DNA of 41,464 nt from a virus, in the IMG/VR virus record IMGVR_UViG_3300049927_000002, positions 1-41,464 of that record; one strand, written 5' to 3'. Of this stretch, positions 1-41,464 are shown one piece after another. The translations under genes were made by a program, and so were the position numbers. The notes beneath the pieces were generated by a model. It was not told where the DNA came from. It saw only the letters and a list, made by a program, of their open reading frames with translations, and did not search any database. The number at the start of each line of letters is the position of its first letter. The stretch's first letter is position 1.

Positions 1-43
1 GAAAGGGTAGAGCGAGTCCTATTCAACGAAGCTCAAGGTAGTA

Positions 44-214
44 GTGACTACTGTGGTCATCCTGCTTGTGATGGTCATCCTGGCAGCTTGCAATGGCAAG
101 AGTAGTCATCGCGACAACCACCACACCACAACCGTAGTCGTGGTTCCTGGCCACACCTCGACTCCGTCCAAGCTGAAGACTGTCAAGCCTCCGAAGGTGA
201 GCAAGAAGAAGTGA
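44..214 (+). CDS. small putative lipoprotein (56 aa)
   Basis: Begins at GTG 44, preceded by AAGG (35-38); a TAG at 8-10 closes the frame upstream, so the gene cannot extend much further. The N-terminus is a hydrophobic helix (VVILLVMVILAAC) ending in a lipobox-like LAAC, followed by a Ser/Thr/Pro/Lys-rich tail, the usual form of an exported, lipid-anchored phage protein. It is the first of three genes with overlapping stops and starts (GTGA, then TGATG). A role in superinfection exclusion is only a guess from the protein type. The non-ATG start makes the exact N-terminus uncertain. Confidence 0.6.
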   Translation: MTTVVILLVMVILAACNGKSSHRDNHHTTTVVVVPGHTSTPSKLKTVKPPKVSKKK

Positions 215-396
215 GCTACATCAACGTAGATGCCATCCAGGTTCCCTTCGGGGAATCGTTCACGTACTCCCCATCCGAAAAGCCTTTCTACAGCTTCACT
301 GATGGCGAAGAACTGATGGCAGCAGCAAGGATCATCAATCTCCTGGATGGTCTTGACAACGGAGAGTACGTGATCGTCAGTAAGGACATCTTCTGA
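211..396 (+). CDS. hypothetical protein (61 aa)
   Basis: GTG start at 211 overlaps the TGA of the lipoprotein gene by four bases (GTGA), and its own TGA overlaps the ATG of the next gene. This coupled arrangement supports a real gene. The protein is soluble and mildly acidic, with no signal or membrane segment and no family I recognise. The antisense frames over this stretch are shadows. Confidence 0.5.
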   Translation: MSYINVDAIQVPFGESFTYSPSEKPFYSFTDGEELMAAARIINLLDGLDNGEYVIVSKDIF

Positions 397-491
397 TGAA
401 CGGATTCCTCGCAGCATTCGCTGACTGGGGCTGGCTCTGGTACATCCTGGGATTCCTGGGATTCATGGCCTTCTCCATCTACAACGACTAG
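396..491 (+). CDS. small single-helix membrane protein (31 aa)
   Basis: ATG at 396 lies in TGATG, overlapping the upstream stop by one base. The product has one hydrophobic, Trp- and Phe-rich segment (WLWYILGFLGFMAFSIY) and almost nothing else, so it is probably a single-pass membrane peptide. It is the last gene before the strong hairpin at 505-530. Function unknown; the short length makes it provisional. Confidence 0.5.
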   Translation: MNGFLAAFADWGWLWYILGFLGFMAFSIYND

Positions 492-498
492 ACAACGC

Positions 499-540
499 AA
501 AAAGGCGGGCCACCCTTTGGGGTGGCCCGCTTCTTGTTTG
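499..540. terminator. bidirectional rho-independent terminator
   Basis: Perfect 10-bp stem GCGGGCCACC (505-514) with GGTGGCCCGC (521-530), flanked by AAAAA on the left and a T-rich run (TTCTTGTTT) on the right. It sits between the converging gene ends at 491 (+) and 541 (-), so it can end transcription in both directions. Confidence 0.85.
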
Positions 541-738
541 TTACTTGCTAACGCCTGCGCTGTCAGGGTTGCCAACAAAGCCGGATAGCAGTCCTACAAC
601 CAGTGCGGCTACTGCAGATCCCGCTGCGATGCCAGCGTCGTGAACAGTGCTCATATCGCTGAAGCTGAAGACGGATAGGAACGCTAGCAGCCCAGTGGCT
701 GCTACGCGCTCTGCTAGATCCTTTACATAAGTACTCAT
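541..738 (-). CDS. holin, r1t-type
   Basis: 65 aa with the r1t-holin layout of actinophages: a short N-terminus with KDLAERVAATGLLAFLSVF leading into a first helix, then a second Ala/Gly/Val-rich helix (AGSAVAALVVGLLSGF) and a short charged tail. Holins form pores in the cytoplasmic membrane and time lysis. It is the last gene of the long leftward block. Its start overlaps the stop of the peptidoglycan-binding protein (ATGA). The endolysin it would serve lies far upstream at 24484-25218. Confidence 0.85.
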   Translation of the reverse strand: MSTYVKDLAERVAATGLLAFLSVFSFSDMSTVHDAGIAAGSAVAALVVGLLSGFVGNPDSAGVSK

Positions 739-968
739 GCTGCTCCTCTTGGGAAGATGCGCTCGATTTGTTCTGCCGTGGCATCGTCAATGATGCCAGA
801 CACTCGGAGTCCGAAGAGTCCTTGCAGACCTCGGAGATGAGAGATGGTCTCTTCGTCCATCTCACCCGTTACATTACACCGGAGCACTAGCTGGATGTAG
901 CTCACAGCATCGTGCTCCTGGTCAGTTGTCGGGACAATGATCCTACGCTTGTACCAGGCTGGAAGCAT
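735..968 (-). CDS. peptidoglycan-binding-like protein (77 aa)
   Basis: The central part (YIQLVLRCNVTGEMDEETIS through LFGLRVSGIIDDATAEQIER) has the repeating pattern of PGBD1-type domains: Leu-rich helix, G-x-hydrophobic-D-x-x-T, then another helix. No catalytic domain is present. It is translationally coupled in TAATG to the upstream gene and ATGA to the holin, within a three-gene lysis cassette. It could anchor to the cell wall during lysis or simply be a conserved companion. Confidence 0.6.
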   Translation of the reverse strand: MLPAWYKRRIIVPTTDQEHDAVSYIQLVLRCNVTGEMDEETISHLRGLQGLFGLRVSGIIDDATAEQIERIFPRGAA

Positions 969-1255
969 TACGCACCTACCTTAGTCGCGATCCTGTCAAC
1001 GACCCCCCTGACGCCCTCAACATCGGCTCGCTGGGTGATGAGTCCTTCTAGGACTTCCACCTTACCCTGTAGCTCGCTGATCTTGTGGTCTTTCTCCACA
1101 CCCTGTTGGGTGAGCGTTTCCACCTGGAACTGAATAAGCTGAACGGTCTCAAGTGCGGTCGTCACGGCACCATTGCCCATCTTTCTACCAGTCCAGAAAC
1201 CGCCGAAGCCAGTACTGACAGCCCCGACAATCATGATGATCGCGTTAGCGTCCAT
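968..1255 (-). CDS. membrane-anchored coiled-coil protein of the lysis cassette
   Basis: Start chosen at ATG 1255 because AGGAGAGAGG lies just upstream. An ATG at 1270 overlapping the previous stop is possible but lacks such a site. The product (95 aa) has one N-terminal transmembrane segment (AIIMIVGAVSTGFGGFWTG), then a long heptad-rich helix (about residues 40-75) predicted as coiled coil. Second holin-like or spanin-like proteins of actinophages look like this. Position directly upstream of the PGBD protein and holin supports a lysis role. Confidence 0.6.
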   Translation of the reverse strand: MDANAIIMIVGAVSTGFGGFWTGRKMGNGAVTTALETVQLIQFQVETLTQQGVEKDHKISELQGKVEVLEGLITQRADVEGVRGVVDRIATKVGA

Positions 1256-1269
1256 CCTCTCTCCTAACA

Positions 1270-3228
1270 TTACGCAGACTCTGCCACGGTCCTCATGACT
1301 GCAGTCAGATAACCTCCGAGCGTTTCGCCATTAGGACCAGGAGTAGCGAGCTGGGTGAGAGTCCAGTCGTCGATGACTACCTGAGTAGATACATCGTCCC
1401 GAAGTTCCTGGAAGGTGACAACGTCACCCTTTCTGGCTAGTTGCTTGAAGTCTTCCAGGCGCTGACGTGCGTAACCGTCATAGCCGAGGCGCTGTCCACC
1501 CTGGTCAATTTCCTGATCGAACAGCAGCCATACATGTGTGATGATCCTCTGCCTGATGGAGCCAGGTAGTGCCTTGATTTGCCAACCGTTCATCTCTCCA
1601 CCAAAGTCCGTGTTGGATCCACGAGACAGCGTGAACTTGAGAGCAAGCCAGTTCTGTGGACCTGCTGGCTGTGGAGTAGCGATGTCTCCGGTATTTGGAG
1701 CGAACGTTGGACTGAAGGTGATATACGGAGTATCTCCGCCACCTTGGTCCAGAACCGACACCAGAACGTTGCCACGAAGCGGAGTAGGAGTTCTGATCGA
1801 GAAGAACTTGTACAGCTTGGGCTCTTCAGTGTTGAACCTGATGCGACCAGTCTTCAGATATCCAGAAGGAATGAGAGTAGTTGCACGCTCAAGGCCTGAG
1901 CCTTGAGACGTGATACCAAATACCTTGCGATCACTTGATCCGAACATGGTGATCGAGTTAACTGGATTGTTCAGGCCAGCGTAGTAGATGTCGCGGGCGT
2001 AGGCGTACCGTACAGCCCTTGTGGACTGCTCCTGGATGGTGGAGCCCAGGTCCACCCTGTAAAGCCCGGAGGAGCCATCGTGAGCGTTCGTAGAGCCAAC
2101 CCAGAGGAACCTGTCGAAGCCGACGATCCCTTCGCAGCCTCCAGTAGGCTGGAAGAGAAGTGGTCCATACTGGATGTCGCCCTGAGCATCGATCTCGCCA
2201 ACACGGAAACCCTTGTTGGTAGCAATGCCCAGGAAGGAGCCGATGTATCCGTAGATGGTCTTTGGGTACTCTCCACCAGGCATCTGGGCAGTGATGATAC
2301 CACCGGTCAGCACTGGCACATCGCCTGCTGCAGTAAGCACGAACTTGAAGATGGCACCTGTGGTGCCATCGGTTCCTGCTGCGTATACTGCGGAAGGCCC
2401 TTCGGAGATCGAAGTCCATGTCCAGTCGGGATTGGGGTGGGTATAGAACAGGTGACTGTTGCCAGTTCCGATTGCAACCGCAGCACCACCTGGATCGAAG
2501 GCGGTGTAAAGGGAGTTGTTTACGCCTACAACGACACGGGCCTTGACATAGTCGCACACGACGCGAGTAGTTGAAGCCCATGTGTACCAGTTCGTAGCAG
2601 CTCCAGCATCCACGCCAGTAGCTAGGTTGACATCTCGCCCAATGAAGTATCGCTTACCCGTAGAGGTAAGCGAGTAGATAACACTTCCACCGAGAGCGAT
2701 GATGTTGATCGCCGCTCCGGTGTTGAGGATCTTCTGAAATCCTGAACCATCTGTAATCCAGTAAGCGTCTGCTCCGCCCGTATCCACGAAGCCTCGTACC
2801 CTTTGGGGTACGACGCTGGTAGCTCCAGTAGTCCTTGGCTCAGTGTCTCGTAGCAGCTTCATGTCTCCAGCAGTCCACGGATCCACACCAAGTGAATCCG
2901 CAAACCTGAAGTTGAACTGGTTGTCATTATCTGGATCCTGATACAGAATGCCAGCTCCACCCGTGAAGGTGGACTGGCTCCTGAGCCACCATCCAGTCAG
3001 GGACTGCTCGCCAGGCTCTGCGAAAGAGTCGAACTGCTGCTTCCTGATGGGAGCCATTCCCTCGGTCATGTGCCGAGGGTTTGGAAACTGATCATGAGTA
3101 GCAGACAGGAACGGGATCCCACCGATGGCGTAGTCGAACTCGTAGTCTTTGAGGTTATAAGAACCACCGACGCCAGTTCCACCAAAGTTGGATACTTGCC
3201 ACGGGATTTCGTGGATGACATCAGTCAT
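1270..3228 (-). CDS. large minor tail / tail nozzle-like protein (652 aa)
   Basis: 652 aa, rich in Gly, Thr, Ser and aromatic residues, with a repetitive beta pattern, no signal peptide and no catalytic motif that I recognise. Strong AAGGAG precedes ATG 3228. It follows the fibre-like and adaptor-like genes and precedes the lysis cassette. By analogy with T7-like gene order (adaptor, then nozzle gp12) it may form the tail nozzle, but a beta-propeller minor tail protein is equally possible. Virion role is likely; the exact role is inferred from position only. Confidence 0.55.
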   Translation of the reverse strand: MTDVIHEIPWQVSNFGGTGVGGSYNLKDYEFDYAIGGIPFLSATHDQFPNPRHMTEGMAPIRKQQFDSFAEPGEQSLTGWWLRSQSTFTGGAGILYQDPDNDNQFNFRFADSLGVDPWTAGDMKLLRDTEPRTTGATSVVPQRVRGFVDTGGADAYWITDGSGFQKILNTGAAINIIALGGSVIYSLTSTGKRYFIGRDVNLATGVDAGAATNWYTWASTTRVVCDYVKARVVVGVNNSLYTAFDPGGAAVAIGTGNSHLFYTHPNPDWTWTSISEGPSAVYAAGTDGTTGAIFKFVLTAAGDVPVLTGGIITAQMPGGEYPKTIYGYIGSFLGIATNKGFRVGEIDAQGDIQYGPLLFQPTGGCEGIVGFDRFLWVGSTNAHDGSSGLYRVDLGSTIQEQSTRAVRYAYARDIYYAGLNNPVNSITMFGSSDRKVFGITSQGSGLERATTLIPSGYLKTGRIRFNTEEPKLYKFFSIRTPTPLRGNVLVSVLDQGGGDTPYITFSPTFAPNTGDIATPQPAGPQNWLALKFTLSRGSNTDFGGEMNGWQIKALPGSIRQRIITHVWLLFDQEIDQGGQRLGYDGYARQRLEDFKQLARKGDVVTFQELRDDVSTQVVIDDWTLTQLATPGPNGETLGGYLTAVMRTVAESA

Positions 3229-3237
3229 TGATACTCC

Positions 3238-4746
3238 TTAAGAGATACGCCTAAGCACAATGTTCGAATCGGCAGCCAGAGTAGTGGACGTTGCACTTGA
3301 TGTATTCTGAGCCCATCGAAGCTGAAGGCTTCCAGCATTGGCGCCAGTCCTTACGATTCCTCGAATGGATGCACAGATCGTAGTGCCAACTCCGAACGTT
3401 CCAAGGGAGCGAATAGTGGTGTTGTCAGTCCTGATAGTGTCGGTCTGGGTGACGGAGTTGTTGATATATCCGTTCCTGACCCACGTCATGGCTGCTGCCG
3501 CCGGGATAGTCCAGTCGGCCTTGAAGTCTCCAACTCCACCAGAGATACCGTTGTACGCAAGAGTTCCAGTCAGTTCGTAGACGGCGTTGGCGACTACCGA
3601 AAGTACTAGATCTGGATCATTGGTAAGCGTGGTTGTGCTGGTTCGAACTGTATCAGCAGGCTTGATGGCAGTCTGGATCTGACCAGCACCAGAAACCGTA
3701 AGGTTGCCAGTGATTGAAGCGTTTCCATTCACCGTAAGACCAGTGAACGTGGCAGCCTTCATGTTGATGTTGCCAGATGGATCAACAAAACCAAGAGTAG
3801 TAGCAGCAGAGTTGCGCCACTCCTGTAGGTTCGCGGTTTGACCCGCGAGCCCTTGAACATTGAGAACGATGAAGCCGGTGCCCTGTGCTCCATTGACGGT
3901 CAGGCCCTTGACCAGGTTGAATCGTCCATCGAATCCAACGGAGGCCATCGCTGTTCCACCGTTGTCAAGCCAGCGCTGTAGAGAGAAAGTGTTTGTAGCA
4001 GACGGTGTGATGTCCAGAATGTTTCCGACGTTGCCGACCTGGTTGATGTCCACTCGGCCGTCATCCCAGACCTTGAACGGATCTCCGCTGGTAGTCCTTC
4101 CAAGATAGAGAAGCCTATCGCCAGCGGATGCAGCCCTTGTAACAACTGCTAGAGCTACGTCATTGGTAGTGAAGTCTGTCCGAGGATTGACAGTAAGCTG
4201 ACCCTTGGAGTCGACATAAGCAATGGGATCAAGGTTGATCTCATTGTCAAGAACAAGGAACTTGGCGAAGTTTGGCGTAGTGCTGTCGCCGATGACAGTA
4301 GTGGCCCAACTTGGACCGTTGAAGATGTCAACACGCTTAAGGTCTCCGGTTGCCTTATCCAGGGTCTTGTTGTGCAGGGTTTGGGTGGCCAGAGTTCCTA
4401 CGATTGTATCTCCAGCAGCAAGACCATGGATCTGCTGTGAAGCATTTTCGTGATTGCGACTATCAGTCTCGTCACGTGCAGACGTGACGTGCCTGACCTT
4501 TGCTCCTGCGTTGTGGCTGGTAGCAGAAGTTCCATCTACTCCACGAGCTACGGTGAGGTTGGTGCCTGCGATATTGGTTACGTCGACAAGCTCGTTGGTG
4601 GCACTTTCGTAATCAAGTGCAAGCGTGAACGGAGTAGTACCAGGGAAGCCTGTAGTAGCCGCAACGGAAATGATGGTGGTAGAGCCAGTGACCGGAGCCA
4701 TTAGCGTGGTCTCAATGGCGGTGCTGGAGTAATAGCGGACAGTCAT
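3238..4746 (-). CDS. tail fibre / minor tail protein with repeats
   Basis: 502 aa. The N-terminus carries a beta module ending RGVDGTSATSHNAGAKVRHV. The middle has trimeric-fibre features (HNKTLDKATGDL) and short repeats of GLTVNG and ITGNLTVSG type. The C-terminal ~120 residues form a Thr/Ala-rich beta domain ending in LRRIS. These are typical of tail fibres that contact the host surface. ATG 4746 has AAGGAG 4-5 bases upstream. The N-terminal module resembles part of the neighbouring 309-aa protein, suggesting that both dock onto the same virion part. Confidence 0.65.
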   Translation of the reverse strand: MTVRYYSSTAIETTLMAPVTGSTTIISVAATTGFPGTTPFTLALDYESATNELVDVTNIAGTNLTVARGVDGTSATSHNAGAKVRHVTSARDETDSRNHENASQQIHGLAAGDTIVGTLATQTLHNKTLDKATGDLKRVDIFNGPSWATTVIGDSTTPNFAKFLVLDNEINLDPIAYVDSKGQLTVNPRTDFTTNDVALAVVTRAASAGDRLLYLGRTTSGDPFKVWDDGRVDINQVGNVGNILDITPSATNTFSLQRWLDNGGTAMASVGFDGRFNLVKGLTVNGAQGTGFIVLNVQGLAGQTANLQEWRNSAATTLGFVDPSGNINMKAATFTGLTVNGNASITGNLTVSGAGQIQTAIKPADTVRTSTTTLTNDPDLVLSVVANAVYELTGTLAYNGISGGVGDFKADWTIPAAAAMTWVRNGYINNSVTQTDTIRTDNTTIRSLGTFGVGTTICASIRGIVRTGANAGSLQLRWAQNTSSATSTTLAADSNIVLRRIS

Positions 4747-4754
4747 GGCTCTCC

Positions 4755-5684
4755 TTAGCTGTTGAAGTTCTGGTAAGAATCGAACAGGCGCTGAAGCCTG
4801 GTGCGCTCTTCGTCAAGACGCTGCTTGTATAGTCCGAAGAAGAACTTAGCTGCCGCTGAACCCGCTCCAGCGGGGACAAGCGGTGCTCGCTCGGTTGCCT
4901 CAATGCCCTGCTGCTGAAGTCTTGCGGCCTCATATGCCGGTAGGAGGCGATAGCAGGCGCCAAAGGTAATCAGGTCCACAGTCCTGTCATCGAAGCCCGT
5001 GGTGGTAGCATATGGGTCCGTCCCGAGCACCATTTCACCAGGCTTCTTGATGTAACTGACGCGAACATTCCTTCCAGGTACGATGAAGTCTCGCATCACC
5101 TGGATGGTTTTGCCTGTAGGAGTAGGAGTTGGCTTGACTTGTCCGGTGATGGGCGCCATGGCGTTGAAGCGCCATGACGTGCAAGGGAACCAAACTCCAG
5201 ATGGACCGATAGTGTTAGCCACTACCTTGTACACGTCTTCGGCTTCCGCCGGAAGAGGATACTCATACCTTGCTGCCTGCCACGGGAACTCGAACTCTCC
5301 AAAGACCCAGAGATCTGGATAGCATCCCTGAACAGTGTCAAGGATAGCTTCCCTGATGCGCGCTGCTGGAAAGCGAGGATCATCAGTGATGATAGCGTTA
5401 ACCGAATGAGTGGTAGCAGTAGTTCCCTCTACTCCACGTCCGCTTAGTCCACCCATTACGGTCACTGTTCCGGATCCACGATCGTACTTCTTTACCAGGA
5501 TCATCTCGTTGTCGATCTCAATGAGTCCACGGCTAAGACTGGTGGCGGTTTCGGGATCTACCATGAAGGTAGTGTCCGTGGCAGTCATTGGTTGTACAAG
5601 ATAAGACAGGGAAGCCTGGTCCTTGGAGTAACCAAGAAGCTGCTGCCTGACCCTGGTGATGATGTCATTAAACGTGACTGCCAC
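4755..5684 (-). CDS. candidate head-tail adaptor / tail tubular A-like protein
   Basis: 309 aa starting at GTG 5684 with AAGGAG upstream. The N-terminal third contains a beta module (residues ~30-100) ending GRGVEGTTATTHSVNAIIT. The rest has helices and strands (RIREAILDTVQGCYPDLWVF and others), with a C-terminal amphipathic helix around KFFFGLYKQRLDEERTRLQR. Overall size and helix-strand-helix layout fit podoviral adaptor proteins that ring the portal. I could not identify the family by motif, so this is an inference from position and architecture. Confidence 0.45.
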   Translation of the reverse strand: MAVTFNDIITRVRQQLLGYSKDQASLSYLVQPMTATDTTFMVDPETATSLSRGLIEIDNEMILVKKYDRGSGTVTVMGGLSGRGVEGTTATTHSVNAIITDDPRFPAARIREAILDTVQGCYPDLWVFGEFEFPWQAARYEYPLPAEAEDVYKVVANTIGPSGVWFPCTSWRFNAMAPITGQVKPTPTPTGKTIQVMRDFIVPGRNVRVSYIKKPGEMVLGTDPYATTTGFDDRTVDLITFGACYRLLPAYEAARLQQQGIEATERAPLVPAGAGSAAAKFFFGLYKQRLDEERTRLQRLFDSYQNFNS

Positions 5685-5693
5685 GGTCTCTCC

Positions 5694-6047
5694 TTAGAGT
5701 AGTGCGCCGTTTGCTACACATGCGGCGCTTGAAGCGCCACCCGTAGCGAAGTCAAGGGTTGCGGAAGATGCTCCAGTTACGATCAGCACTGGAATGGAAC
5801 AGGAATCAGAGATGGTGGTAAGAGCGAGTCCCGTGATGGATAGGCGGTGTACGATAGTTCCGCCAGCGGGGCCAACGTCAGATCCGTTAACCGTGATGGT
5901 TGGTGCTCCAGTTCCAGCCGCTGCAACGGAAGCAGAGATGCAGAGATCTCCAGTCCAGGTTGAGTTGGCCGGAATAGTAAGAATGGTTCCAGTTGAGTTC
6001 CTGCTGCCACAGGAGATGTTCCCCTGGGCTGGTGAGAATACGATCAT
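5694..6047 (-). CDS. small virion-like protein (117 aa)
   Basis: Start chosen at ATG 6047 in TAATG overlapping the upstream stop, with GGAG seven bases before. A longer frame from 6080 would overlap the previous gene. The product is Ala/Gly/Thr/Ser-rich, predicted beta, with several cysteines and no charged clusters. It resembles small decoration or fibre-tip proteins in composition only. Lies among head and tail genes. Confidence 0.5.
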   Translation of the reverse strand: MIVFSPAQGNISCGSRNSTGTILTIPANSTWTGDLCISASVAAAGTGAPTITVNGSDVGPAGGTIVHRLSITGLALTTISDSCSIPVLIVTGASSATLDFATGGASSAACVANGALL

Positions 6048-6652
6048 TACTGCTCCGCCCATGCTACAGAGATGTTCCATCGCTGATCTACGTCGCCAGC
6101 TTCACTTCGAATAATGAGTCCCTCTCCTGGGACCATAGTAAACAGTCCTGGAACTGGAACCATGTGAACGAATGGAGAAGAAGACTTGACAGAAGCGATG
6201 AACGGAGGAGAATTGAACAGCGCGTTAGCTGGTGTTGCTGTCACTGTTCCGGTCCGAACTTCTGCAATAGAAGCTGCACTTGCGGTGATGAACTTGCCAT
6301 AGGTTGAAATCGCCTCAAGCGTTCCGCCCGATGGGGCGGACGCCAGTCGATAGCCTCGCATAGAAAGGGCTCCAACTGCGATGTCTCCTACTGCGTACGT
6401 GCTAAGAAAGACTCCACCCAGGATCAGGCTCTTTCCACTTCCAACTGGATTGTACAGAGTTAGATAGTTGTTTGCTGCTACAACGCCAGCAAGCTCGGCT
6501 CGGCTAAAGACGAATGTAGGGCTTGGGGCTGGGTTGGGAACACTCGCCACAAAGAGTGGCGAGGTTGATACGTTGGAAGGGCTTGTTCCAATCGGCTGAT
6601 TGTTGATTACTACAGTCGATGTGCCTTCGATCTTGACGACCTTTTCTGCCAT
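6047..6652 (-). CDS. virion-associated protein, unknown (201 aa)
   Basis: Begins MAEKVVKIEGTSTVVINN with GGGAG upstream of ATG 6652. A Ser/Pro-rich linker (residues 25-45) is followed by a beta-sandwich-like domain (residues ~50-200) ending in ISVAWAEQ. No catalytic motif. Coupled to the next gene by TAATG. A structural role is likely from its place between capsid-associated and tail genes; no family recognised. Confidence 0.5.
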   Translation of the reverse strand: MAEKVVKIEGTSTVVINNQPIGTSPSNVSTSPLFVASVPNPAPSPTFVFSRAELAGVVAANNYLTLYNPVGSGKSLILGGVFLSTYAVGDIAVGALSMRGYRLASAPSGGTLEAISTYGKFITASAASIAEVRTGTVTATPANALFNSPPFIASVKSSSPFVHMVPVPGLFTMVPGEGLIIRSEAGDVDQRWNISVAWAEQ

Positions 6653-6655
6653 GAG

Positions 6656-6910
6656 TTAGCTCCCGTATGCTACTCCTGTTTCATTGCTGATTCGCACGGC
6701 CTCTTCTACCTTGGCCATTGTGGTTCCATCAGGGTTGATGCCCTGAGACTTCGCATCACGGTAAGCCTGAAGTTCTCGTTCCCCACGCTTGTTCTCGGTT
6801 GCGCCCATGAGGTTTGGTCCAATGCTGATCCCCTTGGATCTGATGCATTCGCCCCATGTCTTGTGATCCTTGGTCTGGCATGCAGCGGAGCAAGCCTTGC
6901 TCTTCCTCAT
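6656..6910 (-). CDS. small conserved phage protein with CxxxC and TWGEC motifs (84 aa)
   Basis: Start at ATG 6910 (ATGA overlap with the upstream gene) rather than 6943. The N-terminus KSKACSAACQTKDHKTWGEC is recognisable from small proteins near capsid genes of many actinophages; their function is not known. Three cysteines and a histidine in the first 25 residues could bind metal. The C-terminal half is helical and includes ERELQAYRDAKSQGINPDGT. Confidence 0.6.
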   Translation of the reverse strand: MRKSKACSAACQTKDHKTWGECIRSKGISIGPNLMGATENKRGERELQAYRDAKSQGINPDGTTMAKVEEAVRISNETGVAYGS

Positions 6911-7173
6911 CCCATCACCGAGATGGTAAGGATGCTCGCCCAAGGAAGGGCGAGTACTGCCGAATACGGAGGGAGATGAATCTGTCCAGCTACCTCAAGA
7001 TGGGTAGGTGCAACACACAGAACCTCTACGTCAGCGTAGGTTCCACGAACTGCTAGGATGGTAACAATGGCACCAGGCCTAACGGCTGGCTGCGGATAGA
7101 CCGGAGCATCAGGATTCATCACAGACGTAGGCTCAAGGCCTACGTCCATAACCTTCTTGCGCACTGGTGGCAT
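6907..7173 (-). CDS. hypothetical protein in head-gene cluster (88 aa)
   Basis: Start chosen at ATG 7173, just after the upstream stop, with AGGA about eight bases before. Contains a central beta-barrel-like stretch (PGAIVTILAVRGTYADVEVL) and a hydrophobic C-terminus. Stop and next start overlap as ATGA, in a chain of coupled small genes. Unknown function. Confidence 0.5.
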   Translation of the reverse strand: MPPVRKKVMDVGLEPTSVMNPDAPVYPQPAVRPGAIVTILAVRGTYADVEVLCVAPTHLEVAGQIHLPPYSAVLALPWASILTISVMG

Positions 7174-7174
7174 G

Positions 7175-7384
7175 TCAGTTCCTCGCAATCGCGGCGTTGG
7201 CCCAGAACATGGCCTCTTCTAGCTTGGTAATAGCCAGTGCCTTCTCTCGTCCGTCAGGGACGAGAAGGTCAATGTCCTTTGCTAGCGCTCGTGCAGCGCT
7301 TCGAATATCCTCATGGAGAATGACCTTTGCTGCATCGGGCTTGTGGTAGTCGAAACGGTTATCAAGATCCTGAGTCTTAGTCAT
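7175..7384 (-). CDS. Acb2-like cyclic-nucleotide sponge (anti-CBASS)
   Basis: 69 aa. The N-terminal RFDYHKPD, the central helix IRSAARALAKDIDLLVPDGR and the C-terminal EKALAITKLEEAMFWANAAI match the helical-hairpin pattern of the Acb2/Tad1-hairpin family as I know it. Acb2 proteins form hexamers that bind cyclic di- and trinucleotides made by CBASS cyclases and so block effector activation. Family membership is strong by eye; the activity is inferred. It sits in the coupled small-gene chain between capsid and tail genes, where such genes are often found in actinophages. Start ATG 7384 overlaps the stop of the upstream gene by eight bases. Confidence 0.8.
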   Translation of the reverse strand: MTKTQDLDNRFDYHKPDAAKVILHEDIRSAARALAKDIDLLVPDGREKALAITKLEEAMFWANAAIARN

Positions 7385-7622
7385 TGTCCCCTACAGAGTT
7401 CGTGGTGTAGATTCCCTGCTTGTAGGAATCGTGGTCACAGCCCAGAGCTGCATACGTTGGATCAGTAAGCGTAGCCAGGTTGGTCTCCAGGATGCCCTTT
7501 TCGTTGTTCTCGGTGTTCGTAGACTTTCCACCAGGACCGTTGAGGGGAAGGGTGTTATCCGCTGGAAGGATGTGATACTCAGGTGGGCACGGAACCTTCG
7601 CTGGATCGTAGTTCTCAGCCAT
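7377..7622 (-). CDS. hypothetical protein (81 aa)
   Basis: Polar, Asn/Pro/Asp-rich, apparently flexible (PPEYHILPADNTLPLNGPGG). ATG 7622 overlaps the stop of the 59-aa basic gene as TAATG, and the end overlaps the Acb2-like start. No recognised family; possibly a minor head component. Confidence 0.5.
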   Translation of the reverse strand: MAENYDPAKVPCPPEYHILPADNTLPLNGPGGKSTNTENNEKGILETNLATLTDPTYAALGCDHDSYKQGIYTTNSVGDND

Positions 7623-7801
7623 TACTTAGCCTTCTTTCGTCCAGCGGCAGCCATCTTGGCCATCTTACTTGCTCCATACTTCTTGCGTCCGGCCGCTGCT
7701 GCGATAGCAGCGCCCTTCTTGCCTCCGCCAGCAGCCTTGGCTACAGCGGCAAACCTTCCACCCTGTCCGAGTGGTGCCTTCTTGTTCGGCTTAGCAGCCA
7801 T
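7622..7801 (-). CDS. small Lys/Ala-rich basic protein (59 aa)
   Basis: ATG 7801 has AGGAG five bases upstream and TAA overlaps the next ATG, so it is a convincing gene despite its size. The product is almost entirely Ala, Lys, Gly and Arg with repeats of the type AAGRKK (twice exactly) and KAAGGGKKG, resembling histone H1-like tails. Such basic proteins can bind nucleic acid; here it could neutralise packaged DNA or be a minor capsid protein. Function is inferred from composition only. Confidence 0.6.
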   Translation of the reverse strand: MAAKPNKKAPLGQGGRFAAVAKAAGGGKKGAAIAAAAGRKKYGASKMAKMAAAGRKKAK

Positions 7802-7808
7802 GATACTC

Positions 7809-8120
7809 CTATGCTGGGGTGAAGTTGGAGTTGTCTACGCCTACATTGGAAGCGATGAGCGCCGCCTTAGTGGCGTCGTCTACGATCCACTCGTATCCAC
7901 CCCTAAAGAAGTTCAGGTTGGTACGAGGATCGGAGGGAACGACTGGATAGTTCTTTGAACCAAGTTCATTGGTGTATGAATCGTAGCGGACCTGTTCGTA
8001 AACGCCAGGTGACACTTCTACGATGGATACTCCACGGTTCATCCTAAAGCGTTCGTGTAGTGCATTCCAGGCGAAGGGCGCCTCAGCGACCGTAGGCGTG
8101 GTAAAGAGCCAGTTTGCCAT
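7809..8120 (-). CDS. conserved head-region protein (103 aa)
   Basis: Start placed at ATG 8120 (MANWLFTTPTVAEAP), with AAGGAAGG upstream. Longer in-frame extension to 8210 runs into the decoration gene and is unlikely. The body has RGVSIVEVSPGVYEQVRY and ends FRGGYEWIVDDATKAALIAS plus NVGVDNSNFTPA, a pattern I associate with small proteins next to capsid genes in actinophages. Role unknown, probably virion. Confidence 0.6.
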   Translation of the reverse strand: MANWLFTTPTVAEAPFAWNALHERFRMNRGVSIVEVSPGVYEQVRYDSYTNELGSKNYPVVPSDPRTNLNFFRGGYEWIVDDATKAALIASNVGVDNSNFTPA

Positions 8121-8139
8121 TGAAGCGCCCTTCCTTATT

Positions 8140-8463
8140 TCACTGAGAGTAGAGAGTGAACCACTGAGTACCATCAGAAACGATGGCTGCTCGTCCAGTG
8201 GATCCACCAACGGTTCCTGCTACCATGGCGAACGTGGTAGCACCATTGATGGTCTCGGATGCGTTGCCATCGAGAGTCAGCACACCAGTGTTCTGGCAGA
8301 TAAGCTGATACACACGACCAGGCTGCGTAGTAGCAACCGCAGGGAGCGTGACAGTCTTGGTTGCAGAGTTGGTGTAGATGGTGACATAGTCATTCGCGGT
8401 CAGAGTGTAAGTCGTTCCTGCTACGGTGTTGGTGGTGAAACTAGTATTGTCGAAACCGGACAT
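8140..8463 (-). CDS. capsid decoration / head-fibre-like protein (107 aa)
   Basis: ATG 8463 is preceded by a near-perfect AGGAGG. The sequence has TLTANDYVTIYTNSATKTVT followed by LPAVATTQPGRVYQLICQN and ETINGATTF, ending DGTQWFTLYSQ. This beta fold recurs in phage head-decoration and fibre proteins. It lies directly after the major capsid gene, separated by a hairpin. Confidence 0.6.
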   Translation of the reverse strand: MSGFDNTSFTTNTVAGTTYTLTANDYVTIYTNSATKTVTLPAVATTQPGRVYQLICQNTGVLTLDGNASETINGATTFAMVAGTVGGSTGRAAIVSDGTQWFTLYSQ

Positions 8464-8495
8464 TGATCCTCCTGAGATTGGTTGATGGGGGAAGA

Positions 8496-8519
8496 GGGGC
8501 GCCCCCTGGAGGGCGCCCC
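8496..8519 (-). terminator. intercistronic hairpin after the capsid gene
   Basis: 9-bp perfect stem GGGGCGCCC (8496-8504) with GGGCGCCCC (8511-8519), loop CCTGGA. On the minus strand it follows the capsid stop by a few bases and is followed by TCTTCCCCC, a weak T-tract. It is likely a partial terminator or a 3' stabiliser that raises capsid mRNA relative to downstream genes. Confidence 0.6.
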
Positions 8520-8526
8520 ATCTCAA

Positions 8527-9492
8527 CTACGCTCCAGCGTGGATAGAGCTGGTAGTCTCAGTGCGAATCAGAGCCTCAGGACGGTACAGAGACCATCCTG
8601 CTACACCGTACCAGCCAAGAGGCTGGAAGCGGGTCAGCTTGTCAACGACTGGACCGCGAACGGTGTGGAACTCTTCAGCAACGGCCTCAGCCAGTGCCTG
8701 CTGACCTACGGTGTAGGTCTGGAATACGCGAACAGTTCCACCAGCACCAGTCAGAGCAGAGTTTACGCGAGGAGTCTCGATGAAGACACTTCCCTCGTAC
8801 TCTCCGATCTCTCCGGCCCAGATGTTTCCTGCTGCGCTGTAGTTGTGCGGATCACGCCACGCTGCCGAACCAGTCTCGGCACGGAGGTCATGAGAAACCT
8901 CTGGAGAGATGTACGTGGTGTAGAAGCTACCCTTGTTCGGGTGAACCTTCTGAACGCGCAGCTTGGCTACTGCAAGACGTACGGCCTTGGAGCTGTAGAT
9001 AGATGCGGTAGTTACGCCAGCGGTAGTACCACCGTTGTACGTAGGTGCGACAGTAGCTGGGTCACCGTTCTGACGGATGACCTGAGTACCAGTCTGCAGA
9101 ACATTCTGAACAACAAGGTCAACGGAGTCCACAAGGTTCCATGCAACCTGGTTGACAAGGCCAGCAGTCACGTCAGTGAAGCTGAACAGGTCAAGCTTGT
9201 TGGAAACCAGGATCGAGTTACCGTACTCGTTCAGAGTTACGGAGATGGTAGTCGGGTTACCTGCCGCTACAGCGTCAGGATCGACCAGCTCGTTGAGCGG
9301 GGTGATTGCCTGTGCGAGATCCTGGTAGATCTCGAACACGACACTGGAGCCAGGCATTGCCTGCTGAACAGGTCGCTTGTCGGCGACCTGGCGGAACGTG
9401 GGCTGAGCGCGCAGAGCGAACTCAAGAGCCCTGTCATACGTGGTCTGTACGAGGTTTGCCATCGCGGCAGTACCCGTGAAGGCGTTAGCCAA
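8527..9492 (-). CDS. major capsid protein, N4-gp56-like
   Basis: 321 aa with recognisable HK97-fold capsid features of the N4-gp56 group: N-terminal YDRALEFALRAQPTFRQVAD, KRPVQQAMPGSSVVFEIYQD, TLNEYGNSILVSNKLDLF and a C-terminal domain with FHTVRGPVVDKLTRF. I chose TTG 9492 because it gives MANAFTGT, the usual start of relatives; ATG 9462 is an alternative. The AGGATG ribosome site lies in a 6-bp hairpin (9502-9516). It follows the scaffold gene as expected. Confidence 0.9.
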   Translation of the reverse strand: MANAFTGTAAMANLVQTTYDRALEFALRAQPTFRQVADKRPVQQAMPGSSVVFEIYQDLAQAITPLNELVDPDAVAAGNPTTISVTLNEYGNSILVSNKLDLFSFTDVTAGLVNQVAWNLVDSVDLVVQNVLQTGTQVIRQNGDPATVAPTYNGGTTAGVTTASIYSSKAVRLAVAKLRVQKVHPNKGSFYTTYISPEVSHDLRAETGSAAWRDPHNYSAAGNIWAGEIGEYEGSVFIETPRVNSALTGAGGTVRVFQTYTVGQQALAEAVAEEFHTVRGPVVDKLTRFQPLGWYGVAGWSLYRPEALIRTETTSSIHAGA

Positions 9493-9501
9493 TCTGGTTC
9501 A

Positions 9502-9516
9502 CATCCTAAAAGGATG
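9502..9516 (-). promoter_or_regulatory. hairpin containing the capsid ribosome site
   Basis: CATCCT (9502-9507), AAA, AGGATG (9511-9516). On the minus strand the 3' arm is the AGGATG that would serve as ribosome site nine bases before TTG 9492. The stem is short, so it may only modulate translation. Confidence 0.4.
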
Positions 9517-9524
9517 GGCCTCAG

Positions 9525-10001
9525 CTAATGTAGCCGCGCCATGTTGGCGATAAGGCCCTGAATGTCAGTAGCATCGTTGACCGCAGCCTGAGCAAGTTCC
9601 ATGGATCCTAGTGGATTTCCACTCTGACCGGCTTCATTGAGCCTCTGGAACTGTGCGGCAGCGTCGCCCGTAAGAACGGGCGCTGGGTCAACTGAATTGG
9701 GAACAGATGGCGTTCCCTGCGATCCGAATGCTGTCTTCATAGTAGTTACCCACTCCTGAATCTTTGCCGGATCTGCGTCACCCTGATACAGCGGAGCTGC
9801 GGCAGGAACGCCTAGTGATTCAAAAACTCCGCTAACCTTAGTAGCTCGCAGATCCTGCTGGATAGTGGCCAGACTAGCCGCAAGATCTTTGTTCTGCTGC
9901 TGAAGTGCGGTGTATGCATCGCGAAGTGCCTTGGGCCCGCTGCTTGCGCTGTCGTTGGCCTGGCCTGCGTTGTCGTTGTCGTCGAATCCCCAATTAGTCA
10001 C
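9525..10001 (-). CDS. scaffolding protein
   Basis: 158 aa, acidic and polar, with a helical segment rich in Gln/Leu (residues ~27-52, ALRDAYTALQQQNKDLAASL) typical of a coiled coil, a flexible Pro/Ser middle and a short helical C-terminus. Scaffolds guide capsid assembly and leave before DNA packaging. The assignment rests on composition and its place immediately before the major capsid gene. Confidence 0.7.
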   Translation of the reverse strand: MTNWGFDDNDNAGQANDSASSGPKALRDAYTALQQQNKDLAASLATIQQDLRATKVSGVFESLGVPAAAPLYQGDADPAKIQEWVTTMKTAFGSQGTPSVPNSVDPAPVLTGDAAAQFQRLNEAGQSGNPLGSMELAQAAVNDATDIQGLIANMARLH

Positions 10002-10030
10002 TTGAACTCCTAGTTAGATGTGAACGCCAA

Positions 10031-10057
10031 AAGCCACGACCTAGGGGATCGTGGCTT
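10031..10057 (-). terminator. terminator-like hairpin after the tRNA array
   Basis: 9-bp stem AAGCCACGA (10031-10039) with TCGTGGCTT (10049-10057). On the minus strand it is followed by TTTTGG. It lies between the last tRNA (ends 10119) and the scaffold gene, so it could define the 3' end of the tRNA transcript while some transcription continues into the capsid genes. 10058-10118 holds nothing I recognise. Confidence 0.55.
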
Positions 10058-10118
10058 CGCTCGTTCGAATGGTTGCCAGTCTTCACTACGATACAGCCTG
10101 CTGGCTTGGGCGTATCGG

Positions 10119-10189
10119 TACCCCGTGACAGAATCGAACTGCCGTAGCCGGTTTGTAGGACCGGCGTTCTCCCATTGAACTAACAGGGC
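10119..10189 (-). tRNA. tRNA-Val (UAC), C33 variant
   Basis: Full cloverleaf: 7-bp acceptor GCCCTGT/ACGGGGT with G-U pairs, D-arm GTTC/GAAC, anticodon stem CCGGT/ACCGG, T-arm GGCAG/CTGTC around TTCGATT. The loop CCTACAA puts C at position 33, where U is nearly universal; the D-arm looks glycine-like. Isotype is read from the anticodon only. Confidence 0.7.
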
Positions 10190-10190
10190 A

Positions 10191-10257
10191 TAGCCTCACT
10201 CGGAGTCGAACCGAGCCTTTGACCTTAGGAGAGTCAAGTCTATCCGCTAGTGAAGCA
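10191..10257 (-). tRNA. tRNA-Arg (CCU), short D-arm
   Basis: Anticodon arm TGACT/GGTCA with loop CTCCTAA, T-arm CTCGG/CCGAG around TTCGACT. Acceptor pairs at six of seven positions (1-72 is T-T), and the D region is unusually short, so total length is only about 67. Might be a degraded gene. Confidence 0.6.
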
Positions 10258-10258
10258 G

Positions 10259-10330
10259 CTCTTCAGGCAGGGATCGAACCTGCGATACCGGAGTTAACAG
10301 CTCCGTGCCGTACCACTTGGCTACTGAAGA
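10259..10330 (-). tRNA. tRNA-Asn (GUU)
   Basis: Acceptor TCTTCAG/CTGAAGA pairs fully, anticodon stem CGGAG/CTCCG with loop CTGTTAA, T-arm GCAGG/CCTGC. Discriminator G. Canonical. Confidence 0.9.
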
Positions 10331-10333
10331 ATA

Positions 10334-10380
10334 GCTAGGTTTCCGGTAGCGCCCACCTAGCGCAGACATCTTTGGCTACC
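10334..10380 (-). other. intergenic interleaved hairpins (possible pseudoknot)
   Basis: GCTAGGT (10334-10340) pairs with ACCTAGC (10355-10361), while GGTAGC (10345-10350) pairs with GCTACC (10375-10380). The two stems interleave, so they are either alternatives or a pseudoknot. It fills the gap between tRNA-Asn and tRNA-Thr; it may be a processing element or a tRNA relic. Confidence 0.35.
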
Positions 10381-10386
10381 ACTGCG

Positions 10387-10459
10387 AGCCCCACGAAGGA
10401 ATCGAACCCTCATCTGATGATTACTAAACACCGGCTCTAATCCGTTGAGCTAGCGGGGC
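10387..10459 (-). tRNA. tRNA-Thr (AGU)
   Basis: Acceptor GCCCCGC/GTGGGGC, D-arm GCTC/GAGC, T-arm GAGGG/CCTTC. Loop TTAGTAA gives anticodon AGU. The closing pair of the anticodon stem is T-T, and the A34 anticodon is unusual for bacterial Thr. Isotype from anticodon only. Confidence 0.65.
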
Positions 10460-10469
10460 AAGTTGAGCA

Positions 10470-10489
10470 GTGGCCCCCTGAAGGGCCAC
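10470..10489 (-). terminator. hairpin inside the tRNA array
   Basis: Stem GTGGCCC (10470-10476) with GGGCCAC (10483-10489), loop CCTGAA, in the 77-base gap between tRNA-Lys and tRNA-Thr. No T-tract on the minus strand, so a processing or stability element is as likely as a terminator. Confidence 0.45.
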
Positions 10490-10536
10490 CCATCATCTCC
10501 CGCCACTTAAGGCTGGACAGAGATGAAGCTGCTCAG

Positions 10537-10611
10537 TGTTCCGGGTGGGATTCGAACCCACGTTCACAAGGATTAAGAGTCCCTTGCACTACCAGGCTGT
10601 GCGACCGGAGC
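10537..10611 (-). tRNA. tRNA-Lys (CUU)
   Basis: D-arm GCAC/GTGC, anticodon stem AGGGA/TCCTT with loop CTCTTAA, T-arm GTGGG/CCCAC. Acceptor GCTCCGG/CCGGAAC has one C-A mismatch at 2-71. Confidence 0.85.
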
Positions 10612-10612
10612 G

Positions 10613-10684
10613 TGTTCCATGAGGGATTCGAACCCCCATCAGAGCCTTCGTAGGACCCTGTCCTATCCATTGGACGAATGGAAC
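10613..10684 (-). tRNA. tRNA-Arg (ACG)
   Basis: Acceptor GTTCCAT/ATGGAAC, D-arm GTCC/GGAC, anticodon loop CTACGAA, T-arm GGGGG/CCCTC. A34 would be converted to inosine by host TadA, the normal bacterial situation for this tRNA. Confidence 0.9.
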
Positions 10685-10686
10685 GG

Positions 10687-10757
10687 GGTGACCAGTGGGA
10701 ATCGAACCCACGTCAAGAGGGACACAACCTCTTGTTCTACCATTGAACCATGGTCAC
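10687..10757 (-). tRNA. tRNA-His (GUG)
   Basis: Acceptor GTGACCA/TGGTCAC, D-arm GTTC/GAAC, anticodon stem AGAGG/CCTCT with loop TTGTGTC, T-arm GTGGG/CCCAC, discriminator C as expected for His. Confidence 0.9.
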
Positions 10758-10759
10758 AG

Positions 10760-10831
10760 CAGCCTGTGTAGGGATCGAACCTACGCGCACCGGGTTTCAA
10801 CCGGATGCTCTTCCGACTGAGCTAACAGACT
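10760..10831 (-). tRNA. tRNA-Phe (GAA)
   Basis: Acceptor AGTCTGT/ACAGGCT, D-arm GCTC/GAGC, loop TTGAAAC, T-arm GTAGG/CCTAC. Outermost anticodon-stem pair is T-T. The 68 bases between it and tRNA-Glu (10832-10899) hold only a CCACG/CGTGG hairpin. Confidence 0.85.
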
Positions 10832-10899
10832 ATGAAGCGTTTGGCACCACGACCGCGAGGTTGCCGTGGATCAGAGACATCAGTAGCTTCCCTCTGTCG

Positions 10900-10972
10900 T
10901 ACTCCATGAGGGGATTGAACCCTCACCTTCCGGGTGAGAACCGGATGTCCAGAACCACTAGACGAATGGAGC
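10900..10972 (-). tRNA. tRNA-Glu (CUC)
   Basis: Acceptor GCTCCAT/ATGGAGT, D-arm with GTC/GGAC typical of Glu, anticodon stem TCCGG/CCGGA with loop TTCTCAC, T-arm GAGGG/CCCTC. Confidence 0.9.
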
Positions 10973-10977
10973 AAGAG

Positions 10978-11050
10978 TACAGCAGGTGGGATTCGAACCC
11001 ACGTCTTGCAGGGTCTAAGCCTGTTGCCTCGGCCGTTGGGCTACTGCTGC
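10978..11050 (-). tRNA. tRNA-Leu (UAG), short variable arm
   Basis: Acceptor GCAGCAG/CTGCTGT, loop CTTAGAC, T-arm GTGGG/CCCAC. Leucine tRNAs are normally class II with a long variable arm, but here the variable region is only about five bases. Either an unusual phage tRNA-Leu or a non-standard identity. Confidence 0.65.
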
Positions 11051-11051
11051 G

Positions 11052-11124
11052 CGAATCTGAAGGGAGTCGAACCCTCTACCACTACCGTGACAAGGTAGCG
11101 CTCTAACCGATGAGCTACAGATCC
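11052..11124 (-). tRNA. tRNA-Asp (GUC)
   Basis: Acceptor GGATCTG/CAGATTC, D-arm GCTC/GAGC, anticodon stem CTACC/GGTAG with loop TTGTCAC, T-arm GAGGG/CCCTT. Discriminator G. Confidence 0.9.
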
Positions 11125-11128
11125 AGAG

Positions 11129-11200
11129 TAGGGAAGGAAGGAGTCGAACCTTCGTCACCGCTTTATCAGAGCAATGCACTAACCGTTGTGCTACATCCCA
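11129..11200 (-). tRNA. tRNA-Ile (GAU)
   Basis: D-arm GCAC/GTGC, anticodon stem TTGCT/AGCGG with loop CTGATAA, T-arm GAAGG/CCTTC. Acceptor TGGGATG/CTTCCCT has mismatches at 1-72 and 6-67, so charging efficiency is doubtful. Confidence 0.75.
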
Positions 11201-11201
11201 G

Positions 11202-11273
11202 TGGACAATGAGAGATTCGAACTCTCGCTAGCTGCGTGCAAAACAGCCGTGCTACCGTTAACACTAATCGCCC
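11202..11273 (-). tRNA. tRNA-Ala (UGC)
   Basis: Acceptor GGGCGAT/ATTGTCC includes G-U wobble pairs but no mismatch. D-arm GTGT/GCAC, anticodon stem GCTGT/GCAGC with loop TTTGCAC, T-arm GAGAG/CTCTC. Confidence 0.9.
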
Positions 11274-11275
11274 AG

Positions 11276-11343
11276 AAACCGCGCCGGATTCGAACCGGGT
11301 CTCTCGTGTTGCAGACGAGATCCGCACCAAGCGGATCACGATC
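11276..11343 (-). tRNA. tRNA-Cys (GCA)
   Basis: Acceptor GATCGTG/CGCGGTT, D-arm CCGC/GCGG closing a tight loop TTGGT, anticodon stem CTCGT/ACGAG with loop CTGCAAC. T-stem is effectively four pairs. Short but recognisable. Confidence 0.8.
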
Positions 11344-11344
11344 G

Positions 11345-11423
11345 TGAGTCGTCTAGGAATCGCACCTAGCGTGTCGCAATGACGCAGGGGTTACAGCCCC
11401 GCTTGTGCACTAGCACCCAACCC
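11345..11423 (-). tRNA. tRNA-Tyr (GUA), class II
   Basis: Loop CTGTAAC, a long variable arm (GTC ATTGC GAC) and T-arm CTAGG/CCTAG. The T-loop begins TGCG rather than TTCG. Acceptor has a mismatch at 7-66. The 58 bases to the next tRNA (11424-11481) contain nothing I recognise. Confidence 0.85.
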
Positions 11424-11481
11424 AAGTGATGAACTTCTTGCCGACCTCTAGCTAGTCAAGGTACTCATCTGCGGCAACAAG

Positions 11482-11559
11482 CGGAAAGGTGAGGAATCGA
11501 ACCCCGACCCGAAGGACAGTTGACTAGCAATCAACCTGGACACCATGTCCAACCAATCC
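11482..11559 (-). tRNA. tRNA-Ser (GCU), class II
   Basis: Anticodon stem GTTGA/TCAAC with loop TTGCTAG, long variable arm, T-loop TTCGATT. Acceptor GGATTGG/CCTTTCC has two internal T-T mismatches (4-69 and 5-68). Confidence 0.8.
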
Positions 11560-11561
11560 AG

Positions 11562-11642
11562 AGGAAAGTAGAGGAGTCGAACCCCTAGCCAAGGCTAGCA
11601 CGGTTTTCTAGACCGCTTACCCACCATCGGGTGCTACCTTCC
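11562..11642 (-). tRNA. tRNA-Ser (AGA), class II
   Basis: Acceptor GGAAGGT/ACTTTCC pairs (with a G-U), anticodon stem GCGGT/ACCGT with loop CTAGAAA, variable arm GCTAGCC/GGCTAG, T-arm GGGG/CCTC. An A34 serine tRNA is unusual in bacteria. Confidence 0.8.
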
Positions 11643-11646
11643 AAAG

Positions 11647-11718
11647 CTGCTCCTCAAGGATTCGAACCTCGTACGGGTGGTTCAGAGCCACCTGTGTTAC
11701 CGATTACACCAAGAAGCA
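11647..11718 (-). tRNA. tRNA-Gln (CUG)
   Basis: Acceptor TGCTTCT/AGGAGCA, D-arm GTGT/ACAC, anticodon stem GGTGG/CCACC with loop CTCTGAA, T-arm CGAGG/CCTTG. Canonical. Confidence 0.9.
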
Positions 11719-11722
11719 TTGG

Positions 11723-11793
11723 CAAAGGTCGAGGGATTCGAACCCTCACGGTACGGTTTTGGAGACCGACCGACACAACCTACGCTGACCAAT
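11723..11793 (-). tRNA. tRNA-Trp (CCA)
   Basis: Anticodon arm CGGT/ACCG with loop CTCCAAA, T-arm GAGGG/CCCTC. Acceptor ATTGGTC/GACCTTT is mismatched at 2-71 and 3-70 and the D-arm is weak, so it may be functionally impaired. Confidence 0.75.
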
Positions 11794-11794
11794 A

Positions 11795-11865
11795 TGGCTA
11801 GGCTGGGAATCGAACCCAGAGTTCAGGCTTATGAGGCCCACGTGTTACCGTTACACTACCCAGCA
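11795..11865 (-). tRNA. tRNA-Met (CAU)
   Basis: D-arm GTGT/ACAC, anticodon stem TGGGC/GCCTG with loop CTCATAA, T-arm CTGGG/CCCAG. Position 1-72 is an unpaired T-C, as in initiators, but the anticodon stem lacks the three consecutive G-C pairs of initiator tRNA. Could also be Ile2 after lysidine modification. Confidence 0.8.
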
Positions 11866-11866
11866 G

Positions 11867-11937
11867 AGCCTCACGCCAGGTTCGAACTGGCGAGACCTGT
11901 TTGGAAGACAGGTATGTTACCACTACATCAGTGAGGC
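11867..11937 (-). tRNA. tRNA-Gly (UCC)
   Basis: Acceptor GCCTCAC/GTGAGGC, anticodon stem CCTGT/ACAGG with loop CTTCCAA, T-arm GCCAG/CTGGC. Canonical. Confidence 0.9.
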
Positions 11938-11941
11938 AAAG

Positions 11942-12013
11942 TCTGATAGGAGAGAATCGAACTCCCAGCTTCCTACTCCCAAAGCAGGCGGGCGGCCATT
12001 GCCCATCTATCAG
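11942..12013 (-). tRNA. tRNA-Pro (UGG)
   Basis: Acceptor CTGATAG/CTATCAG, D-arm GGGC/GCCC, anticodon stem CCTGC/GTAGG with loop TTTGGGA, T-arm GGGAG/CTCTC. First tRNA to be transcribed in the array. Confidence 0.9.
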
Positions 12014-12016
12014 ATA

Positions 12017-12038
12017 GTCTGGCCCTTAGGGGCCAGAC
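12017..12038 (-). terminator. hairpin between gene block and tRNA array
   Basis: 9-bp stem GTCTGGCCC (12017-12025) with GGGCCAGAC (12030-12038), loop TTAG. It separates the 342-aa gene from the first tRNA. No T-tract on the minus strand, so it could be an RNA-processing hairpin that frees the tRNA precursor. Confidence 0.5.
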
Positions 12039-12056
12039 GTGTCCTAACTTGCAAGC

Positions 12057-13085
12057 TTACCTTGCTCCACCACTCTGCGCAAGTCCATTCTTTGCAGCTC
12101 CGGCAGATCCGCTGAATGCACCCTGTTCAGAGCTGATCAGCCTACGCTTCTGTTCTGCTGCAGTATTGAGCCCTTCAAACTGAGCCTGTTCGGCAGCTCG
12201 CTGACTCCACTGTCCGCCATAGATTCCACTCAGTCCGATTAGACTTCCATACTCCTTGCCGATCTGAGAGTATCCAGCAGCAGCCTGATCCCTGGTGACT
12301 CCCTGAGTAGCTAGGGTGTCGGAGTAGTTCTGATCGAACTTGAGACCCTGTCGTAGCGCTTCGCCTCCGATGGCAGCGGTCGCTGCTGCCTTCTGAATGA
12401 TCGGAAGGCTCTTATCCTTATCAAGGAAGTAGGCAGTCATCTCGGAGTCAGACAGTCCCATGGCATTGAGGGCTTGCTTGTACATAGGGTTAGCAAGGAT
12501 CGTCGCCTGGGTGGCTAGGTCCACACGCTTCTGTACTTCTGTCGGGCTTACGTCTCCACTGATCCAAGCAGTAAAGTCTGCTGGAGTGTCGTAGAACCCC
12601 ATGGGCAGACCAGACTGCCTCATGATCTGACGATAGCTGGATTCGGTTGACAGATACTCGGCCGGAGACAGAACAGGAAGACCAGCCTTCTGCCGTGCGG
12701 TATTCGCTGCGAACCTCTGCTTGTACTCGGTCGTGTCTTGCAGCAGAACGCTGATCGTGTCTGAACTATAGCCGTTCTTCACGAAGTCAAAGATCTTACC
12801 AGCAAGAGTTCCCAGACCATACTGACTGAATAGGCTGTTCAGGGCCATGTAGGCGTCGCGACTAGCTCCTGTAAGGAGCTTGTCGTACTGGCCAGACTTC
12901 TCGTACACCTGGTTCTGTGTAGAGGTTCGCTTGCCAGTGATGTCCTCGATCTGCCTCTGAAGTATGATCTTACTGTTGGCATTCATGTTCTTGTTCTTGA
13001 GCTGATTGTTCAGCACGGCAAGCTGAGAGTCGTACAGCTTGAGCTGAACGTTTAGCGCAGCAGTCTGGTCTACTGGTGTGGTCAT
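12057..13085 (-). CDS. internal virion / structural protein (342 aa)
   Basis: Strong AGGAG before ATG 13085. The N-terminal ~60 residues are a Gln/Asn/Lys-rich coiled-coil (LYDSQLAVLNNQLKNKNMN); the middle contains helical stretches with DTPADFTAWISGDVSPTEVQ; the C-terminus is Gly/Ala/Ser-rich. It follows the two hydrolase genes and precedes the tRNAs. The predominantly helical, extended character fits a protein ejected with the DNA, but I recognise no family. Confidence 0.5.
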   Translation of the reverse strand: MTTPVDQTAALNVQLKLYDSQLAVLNNQLKNKNMNANSKIILQRQIEDITGKRTSTQNQVYEKSGQYDKLLTGASRDAYMALNSLFSQYGLGTLAGKIFDFVKNGYSSDTISVLLQDTTEYKQRFAANTARQKAGLPVLSPAEYLSTESSYRQIMRQSGLPMGFYDTPADFTAWISGDVSPTEVQKRVDLATQATILANPMYKQALNAMGLSDSEMTAYFLDKDKSLPIIQKAAATAAIGGEALRQGLKFDQNYSDTLATQGVTRDQAAAGYSQIGKEYGSLIGLSGIYGGQWSQRAAEQAQFEGLNTAAEQKRRLISSEQGAFSGSAGAAKNGLAQSGGAR

Positions 13086-13093
13086 CTTGACTC

Positions 13094-14386
13094 CTAGTAC
13101 TTCACGCCGAAGTCAGCCAGTACCTGGTGACCTACTTGCATAAGACTGTTCTGGGCATTTGTAGTCTGCTTCCACCGAGGATCTTCTCTCAGCTTCTGCT
13201 CATACTGCCACAGTGGCATAGCTTCCTTTTTGGCGGAAGCTGGATTGGTCCAGTTCATTGCAGACTTCACGGTTGGATCGAACAGATTGATCGATCCTCC
13301 TGGTAGCTCAAGGATCTGAGACATGCTTTGCATATACGGCTGTGCCAGGTCGGAGACGACCTGTCCATCTGAGATCTGCTTACTCCACTGAGGAAACAGA
13401 GAGATGGCGTTCTGCTGGATTTCGTTCTTGAAGTCCTGTAGTGTCGCAGCTCCTCGAACGATAGACCGTGCGTTCTTTGCGTACCAGTCACCAGACATGC
13501 TCACGCCCATAGAGTAAGCATACGAAGACATCGAATCCCATGCCTCTCCAGCTTCTCCCTGGTGAATGCCCTTGTCAAGATTGACATACTGTCCGAGATA
13601 GAAGCGTACCTGAGCTTCGCTCCATCCGTTACTGACAATCTTGTACGCCGCGTTGGTGACATACTTGTCAGCCCACTGATCCCTGATTCCCATCTTCTCA
13701 GCAAGTTGCCTGGCGGTTACCTGGGCCTGATCGAACTGAGCCTTGGCTGTAGCTGGATCGGTTGCCTTGAGTACAAGGAACTTCTTCTCGGTTTCGCTAT
13801 GGGTCTTGAACCATGTAGTGTTCTTGAGGGATGCACCGAACCTGGTTGCGTTCCATCCTCCAGCTACTGCCTTGCTGAATAGCTTCTTAAGTTCTGGATT
13901 GGCATTCAGGAATGCGGAGGTGAAGCCGTACTGTTCAGCTAGTTCTGCTGCGCTTAGCTCTGGCACTACTACGCCTCCGCTCTTGGTGAATGATCCTGCT
14001 CCAGCAGGCGCGCCGCCAGCGCGACTGATGACCTGGTCGACATAAGACTTGATGGATGGTCCACCATATTGAGACTTCGTGGATTCTGACAGATTTGGAT
14101 TGCCAGAGTACCACGCCGCCGCTGCTCCACGGTCGCCGTACTGGTTGTACAGCGACTTGAGCTTTCCCCTCGCTACGGCCTCTTGTGCTGCTGGATTGTT
14201 CAGGAACTGATTCGGAGTAAGAGACTTGCCATAGTAAGCCTTGGTCCATCCGGGAACATTGTCCCCCATGACCTGATACTTTCCGTAAGCCCTGTCTCCG
14301 CCAGTCCATACACCGAGCGCGCCATAGTTGCTACCAGACTCTTGCTGAGCGATGGACCAGAAGAACTGTTCGAAAGGAACGCTCAT
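13094..14386 (-). CDS. virion-associated lytic-transglycosylase-like protein
   Basis: 430 aa. Residues ~5-125 look like an SLT-type fold: SIAQQESGSNYGALGVW with the catalytic-type Glu, then YGKYQVMG, GRAxxAAAWYSGNP-like pattern and a closing helix. From residue ~150 the protein is homologous to the adjacent 434-aa protein (ELAEQYGFTSAFLNANPELK, TTWFKTHSETEKK, DFKNEIQQNA, EDPRWKQTTNAQNSLMQVG). It would cut peptidoglycan during DNA entry. Start ATG 14386 has AGGAG upstream. Confidence 0.7.
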   Translation of the reverse strand: MSVPFEQFFWSIAQQESGSNYGALGVWTGGDRAYGKYQVMGDNVPGWTKAYYGKSLTPNQFLNNPAAQEAVARGKLKSLYNQYGDRGAAAAWYSGNPNLSESTKSQYGGPSIKSYVDQVISRAGGAPAGAGSFTKSGGVVVPELSAAELAEQYGFTSAFLNANPELKKLFSKAVAGGWNATRFGASLKNTTWFKTHSETEKKFLVLKATDPATAKAQFDQAQVTARQLAEKMGIRDQWADKYVTNAAYKIVSNGWSEAQVRFYLGQYVNLDKGIHQGEAGEAWDSMSSYAYSMGVSMSGDWYAKNARSIVRGAATLQDFKNEIQQNAISLFPQWSKQISDGQVVSDLAQPYMQSMSQILELPGGSINLFDPTVKSAMNWTNPASAKKEAMPLWQYEQKLREDPRWKQTTNAQNSLMQVGHQVLADFGVKY

Positions 14387-14396
14387 CGCTCAGCTC

Positions 14397-15701
14397 CTAC
14401 TTGGTGATGCCCATGTCGTTGAGAACCTTGAGCCCGGTCTTCATGATGCTGTTCTGTGCACCATCGGTCTTGGCCCAACGGGGATCATTCCTGATCAGAG
14501 ACTGGAATGTCTGGGTATCAACTCCGGTAGGCTTACCATCCTTGTTGACTCCATTGAGGGCTTGCTTGATCAGGGGGTCAGTAAGGTTCAGGGTGGTGTA
14601 AGGAAGTTCAAGATCGTTGGACATCTGCTGGATGTAAGGAGAGGCGATCTGCATCATCGTCTGACCAGCAGCAAGCTGGTCAGCGTAACCTGGATACATG
14701 CTAGCCGCTTGGTTCTGAACCTGGTTCTTGAAGTCCTGATCCTTAGCTAGACCACGAGCAATCATCTGAGCCTGGTTCTTCACGGTATCATCGTTCAGGG
14801 TTACACCCTGCTGGTATGCATACTCCTTGATAGTATGTGCGTACATGCCAGCGGAGCCATTCAGCGTTCCCTTGTTGGTGAAGGTGATGTAAGCGCCGAG
14901 AACATTCCTCAGTCCACCTTCGTCCATTCCGGTTGCTACCATATCCTCCGCGATCTTGTTGAACTTCGACGAAGGGACGGCTGCGCCCATCTCCGCTGCA
15001 ATGTTCTGAGCTTGCAGTCTAGCTGCCGCAACGGAGGCATTGTAAGTAGCAGGGTCCGTGGACTTCTGAACCTGGGCCTGTCGAGCGGTAGCAGCAGTTT
15101 CCTTGAACCACTTGGTATCGCGTAGCTTTGCAGAGAACTTTTCAGCACTCCAAGTTTCTGAGACAGCATTTGCGAACAGACCCTTCAGGTCTGGTCGTGA
15201 GTTGAGGAATCCATACGCCCAGCCATAGGACGCTGCCAGTTCTTCCGGTGATAGCTTGGCAGCAGCACTGGCAGAATTTGACGGATCCCAACCTTCGTCT
15301 GGTCCACCGCCTTCGATTTGCGCGACACGTCGCCCTCCCATGAATGAGTTCTGATAGTAGCCACTGGTGATGTCAGTGATCTGCACGTTCTTCCCAGGCC
15401 GTGGAGCCTCGATCATCTTGCCATTGCCAAGGTAGAGCCCAACGTGATCAGGACCGGCGACACCTGGATTCGTATCAAAGAACACCATGTCGCCAGCCCT
15501 GAGATTGTGCATATCAACAGCCTTACCCTCACCGATCTGGGTGTAGGTAGTTCTGCTCACGTTGATGCCGAAGTGCTTGTAGACCTGCTGAACCAGTCCG
15601 GAACAGTCAATGCCGCCAGTAAGACTGTTGCCACCCCACGAGTAGGGAGTACCCACAAACTGGGTAGCCCACTTAGCTAGATCTGTTCCGTTGACTGCCA
15701 C
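14397..15701 (-). CDS. virion-associated NlpC/P60 peptidase
   Basis: 434 aa starting at GTG 15701 with GGAGG upstream. Residues 1-115 are an NlpC/P60 cysteine peptidase domain: GTPYSWGGNSLTGGIDCSGL holds the catalytic Cys, and AGPDHVGLYLGNGKMIEAPR the catalytic His. Such enzymes cleave peptide stems of peptidoglycan. From residue ~140 it shares its C-terminal module with the 430-aa protein (ELAASYGWAYGFLNSRPDLK, DTKWFKETAATARQ, DFKNQVQNQA, NDPRWAKTDGAQNS). The pair looks like a duplicated module with swapped catalytic heads. Confidence 0.85.
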   Translation of the reverse strand: MAVNGTDLAKWATQFVGTPYSWGGNSLTGGIDCSGLVQQVYKHFGINVSRTTYTQIGEGKAVDMHNLRAGDMVFFDTNPGVAGPDHVGLYLGNGKMIEAPRPGKNVQITDITSGYYQNSFMGGRRVAQIEGGGPDEGWDPSNSASAAAKLSPEELAASYGWAYGFLNSRPDLKGLFANAVSETWSAEKFSAKLRDTKWFKETAATARQAQVQKSTDPATYNASVAAARLQAQNIAAEMGAAVPSSKFNKIAEDMVATGMDEGGLRNVLGAYITFTNKGTLNGSAGMYAHTIKEYAYQQGVTLNDDTVKNQAQMIARGLAKDQDFKNQVQNQAASMYPGYADQLAAGQTMMQIASPYIQQMSNDLELPYTTLNLTDPLIKQALNGVNKDGKPTGVDTQTFQSLIRNDPRWAKTDGAQNSIMKTGLKVLNDMGITK

Positions 15702-16586
15702 TTATCCTCCAGAGATGGTCTTCATCAGCGCATCCATGTAAGTGGTTGCCGCCTGGTAGGCACCGTATTCAGGCTCGGCCTTAGCCTTTTCCATTGCCAT
15801 CATGTTCCTGGAATCTGCGCTGACTCCACCACTTGTAGTGCTGGTCTGTCCGGTCAGATCGTTACCCTTGTAACTAGACGTAGTAGTCGTTACTGAAGGG
15901 TTGGCCTTCTCGTAAGCGTTCAGCCTGCCCTTGAAGGTTGCGATCTCGCCCTTGGTGGGATCGCGTCCCAGCAGAGATTGAGATGCCTGAAGGAAGATGG
16001 CATGAGCATCATCGGCGCTAGACATGTTGTAATTGGTGGAAGTTTGAGTCACGCTCCTTGCGGGAGCGGACTCACGAGATGCCATATCCTTTGCAAGAAT
16101 GTCCCAAGGTGTGTACCTCTGGCCCGCTGCATAGTAGTTGGCTGCCTGTCCTACATAGCTTGCCCACTGTGCCTGTAGCTGAGTATCACTCAGTCCACTG
16201 GCATTGATGCCAGCTAGGTTGAGCTGGGTGATGAACTTGTTCTTTGTTGCGTTATCCCAGTTGTAGTACTGCTGACTCGCTTCGTCAAGGGTGGACATGT
16301 TGTCCACCGGGATCTGCTGTCCACCCTTGACGGCGAACGTATTGCCAGTAGTCCCACCAGGAATGTTCGGTCCCATGAACGGGATCGTTGTCCTGGTGGT
16401 TTGTCCTAGATAGACCGGAGGATTCTTGGGATTAACTCCAGAGGCAGCAGTGTTGCCACTGAACGCGTTCAGCGCAGCATCCAGCGTATTGGGAGCTGGA
16501 ATCCCGGGCTGGCCTGGAGGGTTTGCGGCTGGGGCACTGGATGACGTGGGTGCCGGATGCTGTGTATTGCCATCTGCCTTAAGCAT
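15702..16586 (-). CDS. virion protein of the internal complex (294 aa)
   Basis: Start at ATG 16586 (MLKADGN), eight bases inside the end of the giant gene, with GGAGG about seven bases upstream; a longer start at 16613 overlaps further and lacks a site. The N-terminus is Pro/Ala/Ser-rich, the middle helical (QYYNWDNATKNKFITQLNLA), the C-terminus Ser/Thr/Lys-rich. Unknown family; its place between the giant protein and the hydrolases suggests the same complex. Confidence 0.5.
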   Translation of the reverse strand: MLKADGNTQHPAPTSSSAPAANPPGQPGIPAPNTLDAALNAFSGNTAASGVNPKNPPVYLGQTTRTTIPFMGPNIPGGTTGNTFAVKGGQQIPVDNMSTLDEASQQYYNWDNATKNKFITQLNLAGINASGLSDTQLQAQWASYVGQAANYYAAGQRYTPWDILAKDMASRESAPARSVTQTSTNYNMSSADDAHAIFLQASQSLLGRDPTKGEIATFKGRLNAYEKANPSVTTTTSSYKGNDLTGQTSTTSGGVSADSRNMMAMEKAKAEPEYGAYQAATTYMDALMKTISGG

Positions 16587-19500
16587 TCGAACCCTCCAGA
16601 GCCTGTGCGTCAACTAGTTTGTTGTATCCCATGTCGGTGGGGAACCACCGACTGTGAAGCCTGCCGAACTTGGTATCTCGTTCGATCAGATCGTTGGTCG
16701 CAGCAGTGAAGCTGCTCTTCAGATCTGCATTGGAGTTGGCAGTAATATCAGTGGAGCCACCAACATTCTTGCGAGCCTGAAGCGCTACCGCCATCTGGGT
16801 CCGAAGGAACAGGTAGGTCTTCAGGGTTGCGATCTCGGACCTGATTCCCATTGAACCATCTTCGTTCATAGACTTGGCCAGAAGCTCTGGATCGTTAGCG
16901 ATCTGATTCATATCGAACGCTCGTCTATCGTACTTGGTCTGGTCAAGGGTTCCAAATTCCTTGGCCCAGGCTTCGTTATAGTAAGCATTCTCGGTTCCAT
17001 CTGGGAACGTCGGGCTAGAGAGAAGCTTGCCAAGTGCTACATGCTTACTCTTTAGATCCTCGCCACCAGCATCATCCAGTGAAGTCAGTCCACGATCAAG
17101 CATAGAAGCATTGATCTTGTCATTGATCTGACCGTAGATCTTCCAGCCCTTGCTGACCTGAGCCTGGGTCCATGCATCCCGAGCACTTAGAGTGCTTCGG
17201 TCTGGGCCAGCACCAGGAACTACGCCATGCGTCTTCTGGTAGTAGTATGCTCCGTTGCTGAAGGTGCCATCGCCTTCATCTCCAACGATCAGGCCAGCAT
17301 ACTCTGGTCCAACCTTGTCGATCAGATCAGAGTAGTACTTGCCTACTTGCACGCTTTCCGCAGTAGGCTTTAGTCCAGTGTTGTTCTTGGACAGAGACTG
17401 GCTGAACGAGTAGAACGAATCTCCGTACTTGGAATAGAACGCCTCATCGGCGTTCGTCACGTCAGCCTTCTGCATCCTGCTGTACTCATCACGGAAGAAC
17501 TGGTACGGATCCTGCTGGTTCACCGACAGTGGAAGTCCGAAGGCCATGGCAGCCTTGAAGCGAGACCATGTCTTGGCTCGGCTATCCAGTTCCTTCCAGG
17601 TTGGCTGAGTGTCACGAAGACCATTTTCCCACTTGTAGTTCTCAACCTGCATAGAGTACAGGAGAGCACGCTGACGCGTCTCTCCCATGTCGTCATTGGA
17701 ATCTCCAAGACGCTTGCCAGTGTTCGGGTTGATGAAGTCCAGGACGGAATCCTGAGGACCGAACGGTAGAACGCCTAGTTGCTGCGCCCAGTCTGCGATA
17801 TTGGGATCTTCCTTTGCGAAGTGATTGACCGCCATCTGAACGTAAGGGCCTGCTCCTACTGGGAGCATGCCATCGCCATGGTTGAGAACCAGCTCGGCAG
17901 ATGACATCGGAATGACGAAGGAGGCATCCTTGTCAAGACCCATGAACTTGTTCAGAGCCTTACCGCCAAGATAGTCAGGTACCTGAAACAGAAGCTTCCT
18001 GTTGCCGTACTTGACCAGCGTGCGCTCACCCGTTGCTGGGTTGGTAGAGTATCCAGCGCCATCAACTGCCTGGCCATCCTGATCTACAACCATTCCAACG
18101 CGAGCTGGAGCGCCGTAAACCTGAGCGATATGAGGCAGAACCTGGGGCTTGTCAGCAATGATCCTTGCCCAGCGGTTCCAGGACTCCTGCTGCGCTCCGA
18201 AGAACGCTCCAAAGTTCCTGGTGTGGTAAGCAAGTTTGCTCTCGTGATCCATGGTGAACGTAAAATCCTTGACGTCCTTCAGTGCCGCAACCCTTGCATT
18301 CTTTTCAAGGATCTGACGAGTCGCCTCATCCACATGAGTGATCCCCTGAGACTGCAGAACCTTCATGTTGTCGCCAAGGTGCCCCTTGTAGCGGGTCTTG
18401 AACAGAGGATTCCTCAGTAGCTTCGTTGCAGGTAGCTGGTTGGCCGCCCGATAGTATCCACTGATGAATCTGTCTACGGCCTTGGCCGCAAGCGAAGTCC
18501 CCTCGGAGTACTTGAAGGCTTCTCCGTTTACTTCTGGACGATTGATGGCTGGAACGGTATCCTTTAGAAGCTGACCATCCAGCTTACCCTCTAGAACCTG
18601 CTTCCTGATAACATCCATTCCAGCATGAGCTGGATCTAGAATGTAGTCAACGTGTCCCTTGACTCGCTGAGCAAGTTCTGCATCACTAGTGTGATCAAGA
18701 TTGATGTTGGTTCGGTACTCTCGACCCTCAGGAGTCGAGCGCATCCACGATGCAATCTCATTCTCCGACTTGCCCATCAGGGCCTGTCGGGCAACTGTAG
18801 ATTTTCCGATCTGGTCATTGATTACACGAGTCCACGCAGCCATGTGCTTTTCAACGCCATGAGAACTGACGCTCAGGTTTTCCCAGTCAAGACCACGAGT
18901 GTTCTTGAGGTACCAGTCAGCCTGACGACCTAGCATGTTAGCCATGTTTCGTTCGCCCGCTGCGAGATCCATGAACATGCCACCCTCTTGACCCGCTCCA
19001 GCACCAGAGAAGATCTGTCGACCTACTCGCACATCCTTCTGTGCATTCTTCTCCAGAGACTGAGTCAGTTCATAGTGGCGCTGCTTTGCTTCCATGAGAT
19101 CAGAAGCGTTGGCCTCGTAGTCATGCTCATGGAACGTGGTAGGCTCGCCAGCCAGATGAGTCTCAACCATCTGAGTCTTGAGAGCACCCTCGCGGCTGGT
19201 CAGTTGTGCGATGTGACCATTCAGGATATCTAGTTCAATCCTATTTGCCTCAGCGGTAGACTTTGCCCATGTTCCGCGAGCCACTCTGTTGACAAGATCA
19301 GAAGTTCCATTAGCGGTACGAGACATCATCTCAACGGCGCCGAACCTTGCAACCTGTCCAAGGAAGTCGTCGGCAAGCGCTCGCGGCGCGTAACCGAGAC
19401 GTGCTAGCTGAGCAAACTTCCAATAGGTATTGAGCTTTCCAGCGATATCGTCGCCAGTTGCCCACTTGTCGCCAACCCACTTGCGCTGCTGATCGAACCT

Positions 19501-21348
19501 TTTGCCATCATTCTTGATCAGCTTTTCCATCTGACGGAAGTCAAGCACTACATGGTTATTGGCGAGCTGAGTATCGAGGATCGGAGTGGATACAATCCTC
19601 CCTCCGTCTGCTTCGATGTCAGCGAACCTAATCTGAGATCCAGGGTTAGAAGGATCCTGCATCTTGCCCGCACTATAAGTGCGATTCCTTGCGTCCCCCT
19701 GAGTAATCATCCTTCGCTGTGCAAAGTCCTTGTACAGGTCCTTGGCGGTCTCGACGGTTACACCATACTTGGCTGCTAGATCCTTGGTGACAGACTCTTC
19801 CATCTCCATGAGCTGACGGCCACGCTGATCAGGAGTTGCCTTAATGTAATCAGCTACATGCTTCTCGCGAGTCTCACGGCTGATGGACTTGGTCTCCCCA
19901 AGGAGGCCATCCAAAACCCTGTAGCTATCAGGTTCGTGAATGTCGATGTAGGCAGAGGGCTTGATATCCCCGTAAGACCTTGCGATCTTGATAGGGAAGC
20001 CAACGCTTGCGTTGTATGCAAGATGAGGAACCGCCATAAGGCCAGCCCCTCGAACTGCCTTCAGGTTTCCCTGTGCGATCTCACTGCCCCTGGCCCTGAT
20101 GGCCAGTGGAGATGTAACCCTGTTGAAGTTCAGTTCAGCAAGAGAACCGAATGCAGATGCCTGACGGTTAGAAAACTGAAGCTCGTCATCAAGACCACGG
20201 ATCATCTTCTCTTGGTCTGCGATATAAGCCTTAATCCTTACACCGGCAGGAGATGCCTGGCTAGCTGGAGAGAGTCCAGCAAACCTGTCACCAAGTGCAG
20301 TGGTCTTGGCTGCTGCAGTCTTGGCCTGGATTCCCAGAGAAATATTCTGCGCTTCCAGAGTTCCCATCGCAGCACCGTCACCCATGGTGATACGGAGAAC
20401 AGACCTAACCTGATCCTCGCCCTTGGCCTGCGCCATGAGGCTGGAGATGGTTGGTCCGTTGGCAGATTTCTTGAATGTGCTGAAGTTGTTCTGAAGCACG
20501 TATGCAGCGTTGTCAGGATTCTTGATCTTGATGTCCATGACCTGCTTGACCATGGCGTTGACAGTACTAGAGGTGTTGATCGCTTCAGTACCAGACTTGG
20601 CACCCATGGCCCTGGCAACAATTCCAGGATTGGTGAGACGTTCGACTGGCTTCGTGGCCAGTCGAACCTTGGCCGCTCCAGCTGCCTTGCCAGTAAGAAC
20701 CAGAGGATCCGCATACCAGGAGACTGCAAGGTCTGCAGTTCCAGTTACGTACTTAGCTGGTCCTTCATCAAAGTACTCTTCCTTCCGCGTCTTGGTTCCA
20801 AAAGGATCCTTAGCGGTAGGAGTGTCTCTGTACTGACCAGCCTTGAGAAGCTTGGCATCCTGGGTAAGCTGCATCGGATCAAGACCACGATCATGCAGTT
20901 CCTTATTGTTCAGTCCAAGCATCCATAGTGCCTGACCTGGCGACACAGACTTAGCTGCATTCCAGATGTCAGAGTTGCTACGGTTCTCCCAGCCTGCTGG
21001 TGCTCCATAGAACAGATTGTGAAGCGATAGCGCCGCTCCCGAAAGGATCGGCGATACGGTATTGGAGTAGAGAGCATAGATCTTGGAACCCACCATCTCA
21101 AGTGGCTTCATAAACCACAGAGAGCTAGCAGATGCGGCAGCACTGCGCTGGTTCTGTAGCGTGGTCAGATTCTGTCCACTGGTTCCGCTGACTAGAGCAT
21201 CATTCGGATTTGCTCCATTGGCACCCTGTGCACTCCAGTAGTTCTGGAGCTGGGCAACGGCATCAGCGGGAATCTGATCAACGGTACGCTTGCCAGACTG
21301 GATGTCCTGCTGAAGATAGAACAGATCACTTGGGGATAGGGTAGTCAA
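16579..21348 (-). CDS. giant internal virion protein (1589 aa)
   Basis: TTG 21348 has GGAG six bases upstream. 1589 aa, largely helical, with no transmembrane run long enough to be a clear tape measure and no catalytic motif that I can place. The stretch EGPAKYVTGTADLAVSWYAD followed by PLVLTGKAAGAAK resembles a pattern in giant structural proteins of actinophages. Large internal proteins in podovirus-like phages are injected with the DNA and span the envelope. Downstream hydrolases overlap or abut its end, implying one expression unit. Confidence 0.6.
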   Translation of the reverse strand: MTTLSPSDLFYLQQDIQSGKRTVDQIPADAVAQLQNYWSAQGANGANPNDALVSGTSGQNLTTLQNQRSAAASASSLWFMKPLEMVGSKIYALYSNTVSPILSGAALSLHNLFYGAPAGWENRSNSDIWNAAKSVSPGQALWMLGLNNKELHDRGLDPMQLTQDAKLLKAGQYRDTPTAKDPFGTKTRKEEYFDEGPAKYVTGTADLAVSWYADPLVLTGKAAGAAKVRLATKPVERLTNPGIVARAMGAKSGTEAINTSSTVNAMVKQVMDIKIKNPDNAAYVLQNNFSTFKKSANGPTISSLMAQAKGEDQVRSVLRITMGDGAAMGTLEAQNISLGIQAKTAAAKTTALGDRFAGLSPASQASPAGVRIKAYIADQEKMIRGLDDELQFSNRQASAFGSLAELNFNRVTSPLAIRARGSEIAQGNLKAVRGAGLMAVPHLAYNASVGFPIKIARSYGDIKPSAYIDIHEPDSYRVLDGLLGETKSISRETREKHVADYIKATPDQRGRQLMEMEESVTKDLAAKYGVTVETAKDLYKDFAQRRMITQGDARNRTYSAGKMQDPSNPGSQIRFADIEADGGRIVSTPILDTQLANNHVVLDFRQMEKLIKNDGKRFDQQRKWVGDKWATGDDIAGKLNTYWKFAQLARLGYAPRALADDFLGQVARFGAVEMMSRTANGTSDLVNRVARGTWAKSTAEANRIELDILNGHIAQLTSREGALKTQMVETHLAGEPTTFHEHDYEANASDLMEAKQRHYELTQSLEKNAQKDVRVGRQIFSGAGAGQEGGMFMDLAAGERNMANMLGRQADWYLKNTRGLDWENLSVSSHGVEKHMAAWTRVINDQIGKSTVARQALMGKSENEIASWMRSTPEGREYRTNINLDHTSDAELAQRVKGHVDYILDPAHAGMDVIRKQVLEGKLDGQLLKDTVPAINRPEVNGEAFKYSEGTSLAAKAVDRFISGYYRAANQLPATKLLRNPLFKTRYKGHLGDNMKVLQSQGITHVDEATRQILEKNARVAALKDVKDFTFTMDHESKLAYHTRNFGAFFGAQQESWNRWARIIADKPQVLPHIAQVYGAPARVGMVVDQDGQAVDGAGYSTNPATGERTLVKYGNRKLLFQVPDYLGGKALNKFMGLDKDASFVIPMSSAELVLNHGDGMLPVGAGPYVQMAVNHFAKEDPNIADWAQQLGVLPFGPQDSVLDFINPNTGKRLGDSNDDMGETRQRALLYSMQVENYKWENGLRDTQPTWKELDSRAKTWSRFKAAMAFGLPLSVNQQDPYQFFRDEYSRMQKADVTNADEAFYSKYGDSFYSFSQSLSKNNTGLKPTAESVQVGKYYSDLIDKVGPEYAGLIVGDEGDGTFSNGAYYYQKTHGVVPGAGPDRSTLSARDAWTQAQVSKGWKIYGQINDKINASMLDRGLTSLDDAGGEDLKSKHVALGKLLSSPTFPDGTENAYYNEAWAKEFGTLDQTKYDRRAFDMNQIANDPELLAKSMNEDGSMGIRSEIATLKTYLFLRTQMAVALQARKNVGGSTDITANSNADLKSSFTAATNDLIERDTKFGRLHSRWFPTDMGYNKLVDAQALEGSNA

Positions 21349-21349
21349 C

Positions 21350-21550
21350 TCAGGCTCCTAGCGTTGGCTCCTCCGGATGGTAGCCAGAGATGCCCATGTT
21401 GAGAAGTGATGTGGCGGCACTGTTGGTGTCGTCGCGCTGCATGCCAGACCTGGCAAGGTCGATGCCAAATGCTGGAGAATCAGAGAAGGCCATAGCCAGC
21501 GAACCCATGTCATCAAACCACTGGCCACCGTAGTCATAGTGAACGATCAT
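21350..21550 (-). CDS. hypothetical protein (66 aa)
   Basis: ATG 21550 overlaps the upstream stop (ATGA) and its own stop lies just before the giant gene's TTG. Acidic, aromatic N-terminus (HYDYGGQWFDDMG). No family recognised. Confidence 0.45.
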   Translation of the reverse strand: MIVHYDYGGQWFDDMGSLAMAFSDSPAFGIDLARSGMQRDDTNSAATSLLNMGISGYHPEEPTLGA

Positions 21551-21948
21551 GTCATCGCCTTAACCTTTCGGACTACGTTGCGCATGGCCCAACTAGCGCC
21601 TTCCTGATTTGCCATGAACTCAAGAACTGGCATATAAGGAATGAGCTTAGCCATGTCTTCCTGACTCTGATCAGCAAGACCTAGAGCAGACTGTGAGGCG
21701 CCCGGCCCAAGGGCGGCGCCATCGGTTACAGGGGTTCCAGGCTGGGCAGTCGGAGCGTTCATGGGAACAACCTGATCAGCAGGGTTGCCAAACATGGAGG
21801 CGAAGTCTGTGGGATTAGCAGTGCCTGCATCCTTTGCCATGGGCGCGCCAGTCTTCTGTTCCTGGTATGCCTTATTCTCTCCGTACTGAGCATTCGGCAG
21901 GTCAGTGCGCTGACTGAACTTGCCCGGTCCTGCTACTGGTGTGCCCAT
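21547..21948 (-). CDS. hypothetical protein, portal-proximal (133 aa)
   Basis: ATG 21948 in TGATG with AAGGGG upstream. Pro/Gly/Ala-rich and apparently disordered for the first ~90 residues, with a helical, basic C-terminus (WAMRNVVRKVKAMT). Unknown; likely a minor virion component given its place between portal and internal proteins. Confidence 0.45.
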   Translation of the reverse strand: MGTPVAGPGKFSQRTDLPNAQYGENKAYQEQKTGAPMAKDAGTANPTDFASMFGNPADQVVPMNAPTAQPGTPVTDGAALGPGASQSALGLADQSQEDMAKLIPYMPVLEFMANQEGASWAMRNVVRKVKAMT

Positions 21949-22154
21949 CAGAACCCCTTGGTGATCTCTGCGAAGCGCTTGTCAATCTTCTTCTGGTTAG
22001 CATGCTGAACAGTCATGTACGTGTAACCTTCAATGGTGTTGGCTACGTCTTGAACGATATTGAACGTGCAGTTGAGAGCAAGGACAAGGACTGACCATCG
22101 ATCATGCCTTATGGCTTGCGTTGTTGGATCGTATACTGCCTGATCCTCGTCCAT
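21948..22154 (-). CDS. hypothetical protein (68 aa)
   Basis: Start chosen at ATG 22154 (MDEDQAVYDP) because GGGAGG lies six bases upstream and the region before it is coding in another frame for the 74-aa protein. Helical with FNIVQDVANTIEGYTYMTVQ and a basic C-terminus. Unknown. Confidence 0.5.
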   Translation of the reverse strand: MDEDQAVYDPTTQAIRHDRWSVLVLALNCTFNIVQDVANTIEGYTYMTVQHANQKKIDKRFAEITKGF

Positions 22155-22168
22155 GCTCTGCCTCCCGC

Positions 22169-22393
22169 TTACTTGGCCATTGCTCCACCGGCACCCGTAG
22201 TGCCGGTGTTGACAAGAATGGTCGTATCCCAACCAATGTTGGCTGGTGCGTCCTGGTGACGAGAATCTCCCTGTGCAACAGATTCCAGTACATCCTGGGT
22301 GTGAGGAGCTAGCATCCTGCCCTCTAGCGTCTCCCACTCGGTGTTGCGTGGGTGCTGCGGGAACATCCCGCCCTCTTCTCCCATGTTAGACAT
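22169..22393 (-). CDS. hypothetical protein (74 aa)
   Basis: ATG 22393 preceded by AAGGAG. Polar protein with MFPQHPRNTEWETLEG and a Gly/Thr-rich tail (TGTTGAGGAMAK). Located just after the portal gene. No family recognised. Confidence 0.5.
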   Translation of the reverse strand: MSNMGEEGGMFPQHPRNTEWETLEGRMLAPHTQDVLESVAQGDSRHQDAPANIGWDTTILVNTGTTGAGGAMAK

Positions 22394-22405
22394 GTGTTCT
22401 CCTTG

Positions 22406-24223
22406 TTAGATCGGGCTCTGCCTCTGTGTGCGAGCCGACATGGTCGCCTTACCTCCAGAGGTAAGACCCGCCAGAAGGGACTGCATGTCCATTCCTTGCG
22501 GTGCCTGCTGACCTGGCTGACCCTGAGAAGGGCTTCCAGGGCCTGCTGGAGCGCCTTGGGGCGCCCCCTGGGCTCCCTGTCCCATGATGGCTTCCAGGGG
22601 GCTTATAGCGGCCTCTGGGGCCTTCTTGGGTACGAACACCTTGAGCACTGCGGAGTGAACCGGAGTTCCCTTGTCGCGCTCTTCGATGATCTTGGCTACC
22701 TTGGTCAGTGCATCTGTTGGATCCTGGCCTTGCTGGGCCATCGGAAGGATGGCCTGCATGTAAGCCATGATGCCCTGCTTCAGAGAGTCTGTGAACTGTT
22801 CAGTGTCAATCTGGGCCTGTAGCTGTACGACGTCCAGGTCCATTGGGAGTTGACGCTGTACAAAGTCACGAGATACAAGCTGATCTCCTCGGAGCTGGAG
22901 AAGGGCGACGATCGCCCTCGCAGGATCCTGGCCCGCTGCAAAACCGTATGTGACGTCAACGACGTAAGATCCATTGATATCCTTGCTCGGAGTGTAGGTC
23001 TCTTCGAATGGCGTTCCCTGAACAACGCCTCGCACAGTCTTCTCTTCGTTGGGCCATAGCTTCTCATCCATCTCGAACGCAAGTTGCAGTGCGTGACGGA
23101 GAGCCTTGGAGATGACAGTCTGCCCCGTAGTGATGACCGCATTGAATCCACCCTGAAGTGCTTCAACTCCTCGGCCCGTGATGATAGAGGCAGACATGTT
23201 ACCAGAGCGGGATTCGGGAGTTCGCGTTCCTACACGAAGTTCCTGTTCCAGCATCTGACCTTCCTGGAAGGCGTACTGTGGAACATCGAGTGCGATGCGT
23301 CGAACCTTGTCAGGATTGTCGGTCCTGATGATAGCGTCGTCACCGAAGGTCATCTTCTGAACGTCGCGAGGTACTGCGATCGGAGCGCGAACACTCTTCT
23401 CGGTGGCCTCTAGTCCAAGTAGGGCCATGCGAGCCTTGGCTAGCTGAACCCAGATGGCATCGTCGAAAGCACCACGAGTTTCACTGTCAAAACCTGGACG
23501 CTTAGCGATTGCAACGTAGACCTTGCCCATTGGATTGGGCATCATGTCAACGATCTGATTGGAGTGAAGAGGCAGGTACATCACGATCTGATCTGCATCG
23601 CAGTACTTGACTACTTCAATCTCACGCTCAGCCCATCCCATCTGCCCGCCAGAAGTTCCAGTCTCGTTGGACTGAAGAACCTTTAGCAGACTGGGGAACT
23701 TGGCTGCGAGATGGATCGCCTCCTCCCGCCAGACCTTCGTATAACTCCTCACTCGACCATAAAGGTCGATCTCAGGATAGATGCCCAGAGGACTCTCTAC
23801 CCTGATCCGTGGAGTCTTGTCCTCGAAGTCTGGCTCGACTACGTAGACTGCCATTCCGAAAGTGTTGTAGTAATCGCAGAACTGAACCTGATGACCAGCG
23901 GGAAGCTGTGAGTCCTGTACGTAGTAGTTGGCTACCTTGGTCCTCTTGCCACCAAACCTCTTGGCCTTGTCCGTAGTATTGATACCAGAAGAACAGTTGA
24001 TGCTGGGCATGGAGCCCATCATCTCTGCGATGTCACGTGCACTGGTGTCAATCAGGTTGGCTACGATTGGCTTGGGCCATGCGTCAGGCATAGACCCTGG
24101 AACTACGTTTTCGATATCCCCAGACCTGACGTCATGGACATCGCGCTGACGCTGGTCACGGTCAGCGGCTGAACGGCGCAGGGACTCGACCTTTGCAAAG
24201 ATTCGTTCGGTCATGAGCGCCAT
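22406..24223 (-). CDS. portal protein
   Basis: 605 aa; AAGGAGGTG directly precedes ATG 24223. The N-terminal region up to ~residue 70 is charged and helical (RSAADRDQRQRDVHDVRSGD), followed by mixed alpha/beta domains and a C-terminal Gln/Gly/Pro-rich tail typical of podoviral-like portals. The dodecameric portal forms the DNA channel and binds terminase. Size, helical stem region and position downstream of the terminase and before the virion genes support the call. Confidence 0.75.
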   Translation of the reverse strand: MALMTERIFAKVESLRRSAADRDQRQRDVHDVRSGDIENVVPGSMPDAWPKPIVANLIDTSARDIAEMMGSMPSINCSSGINTTDKAKRFGGKRTKVANYYVQDSQLPAGHQVQFCDYYNTFGMAVYVVEPDFEDKTPRIRVESPLGIYPEIDLYGRVRSYTKVWREEAIHLAAKFPSLLKVLQSNETGTSGGQMGWAEREIEVVKYCDADQIVMYLPLHSNQIVDMMPNPMGKVYVAIAKRPGFDSETRGAFDDAIWVQLAKARMALLGLEATEKSVRAPIAVPRDVQKMTFGDDAIIRTDNPDKVRRIALDVPQYAFQEGQMLEQELRVGTRTPESRSGNMSASIITGRGVEALQGGFNAVITTGQTVISKALRHALQLAFEMDEKLWPNEEKTVRGVVQGTPFEETYTPSKDINGSYVVDVTYGFAAGQDPARAIVALLQLRGDQLVSRDFVQRQLPMDLDVVQLQAQIDTEQFTDSLKQGIMAYMQAILPMAQQGQDPTDALTKVAKIIEERDKGTPVHSAVLKVFVPKKAPEAAISPLEAIMGQGAQGAPQGAPAGPGSPSQGQPGQQAPQGMDMQSLLAGLTSGGKATMSARTQRQSPI

Positions 24224-24235
24224 GCAGTCACCTCC

Positions 24236-24484
24236 TTAAGAGAGCGCCCTTAGGCGCTCATACTTCTCTTCGGTCGTATGCCCATCCCACTTAGCAGAGC
24301 TAAGGAAGGGGACACCGGAGAAGAGATCCATGTCATTCGATGAGATGTGCCAGCTCAGCTGACCCTTCGGCGTCTGAACGTATACAACGGCCCAGTCTGG
24401 TTCCGCTGGGTCTGCACCGATCACTGAAGGGTAGAGCTTTGTCAGGTGTTCTACCAGGTAGGCACGCTCGCGGTAGATGTCCAT
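24236..24484 (-). CDS. conserved phage protein (82 aa)
   Basis: ATG 24484 overlaps the endolysin stop (TGATG). Sequence includes DWAVVYVQTPKGQLSWHISS and ends WDGHTTEEKYERLRALS, a pattern I have seen in small actinophage proteins of unknown function, many of which carry a WD..EKY.R motif. Probably cytoplasmic. Confidence 0.55.
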   Translation of the reverse strand: MDIYRERAYLVEHLTKLYPSVIGADPAEPDWAVVYVQTPKGQLSWHISSNDMDLFSGVPFLSSAKWDGHTTEEKYERLRALS

Positions 24485-25218
24485 CAGGCCGAAACCTTAA
24501 GACGCTTCCACGTCTCCGGTCCAGGATATCCATCGGCGCCACTGCCAGTCCAGCCCTGCTTCTGCTGGAACCATGCGACTGCCTTGATGTCAGCACGAGT
24601 AAACTCTGGAGAGGGGCCCATGCTGTAGCCCTTGTAGCCAGCCCTTACGAGGGCCTGGCCCATTTTGGTGATGATCGGAGAAGTTCGTCCGATGTAGAAG
24701 AAGCCCGCGCCCGGGAAGGGCGCGTATACAGGAGCTGGCTTCGGAGGAACCGGCTTGTCAAAGTCGGGAGATCCATAGCCGGTAACAAAGTCAACCTTGC
24801 GTGGGCGAGTTCGCTTGTAGACGCCATCACCCTGAGCGGAACCCTGGTCGTTGGTGTTACCCTCGATCGTAAAGATCTCGGTGTCATTGAACCCGATCAC
24901 GACGCCAGTGTGCACGTTGGATCCGAAGATGACCTGCGCTCCTACAGATGGATACTCGCTCCATCGTCCGTGAGCCTTGTACCATTCCATCGCCGTGTAG
25001 ACGGAAGCGGTGACCGGGAAGGTCCCCGCCCTGATGCCAGCACGCTGGTAGGCCCATGTAGCGAAGGTTGCACACCATGGCTGATCCTGCGCCCACTCAA
25101 GCCCAGGAACGGCTGGAGCGTACTTCTCATGGTTGTTCCAGTTACCGTCGCCGTCACGGCCTTCATGATAGCCAACCTCTGCGTTCAGTACGGAGATCAG
25201 TCCGCTGACAGTTCCCAT
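24484..25218 (-). CDS. endolysin, CHAP amidase/peptidase with PG-binding domain
   Basis: 244 aa. Residues ~1-150 form a CHAP-type domain: the catalytic Cys in WAQDQPWCATFATWAYQRAG, His in NVHTGVVIGF and a following Glu-Asn-type position (IEGNTNDQG). A Pro-rich linker (KPVPPKPAPVYAPFPG) joins a C-terminal peptidoglycan-binding domain (FTRADIKAVAWFQQKQGWTG and GYPGPETWKRL). GGAGG precedes ATG 25218. It sits between packaging genes rather than next to the holin. Confidence 0.85.
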   Translation of the reverse strand: MGTVSGLISVLNAEVGYHEGRDGDGNWNNHEKYAPAVPGLEWAQDQPWCATFATWAYQRAGIRAGTFPVTASVYTAMEWYKAHGRWSEYPSVGAQVIFGSNVHTGVVIGFNDTEIFTIEGNTNDQGSAQGDGVYKRTRPRKVDFVTGYGSPDFDKPVPPKPAPVYAPFPGAGFFYIGRTSPIITKMGQALVRAGYKGYSMGPSPEFTRADIKAVAWFQQKQGWTGSGADGYPGPETWKRLKVSA

Positions 25219-25643
25219 TAGTTGTCCTCCACGTAGCTGGCAGCAGCCCGAAGGATATCGGGACTGTCCTTGAAAAGACCTAGTGCCTTATTGCACGGGC
25301 CGCATAGAAGCTTTCGTAGACACTGACCACACGTCTTCTGCGTTGGGCAGCAGGCATGATTGTGATCTACCACGAAGCGCCTGCCGGTGGGGCAGGCGTC
25401 AGTCTTGCAGATGGCACATAGTCCATCCTGGTCAGCCAGCATCTTGAAGTAGGTTGCTGATGTGATTCCATACTTGATCCTGAGCTGCTTGTCTTGTGCG
25501 CAGTCTCGACAGTACGGATTGAGTCCATCAAGGTTGTCCTTGTTGGCGCAGAAGTTTTCAGTCTTCATATACTCTCGGCAACTTGAACATCGACGCAGGC
25601 CACCACGCCAAATCTCGTCACGATTTACCCTCATGCGCCCCAC
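25218..25643 (-). CDS. endonuclease VII-like HNH nuclease
   Basis: 141 aa. N-terminal zinc pair CSSCREYMK and CRDCAQDK; the core FVVDHNHACCP then CGQCLRKLLCGPCNKALGLF is the His-Me finger plus zinc-site pattern of the recombination endonuclease VII family, which resolves branched DNA before packaging. The family also contains HNH-type nucleases near terminases that help packaging. GTG 25643 has AAGGAGG nine bases upstream; ATG 25634 (ATGA overlap with the terminase stop) is the alternative start. Confidence 0.8.
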   Translation of the reverse strand: MGRMRVNRDEIWRGGLRRCSSCREYMKTENFCANKDNLDGLNPYCRDCAQDKQLRIKYGITSATYFKMLADQDGLCAICKTDACPTGRRFVVDHNHACCPTQKTCGQCLRKLLCGPCNKALGLFKDSPDILRAAASYVEDN

Positions 25644-27583
25644 CAGGAAGAGCCTCCTTCAGCCATCGCAGCTTGCGAGATGTAGTCCAAATCCAAAGTC
25701 ATGGTACGCTCTTTATCGCGAGGACTTTGGTAGGCATTGGCGACGTGGAATACGCTCTCGACTTCGAACACAAGCTCTCGTGCTCGAATCTCGGCGAACC
25801 ACAGTGCCATGATGATGTCGGTCTTGCTCTTGGTTTCTGGAAACCAAGTAGTCAGTTGCTCGATCATCATCTTCACCCCTTCGTTCTGAGAACGAGAGGG
25901 GAGGTGGATCATGGACTTGCCTTCTCTTCCTCCGTCGAAGAGCATGGACATGGAGGCTACGCCGAAGTCTGAGTCCCACTTGTTGTTGCCAGTGAAGTGC
26001 TCCTTCAGCATGCAGCCACGGGATCCGAGGAACTGCCTGATCTCCCTGTTCTGGGTGACCATGAGGTTCATGGCGTTCTTCTCGATGCGCCACTCGTTGA
26101 TCCTGTACTTGACAGTCCATTCCTTGATCTTGTCAAAGAGGTCATCGGGCTTGCAGTTGCCACGGGACCAGACATCCATAATCCAGCGCTTGCCAGTCAT
26201 CCTGTCTACACCCATGACAACGGAGGCAGAGTGTCCGGTCATCGCGGGGTCGAACCCGCCGATGATATACATTCCGTCCATGCCATTCGTTCGATGTCCA
26301 GGTGCTCCGTGGAACATTGGGCCTGCTGAACGCATGCCGTCAATCGAGCCCACCACGTCTTCAACCTTGAAGATTGCATCAGAGGTTACTTGCTCCTGCT
26401 GATAGACCATGGACCAGTTCTGAGGGGAACTGGTAGCACGGCGCCTCGCCAGCGATTTTCCGCTGTGCCAAGGATACAGTCCATCCTCGTTAGCAACCAC
26501 CAGCTTTCGGGCGCCCAGTGATACGGGCGGCCTGTTGGTGAAGGGGGCGAGGACGTGCCAGTCGTCTGGATCGTCTGCGAACTCCAGCACCGCAGGCTGA
26601 GTGAGATAGGTCCAGGGAGAAGTTTCGTCCTGACCATACCATTCAGGCTTCTGGATCTCGGAGTAGAGTTCCACGGGAGCGAGGCGGGTGCCGACCAGAA
26701 GGAGTGTTCCTCCAGGGTAGCTGAGACGGTTGATGACCTCACGCTGAATCCAGTCGATCTGCTTGGCAAACTCATGAGCGTTCTTTCCCGTCACGGTGTC
26801 ATCAAGGATGATCAGGTCGGCTCGGTTGCCGTAGATCTGTCCGGTCATACCCAGAGCCTGAACGGTGGGAGTTGCCTCACCAGAGTCACGAGCTTCCGCG
26901 TTGACGTAGATAGAGTCCGCAGTCCAGGACGAGCTGTTGGCATCGAATCCGCCCTCAGGGGCGAAGTCGATCTGTAGCTTCTGGTACGCCTGGTTAGCTG
27001 ATGCCAGCCTGTCCTTCACTCCACGGAGGAACCTCTTCGCCATCTCCTGTGTCTGAGACACGATGATGATACGAATGTTTGGATCCTGGCAGACTCGGTA
27101 GGTCACGTAGTTCACAGTGATGGTCGTGGACTTCGAGTGCTCAGGTGGAGTGTTGATGATGACCATGCCAGGATCGCCCTCAACGTAGAGCTGGTTCTCG
27201 TGCAGCTCTCGTGGCTTGCGGCCTTCTAGGATGTCATACCACTGTAGCTGGTGCCAGAAGAGCTTGGTGTCCAGATACTCTTCACAGAAGGTAGGGAAGT
27301 CGACGATGTTCTTACGAGCATCCTCAGCCGACTCGACGTTCGCCATAAGGCGAAGACGGTCCGTGTTCTCACGGAAACTGGCGTCAGATCCTCGCATGTA
27401 CTTATACTGAGCTTCCGTGATGCGAAGGTCAGCGCAAGCCTGCTTGATCGTCTTGCCCTGCTTCAGGTACTCCATAATCGTCTTCTTGCGGGCGCTGGAC
27501 TGGGCCTTCGTTGCTGTAGCAGAACGTTCTCTGGGAGGGCTGCTGTAGATCCTACCCTTCTCGTCCTTATACATCGTGGCCAT
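25631..27583 (-). CDS. terminase large subunit
   Basis: 650 aa. After an HTH-like N-terminus (KTIKQACADLRITEAQYKYM) the ATPase domain has a Walker A variant (NTPPEHSKSTT) and Walker B (LIILDDT), followed by a coupling motif (LLVGTRL). The C-terminal RNase H-type nuclease has GGFDPAMTGHSASV as its first catalytic Asp. It cuts and pumps DNA into the prohead. GGAG precedes ATG 27583. No separate small terminase gene is obvious; the N-terminal HTH may substitute for it. Confidence 0.9.
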   Translation of the reverse strand: MATMYKDEKGRIYSSPPRERSATATKAQSSARKKTIMEYLKQGKTIKQACADLRITEAQYKYMRGSDASFRENTDRLRLMANVESAEDARKNIVDFPTFCEEYLDTKLFWHQLQWYDILEGRKPRELHENQLYVEGDPGMVIINTPPEHSKSTTITVNYVTYRVCQDPNIRIIIVSQTQEMAKRFLRGVKDRLASANQAYQKLQIDFAPEGGFDANSSSWTADSIYVNAEARDSGEATPTVQALGMTGQIYGNRADLIILDDTVTGKNAHEFAKQIDWIQREVINRLSYPGGTLLLVGTRLAPVELYSEIQKPEWYGQDETSPWTYLTQPAVLEFADDPDDWHVLAPFTNRPPVSLGARKLVVANEDGLYPWHSGKSLARRRATSSPQNWSMVYQQEQVTSDAIFKVEDVVGSIDGMRSAGPMFHGAPGHRTNGMDGMYIIGGFDPAMTGHSASVVMGVDRMTGKRWIMDVWSRGNCKPDDLFDKIKEWTVKYRINEWRIEKNAMNLMVTQNREIRQFLGSRGCMLKEHFTGNNKWDSDFGVASMSMLFDGGREGKSMIHLPSRSQNEGVKMMIEQLTTWFPETKSKTDIIMALWFAEIRARELVFEVESVFHVANAYQSPRDKERTMTLDLDYISQAAMAEGGSSWWGA

Positions 27584-27869
27584 GTTTTTGCTCCAACTTC
27601 CATATGTTAACTTATGCGGCTTTCCCTACGGTCAACGCCACAAGGTGAAGACTCTGAAGTCACCACCCCTTAGGGGGGTGGCTCCTTTGAACGGAGGTAT
27701 GATCCCGAGAGTAGAGAGGGTAAGACGTTTTCACCCTCCAACTACATGTAACATACTGCGGATGATCCGGCGTCACCGCCCTTTAGGGGCGGTGACTCCG
27801 ACAGAGCCGCAATATCTAAAGGGTCTCATAAGTACTATAACCCATACATCGGCAAGTCTTGGACGGGGG

Positions 27870-27885
27870 TGTGATGCAGTTCACA
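27870..27885. promoter_or_regulatory. Crp/GlxR-like operator 1
   Basis: TGTGATGCAGTTCACA is a perfect TGTGA-N6-TCACA palindrome, the classic Crp half-site pair. It is followed 12 bases later by CATAGTATCA (TAGTAT at 27898-27903), close to the CATACTATCA that follows operator 2. Likely a cAMP-Crp target near a rightward promoter. Confidence 0.7.
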
Positions 27886-28030
27886 TAGATTGTTACATAG
27901 TATCACTCTGTGTAGATAGTTCCGTAAGTAGTCGTCACTGTGTGTAGAACTTTTATGATGAAATCTTAGTGGGTCTCACACCACACCACACGGCCGAGAT
28001 TAACAAACCCCGGGTCGGTTTGCACCACTT

Positions 28031-28068
28031 TGTCCCATTTTGCCCCGTCCACTGTGTCCCGATTTGCC
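28031..28068. repeat. iteron-like direct repeat pair
   Basis: TGTCCCATTTTGCC (28031-28044) and TGTCCCGATTTGCC (28055-28068), 12 of 14 identical, offset by 24 bases. Short and only two copies, so suggestive rather than conclusive. Confidence 0.45.
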
Positions 28069-28248
28069 ACCATCTGTCCAGCCTTGTTGATCATGGTTAC
28101 ACGGGCAGCCTGGCTAGAGTTGAACATGTTCAGATGTATGGGTATGCGCTGGCATGTATACCTATGCACACCAGCCAGCATGGGTGCTCACATGAGCGGG
28201 CTTGTGCACACGTGAGCAGGGGCAGCAGATGCGGCTGATATGTCCAGA

Positions 28249-28300
28249 TATTGCAGCAGATGCCAGCTTATTGCATGCATATGCATGTTATTTGCAGCAG
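28249..28300. repeat. palindrome flanked by repeats (origin-like)
   Basis: The 14-bp perfect palindrome CATGCATATGCATG (28274-28287) lies between two copies of ATT(T)GCAGCAG. With the nearby direct repeats and a DnaA-box-like TTATCCACG at 28419-28427 this looks like a replication-control region. Confidence 0.4.
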
Positions 28301-28418
28301 GGGACAGTACAATGGTTGGTACAATACCCACCCACATCCACCCCACACAAGCCCCATCAGTAGACATAGTGGACACTTTCGGATTGGGGGTTGACACTGG
28401 ACCGGAGTAGGAGGAGTG

Positions 28419-28427
28419 TTATCCACG
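28419..28427 (+). promoter_or_regulatory. DnaA-box-like site
   Basis: TTATCCACG differs from the DnaA box TTATCCACA at one position. Single copy; significance depends on the surrounding repeats. Confidence 0.35.
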
Positions 28428-28511
28428 TCAGCAGCACACAGCATCACTCGCTCACACAGGAGAGGCGCTAGCTGGATGACTTGGGCTCAGCGCTCCACCA
28501 CAACTCCACAT

Positions 28512-28998
28512 CTCACGCCCACAAGCGCCTAAGCGCTTGAGTGCACACGCTAAGACCGGTGAAGAGGCGAGTGAGTCAGATGCTAACCTTCGGGAAGGCT
28601 GACCTCTTACCTCCGATCAAGGAAGCTGAAGAGATTAGGCGCAAGCCGAGGGGTTGACAGGAGAGCGGGAAGCCTGGCAAGATTCTACCAGTGGCCAGAA
28701 CGTCGGCCGCAAGCTTCAACCAAAACAGAACAGCAGGGTAAGTTGTCCGCCCGACAGTGGTAACTCGGGTTTGGCCACACATCTCCAGCTTCACGGCTGG
28801 ATGCGTTAACGGCCAGGCTACAACAGAGGAGCGCTTGCGCTCATGCCAGGATGGATGTCGATCAGCGGCGCGAACCGAGCTGACGTTGTTTCTCAACTGA
28901 ACAGAGTGTCAGGTGTGGATCTTCAAAGCCTCGCAAGGGGACTGAGTAGACCCTACGTAGCAATGGACCCTCCCAGTAGGGCGCCCTTGAGGGGCGCC
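28512..28998 (+). ncRNA. candidate large structured non-coding RNA
   Basis: About 490 bases packed with hairpins and without a convincing gene. Stems include CAAGCGC/GCGCTTG (28522-28539); a long arm with GTCAG/CTGAC, AAGAG/CTCTT and GGT/ACC (28558-28611); GGC-GCAA-GCC (28638-28647); GTGGCC/GGCCGC (28691-28710); CCCGA/TCGGG (28750-28769); TGGCC/GGCCA (28772-28815) enclosing TCCAGC/GCTGGA; GAGCG/CGCTC (28829-28842); TCAGC/GCTGA (28862-28883); CCTC-GCAA-GGGG (28929-28940); and a final GC-rich hairpin (28980-28998). Two GNRA tetraloops on the plus strand suggest rightward RNA. It could be the 5' leader of the accessory block. An internal promoter candidate lies at 28654. Confidence 0.4.
28654..28683 (+). 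promoter_or_regulatory. possible promoter in the structured region
   Basis: TTGACA (28654-28659), an 18-base spacer and CAAGAT (28678-28683). The -35 is perfect, the -10 weak. Confidence 0.3.
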
Positions 28999-29040
28999 TG
29001 AGAGTTGAGGCGAGCCAACGGCTACTCAGTGGATTCACAT

Positions 29041-29165
29041 CGTTCTCTTCTCCCCTTGTTGGTGCATCTTCTCCGATGCATCAGAATGGAGAACGAGTAT
29101 TTTGCCCAGAGAGAACGGCTAGCAAGCACAATGAGCTAGTGAATGCTTGAGGGGTACTCGTTCTC
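29041..29165 (+). promoter_or_regulatory. bistable leader RNA with possible pseudoknot
   Basis: GAGAACGAGTA (29089-29099) can pair over 11 bp with TACTCGTTCTC (29155-29165), or its GAGAACG can pair with CGTTCTC at 29041-29047. A second GAGAACG (29111-29117) competes for the downstream arm. Inside the long stem, CTAGC/GCTAG (29119-29123, 29135-29139) and AAGCA/TGCTT (29124-29128, 29144-29148) interleave as in an H-type pseudoknot. It lies directly upstream of the first accessory gene. Confidence 0.5.
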
Positions 29166-29173
29166 CGTTCGGT

Positions 29174-29208
29174 GTACTCACACTGTGAGTGCAGACAAGG
29201 GAGAGACA
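29174..29208 (+). promoter_or_regulatory. hairpin plus ribosome site, leader variant 1
   Basis: ACTCAC-ACT-GTGAGT hairpin just upstream of GACAAGGGAGAGACA and ATG 29209. Same layout as the leaders of the following genes. Confidence 0.55.
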
Positions 29209-29415
29209 ATGTGTGAACAGACGAACAGAGACGGCACACAGTGTTCCAACCCTTCTCGCTTCATCGTGAATGGGTTGCTGCGTGAGGCACAGTCCACATC
29301 ATGTGGAGTGCACCTTGCATCCACCGTCAAGCGACTTGCCGTCTTCAATGACGACAGGTACAAGGTACGGAACGACAGGCATGCAGGCACTGTGTACGTC
29401 AAGAAGGAGTTGTGA
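29209..29415 (+). CDS. small Cys-containing protein (68 aa)
   Basis: ATG 29209 chosen for the AAGGGAGAGACA site; earlier in-frame starts lie in the leader. MCEQTNRDGTQCSNPSRF then CGVHLASTVKRL: three Cys and one His in a pattern that could bind zinc, ending in a basic stretch (YVKKEL). First gene of the rightward accessory block, so probably early. No family recognised. Confidence 0.6.
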   Translation: MCEQTNRDGTQCSNPSRFIVNGLLREAQSTSCGVHLASTVKRLAVFNDDRYKVRNDRHAGTVYVKKEL

Positions 29416-29597
29416 TGGTAACTCTTGAGAAGGCGCGCCATGAGACAGTGGTGTTCAGCATGGACACCACCTATCCAGCCCATAACGGGATGGCAAGCGT
29501 AACTGTGTGGCCCACTCTTGGTCTAGCCAGGAAGCAGGCCCGCAAGGTGTCCGAGGCAGCAAACGGCCTCAACGCGATCGTTCGCAGGGAGTACTGA
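29415..29597 (+). CDS. hypothetical protein (60 aa)
   Basis: ATG 29415 in TGATG after AAGGAG. Basic helical C-terminus (LARKQARKVSEAANGLNAIV). Coupled to the previous gene. Unknown. Confidence 0.5.
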   Translation: MVTLEKARHETVVFSMDTTYPAHNGMASVTVWPTLGLARKQARKVSEAANGLNAIVRREY

Positions 29598-29599
29598 AC

Positions 29600-29776
29600 G
29601 TGGCTCGCAAGTTTCTTCAGTCCCTCTTCTCCTCCGATGACAAAGCGGAGGCCGAGAAGGCGATGCACAAGATGGCCAAGAAGTTGAAAGATACTGGCGA
29701 GGCCAACACTCACGGCGTCAAGGTGGTTCATCGCTCTGGCACGTGGCAAGTAGATCTGTACGGAGACGAGCAGTAG
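29600..29776 (+). CDS. hypothetical protein (58 aa)
   Basis: GTG 29600, two bases after the previous stop, with AGGGAG upstream; the longer open frame before it overlaps the preceding gene and is not credible. Product MARKFLQSLFSSDDKAEAEK then KMAKKLKDTG, an amphipathic helix followed by a short beta part (VKVVHRSGTWQVDLYG). Confidence 0.5.
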   Translation: MARKFLQSLFSSDDKAEAEKAMHKMAKKLKDTGEANTHGVKVVHRSGTWQVDLYGDEQ

Positions 29777-29795
29777 GCATTGAGCGACAGTAGAG

Positions 29796-29860
29796 CGTTC
29801 GCCTTTAGGGGCGAACGTTCCATCGGTATGCTCAATACGTACCGACCAAGGGAGAGAACA
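29796..29860 (+). promoter_or_regulatory. intercistronic leader, variant 2
   Basis: Hairpin CGTTCGCC/GGCGAACG (29796-29817) with loop TTTAGG, then CGGTA/TACCG (29824-29844), then CCAAGGGAGAGAACA before ATG 29861. Confidence 0.55.
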
Positions 29861-30268
29861 ATGGTGGTTGAGATCAACTACGCCAGGGCAGTGGAACTCA
29901 TTGAAGCGGAGATCGCCAAGGAGTCCCCTGACTTTGTGTATGGGAAGCTTTCATGCTCGAACGTGGAGTACAAGGATGGTGAGCTGGTCGGATCCTGTCT
30001 CATTAGTAGGGCCATCCTGACCGCAACCGACCTCGCTCCGGAAACGATCGTAAAGAACAGCAACACGTTCTCCGGCATCTGGAGCCTTGCTAGAGCTTAC
30101 CTTGATTACTTCAAGATGACCGCAAAGGCTCTGAGTCTCATGGAATCCGTCCAGAGTCAGCAGGACAGTCGGTATCCGTGGGGTGCAGCCCTTGAACACG
30201 GCATCCAGTACACCAACTACAACGAGTTCGACGACACCAAATACGTCGCGAACTACGACGATTTCTAA
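29861..30268 (+). CDS. hypothetical protein (135 aa)
   Basis: ATG 29861 with the AAGGGAGAGAACA site. Acidic, mixed helix/strand; ARAVELIEAEIAKESPDFVY near the N-terminus and a Tyr/Asp/Asn-rich C-terminus (YTNYNEFDDTKYVANYDDF). No family recognised. Followed directly by the first full copy of the switch-like leader. Confidence 0.55.
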   Translation: MVVEINYARAVELIEAEIAKESPDFVYGKLSCSNVEYKDGELVGSCLISRAILTATDLAPETIVKNSNTFSGIWSLARAYLDYFKMTAKALSLMESVQSQQDSRYPWGAALEHGIQYTNYNEFDDTKYVANYDDF

Positions 30269-30345
30269 ACCATGAGCATGGTGCAGCTCCCTTCGGGGGA
30301 GCTGTTCCGTGTCCCTAGTTTAGGGATGAACACAAGGGAGAGAGC
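30265..30345 (+). promoter_or_regulatory. switch-like leader, copy A
   Basis: P1: CTAAAC (30265-30270) with GTTTAG (30318-30323), enclosing CATGAGCATG and P2 CAGCTCCC/GGGAGCTG (30284-30304, UUCG-type loop). P3: TCCCTA/TAGGGA (30312-30326) uses the same GTTTAG bases, so P1 and P3 exclude one another. ACAAGGGAGAGAGC follows before ATG 30346. Confidence 0.65.
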
Positions 30346-30729
30346 ATGAAGATGAACGCTGCTGTCAAAGCAAAGTGGCTTGAGGCTCTTCGCTCCGGTC
30401 GCTTTCCTCAGACGCATGGAACACTTCGCGACAAGGTTGGCTACTGTTGCCTTGGAGTCCTCACTGAGCTGGCTCAGAACGAGGGCGTGTGCAAGATGAA
30501 GTCGCTCGATGGCGAGCACCACGAGTATCTGCCCGTCGATTCCGACCCTGGCCTCTACGGAGAAACCGCTGGTCTTCTTGGCGTAGTCCAGGATTGGGCT
30601 GGCATTCGCAACAGCACGGCGCCGGAACTGGACTACGCCAAGTACGGCGTAAGTAGCGTGATCGGTCTGAATGATGAGCTTAGGCTCACGTTCGCTCAGA
30701 TCGCTGACGTGATCGAGTACGAGTTCTAA
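30346..30729 (+). CDS. conserved phage protein, CCLGVL family (127 aa)
   Basis: N-terminus MKMNAAVKAKWLEALRSGRF followed by DKVGYCCLGVLTELAQ, recognisable from a widespread family of phage proteins of unknown function. C-terminal part acidic, with FAQIADVIEYEF. The stop TAA forms part of the next leader's P1 stem, so translation and leader folding may interact. Confidence 0.65.
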   Translation: MKMNAAVKAKWLEALRSGRFPQTHGTLRDKVGYCCLGVLTELAQNEGVCKMKSLDGEHHEYLPVDSDPGLYGETAGLLGVVQDWAGIRNSTAPELDYAKYGVSSVIGLNDELRLTFAQIADVIEYEF

Positions 30730-30801
30730 ACCATGAGCATGATCTAGCTGCCCGTAGGCAGCTAGGTTGTGTCCCTAGTTTAGGGAACCAAGGGAGAGAA
30801 C
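30726..30801 (+). promoter_or_regulatory. switch-like leader, copy B
   Basis: P1 CTAAAC (30726-30731)/GTTTAG (30778-30783), CATGAGCAT, P2 CTAGCTGCC/GGCAGCTAG (30744-30765) with a sequence unlike copy A but the same fold, P3 TCCCTA/TAGGGA (30772-30786), then CAAGGGAGAGAAC before ATG 30802. Confidence 0.65.
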
Positions 30802-30936
30802 ATGAAGCAAACAGTGAAAGCCACTGTACGGCGCTGTGAGCGCTTCGGAGCAGTGAGGGTGTATTCCTACACTCCACCACTCGTCAAGGCGCTTACAAAG
30901 GCTCCTACGAGGCGCGTAGGGGTGATTCTGGTATGA
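30802..30936 (+). CDS. small basic protein (44 aa)
   Basis: ATG 30802 with the AAGGGAGAGAAC site; ends in ATGA overlapping the next gene. Basic throughout (KATVRRCERFGAVRVYSYTP). Too short to assign. Confidence 0.5.
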   Translation: MKQTVKATVRRCERFGAVRVYSYTPPLVKALTKAPTRRVGVILV

Positions 30937-31160
30937 GCACTCCACGGCTTGCCATGGTTTCGCTCGCTACGCTCCTGGTTGTGGCATGCACGGTCTTCTT
31001 TGGAGGATCGTGGCTTGTCGATCACAGCAAGAGCAATCAGGACCGCAAGGACGTCATCACGTACAACGATGGCTTCATCGACGGCGAGAACAGCATCCTT
31101 GACCGATGTGTTCAGATCAGCATTGGCTACCAGTGCCCTGATCCAGCGGTGAAGCGATGA
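30933..31160 (+). CDS. exported or membrane protein, possible lipoprotein (75 aa)
   Basis: N-terminal hydrophobic segment LAMVSLATLLVVACTVFFGG with LVVAC resembling a lipobox, then a polar domain with two Cys (CVQISIGYQC). ATGA overlap with the upstream gene and with the next. Probably membrane-anchored, facing out; a superinfection or envelope role would fit but is unproven. Confidence 0.55.
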   Translation: MSTPRLAMVSLATLLVVACTVFFGGSWLVDHSKSNQDRKDVITYNDGFIDGENSILDRCVQISIGYQCPDPAVKR

Positions 31161-31288
31161 AGCTAACGCATGGAGCATGCAAGTTATTCCATCAATGGTC
31201 CGGCTGGGCCAACATGGGCGGCAACTCTGATGAAGAGTACCGGCTGTGCAATAAGTGTGGAGCAAGTCAGACAAGGCCACGGAAGTGA
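31157..31288 (+). CDS. small zinc-ribbon-like protein (43 aa)
   Basis: ATG 31157 overlaps the previous TGA. Contains MKLTHGACKLFHQWSGW and a closing RLCNKCGASQTRPRK, a CxxC ribbon with upstream Cys/His; the pattern is common in tiny actinophage proteins. Confidence 0.5.
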   Translation: MKLTHGACKLFHQWSGWANMGGNSDEEYRLCNKCGASQTRPRK

Positions 31289-31301
31289 GCATGGACAGTT
31301 G

Positions 31302-31368
31302 GGCACGGCTTTAGGGCCGTGCCTTTCTACCTCTGCTTACAAAGAGCAGCAGGAACAAGGGAGAGAAC
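31302..31368 (+). promoter_or_regulatory. intercistronic leader, variant 3
   Basis: P2-like GGCACGGC/GCCGTGCC (31302-31323, loop TTTAGG), then CTGCT/AGCAG (31333-31349), then ACAAGGGAGAGAAC and ATG 31369. Confidence 0.55.
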
Positions 31369-32106
31369 ATGAGCATGGATACAGCTCGGAAGCTTGTCGA
31401 AAAGGGAGCCAAGCTCCTCGACGATAGCTCTTGTGGCGTCAAAGAGTGCAAGCGGGGGCACGAGGACAGGCCCGTCTTTGGCAACTGGCGCCATCTCATC
31501 CGTGAGAAGGGCAACAAGCTCGACATGAACGATCCGAAACACTGTGTGTTGGGCGTCCTGTTCGATGACTACTTCGCCGGAATTGATGCTCTCGGAAGTA
31601 TCCGAGGAGCAACATACGGTTTCGCTGACGGCCTTGACGTCTCGTGCAGTGACCTCAAGAGCGCATGGCTTGAGGTCGTTGACTTCGCCAACAAGGATGC
31701 TGGAGTCTTTGCGGTCGGCAGCTTCCTGAAGGGTCGATGGGGCGCCAAGTGTCGCCTCAGGATCGAAAGTCTTGTCCCGTTTGGCGACAAGATGTTCTAC
31801 CTCACCACGAACGGGATCAAGACCGAGAACGGGTACGAGGCCAATGGCCTTGATCCCGTGCTTCAGAGCGCAAACGACCTCGCGGCTGACTGGGAAGCGA
31901 TTCCCGACTTCATCGCCGAGGAAGGCGACTTGCTCGCCTCTGCCAGCAGGGATAAGCTCTGGTATGTCGGCACCGCAAACAAGGCGTGGGAACTGAAGGC
32001 CGGGAGTCCCGTCCTTTGGGTTGGCCTGAATAGCCTCATAGCCGAAACGCCCGACATCAAGCATGTCAAGCGCTCCAATGGTGTCAATCTGGTTGACGGC
32101 GCATAA
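31369..32106 (+). CDS. hypothetical protein (245 aa)
   Basis: The largest accessory gene of this block. Residues ~55-85 (HCVLGVLFDDYFAGID) resemble the CCLGVL region of the 127-aa gene, suggesting distant paralogy. The rest is mixed alpha/beta with no recognised motif. Its stop is followed within a few bases by leader copy C. Confidence 0.55.
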   Translation: MSMDTARKLVEKGAKLLDDSSCGVKECKRGHEDRPVFGNWRHLIREKGNKLDMNDPKHCVLGVLFDDYFAGIDALGSIRGATYGFADGLDVSCSDLKSAWLEVVDFANKDAGVFAVGSFLKGRWGAKCRLRIESLVPFGDKMFYLTTNGIKTENGYEANGLDPVLQSANDLAADWEAIPDFIAEEGDLLASASRDKLWYVGTANKAWELKAGSPVLWVGLNSLIAETPDIKHVKRSNGVNLVDGA

Positions 32107-32109
32107 GCT

Positions 32110-32187
32110 CTGAATCATGAGCATGGTGCAGCTCCCCCAAAGGGAGCTGTTCCGTGTCCCTAATTCAGGGACGACAAGGGAGAGAAC
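32110..32187 (+). promoter_or_regulatory. switch-like leader, copy C (covarying P1)
   Basis: P1 here is CTGAAT (32110-32115)/ATTCAG (32163-32168): two base pairs changed compared with copies A and B, both compensated. P2 CAGCTCCC/GGGAGCTG (32129-32149), P3 TCCCT/AGGGA (32157-32171), then ACAAGGGAGAGAAC before ATG 32188. Confidence 0.7.
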
Positions 32188-32442
32188 ATGACCAAAATGG
32201 TAAGCGCTGAGAACATCGTTACCTCTGGTGACGTAGTACGCCTCAGTGGCTTCTCTCTGGCACGAGTCAGCGGCATTCTTGCGAGGGTCACTCCTCTCAA
32301 GCCGCTGGCGAAGGGTCAGACGGCACTGTACGACGTGAAGGATGTGCGAGAGGTACTGGCGAACGACTTCGCAGTCATGCTGGACTTCCTTCAGTACGTC
32401 CCCAAGGTTGAGGACGAAAAAGGCCGTGACGCTGTAGCGTAG
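32188..32442 (+). CDS. HTH (MerR/excisionase-like) DNA-binding protein (84 aa)
   Basis: SGDVVRLSGFSLARVSGILA followed by ALYDVKDVREVLAND is the helix-turn-helix plus wing layout of MerR-type or excisionase-like domains. No effector domain. Likely a small regulator of phage genes. Confidence 0.6.
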   Translation: MTKMVSAENIVTSGDVVRLSGFSLARVSGILARVTPLKPLAKGQTALYDVKDVREVLANDFAVMLDFLQYVPKVEDEKGRDAVA

Positions 32443-32481
32443 CGTCCAGTCCCTCAAATCCGTACAAGCCAGGGAGAAGCA

Positions 32482-33027
32482 GTGGAATTCACGTTTGACT
32501 CGCCCTACAACGCTGGCGAGGCCATCAGGATCGACCTTAAGGCGGTTGAGCAAGAGCTTGGCGACGGCACATGGGAAACCTTGTCATCGGCCATCATGCT
32601 CAAGATCTCCGCATGGTCCGTAGCGTGGAGCAACACGATTGCGAGCGTAGACCCTGGAGACCTGCTGATTGATGGCGTGGATATTGCCATCAGCACAAAT
32701 GGTGACTGGATCGTCGAGCTTGCTCAACTGTTCACATACCTCAACGACCTGCCACGCTACCAGGAGCCTGACGTCTATCTGGCATACCTGAATGGCAACG
32801 GATGGGGCTGGTCAGACTTCGACAACATCGATGACTGGACGGATGAGTTTTACAGCGAATATCCCGACGACCTGGACGACTATGGTCGGGAACGTATGAG
32901 CGAGTCAGAGTTTGCCCTTCCGGATCACCTGGAAGCGTACTTCGACTACGCACAGTACGCCGAGGACAGTCTCGACGAGCTCAACAAGTACAAGTGGAAC
33001 GGAACAGAGTATCTGTTCAGTTCGTAG
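32482..33027 (+). CDS. ArdA-like antirestriction protein
   Basis: 181 aa, strongly acidic. The central PDVYLAYLNGNGWGWSDF, the Asp/Glu-rich middle (FYSEYPDDLDDYG) and the C-terminal LPDHLEAYFDYAQYAEDSLD match the ArdA pattern (a YxDYxxYxxDL-like motif near the end). ArdA dimers mimic DNA and block type I restriction enzymes. GTG 32482 preceded by AGGGAGAAGCA. Unlike the neighbours it lacks the full switch leader. Confidence 0.7.
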   Translation: MEFTFDSPYNAGEAIRIDLKAVEQELGDGTWETLSSAIMLKISAWSVAWSNTIASVDPGDLLIDGVDIAISTNGDWIVELAQLFTYLNDLPRYQEPDVYLAYLNGNGWGWSDFDNIDDWTDEFYSEYPDDLDDYGRERMSESEFALPDHLEAYFDYAQYAEDSLDELNKYKWNGTEYLFSS

Positions 33028-33034
33028 CATGATT

Positions 33035-33103
33035 CTGGTCCCCCCAGGGGGGACCAGCGTCGTGTGGCTTACTGAAACACAGTAAGGCGACAAGGGAGAG
33101 AAC
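33035..33103 (+). promoter_or_regulatory. intercistronic leader, variant 4
   Basis: CTGGTCCCC/GGGGACCAG (33035-33057), then CTTACTG/CAGTAAG (33068-33086), then GACAAGGGAGAGAAC before ATG 33104. Same two-hairpin architecture with unrelated stem sequence. Confidence 0.55.
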
Positions 33104-33367
33104 ATGAGCATTCTCAACGATGTGAAGACTTTCATCGCCGAGCAAAAGAGCGAGTACGAGAGCGCCGATTCCGAGGACAAGATGTTCATGCTTGTCATCA
33201 CTGGACTTGGGCTTCTCGCAACTCTGATCGTCGCTTTTGGCATCCTGGCATTCGTCTTCTGGATTGCCAAGGCGGTCTTCCCATTCGCTGTAGGCGCCGC
33301 ACTGTTCTACGTGTTTGGCGTCTACAGGTGGGGCTGGAAGGTCCCGAGCCTGAAGCGCAAGAAGTGA
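33104..33367 (+). CDS. membrane protein, two helices (87 aa)
   Basis: A charged amphipathic N-terminus (VKTFIAEQKSEYESADSEDK) is followed by two hydrophobic segments (LVITGLGLLATLIVAFGILA and FPFAVGAALFYVFG) and a basic tail (VPSLKRKK). Function unknown. Confidence 0.55.
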   Translation: MSILNDVKTFIAEQKSEYESADSEDKMFMLVITGLGLLATLIVAFGILAFVFWIAKAVFPFAVGAALFYVFGVYRWGWKVPSLKRKK

Positions 33368-33462
33368 ACAGGAAGCTGGATACATTCCTCGGCTGCCTGG
33401 TTGCTGGTAGCATTACAGCGGCATCCCTGTTCATCCTCTTCTACTACGCAGGAAAGTGGTAA
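33364..33462 (+). CDS. single-helix membrane protein (32 aa)
   Basis: GTG 33364 overlaps the preceding TGA (GTGA). MNRKLDTFLGCLVAGSITAA plus SLFILFYYAGKW: one transmembrane helix. Coupled partner of the two-helix protein. Confidence 0.45.
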   Translation: MNRKLDTFLGCLVAGSITAASLFILFYYAGKW

Positions 33463-33469
33463 CATCCGT

Positions 33470-33610
33470 CGCTCACCTCCAGGTGAGCGCGGTTATGGCT
33501 GCACAGAGCGAGTCCATATGGCTCACCTCCTATAGAGTCTTGTCCACTCTGGAGATCATCCACTCTGTGCAGCTTTATCCGCAGCAGCGGTCTTCTACAA
33601 GGGAGAGAAC
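33470..33610 (+). promoter_or_regulatory. long-range paired leader, variant 5
   Basis: CGCTCACC/GGTGAGCG hairpin (near 33470-33489), then an 11-bp arm GCTGCACAGAG (33498-33508)/CTCTGTGCAGC (33563-33573) enclosing 54 bases, then CCGC-AGCA-GCGG (33579-33590) and ACAAGGGAGAGAAC before ATG 33611. Confidence 0.6.
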
Positions 33611-34024
33611 ATGCGGCACATTGATAGTGATGAGCTGGTAACTGCCCTCACCAAAATGGTGCAGATCAAGGGATCCGACTTCATCTACAGGGATCCGTTC
33701 GGCGGCCACACTCAGTGTCAATACGTCCACCTGGACGGCGATTCACGTGAGCGAACCTATGTTCCTGGATGTGGCATCGGTCAGGTTCTGTACGACCTGG
33801 ACGTCATCAGTCTTGAAAACATCTTCGAGGGCTTCCACAACGATGACGATTCAGGATCGTTCCTGTCCCACCTCGCACGAGTGAACGAGGTTCACTTCTC
33901 CGAAGAGGCGGCCGATGTGGTCGCTACCTTCCAGCTCCACCAGGATCACGGCGACACTTGGGGCGAGTCTCTCAAGTACGCCCTTGGTGGCAGATCCTTC
34001 CGCTCCAGCGAATGTAAGAAGTAG
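33611..34024 (+). CDS. hypothetical protein (137 aa)
   Basis: Begins MRHIDSDELVTALTKMVQIK with the AAGGGAGAGAAC site. Acidic, with GIGQVLYDLDVISLENIFEG and a His/Asp-rich stretch (FQLHQDHGDTWGE). No family recognised. Confidence 0.5.
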   Translation: MRHIDSDELVTALTKMVQIKGSDFIYRDPFGGHTQCQYVHLDGDSRERTYVPGCGIGQVLYDLDVISLENIFEGFHNDDDSGSFLSHLARVNEVHFSEEAADVVATFQLHQDHGDTWGESLKYALGGRSFRSSECKK

Positions 34025-34032
34025 CTAGGCAA

Positions 34033-34159
34033 GGGTTCACGCCTCAGGGCGTGAGCCCTCAAGTCGACTGGGAGAACTCTCTCCCCTTCCAGTCGGCCTG
34101 TGGGCTCACGATTCCAGCGGAAGGCGCTAGTCTATCCGTGAGTCTAGGAAAAAGGAGAC
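34033..34159 (+). promoter_or_regulatory. alternative-stem leader, variant 6
   Basis: GGGTTCACGCC/GGGCGTGAGCCC (34033-34058, 11 bp) competes with CGTGAGCCC (34050-34058)/GGGCTCACG (34102-34110, 9 bp), the latter enclosing CGACTGG/CCAGTCG (34065-34095). AAAAAGGAGAC precedes ATG 34160, a different ribosome site from the others. Confidence 0.6.
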
Positions 34160-34405
34160 ATGGCAACCACTTACGTAGTAACTCAGAATCCTCTCTGGCC
34201 TACCGGAACAGAGTCGGAGGATGAGTGGATGGACTACCCGACAGCCGTCAACGATGCGAATCGTAAGGCTTCCGGGAGCACCGCCAGCACCACCTTCTAT
34301 GTTCACGAGAAGGTGACTCGGCCCGTGTACAAGTCTCAGCGCAACGTCACACTTATTACCGAGGTGATCGATGGCGACGACGAAATCGGTACCGGCACGA
34401 AGTAG
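34160..34405 (+). CDS. hypothetical protein (81 aa)
   Basis: ATG 34160 after AAAAAGGAGAC. Mixed strand/helix, with TTFYVHEKVTRPVYKSQRNV in the C-terminal half. Its end overlaps the next gene by 35 bases in another frame. Unknown. Confidence 0.5.
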   Translation: MATTYVVTQNPLWPTGTESEDEWMDYPTAVNDANRKASGSTASTTFYVHEKVTRPVYKSQRNVTLITEVIDGDDEIGTGTK

Positions 34406-34928
34406 GCAGATCGACGCTATCTCTGACTTCATTGATAAGTTCATGGACTCAGAGGACGAAGAACGTACTACCAAGGATCTTGCAACCATCATTGTTGACG
34501 GCATCTACAAGCTGTGGACTGTTGATTTGCAGGATGCATCACCTCCAATGAGAGTGGGCATGGCCTTCAAGGTTCCCATGGTGGCAAAAGTGCATCATGT
34601 AGCCTGGATCGGCATGTCCCTCTTCAATGGCGAGGAGACAGAGCTGGCGTGGTGTATAGCGGCAGACTCTAACGTCGGCACACTGGCGCCTACTTCCTCC
34701 AATTATTGGAGGATCATCAAGGAGTCGACCGCCAAAGCGGGCGCTCCCGGCAACAACAAGGCAGGATACAAGGCTGGTGACATCGTTTCCTTGCATCTAG
34801 GCTCGGATCCGTATCACGTACTAGCAACTGCCGACAAGTGCGTACTGCTGCGAAGAGTGAAGGATATCTCTTTGCAGTGCGAGACGAACGAAAACCTGGA
34901 CAAGTTCTACAAAAGGTGGAAGAAGTGA
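34371..34928 (+). CDS. hypothetical protein (185 aa)
   Basis: ATG 34371 with GAGGTG five bases upstream, inside the end of the previous gene. The N-terminus is charged and helical (RSRQIDAISDFIDKFMDSED), the rest mixed alpha/beta. Ends KFYKRWKK. Unknown. Confidence 0.5.
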   Translation: MATTKSVPARSRQIDAISDFIDKFMDSEDEERTTKDLATIIVDGIYKLWTVDLQDASPPMRVGMAFKVPMVAKVHHVAWIGMSLFNGEETELAWCIAADSNVGTLAPTSSNYWRIIKESTAKAGAPGNNKAGYKAGDIVSLHLGSDPYHVLATADKCVLLRRVKDISLQCETNENLDKFYKRWKK

Positions 34929-35284
34929 AGTTCAAGGTTGACCAGGAGATCACTGGTGGAGTCGACCAAGCCAAGGCAACGGTGCGCTATGCGTACTCGG
35001 GTGGTGGCCGACAAGATCCTCAGTACCTGATCGAGTATGCTACCAGTGGCGTTTCTCTGCTCAGTCAGACGTACGTGGAGAAGAACTTCAAAGTCGTTCC
35101 CGAATTCTTCGAGGTTGGGCACATCTACAAGATGAACTCCAGCGGCAGCGAGTACGACATCAAGGGAGTTCACGAGCTTGACAGTGGAGAACTGTTTGCC
35201 ATCTCTCTGTATACCCTTCTAGGCGGCCAGCAGGGTTACATCATCCTCGATCTTTCTGACTTCAAGTACGTAGAGGAGATCTGA
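34925..35284 (+). CDS. hypothetical protein (119 aa)
   Basis: GTG 34925 overlaps the previous TGA (GTGA) with AAGGTGG upstream. Beta-rich (KATVRYAYSGGGRQDPQYLI and YIILDLSDFKYVEEI). The open frame before 34925 overlaps the 185-aa gene and is not used. Unknown. Confidence 0.5.
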   Translation: MKFKVDQEITGGVDQAKATVRYAYSGGGRQDPQYLIEYATSGVSLLSQTYVEKNFKVVPEFFEVGHIYKMNSSGSEYDIKGVHELDSGELFAISLYTLLGGQQGYIILDLSDFKYVEEI

Positions 35285-35458
35285 ATGGACCCATACGCAA
35301 TCCTGTTCCTCGGAGCCTGGGTGGCCACGGCAGGCTACGCCTACTGGCTCTACGAGGACCGAGAAGTCCTGATATACGTGATCAGCGGAATGATGAAGGA
35401 TGCCGATGCAACTGCCGATGAATCCTCTGATCGCGTTTCTGATCGGCGCAGCAAGTAG
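35285..35458 (+). CDS. small membrane protein (57 aa)
   Basis: ATG 35285 directly follows the previous stop. MDPYAILFLGAWVATAGYAY then WLYEDREVLIYVISG: an N-terminal membrane helix and a polar tail. Its last 53 bases overlap the next gene in a different frame. Confidence 0.5.
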   Translation: MDPYAILFLGAWVATAGYAYWLYEDREVLIYVISGMMKDADATADESSDRVSDRRSK

Positions 35459-35576
35459 CGGAGGGACGTACTCAATCCTCCGGTACGGCTTTGACGGCAC
35501 AAAGCAAGGCAGCATCCTCGCAGGAGTCATCTTTGGACTCTTGATCATGGGATGCTGCCTTGTGGACGAGCGGTAG
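35406..35576 (+). CDS. small membrane protein, overlapping frame (56 aa)
   Basis: ATG 35406 lies inside the previous gene, with GAAGGAT upstream. Two hydrophobic segments (NPLIAFLIGAASSGG and GSILAGVIFGLLIMGCCLV). ATG at 35418 is an alternative. Two membrane proteins encoded in overlapping frames suggest a functional pair. Confidence 0.5.
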   Translation: MQLPMNPLIAFLIGAASSGGTYSILRYGFDGTKQGSILAGVIFGLLIMGCCLVDER

Positions 35577-35585
35577 CTGATGTTT

Positions 35586-35613
35586 CGACAGGGCTTTAGG
35601 GCCCTGTCGTTTC
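35586..35613. terminator. bidirectional terminator
   Basis: CGACAGGGC (35586-35594)/GCCCTGTCG (35601-35609), loop TTTAGG, followed by TTTC. Lies between the rightward block and the converging leftward pair. Confidence 0.8.
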
Positions 35614-35625
35614 ACCTACTCCCAC

Positions 35626-36300
35626 CTATCCATCCCACTGAGTTGATACTGCCGCCCTCATGGCCGCATTAGTCCTCACAACCCGCTTCTGCGGGCTTCT
35701 ATCTTCGTCAGGCTCCCTGCGTCCAAGGGTGGTCTGTACGGCCGCTACGGCCCTCTCTGAGCGCTTCCTGGCGGCATCCTCACTGATCTCAAGAGTCTCG
35801 CCGATCATTGCATGCGTCCAATGGAGCTTGAAGCCCCACACCAGGACGTTGTAAGCATCGTCGGCAAGCTTTGAGACTGCGTTCTTCACGTCGATCAGTT
35901 CAGCGATTCGATCGCCAGTCTGATTGGCCTGAGCCTTCCGTCCTGGCTGGCCGTCACCATGAAGCCCGAAGGACTGCCAGCTCTCGTAGTCAAAGGCATC
36001 TGGAAGCAGAGTCTTGATCTTCGGGATGCTGTACTTGAAGAGATCGTCTGGCGAGTAGCCTTCAGCGGCAGCACGTTCCGCGTTGCAGTGGTCAAAGGCC
36101 ACCTTGCGCATGATGCGAGAGATCCCAGCTTCCCAGGAAGCCTCCTCCATCTGCTGCTCGATCCAGACCTTCTTGCTATAGATCCACACGTACAGAGCGC
36201 CAGAAGTGTCAGCGGCAGTGACATACGAGGGGAAGTTCTTGCTGACACTTCTGGCTGTACGCTCGACGATGGGCATGAGAACTGCGGGATCAAGGGGCAT
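35626..36300 (-). CDS. sigma-like / HTH DNA-binding protein (224 aa)
   Basis: The C-terminal half (YNVLVWGFKLHWTHAMIGET followed by LEISEDAARKRSERAVAAVQ) has the shape of sigma-70 region 4 or a related HTH. The N-terminal half is helical with SRIMRKVAFDHCNAERAAA, plausible as a divergent region 2. Similar genes occur in actinophages. Could direct host RNA polymerase to phage promoters; a plain DNA-binding role is possible. Follows the phosphoesterase with no spacer. Confidence 0.6.
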   Translation of the reverse strand: MPLDPAVLMPIVERTARSVSKNFPSYVTAADTSGALYVWIYSKKVWIEQQMEEASWEAGISRIMRKVAFDHCNAERAAAEGYSPDDLFKYSIPKIKTLLPDAFDYESWQSFGLHGDGQPGRKAQANQTGDRIAELIDVKNAVSKLADDAYNVLVWGFKLHWTHAMIGETLEISEDAARKRSERAVAAVQTTLGRREPDEDRSPQKRVVRTNAAMRAAVSTQWDG

Positions 36301-37065
36301 TCAGTACTTCTTTCCTGCTACATAGAAGGAGCGATCGACTGCTGTTACCAGTTCGGGCCAAACCCTCTTGCCATCGTCCCGAAGGATAGCGAACGACATC
36401 ACCCAACTGACAGAACCATCCTTGACATATTTGGCGTGAGCAGGGTCCATGATGCTGCCTACGTTCATGTAGAAGCGGGGAGTTACCTTCCCGTCGAACC
36501 CGTAAGCCCGCGTAGTGATGAAAGGCTGGTGAGTATGTCCGAAGATTACGTTCTTGTCAGTGCCATACCGCTGCCCGAACTTGGTGCCCCACGCTTGTGG
36601 GGTAGCCGCATAGCCTCCGGACTCGTGACCGTGCACTGCGTACGTGTTAGTTGCGATACGGATTGGACCCTTGACATACGAGACTCCGAGGGGCCTCAAC
36701 TGGAAAAGCTCTTCCATACTGAGTGCCCGAAGTGTGGCCAGCGGAGCCGCATACTGTTTCACGAAGTCTCGGAGTCGGAGATCGTGGTTACCCTCCAGCC
36801 ATGTGATGGCGGCCTTCGGGGCCGCCTCTCGGAGTGGAGTCAGTACATCGTTGACAAAGCTGTCAATGTGGTCCTGAAGCTCTGGCGCGTATTCGGCAGC
36901 CGTTCCCTTTGACCACCGGCTCATGGTGGGGAAGTCGATCGCATCTCCGATCGACAGGATCTTGTCAGGCTGCAGCTCCTTGACAACCCTGATGATCTTT
37001 GAGAGCATCAGCTTGTCTTCGTAGGGATGCTGCACATCTGGAATGACTAGCGTAGTTGTCTGCAT
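36301..37065 (-). CDS. calcineurin-type metallophosphoesterase
   Basis: 254 aa with the five family motifs in order: IPDVQHP, IGDAID, GNHDLR, VHGHES and GHTHQP, supplying the Asp/His/Asn ligands of a two-metal centre. Phage members are thought to process nucleotides, cyclic nucleotides or RNA ends; substrate not known here. No ribosome site is visible before ATG 37065; TACAGT lies six bases upstream of the ATG, so the mRNA might be leaderless. Confidence 0.8.
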   Translation of the reverse strand: MQTTTLVIPDVQHPYEDKLMLSKIIRVVKELQPDKILSIGDAIDFPTMSRWSKGTAAEYAPELQDHIDSFVNDVLTPLREAAPKAAITWLEGNHDLRLRDFVKQYAAPLATLRALSMEELFQLRPLGVSYVKGPIRIATNTYAVHGHESGGYAATPQAWGTKFGQRYGTDKNVIFGHTHQPFITTRAYGFDGKVTPRFYMNVGSIMDPAHAKYVKDGSVSWVMSFAILRDDGKRVWPELVTAVDRSFYVAGKKY

Positions 37066-37094
37066 CTGTCAACTGTACCACACAAGGAGATTCC

Positions 37095-37319
37095 GTGAAG
37101 AAGTATATGCTCCAAGTCTGGGTCAAGGGGTCCGATCCCTTGGGTATCTCCACCTTCGACATGCCTGTGCATGCCAAGACGCGCACGGAAGCCCTCAAGT
37201 GGACCCAGGACGCCCTGTCGGGGCCCGCCTCAACCATCCACTACAACGACGACAGCGGGGACGTTAGCTGGCTTCTCAGCAGCGACAGCATCCTGTTCGT
37301 ACGAGTCTCAGAGGTGTGA
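37095..37319 (+). CDS. hypothetical protein (74 aa)
   Basis: GTG 37095 with AAGGAG six bases upstream; divergent from the phosphoesterase with only 29 bases between. Beta/alpha layout: KKYMLQVWVKGSDPLGISTF, then a helix (RTEALKWTQDALSG) and a last strand (SILFVRVSEV). Its stop codon lies inside Crp-like operator 2. Confidence 0.55.
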   Translation: MKKYMLQVWVKGSDPLGISTFDMPVHAKTRTEALKWTQDALSGPASTIHYNDDSGDVSWLLSSDSILFVRVSEV

Positions 37320-37338
37320 CGCAGGTCACACATACTAT
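37315..37338 (+). promoter_or_regulatory. Crp/GlxR-like operator 2 with promoter
   Basis: TGTGACGCAGGTCACA (37315-37330) is a perfect TGTGA-N6-TCACA site and also fits the GTG-N6-GNCAC form I recall for Streptomyces Crp. CATACTATCA follows at once (-10-like TACTAT, 37333-37338), so bound regulator would overlap the -35 region. Confidence 0.7.
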
Positions 37339-37356
37339 CAAAATTCTGGAGGAGTC

Positions 37357-37494
37357 TTGGACGATGAAGAAGAGTACGACGAGTACCGAGTGCAAGACTT
37401 CTTAGTCAGGGCTGCCCGCTCATCTGAGCGTCCACCTGGACAAGTGAGCGAATGTGAAGAAGATGTGAAGACAGCGCAAACGAACTTGTGCTGA
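37357..37494 (+). CDS. small acidic protein (45 aa)
   Basis: TTG 37357 after GGAGG. MDDEEEYDEYRVQDFLVRAA then SSERPPGQ resembles the tiny acidic EYEYY-type proteins found in many actinophages. An ATG at 37364 opens only a 13-codon frame. Directly downstream of the Crp-like site. Confidence 0.5.
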   Translation: MDDEEEYDEYRVQDFLVRAARSSERPPGQVSECEEDVKTAQTNLC

Positions 37495-37701
37495 TCTGAG
37501 ATCCTGTTTAGACTCAAATCCTTCCTTCCCCTAGCTTATACGGCTCAGCCGGATGAGCCGGGCCCCCTAAGGGGACCGGATCTCCGGAATATCCGTAATA
37601 AGTTAACTGATCTGACAGTTGCTCTGCTTCGCAACGCACAAGCTAACAACTTTACGAGAGACCGCCCCTTGGGGGGCGGCTCTCTTTATCGGAGGAAAGA
37701 C
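37495..37701 (+). promoter_or_regulatory. leader with hairpins and terminator before the WhiB gene
   Basis: CGGCTC/GAGCCG, CGGAT/ATCCG and a terminator-like CCGCCCC/GGGGCGG with TTTAT (about 37661-37690), followed by GGAGGAAAGAC and ATG 37702. ATAAGTTAAC at 37598-37607 recurs upstream of the terminase gene. The layout resembles attenuation. Confidence 0.5.
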
Positions 37702-38403
37702 ATGGAACCGGAAGAGCTTGCAGAAGTTGTAGAGTCTGAAGCTGTCAAGAACTTTCGTAGTGCACAGGCCATCTACGCGAATCTAGAAGCTCAGTACAAC
37801 AGGCCTCAAGTGTTTACAGACAAGGCCAAGTGTGCTGGACTTCCACTTGAATGGTTCGTCATTGTTCAGCCGGACAAGCGTCCGACTGCAACCAACGACA
37901 TGAACAACCGTAAAAACCTGAAGCGTGGTCTAGCCACTTGTAACGGTTGCCCACTGCTGTACAACGGTGAGTGCTACGACCAGGCAGAGCCGATTGATCT
38001 TGACTGGACCATTCGAGGTGGCGAGATCCCTCTGATGTGGGACCAAGTTAAGGATCGTGTTAGACGCCCTGGTGGGCGTCCTGCTGGAGTCAAGGTAGGA
38101 CACTGTCTTCTCAACCATGATCTCAGGTTGCCAGATGCGAAGGCAACCAACGGATCTTGCAGGATTTGTGCACAGGCCAACCGGAGGGAAAATTGGCAGT
38201 CCCGACAGGAAGCGCTGGGTCGTCAGGTTGCCGCCTCTGGCATCCGTTGCCGCAACGGGCACGATCTGACACCCGCTGGCTCCCAGCTCTCTAGCGGGCG
38301 CTGCAAGGCCTGCTCGCAGGCTAACTCCCGGCGGTCTCACGCGAAGATGCGCGAGCAGCAGCAAGCTCGACTTGCGCAGCGCCAACTTGCTGGTGTAGAG
38401 TAG
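37702..38403 (+). CDS. WhiB-like regulator fused to two zinc-ribbon repeats
   Basis: 233 aa, ATG 37702 with GGAGG upstream. Residues ~35-115 are WhiB-like: Cys in KAKCAGLPLEWF, CxxC in CNGCPLLYNGEC, the fourth Cys, and TIRGGEIPLMW in place of the GVWGG turn. These four Cys hold an Fe-S cluster. The C-terminus holds two repeats, HCLLNHDLRLPDAK...GSCRICAQANRR and RCRNGHDLTPAG...GRCKACSQANSRR, each a Cys-His-CxxC zinc site, then a basic tail. Probably a transcription factor; the fusion is unusual. Confidence 0.75.
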   Translation: MEPEELAEVVESEAVKNFRSAQAIYANLEAQYNRPQVFTDKAKCAGLPLEWFVIVQPDKRPTATNDMNNRKNLKRGLATCNGCPLLYNGECYDQAEPIDLDWTIRGGEIPLMWDQVKDRVRRPGGRPAGVKVGHCLLNHDLRLPDAKATNGSCRICAQANRRENWQSRQEALGRQVAASGIRCRNGHDLTPAGSQLSSGRCKACSQANSRRSHAKMREQQQARLAQRQLAGVE

Positions 38404-38459
38404 GAACTACCAACCCAGCAAGCTACTGGGAAGGTTGACCGGAGCTTGATCACTCCGGT

Positions 38460-38526
38460 AGAGTCTCATCCATGGGGGTAGGGATCCAGTGAGGATCCCG
38501 AAGCTGGTTCGATTCCAGCAGACTCG
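38460..38526 (+). tRNA. tRNA-like element lacking a normal anticodon loop
   Basis: Acceptor GAGTCT/AGACTC (38461-38466, 38520-38525) and a perfect T-arm GCTGG-TTCGATT-CCAGC (38503-38519) with D-arm-like TCC/GGG. The anticodon position holds instead a 7-bp stem GGGATCC/GGATCCC with loop AGTGA. Probably a tRNA mimic or a decayed tRNA rather than a decoding tRNA. Confidence 0.5.
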
Positions 38527-38738
38527 CGCAATCCATGTGAAGTCATGACTGTGGTCACCCTACAGTTAGGCACCGGCCAACCCGGTGGCTCGACAACCAA
38601 GAGTCGATAATCATGGACGGGCAGGGTGGTTCCTTGCACCAACACTTGGCTAAGGCTTAACGGTCGCTCGTGTTGCTAACCATACAACTGAATAGCCCTC
38701 GTAACCTCTGTTGCACAAGTTGCGAGGGCACCTTTATC

Positions 38739-38752
38739 CCTCCGTTCGGAGG
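38739..38752 (+). promoter_or_regulatory. ribosome-site sequestering hairpin
   Basis: CCTCC (38739-38743) pairs with the GGAGG (38748-38752) that serves TTG 38757, loop GTTC. Would reduce translation unless opened. Confidence 0.5.
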
Positions 38753-38756
38753 TACG

Positions 38757-39566
38757 TTGCAGCACCTATCGTATTCCCAGTACAACTCTTACGTTTCTTG
38801 CCCGCGTTCGTGGTATTTGAGCAAGGTGGTCAAGGCGGAAGAGAAGATGACGTGGTTCCTACCTTTGGGAACCGCTGTTCATACTTCCGTTGAGAAGTAC
38901 CTCGCCACAAGCGAGGTGCCAAAGTTCGAAGACATCTTCTATCCTCTCATCGAGAAGCAGATGCTCATCGAGCCAGATCTCAGCAAGTGGATGTCAGGCG
39001 GATCGCAGTCTGATCCGATTATCAAGGGCAAGGCGGTTCAGCTAGGTAAGGACTGCGTAGAGAAGGCTCTTACCTTTCTTGATGACATCGATGTTTGGGA
39101 AGTTGAATACGATGCCAGTGGCAATCTGCCAGGGCTCGTAGTTCCTCTCAAGGCTTTCGTCGACATCATAGGTGAGCACAAGAAGCACGGTCCAACCATT
39201 TTGGACTGGAAGTCTTCGGCCTCAAAGCCGAAGGACAACTTCCAGCTTGAGACGTACGCAGCACTGCTAGAGCATAATGCGTTCAAGCATGCGATGTACA
39301 CGACCGACGAGTTCACCGGCCTCTGGGCAATGGTACGTCCTACTGCTAGCAAGGCACGACCTGTGGACCTGTCCAAGGTTAACCCTTCTGAAGTTGGAGC
39401 CAAGTACCAAGCTGTCTACGAGGCAATGCAGAAGAAGATCTACAAGACACAGCAGAGCTTCAACTGTAAGTTCTGTTTCCATCAAGAGAACTGTCTGCTG
39501 ATAGCAGGACGAACTGATCGTGCCGTCTACTACGATCGGGCGGACAAGGAGGGCTATCCATTTTGA
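38757..39566 (+). CDS. Cas4/RecB-type PD-(D/E)XK exonuclease (269 aa)
   Basis: TTG 38757 with GGAGG upstream gives MQHLSYSQYNSYVSCPRSWY, the usual N-terminus of this family; a longer frame to 38670 runs through the hairpins and is unlikely. Catalytic motifs: Asp in LKAFVDIIGEH, then ILDWKSS and QLETYAALL. A C-terminal CKFCFHQENC together with the early Cys would hold the Fe-S cluster. Probably processes DNA ends in phage replication or recombination. Confidence 0.85.
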   Translation: MQHLSYSQYNSYVSCPRSWYLSKVVKAEEKMTWFLPLGTAVHTSVEKYLATSEVPKFEDIFYPLIEKQMLIEPDLSKWMSGGSQSDPIIKGKAVQLGKDCVEKALTFLDDIDVWEVEYDASGNLPGLVVPLKAFVDIIGEHKKHGPTILDWKSSASKPKDNFQLETYAALLEHNAFKHAMYTTDEFTGLWAMVRPTASKARPVDLSKVNPSEVGAKYQAVYEAMQKKIYKTQQSFNCKFCFHQENCLLIAGRTDRAVYYDRADKEGYPF

Positions 39567-40006
39567 CAGACTGCAAGGAGTGGGCCGGAGCCAAGTCCTC
39601 TGATGGCTATGGCCAGAGGCGACTGGATGGGAAGGTGCAGTACGTTCATCGAATCTCTTTCGAGGAGCATGCCGGGCGCAAGCCTGTTGGAATCGTTCGG
39701 CATACGTGCGACAATCGGGCATGCTACAATCCCGACCACCTGATCGAAGGAACCAAGAAACAGAACTCGGAAGACATGGTTCTACGTGATCGTCACGTGC
39801 GGGGCGAGAACCATCACGCAAGTAAGCTTAAGTCTTCTCAGGTTCTAGCCATTCGCGAAGCCCTGGAAGGCGGAGCACGCAAGGTGGATCTAGCTCGGGA
39901 GTACGAAGTATCCGAGACGACCATCAGGCAGATTGGCAAGCGTGACCGTTGGTCCGATCCACGGAACTTCGGAGACAAGGCAAGCGAAGAAGGGCTGCCG
40001 TACTAG
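39563..40006 (+). CDS. HNH endonuclease (147 aa)
   Basis: TTG 39563 overlaps the nuclease stop; AAGGAGG lies about ten bases upstream. HNH core VRHTCDNRACYNPDHLIEGT (the HNH_3-type pattern), then a C-terminal HTH (ARKVDLAREYEVSETTIRQI). Looks like a homing-type endonuclease inserted between replication genes. Confidence 0.85.
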   Translation: MTDCKEWAGAKSSDGYGQRRLDGKVQYVHRISFEEHAGRKPVGIVRHTCDNRACYNPDHLIEGTKKQNSEDMVLRDRHVRGENHHASKLKSSQVLAIREALEGGARKVDLAREYEVSETTIRQIGKRDRWSDPRNFGDKASEEGLPY

Positions 40007-40383
40007 TGGAAGTAATCTTCCGTATCCCCAGCAAGGTAGTGCAATACGGCTACGCTGAGGTGAAGTTCGATCATCAGCCCGGCGGATCAGCCGAGGAGAT
40101 GGGCAAGGAGTATCTTGCCTGGGTCTCCAAGTTTCAGAGTGCTGAACTGGCCGAGCTGGAGGCAGATAAGTCCTCTGATGTAAAGGCTCCGGCCTCAAAG
40201 CCGGAGCCCGTTGACGAGGCAGGGTCCATGCTCACAACGGAGCTGGACGCAAAGAAGATCGGAGCTTCATCCCACGAACCGTGGGACAAGGAGGCTCCGG
40301 CAACTGACAAGCCGTGGGAAAAGAATGCTCCGAAGGCTCCCGTCTATGAGCCCGATGGCGAACTTCCCAATTTCGACTGGTAA
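40006..40383 (+). CDS. hypothetical replication-region protein (125 aa)
   Basis: GTG 40006 overlaps the HNH stop in TAGTG. A small N-terminal beta domain (EVIFRIPSKVVQYGYAEVKF) is followed by a long Lys/Pro/Glu-rich, apparently disordered tail (KPEPVDEAGSM, HEPWDKEAPATDKPWEKNAP) ending LPNFDW. An acidic tail with terminal aromatic residues recalls SSB-like interaction tails; this is inference. Confidence 0.5.
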   Translation: MEVIFRIPSKVVQYGYAEVKFDHQPGGSAEEMGKEYLAWVSKFQSAELAELEADKSSDVKAPASKPEPVDEAGSMLTTELDAKKIGASSHEPWDKEAPATDKPWEKNAPKAPVYEPDGELPNFDW

Positions 40384-40395
40384 CTAGGAGAACAC

Positions 40396-40857
40396 ATGGC
40401 TACACTCAATGAACTGTTCGGCGGCAACGGCGACTTCGAGAAGCGCCCCCCGAGTCCTACGTGGGCTGCTGTTGGATCGGAGCACAAGGCAGTTCTGATC
40501 AAGGATCCTGAGGACGTTCCGCAGCAGGATGTGGGCAAGACTTGGGGCGATCTCTACCTTGAGAAGCAGCCCGACATGACATGGAAGACCAAGCTCAAGC
40601 ACGAGCTGACCCCCGGACAGCAGAGCAACCTGCTTCGACAGATTGTCCTGACCGTCAAGCTCATCCCCTCTGGCGAGGAGGCAACCATCTTCTTCGACAA
40701 CAAGGCGAAGAAGGAGGCCCTGAAGGAAGCCATGGCCGAAGGTGATGTCGACCTGGTAGCAGGCTGTGGCATTCAGATGATTCGGGAAAAGGGCATCGGT
40801 CGTGCATGGGGCTGGTCTGTCAAGCTGCGAGCACCCAAGCCGAAGGCTGGCGCCTGA
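40396..40857 (+). CDS. hypothetical protein, possible ssDNA-binding role (153 aa)
   Basis: ATG 40396 with TAGGAG upstream. Mixed strand/helix: DVGKTWGDLYLEKQPDMTWK, IVLTVKLIPSGEEATIFFDN, then a Gly-rich region (VAGCGIQMIREKGIGRAWGW) and a basic tail (KLRAPKPKAGA). Its place between nuclease and helicase-type genes suggests DNA metabolism; I recognise no family. Confidence 0.5.
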   Translation: MATLNELFGGNGDFEKRPPSPTWAAVGSEHKAVLIKDPEDVPQQDVGKTWGDLYLEKQPDMTWKTKLKHELTPGQQSNLLRQIVLTVKLIPSGEEATIFFDNKAKKEALKEAMAEGDVDLVAGCGIQMIREKGIGRAWGWSVKLRAPKPKAGA

Positions 40858-40952
40858 TGGCTCTGACTCCTGAACAGGAGAAGGAGCTGGATGAAGCAGC
40901 CAAGAGGTTCGAGCAGACCAAGGGTGGTACTAAGCCACCTGCGAAGGATTAA
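40857..40952 (+). CDS. small charged protein (31 aa)
   Basis: ATG 40857 in TGATG. MALTPEQEKELDEAAKRFEQ plus TKGGTKPPAKD: a single charged helix and a basic tail. Coupled to its neighbours. Confidence 0.5.
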   Translation: MALTPEQEKELDEAAKRFEQTKGGTKPPAKD

Positions 40953-41464
40953 ATGAAGACGCTCGCAAGAGCGGTGAGGCGTGGGCTTTCCGCAGGGGAA
41001 GCTCTGCCCTCGCCCTATCCCATCATGTCGGAGCGCAAGGCTTCGTTTCGTCGGTCATCTGTACACATGGTGGCCGGTCCGCCTGGTTCATTCAAGACCC
41101 AGTTCATGCTCAACGTGGTGGACAAGATGGGTCCGGATGTTCCCACGCTGTATCACTCTTCTGACTCCGATGACTTCACCATGGCTAGCCGTGTGCTGTC
41201 CATGAAGACGGGTCAGGTCAGTGACATCACAGAGAACCTGGTCATCGACAATCCGAAGCTGGCTCAGGAATCTCTTCGACAGTTCGACCACGTTAAGTGG
41301 TCGTTCCACTCTCAGCCAACTCTTGACCACATGTGGAAGGAAGCCGAGGCGTTCAGGGAGGCGAGGGGAACCTACCCTCACCACACGGTCATCGACATCA
41401 TGATGGACGTGAACTTCCAGGGTGTTGAAGAGCAGAACTACTGGGCTCTGATGGCGGAGCTGAA
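40953..41464 (+). CDS. RecA/DnaB-type ATPase, 5' part (truncated by window edge)
   Basis: ATG 40953 directly after the previous TAA. About 170 residues visible: Walker A AGPPGSFKTQ near residue 45, then LYHSSDSDDFTMASRV and a Walker B-like VIDIMMDV. This is the P-loop core of phage replicative helicases (DnaB-like) or RecA-like recombinases. The rest lies outside the window. Confidence 0.75.
   Translation, partial: MKTLARAVRRGLSAGEALPSPYPIMSERKASFRRSSVHMVAGPPGSFKTQFMLNVVDKMGPDVPTLYHSSDSDDFTMASRVLSMKTGQVSDITENLVIDNPKLAQESLRQFDHVKWSFHSQPTLDHMWKEAEAFREARGTYPHHTVIDIMMDVNFQGVEEQNYWALMAEL

Follow-up and report, generated by a model that had tools for sequence, protein, structure and literature searches.

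The tRNA array

The window, by which we mean the whole 41,464-nucleotide stretch of DNA analysed here (IMG/VR record IMGVR_UViG_3300049927_000002), belongs to a Beephvirinae (cluster BF) Streptomyces phage and carries, on the minus strand at 10117-12013, an array of 22 tRNA genes in which every one of the 20 amino acids is represented (Table 1). ARAGORN called 20 of the 22, all on the minus strand within these limits. The two without a call, Tyr-GTA (11344-11423) and Trp-CCA (11720-11793), lie where the initial annotation had placed them; both genes are annotated in the corresponding slots of relatives' arrays, from which the window copies differ by acceptor-stem and T-stem substitutions that are mostly compensatory, and the acceptor pair 7-66 of tRNA-Trp covaries among relatives. 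The Rfam tRNA gathering score is passed by 16 of the array tRNAs, with E-values from 6e-12 to 2.6e-7. For both Ser tRNAs and Trp the sole Rfam match is a sub-threshold one to the tRNA-Sec model, and Arg-CCT, Cys and Tyr have no match to the tRNA model (RF00005) even at E <= 1; these six are supported by ARAGORN, synteny and relatives, and not by the gathering score. In the Tyr tRNA of the window the T-loop is unusual (U55 to G), and this tRNA may be weakened. A chance origin of the array is excluded, because the identical set occupies the equivalent place in many relatives. The initial claim, 22 tRNAs that leave no amino acid out and include a pair for Arg and a pair for Ser, is borne out, 20 genes by ARAGORN and Tyr and Trp from relatives.

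Table 1. Features of the array and its flanks, in window coordinates
Feature	Position	Strand	Evidence or remark
Major capsid protein	8527..9492	-	PHROG 1357
Scaffolding-like gene downstream of array	9525..10001	-	PHROG 7813; scaffolding protein annotated in Dennebes
Strong hairpin, downstream side of array, without T-run	10022..10066	-	Fold z -5.59
tRNA-Val (TAC)	10117..10189	-	ARAGORN; Rfam 59.3 bits
tRNA-Arg (CCT)	10191..10260	-	ARAGORN; no RF00005 match at E <= 1; same gene annotated in Dennebes
tRNA-Asn (GTT)	10258..10330	-	ARAGORN; Rfam 62.3 bits
tRNA-Thr (AGT), A34 anticodon not in S. scabiei	10386..10459	-	ARAGORN; Rfam; S. scabiei comparison
Structured 76-nt spacer between Lys and Thr, three-way junction	10460..10535	-	Fold z -3.54
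tRNA-Lys (CTT)	10536..10611	-	ARAGORN; Rfam
tRNA-Arg (ACG)	10612..10684	-	ARAGORN; Rfam
tRNA-His (GTG)	10685..10757	-	ARAGORN; Rfam
tRNA-Phe (GAA)	10759..10831	-	ARAGORN; Rfam
tRNA-Glu (CTC)	10899..10972	-	ARAGORN; Rfam
tRNA-Leu (TAG), class I, short variable loop, A73	10977..11050	-	ARAGORN; Rfam; relatives' sequences
tRNA-Asp (GTC)	11051..11124	-	ARAGORN; Rfam
tRNA-Ile (GAT)	11128..11200	-	ARAGORN; Rfam
tRNA-Ala (TGC)	11201..11273	-	ARAGORN; Rfam
tRNA-Cys (GCA)	11275..11343	-	ARAGORN; no RF00005 match at E <= 1
tRNA-Tyr (GTA), T-loop U55 to G	11344..11423	-	Homology to annotated tRNA-Tyr in equivalent slot; cloverleaf-like fold; no ARAGORN call
tRNA-Ser (GCT)	11481..11559	-	ARAGORN; tRNA-Sec model 25.2 bits, below cut-off
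tRNA-Ser (AGA), A34 anticodon not in S. scabiei	11561..11642	-	ARAGORN; tRNA-Sec model 36.2 bits, below cut-off
tRNA-Gln (CTG)	11646..11718	-	ARAGORN; Rfam
tRNA-Trp (CCA), G73, encoded CCA	11720..11793	-	FlowerPower tRNA-Trp in equivalent slot, 91% identity; no ARAGORN call
tRNA-Met (CAT)	11795..11865	-	ARAGORN; Rfam
tRNA-Gly (TCC)	11866..11937	-	ARAGORN; Rfam
tRNA-Pro (TGG)	11941..12013	-	ARAGORN; Rfam
9-bp hairpin, upstream side of array, without T-run	12017..12038	-	Fold z -2.78
gp13 orthologue, conserved late gene upstream of array	12057..13085	-	PHROG 8424; synteny

At about 11.6 tRNAs per kb (22 in 1.9 kb), the array is a viral tRNA gene cluster under the published definition of at least 15 tRNA genes and at least 2 per kb; the clusters in that survey, from genomes of 72-617 kb, hold roughly 2-10 tRNAs per kb (PMC6409571), while a cultured BF genome measures about 45 kb. 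All 20 amino acids are likewise covered by the 56 tRNAs of Xanthomonas phage XacN1, which match codons commoner in the phage than in its host (PMC5852040), but XacN1 is a jumbo phage, whereas the window, from a phage of the 45-kb class, holds about one gene per amino acid. The Leu tRNAs of S. scabiei are all long and the phage Leu-TAG has a short variable loop; a short-armed tRNA-Leu was rejected as a novelty, tRNA-Leu genes similar in both sequence and span being annotated in mycobacteriophages, cyanophage P-RSM6, and Cellulophaga and Myxococcus phages. The spacer between Lys and Thr is absent in the nearest relative, L013, where the two genes adjoin. At 10557-10677 a YrlA match was dismissed, being an artefact that the adjoining Arg and Lys genes produce.

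Related phages with and without the array

The capsid protein of the window is 80-91% identical to those of cultured BF members, and the placement of the array between gp13 and the scaffold and capsid genes, on the late strand, is common to the window and its BF relatives. All 22 window anticodons recur in Dennebes (OR253913), WRightOn, Treat and Immanuel3, and the array type is one already known from BF Streptomyces phages. The likeness to the arrays of Dennebes, FlowerPower, Immanuel3 and WRightOn lies in this placement and in the anticodon set; the window differs in the positions of Lys and Glu and has Pro and Gly without the intervening gap in which most relatives hold a permuted tRNA-like cassette, and its tRNAs are individually 60-92% identical to those of four cultured relatives. 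The anticodon set is nearly constant across three array architectures with scrambled gene order, while tRNA bodies in the same slot diverge strongly (Trp, for example, has at least four), a combination that gives good support to the earlier suggestion that one of each isotype was selected. The array of L068 has an additional Ser-CGA, and that of Abafar comprises 14 tRNAs only, a point against the decoding-set reading proposed below.

Relatives compared at the capsid locus are bimodal, with either 0-3 tRNAs in a gap of 0.16-0.61 kb or 14-24 tRNAs in 1.4-2.4 kb. Presence of the array is clustered on the capsid tree, with at least seven switches between presence and absence, a count that recombination in this tree could mislead. 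The existence of relatives with and without the array at the same locus amounts to a natural experiment, which is the new element of this analysis. No gene exclusive to array-bearing phages made a convincing partner, the best being a 77-aa gene present in four of five genomes with the array and one of eight without; a Pfam scan of ten early ORFs of the window found ArdA and a PD-(D/E)XK/Cas4-like nuclease, but neither a deaminase nor any ligase or nuclease of tRNA.

Codon use and the array

Codon use was compared between 36 loci with the array and 49 without. The late-gene codons that are enriched with the array are cognate to its tRNAs (CTA, CCA, GGA, GCA, GTA, ACT, CGT and TCT); in each four-codon box the most enriched codon is the cognate one, and CTA is the most strongly enriched of all, which would imply leucine charging of the short-armed Leu-TAG. 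Codons that the array cannot read (CGG, TTG, AAA, ATA, CAA and AGA) are depleted, and unreadable codons in total amount to 2.6% with the array versus 6.4% without. The ratio A/(A+U) in Val, Pro, Ala, Gly and Leu is 0.466 with the array and 0.277 without (p=1.7e-14), and U/(A+U) in Ser, Thr and Arg is 0.825 and 0.693, respectively (p=1.8e-11); as these shifts run in opposite directions, each in line with the U34 or A34 anticodons concerned, a GC effect does not account for them. With the capsid tree as phylogeny, PGLS upholds the association for cognate codons (p=2e-13), unreadable codons (p=1e-8) and CGG (p=7e-8), while for GAG the phylogenetically corrected effect falls short of significance (p=0.096). 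At five supported independent array changes, A/(A+U) follows the array in essentially every pairing, the sign test on the starred branches having a floor of p=0.0625. Variation within arrays (the Ser-CGA of L068; arrays without a called Arg-CCT) does not clearly track codon use, in part because Arg-CCT, Trp and Tyr genes lying in gaps escape ARAGORN.

One account of these shifts would be simple codon compensation, in which the tRNAs merely top up codons rare in a GC-rich host whose own pool remains fully usable. Such compensation has been published for the capsid gene of BF phages (PMC9753666), the array-favoured codons are rare in the host (0.2-8%), and strong over-expression of phage tRNAs without loss of the host pool could yield part of the pattern. 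However, about half of the tRNAs serve codons that the host reads well (Lys-CTT, Glu-CTC, Gln-CTG, Phe, Asp and others), and codons that are abundant in the host and supplied by it are purged: CGG, which makes up 38% of host Arg codons and is read by the host's own Arg-CCG tRNA, falls from 15.8% of Arg codons without the array to 2.3% with it, and TCG and ACG are depleted as well, to a far smaller extent. We therefore consider topping up, taken by itself, rather unlikely. Codon supply, as proposed in the initial annotation, is strongly supported; it applies to late genes specifically and exceeds the topping up of rare codons, because codons unreadable by the set are also removed.

The specificity for late genes emerged from early and late classes built from homology-defined genes; calling by longest ORF or strand blocks was dropped, since the many spurious ORFs that entered it made the classes noisy. 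CGG per Arg declines from early to late genes in all five array-bearing genomes (from.218 to.033 in FlowerPower and from.137 to.049 in the window) and is approximately flat in the eight genomes without the array (exact p=0.0016), while the early genes of the two groups show no difference (p=0.35 and 0.22). In the genomes checked, the codon shift is confined to late genes. A neutral or hitch-hiking cassette, maintained by recombination while codon use simply follows lineage or host, is a highly improbable reading of the array: its presence is indeed clustered on the tree, but the similarity of the early genes, the agreement of opposite A and U shifts with the anticodons and the persistence of the codon effect under PGLS largely contradict this reading.

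Proposed role of the array

We consider it probable that the array is a near-minimal phage decoding set which, from within the capsid and tail operon, supplies most of the tRNA for late virion-protein synthesis. The set, a single tRNA for each amino acid except for the doubled Arg and Ser, would probably be transcribed within the late transcript and processed by host RNases, with host enzymes adding CCA and charging the phage tRNAs. By the late phase the host tRNA pool may be diluted, not replenished or degraded, and codons read by host tRNAs only (CGG, TTG, CAA, AAA, AGA and ATA) would thereby become costly, while early genes, translated with host tRNAs, would keep host-readable codons. Each of the U34 tRNAs (Val, Pro, Ala, Gly and Leu) probably serves its entire four-codon box, and if so, 95.0% of the late codons of the window are readable. 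GAA is a clear exception, accounting for 41% of Glu in the window though unreadable by Glu-CTC. C-ending codons in the U34 families are still common (GTC is about 40% of Val), so that, unless U34 reads all four codons, some host tRNA persists; together with GAA use, they argue against full decoding autonomy. It is a tentative and somewhat doubtful extension that late decoding is nearly autonomous and mitochondrion-like, with the host pool effectively lost, unreadable codons purged, an efficiently leucylated short-armed class I tRNA-Leu, an inosine-bearing Arg-ACG, and Ser-AGA and Thr-AGT with A34 left unmodified. Unmodified A34 is suggested by the depletion of TCA and ACA but not of CGA with the array, and by the much larger drop of CGG than of TCG and ACG.

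The late-gene pattern is best read as fitting the published "all-destructive infection" idea, rather than defence alone, as late genes that fit the phage tRNA pool and early genes that do not are what was found here. Two features are shared with the cases discussed under that model, the vibriophage of Yang et al. 2021 and Shigella phage Sf14 (26 tRNAs, 19 amino acids): the tRNA set is large, and it is the late genes that agree most closely with the phage tRNA pool (PMC12482277). In those cases phage and host were compared, whereas here the comparison is between relatives with and without the array, and unreadable codons are purged only with it; host tRNA loss is part of the model, whereas for the window phage we only infer it.

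Full isotype coverage had also been linked at the outset to protection against tRNA-cleaving defences. The set would then replace host tRNAs that anticodon nucleases or another defence directed at tRNA had cleaved, and altered anticodon loops would resist cleavage. A proposal of this kind covers phage tRNAs at large (PMC10264068), and the same role has been suggested for those of the relative Abafar (PMC11536984); an unpredictable target would suit a complete set. As in the mycobacteriophage C1 cluster, for which escape from anticodon nucleases has been hypothesized (van den Berg et al. 2023), a dense actinobacterial-phage cluster has many host-differing loops: 12 of 20 comparable window loops differ from those of S. 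scabiei, which may not be the phage's host. The other 8 are identical, however, cleavage by a host enzyme is hypothetical here, and in none of 61 Streptomyces genomes did PrrC/RloC (PF13166) score above its cut-off; moreover, a host-limited defence should not rewrite late genes across the clade yet spare early genes. Protection may coexist with codon supply, but alone it leaves the late-gene-only signature unexplained, and as the principal explanation it is quite unlikely.

The reason why phages carry tRNAs has been debated for decades, and this locus offers a clean contrast, among close relatives, between presence and absence of an array. Taken with the contrast between early and late genes, it argues for a set that dominates late decoding and is not just a supplement for rare codons, an idea that cultured BF phages such as Immanuel3, Manuel and Abafar, which are grown on common laboratory strains of Streptomyces, make directly testable.

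The tRNA array and its occurrence among relatives

The array is real, and arrays of its kind are known. ARAGORN detects 20 tRNA genes. For tRNA-Tyr and tRNA-Trp, relatives have annotated counterparts at the same array positions, and comparison shows most stem pairs to be kept through paired changes; the initial annotation of 22 genes serving all 20 amino acids is thereby borne out. Covariance models uphold part of the set: 16 window tRNAs pass the Rfam threshold, and the other six, which do not, are supported by ARAGORN, synteny and homology. The tRNA-Tyr has G in place of U55 in its T-loop and may be weak. A further 76 nt fold (z -3.54) into a three-way junction closed by a tRNA-like stem; this element, which the nearest relative (L013) lacks, could be the remnant of a tRNA or a different small RNA cassette.

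The proteins of the window, a virus record of 41,464 bases, match those of Streptomyces podoviruses of the Beephvirinae (actinobacteriophage cluster BF), and the cultured members compared carry 14 to 23 tRNAs each by ARAGORN, nearly all at the same place. The 22 anticodons at the array position of Dennebes are identical to the window's, with an additional, separate Leu-GAG. Abafar lacks eight tRNAs (Met, Trp, Gln, both Ser, Tyr, Cys and Asp) in what looks like a recent block deletion, yet its late genes keep the codon use of an array-bearing phage.

The comparison set was built from capsid homologues in IMG/VR and GenBank, whose loci have gp13, the array (where present), scaffold and capsid in the same order. 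Among the 77 loci with both flanks present, the gap spans either 159-611 bases with 0-3 tRNAs (47 loci; array-) or 1416-2441 bases with 14-24 tRNAs (30 loci; array+), and no intermediate sizes or counts occur. On the capsid tree the array state switches at least seven times. Two relatives close to the window by capsid sequence (91% identity), L015 and L016, contain tRNA-Pro only, in a 387-base gap, and represent natural array deletions or a never-gained state. Genes are arranged in three different orders among the arrays, while the anticodon set hardly varies. At the Trp position, several tRNA bodies of dissimilar sequence share one anticodon and G73; since anticodons are kept despite these differences, selection appears to act on the set and not on particular genes or their order, in agreement with the earlier proposal that one of each was selected.

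Codon usage in late and early genes

The codon comparison covered late genes from 36 array+ and 49 array- loci. With the array, A/(A+U) reaches 0.466 in the Val, Pro, Ala, Gly and Leu boxes, against 0.277 without it; the corresponding U/(A+U) values for Ser, Thr and Arg are 0.825 and 0.693. These shifts run in opposite base directions, matching the prediction from the U34 and A34 anticodons (34 being the first anticodon base), which rules out GC content as their cause. The largest rise in each four-codon box is that of the cognate codon (log2 change: CTA +1.52, CCA +1.16, GGA +1.02, GCA +0.85, GTA +0.64, ACT +0.59, CGT +0.57, TCT +0.44), and codons that no array tRNA reads fall (TTG -2.69, CGG -2.56, AAA -2.43, ATA -2.42, CAA -2.21, AGA -2.07, GAA -1.45, TCG -0.85, ACG -0.52). 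Phylogenetic regression retains the effects for cognate codons (p=2e-13), unreadable codons (p=1e-8) and CGG (p=7e-8), but not for GAG (p=0.096), and across five supported independent array changes A/(A+U) tracks the array in essentially every pairing. Simple compensation for host supply would not be expected to produce avoidance of CGG, ACG and TCG, because S. scabiei, the stand-in host for tRNA and codon comparison, has Arg-CCG, Thr-CGT and Ser-CGA among its 44 anticodons and uses these codons heavily (38%, 37% and 31% of their families); yet all three fall in array+ late genes.

Early and late annotated genes of FlowerPower differ in CGG (.208/.033), TTG (.041/.002), CAA (.054/.000), CCA (.036/.220) and GGA (.097/.258), and values for Dennebes are similar. 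With genes defined by homology, the late-early change in CGG, and likewise that in cognate codons, separates all five array+ genomes, window included, from all eight array- genomes (exact p=0.0016 each). Host differences between the groups could also shift codon use, but early genes show no difference between array+ and array- genomes, which argues against that cause.

The footprint also bears on individual tRNAs. Because TCA and ACA fall with the array and CGA does not, and because the drop in CGG far exceeds those in TCG and ACG, the pattern fits inosine in Arg-ACG and plain A34 in Ser-AGA and Thr-AGT, two anticodons absent from S. scabiei. The window's Leu-TAG has a short variable loop, whereas all S. 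scabiei Leu tRNAs have long ones, and a D-arm of leucine type by comparison with E. coli tRNA-Leu; enrichment of CTA with the array implies that it is probably leucylated. The short form is not new, since annotations of other phages include tRNA-Leu genes like it.

Other elements in and around the arrays

Relatives' arrays contain further elements. A 244-nt unannotated element, which the window lacks, occupies varying slots (Asp-Leu, Glu-Phe, Leu-Phe, Leu-Lys). When nine copies are folded together, 77 pairs form, 16 of them changed on both sides, with few breaks. The FlowerPower copy had no convincing match in an Rfam scan and BLAST matches are confined to Streptomyces phages, and the element looks like an undescribed structured RNA. 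A second element, also absent from the window, is a tRNA-like cassette in circularly permuted form, made up of T-arm, closed acceptor stem and D-arm, with a covarying outer stem (double changes in 9 of 15 pairs); it resembles YrlA (Y RNA-like), yet scores below the Rfam cut-off. One 81-base tmRNA match (58.2 bits, cut-off 47) takes in the two termini of the model and looks like a tmRNA that has lost its tag-coding part.

Coordinates of features in the window and in relatives (L-numbers)
Feature	Location	Strand	Remarks
tRNA genes	window 10117-12013	minus	20 by ARAGORN
tRNA-Tyr	window 11344-11423	minus	beyond ARAGORN's 20
tRNA-Trp	window 11720-11793	minus	beyond ARAGORN's 20
76-nt element	window 10460-10535
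ArdA-like gene	window 32482-33027		Pfam ArdA, 31.4 bits
Sigma-factor-like protein	window 35626-36300		PHROG 354, E=4e-17
Abafar array	L106:1049-2294
244-nt element	L093:17252-17495; L014:4078-4321; L023:4359-4601; L024:4434-4676; L094:17257-17499; L098:2109-2350; L099:2530-2773; L100:2008-2251; L101:1942-2185
Permuted cassette	L100:1084-1166; L105:1113-1198; L093:16058-16148		Pro-Gly slot
Permuted cassette	L020:3729-3811; L068:4947-5027		further copies
tmRNA match	L020:4849-4929		Arg-Lys gap
65-nt conserved hairpin-like element	L105:2403-2467		Arg-ACG/Lys-CTT interval; same slot in L017, L014, L096, L098, L099, L052, L054, L102
Small ORF, apparently coding	L014:5046-5290; L019:928-1168; L096:2609-2787; L098:3025-3203		between tRNA-Asn and Arg-CCT/Val genes in four relatives

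Proposed late supply of tRNAs

Lying on the late strand, the array follows gp13 by 43 bases and precedes scaffold by 115. A scan found no sigma-70-like site above chance; for these reasons the array is likely co-transcribed with the late genes. The sigma-factor-like protein, kept in all 13 genomes compared, is a candidate for driving late transcription.

The initial annotation named both codon supply and protection against host tRNA-cutting systems as fitting roles. Codon supply gains support from the array-linked late codon shift. Of 20 comparable anticodon loops, 12 differ from those of S. scabiei and eight match, and PrrC/RloC-type proteins exceed the cut-off in none of 61 Streptomyces genomes; a defence benefit, for instance against other tRNA-cutting systems, may still exist. 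Elsewhere, the window carries an ArdA-like antirestriction gene with homologues in FlowerPower and Dennebes.

Most likely the array works by late supply. Early proteins would be decoded by host tRNAs; late transcription would then yield array RNA, host enzymes would process and charge its tRNAs, and, with the host pool diluted, destroyed or no longer renewed, phage tRNAs would come to dominate and do most of the decoding of virion proteins. Provided that U34 reads whole boxes, array tRNAs could read 95.0% of the late codons in the window. GAA makes up 41% of Glu codons in the window and C-ending four-box codons persist, and both argue against full autonomy in late decoding. The scheme corresponds to what Yang et al. 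called "all-destructive infection", as described in PMC12482277, and array-less relatives here support that idea in another lineage. What is new is the comparative evidence from codon use, which opens the late-supply model to tests on cultured phages.
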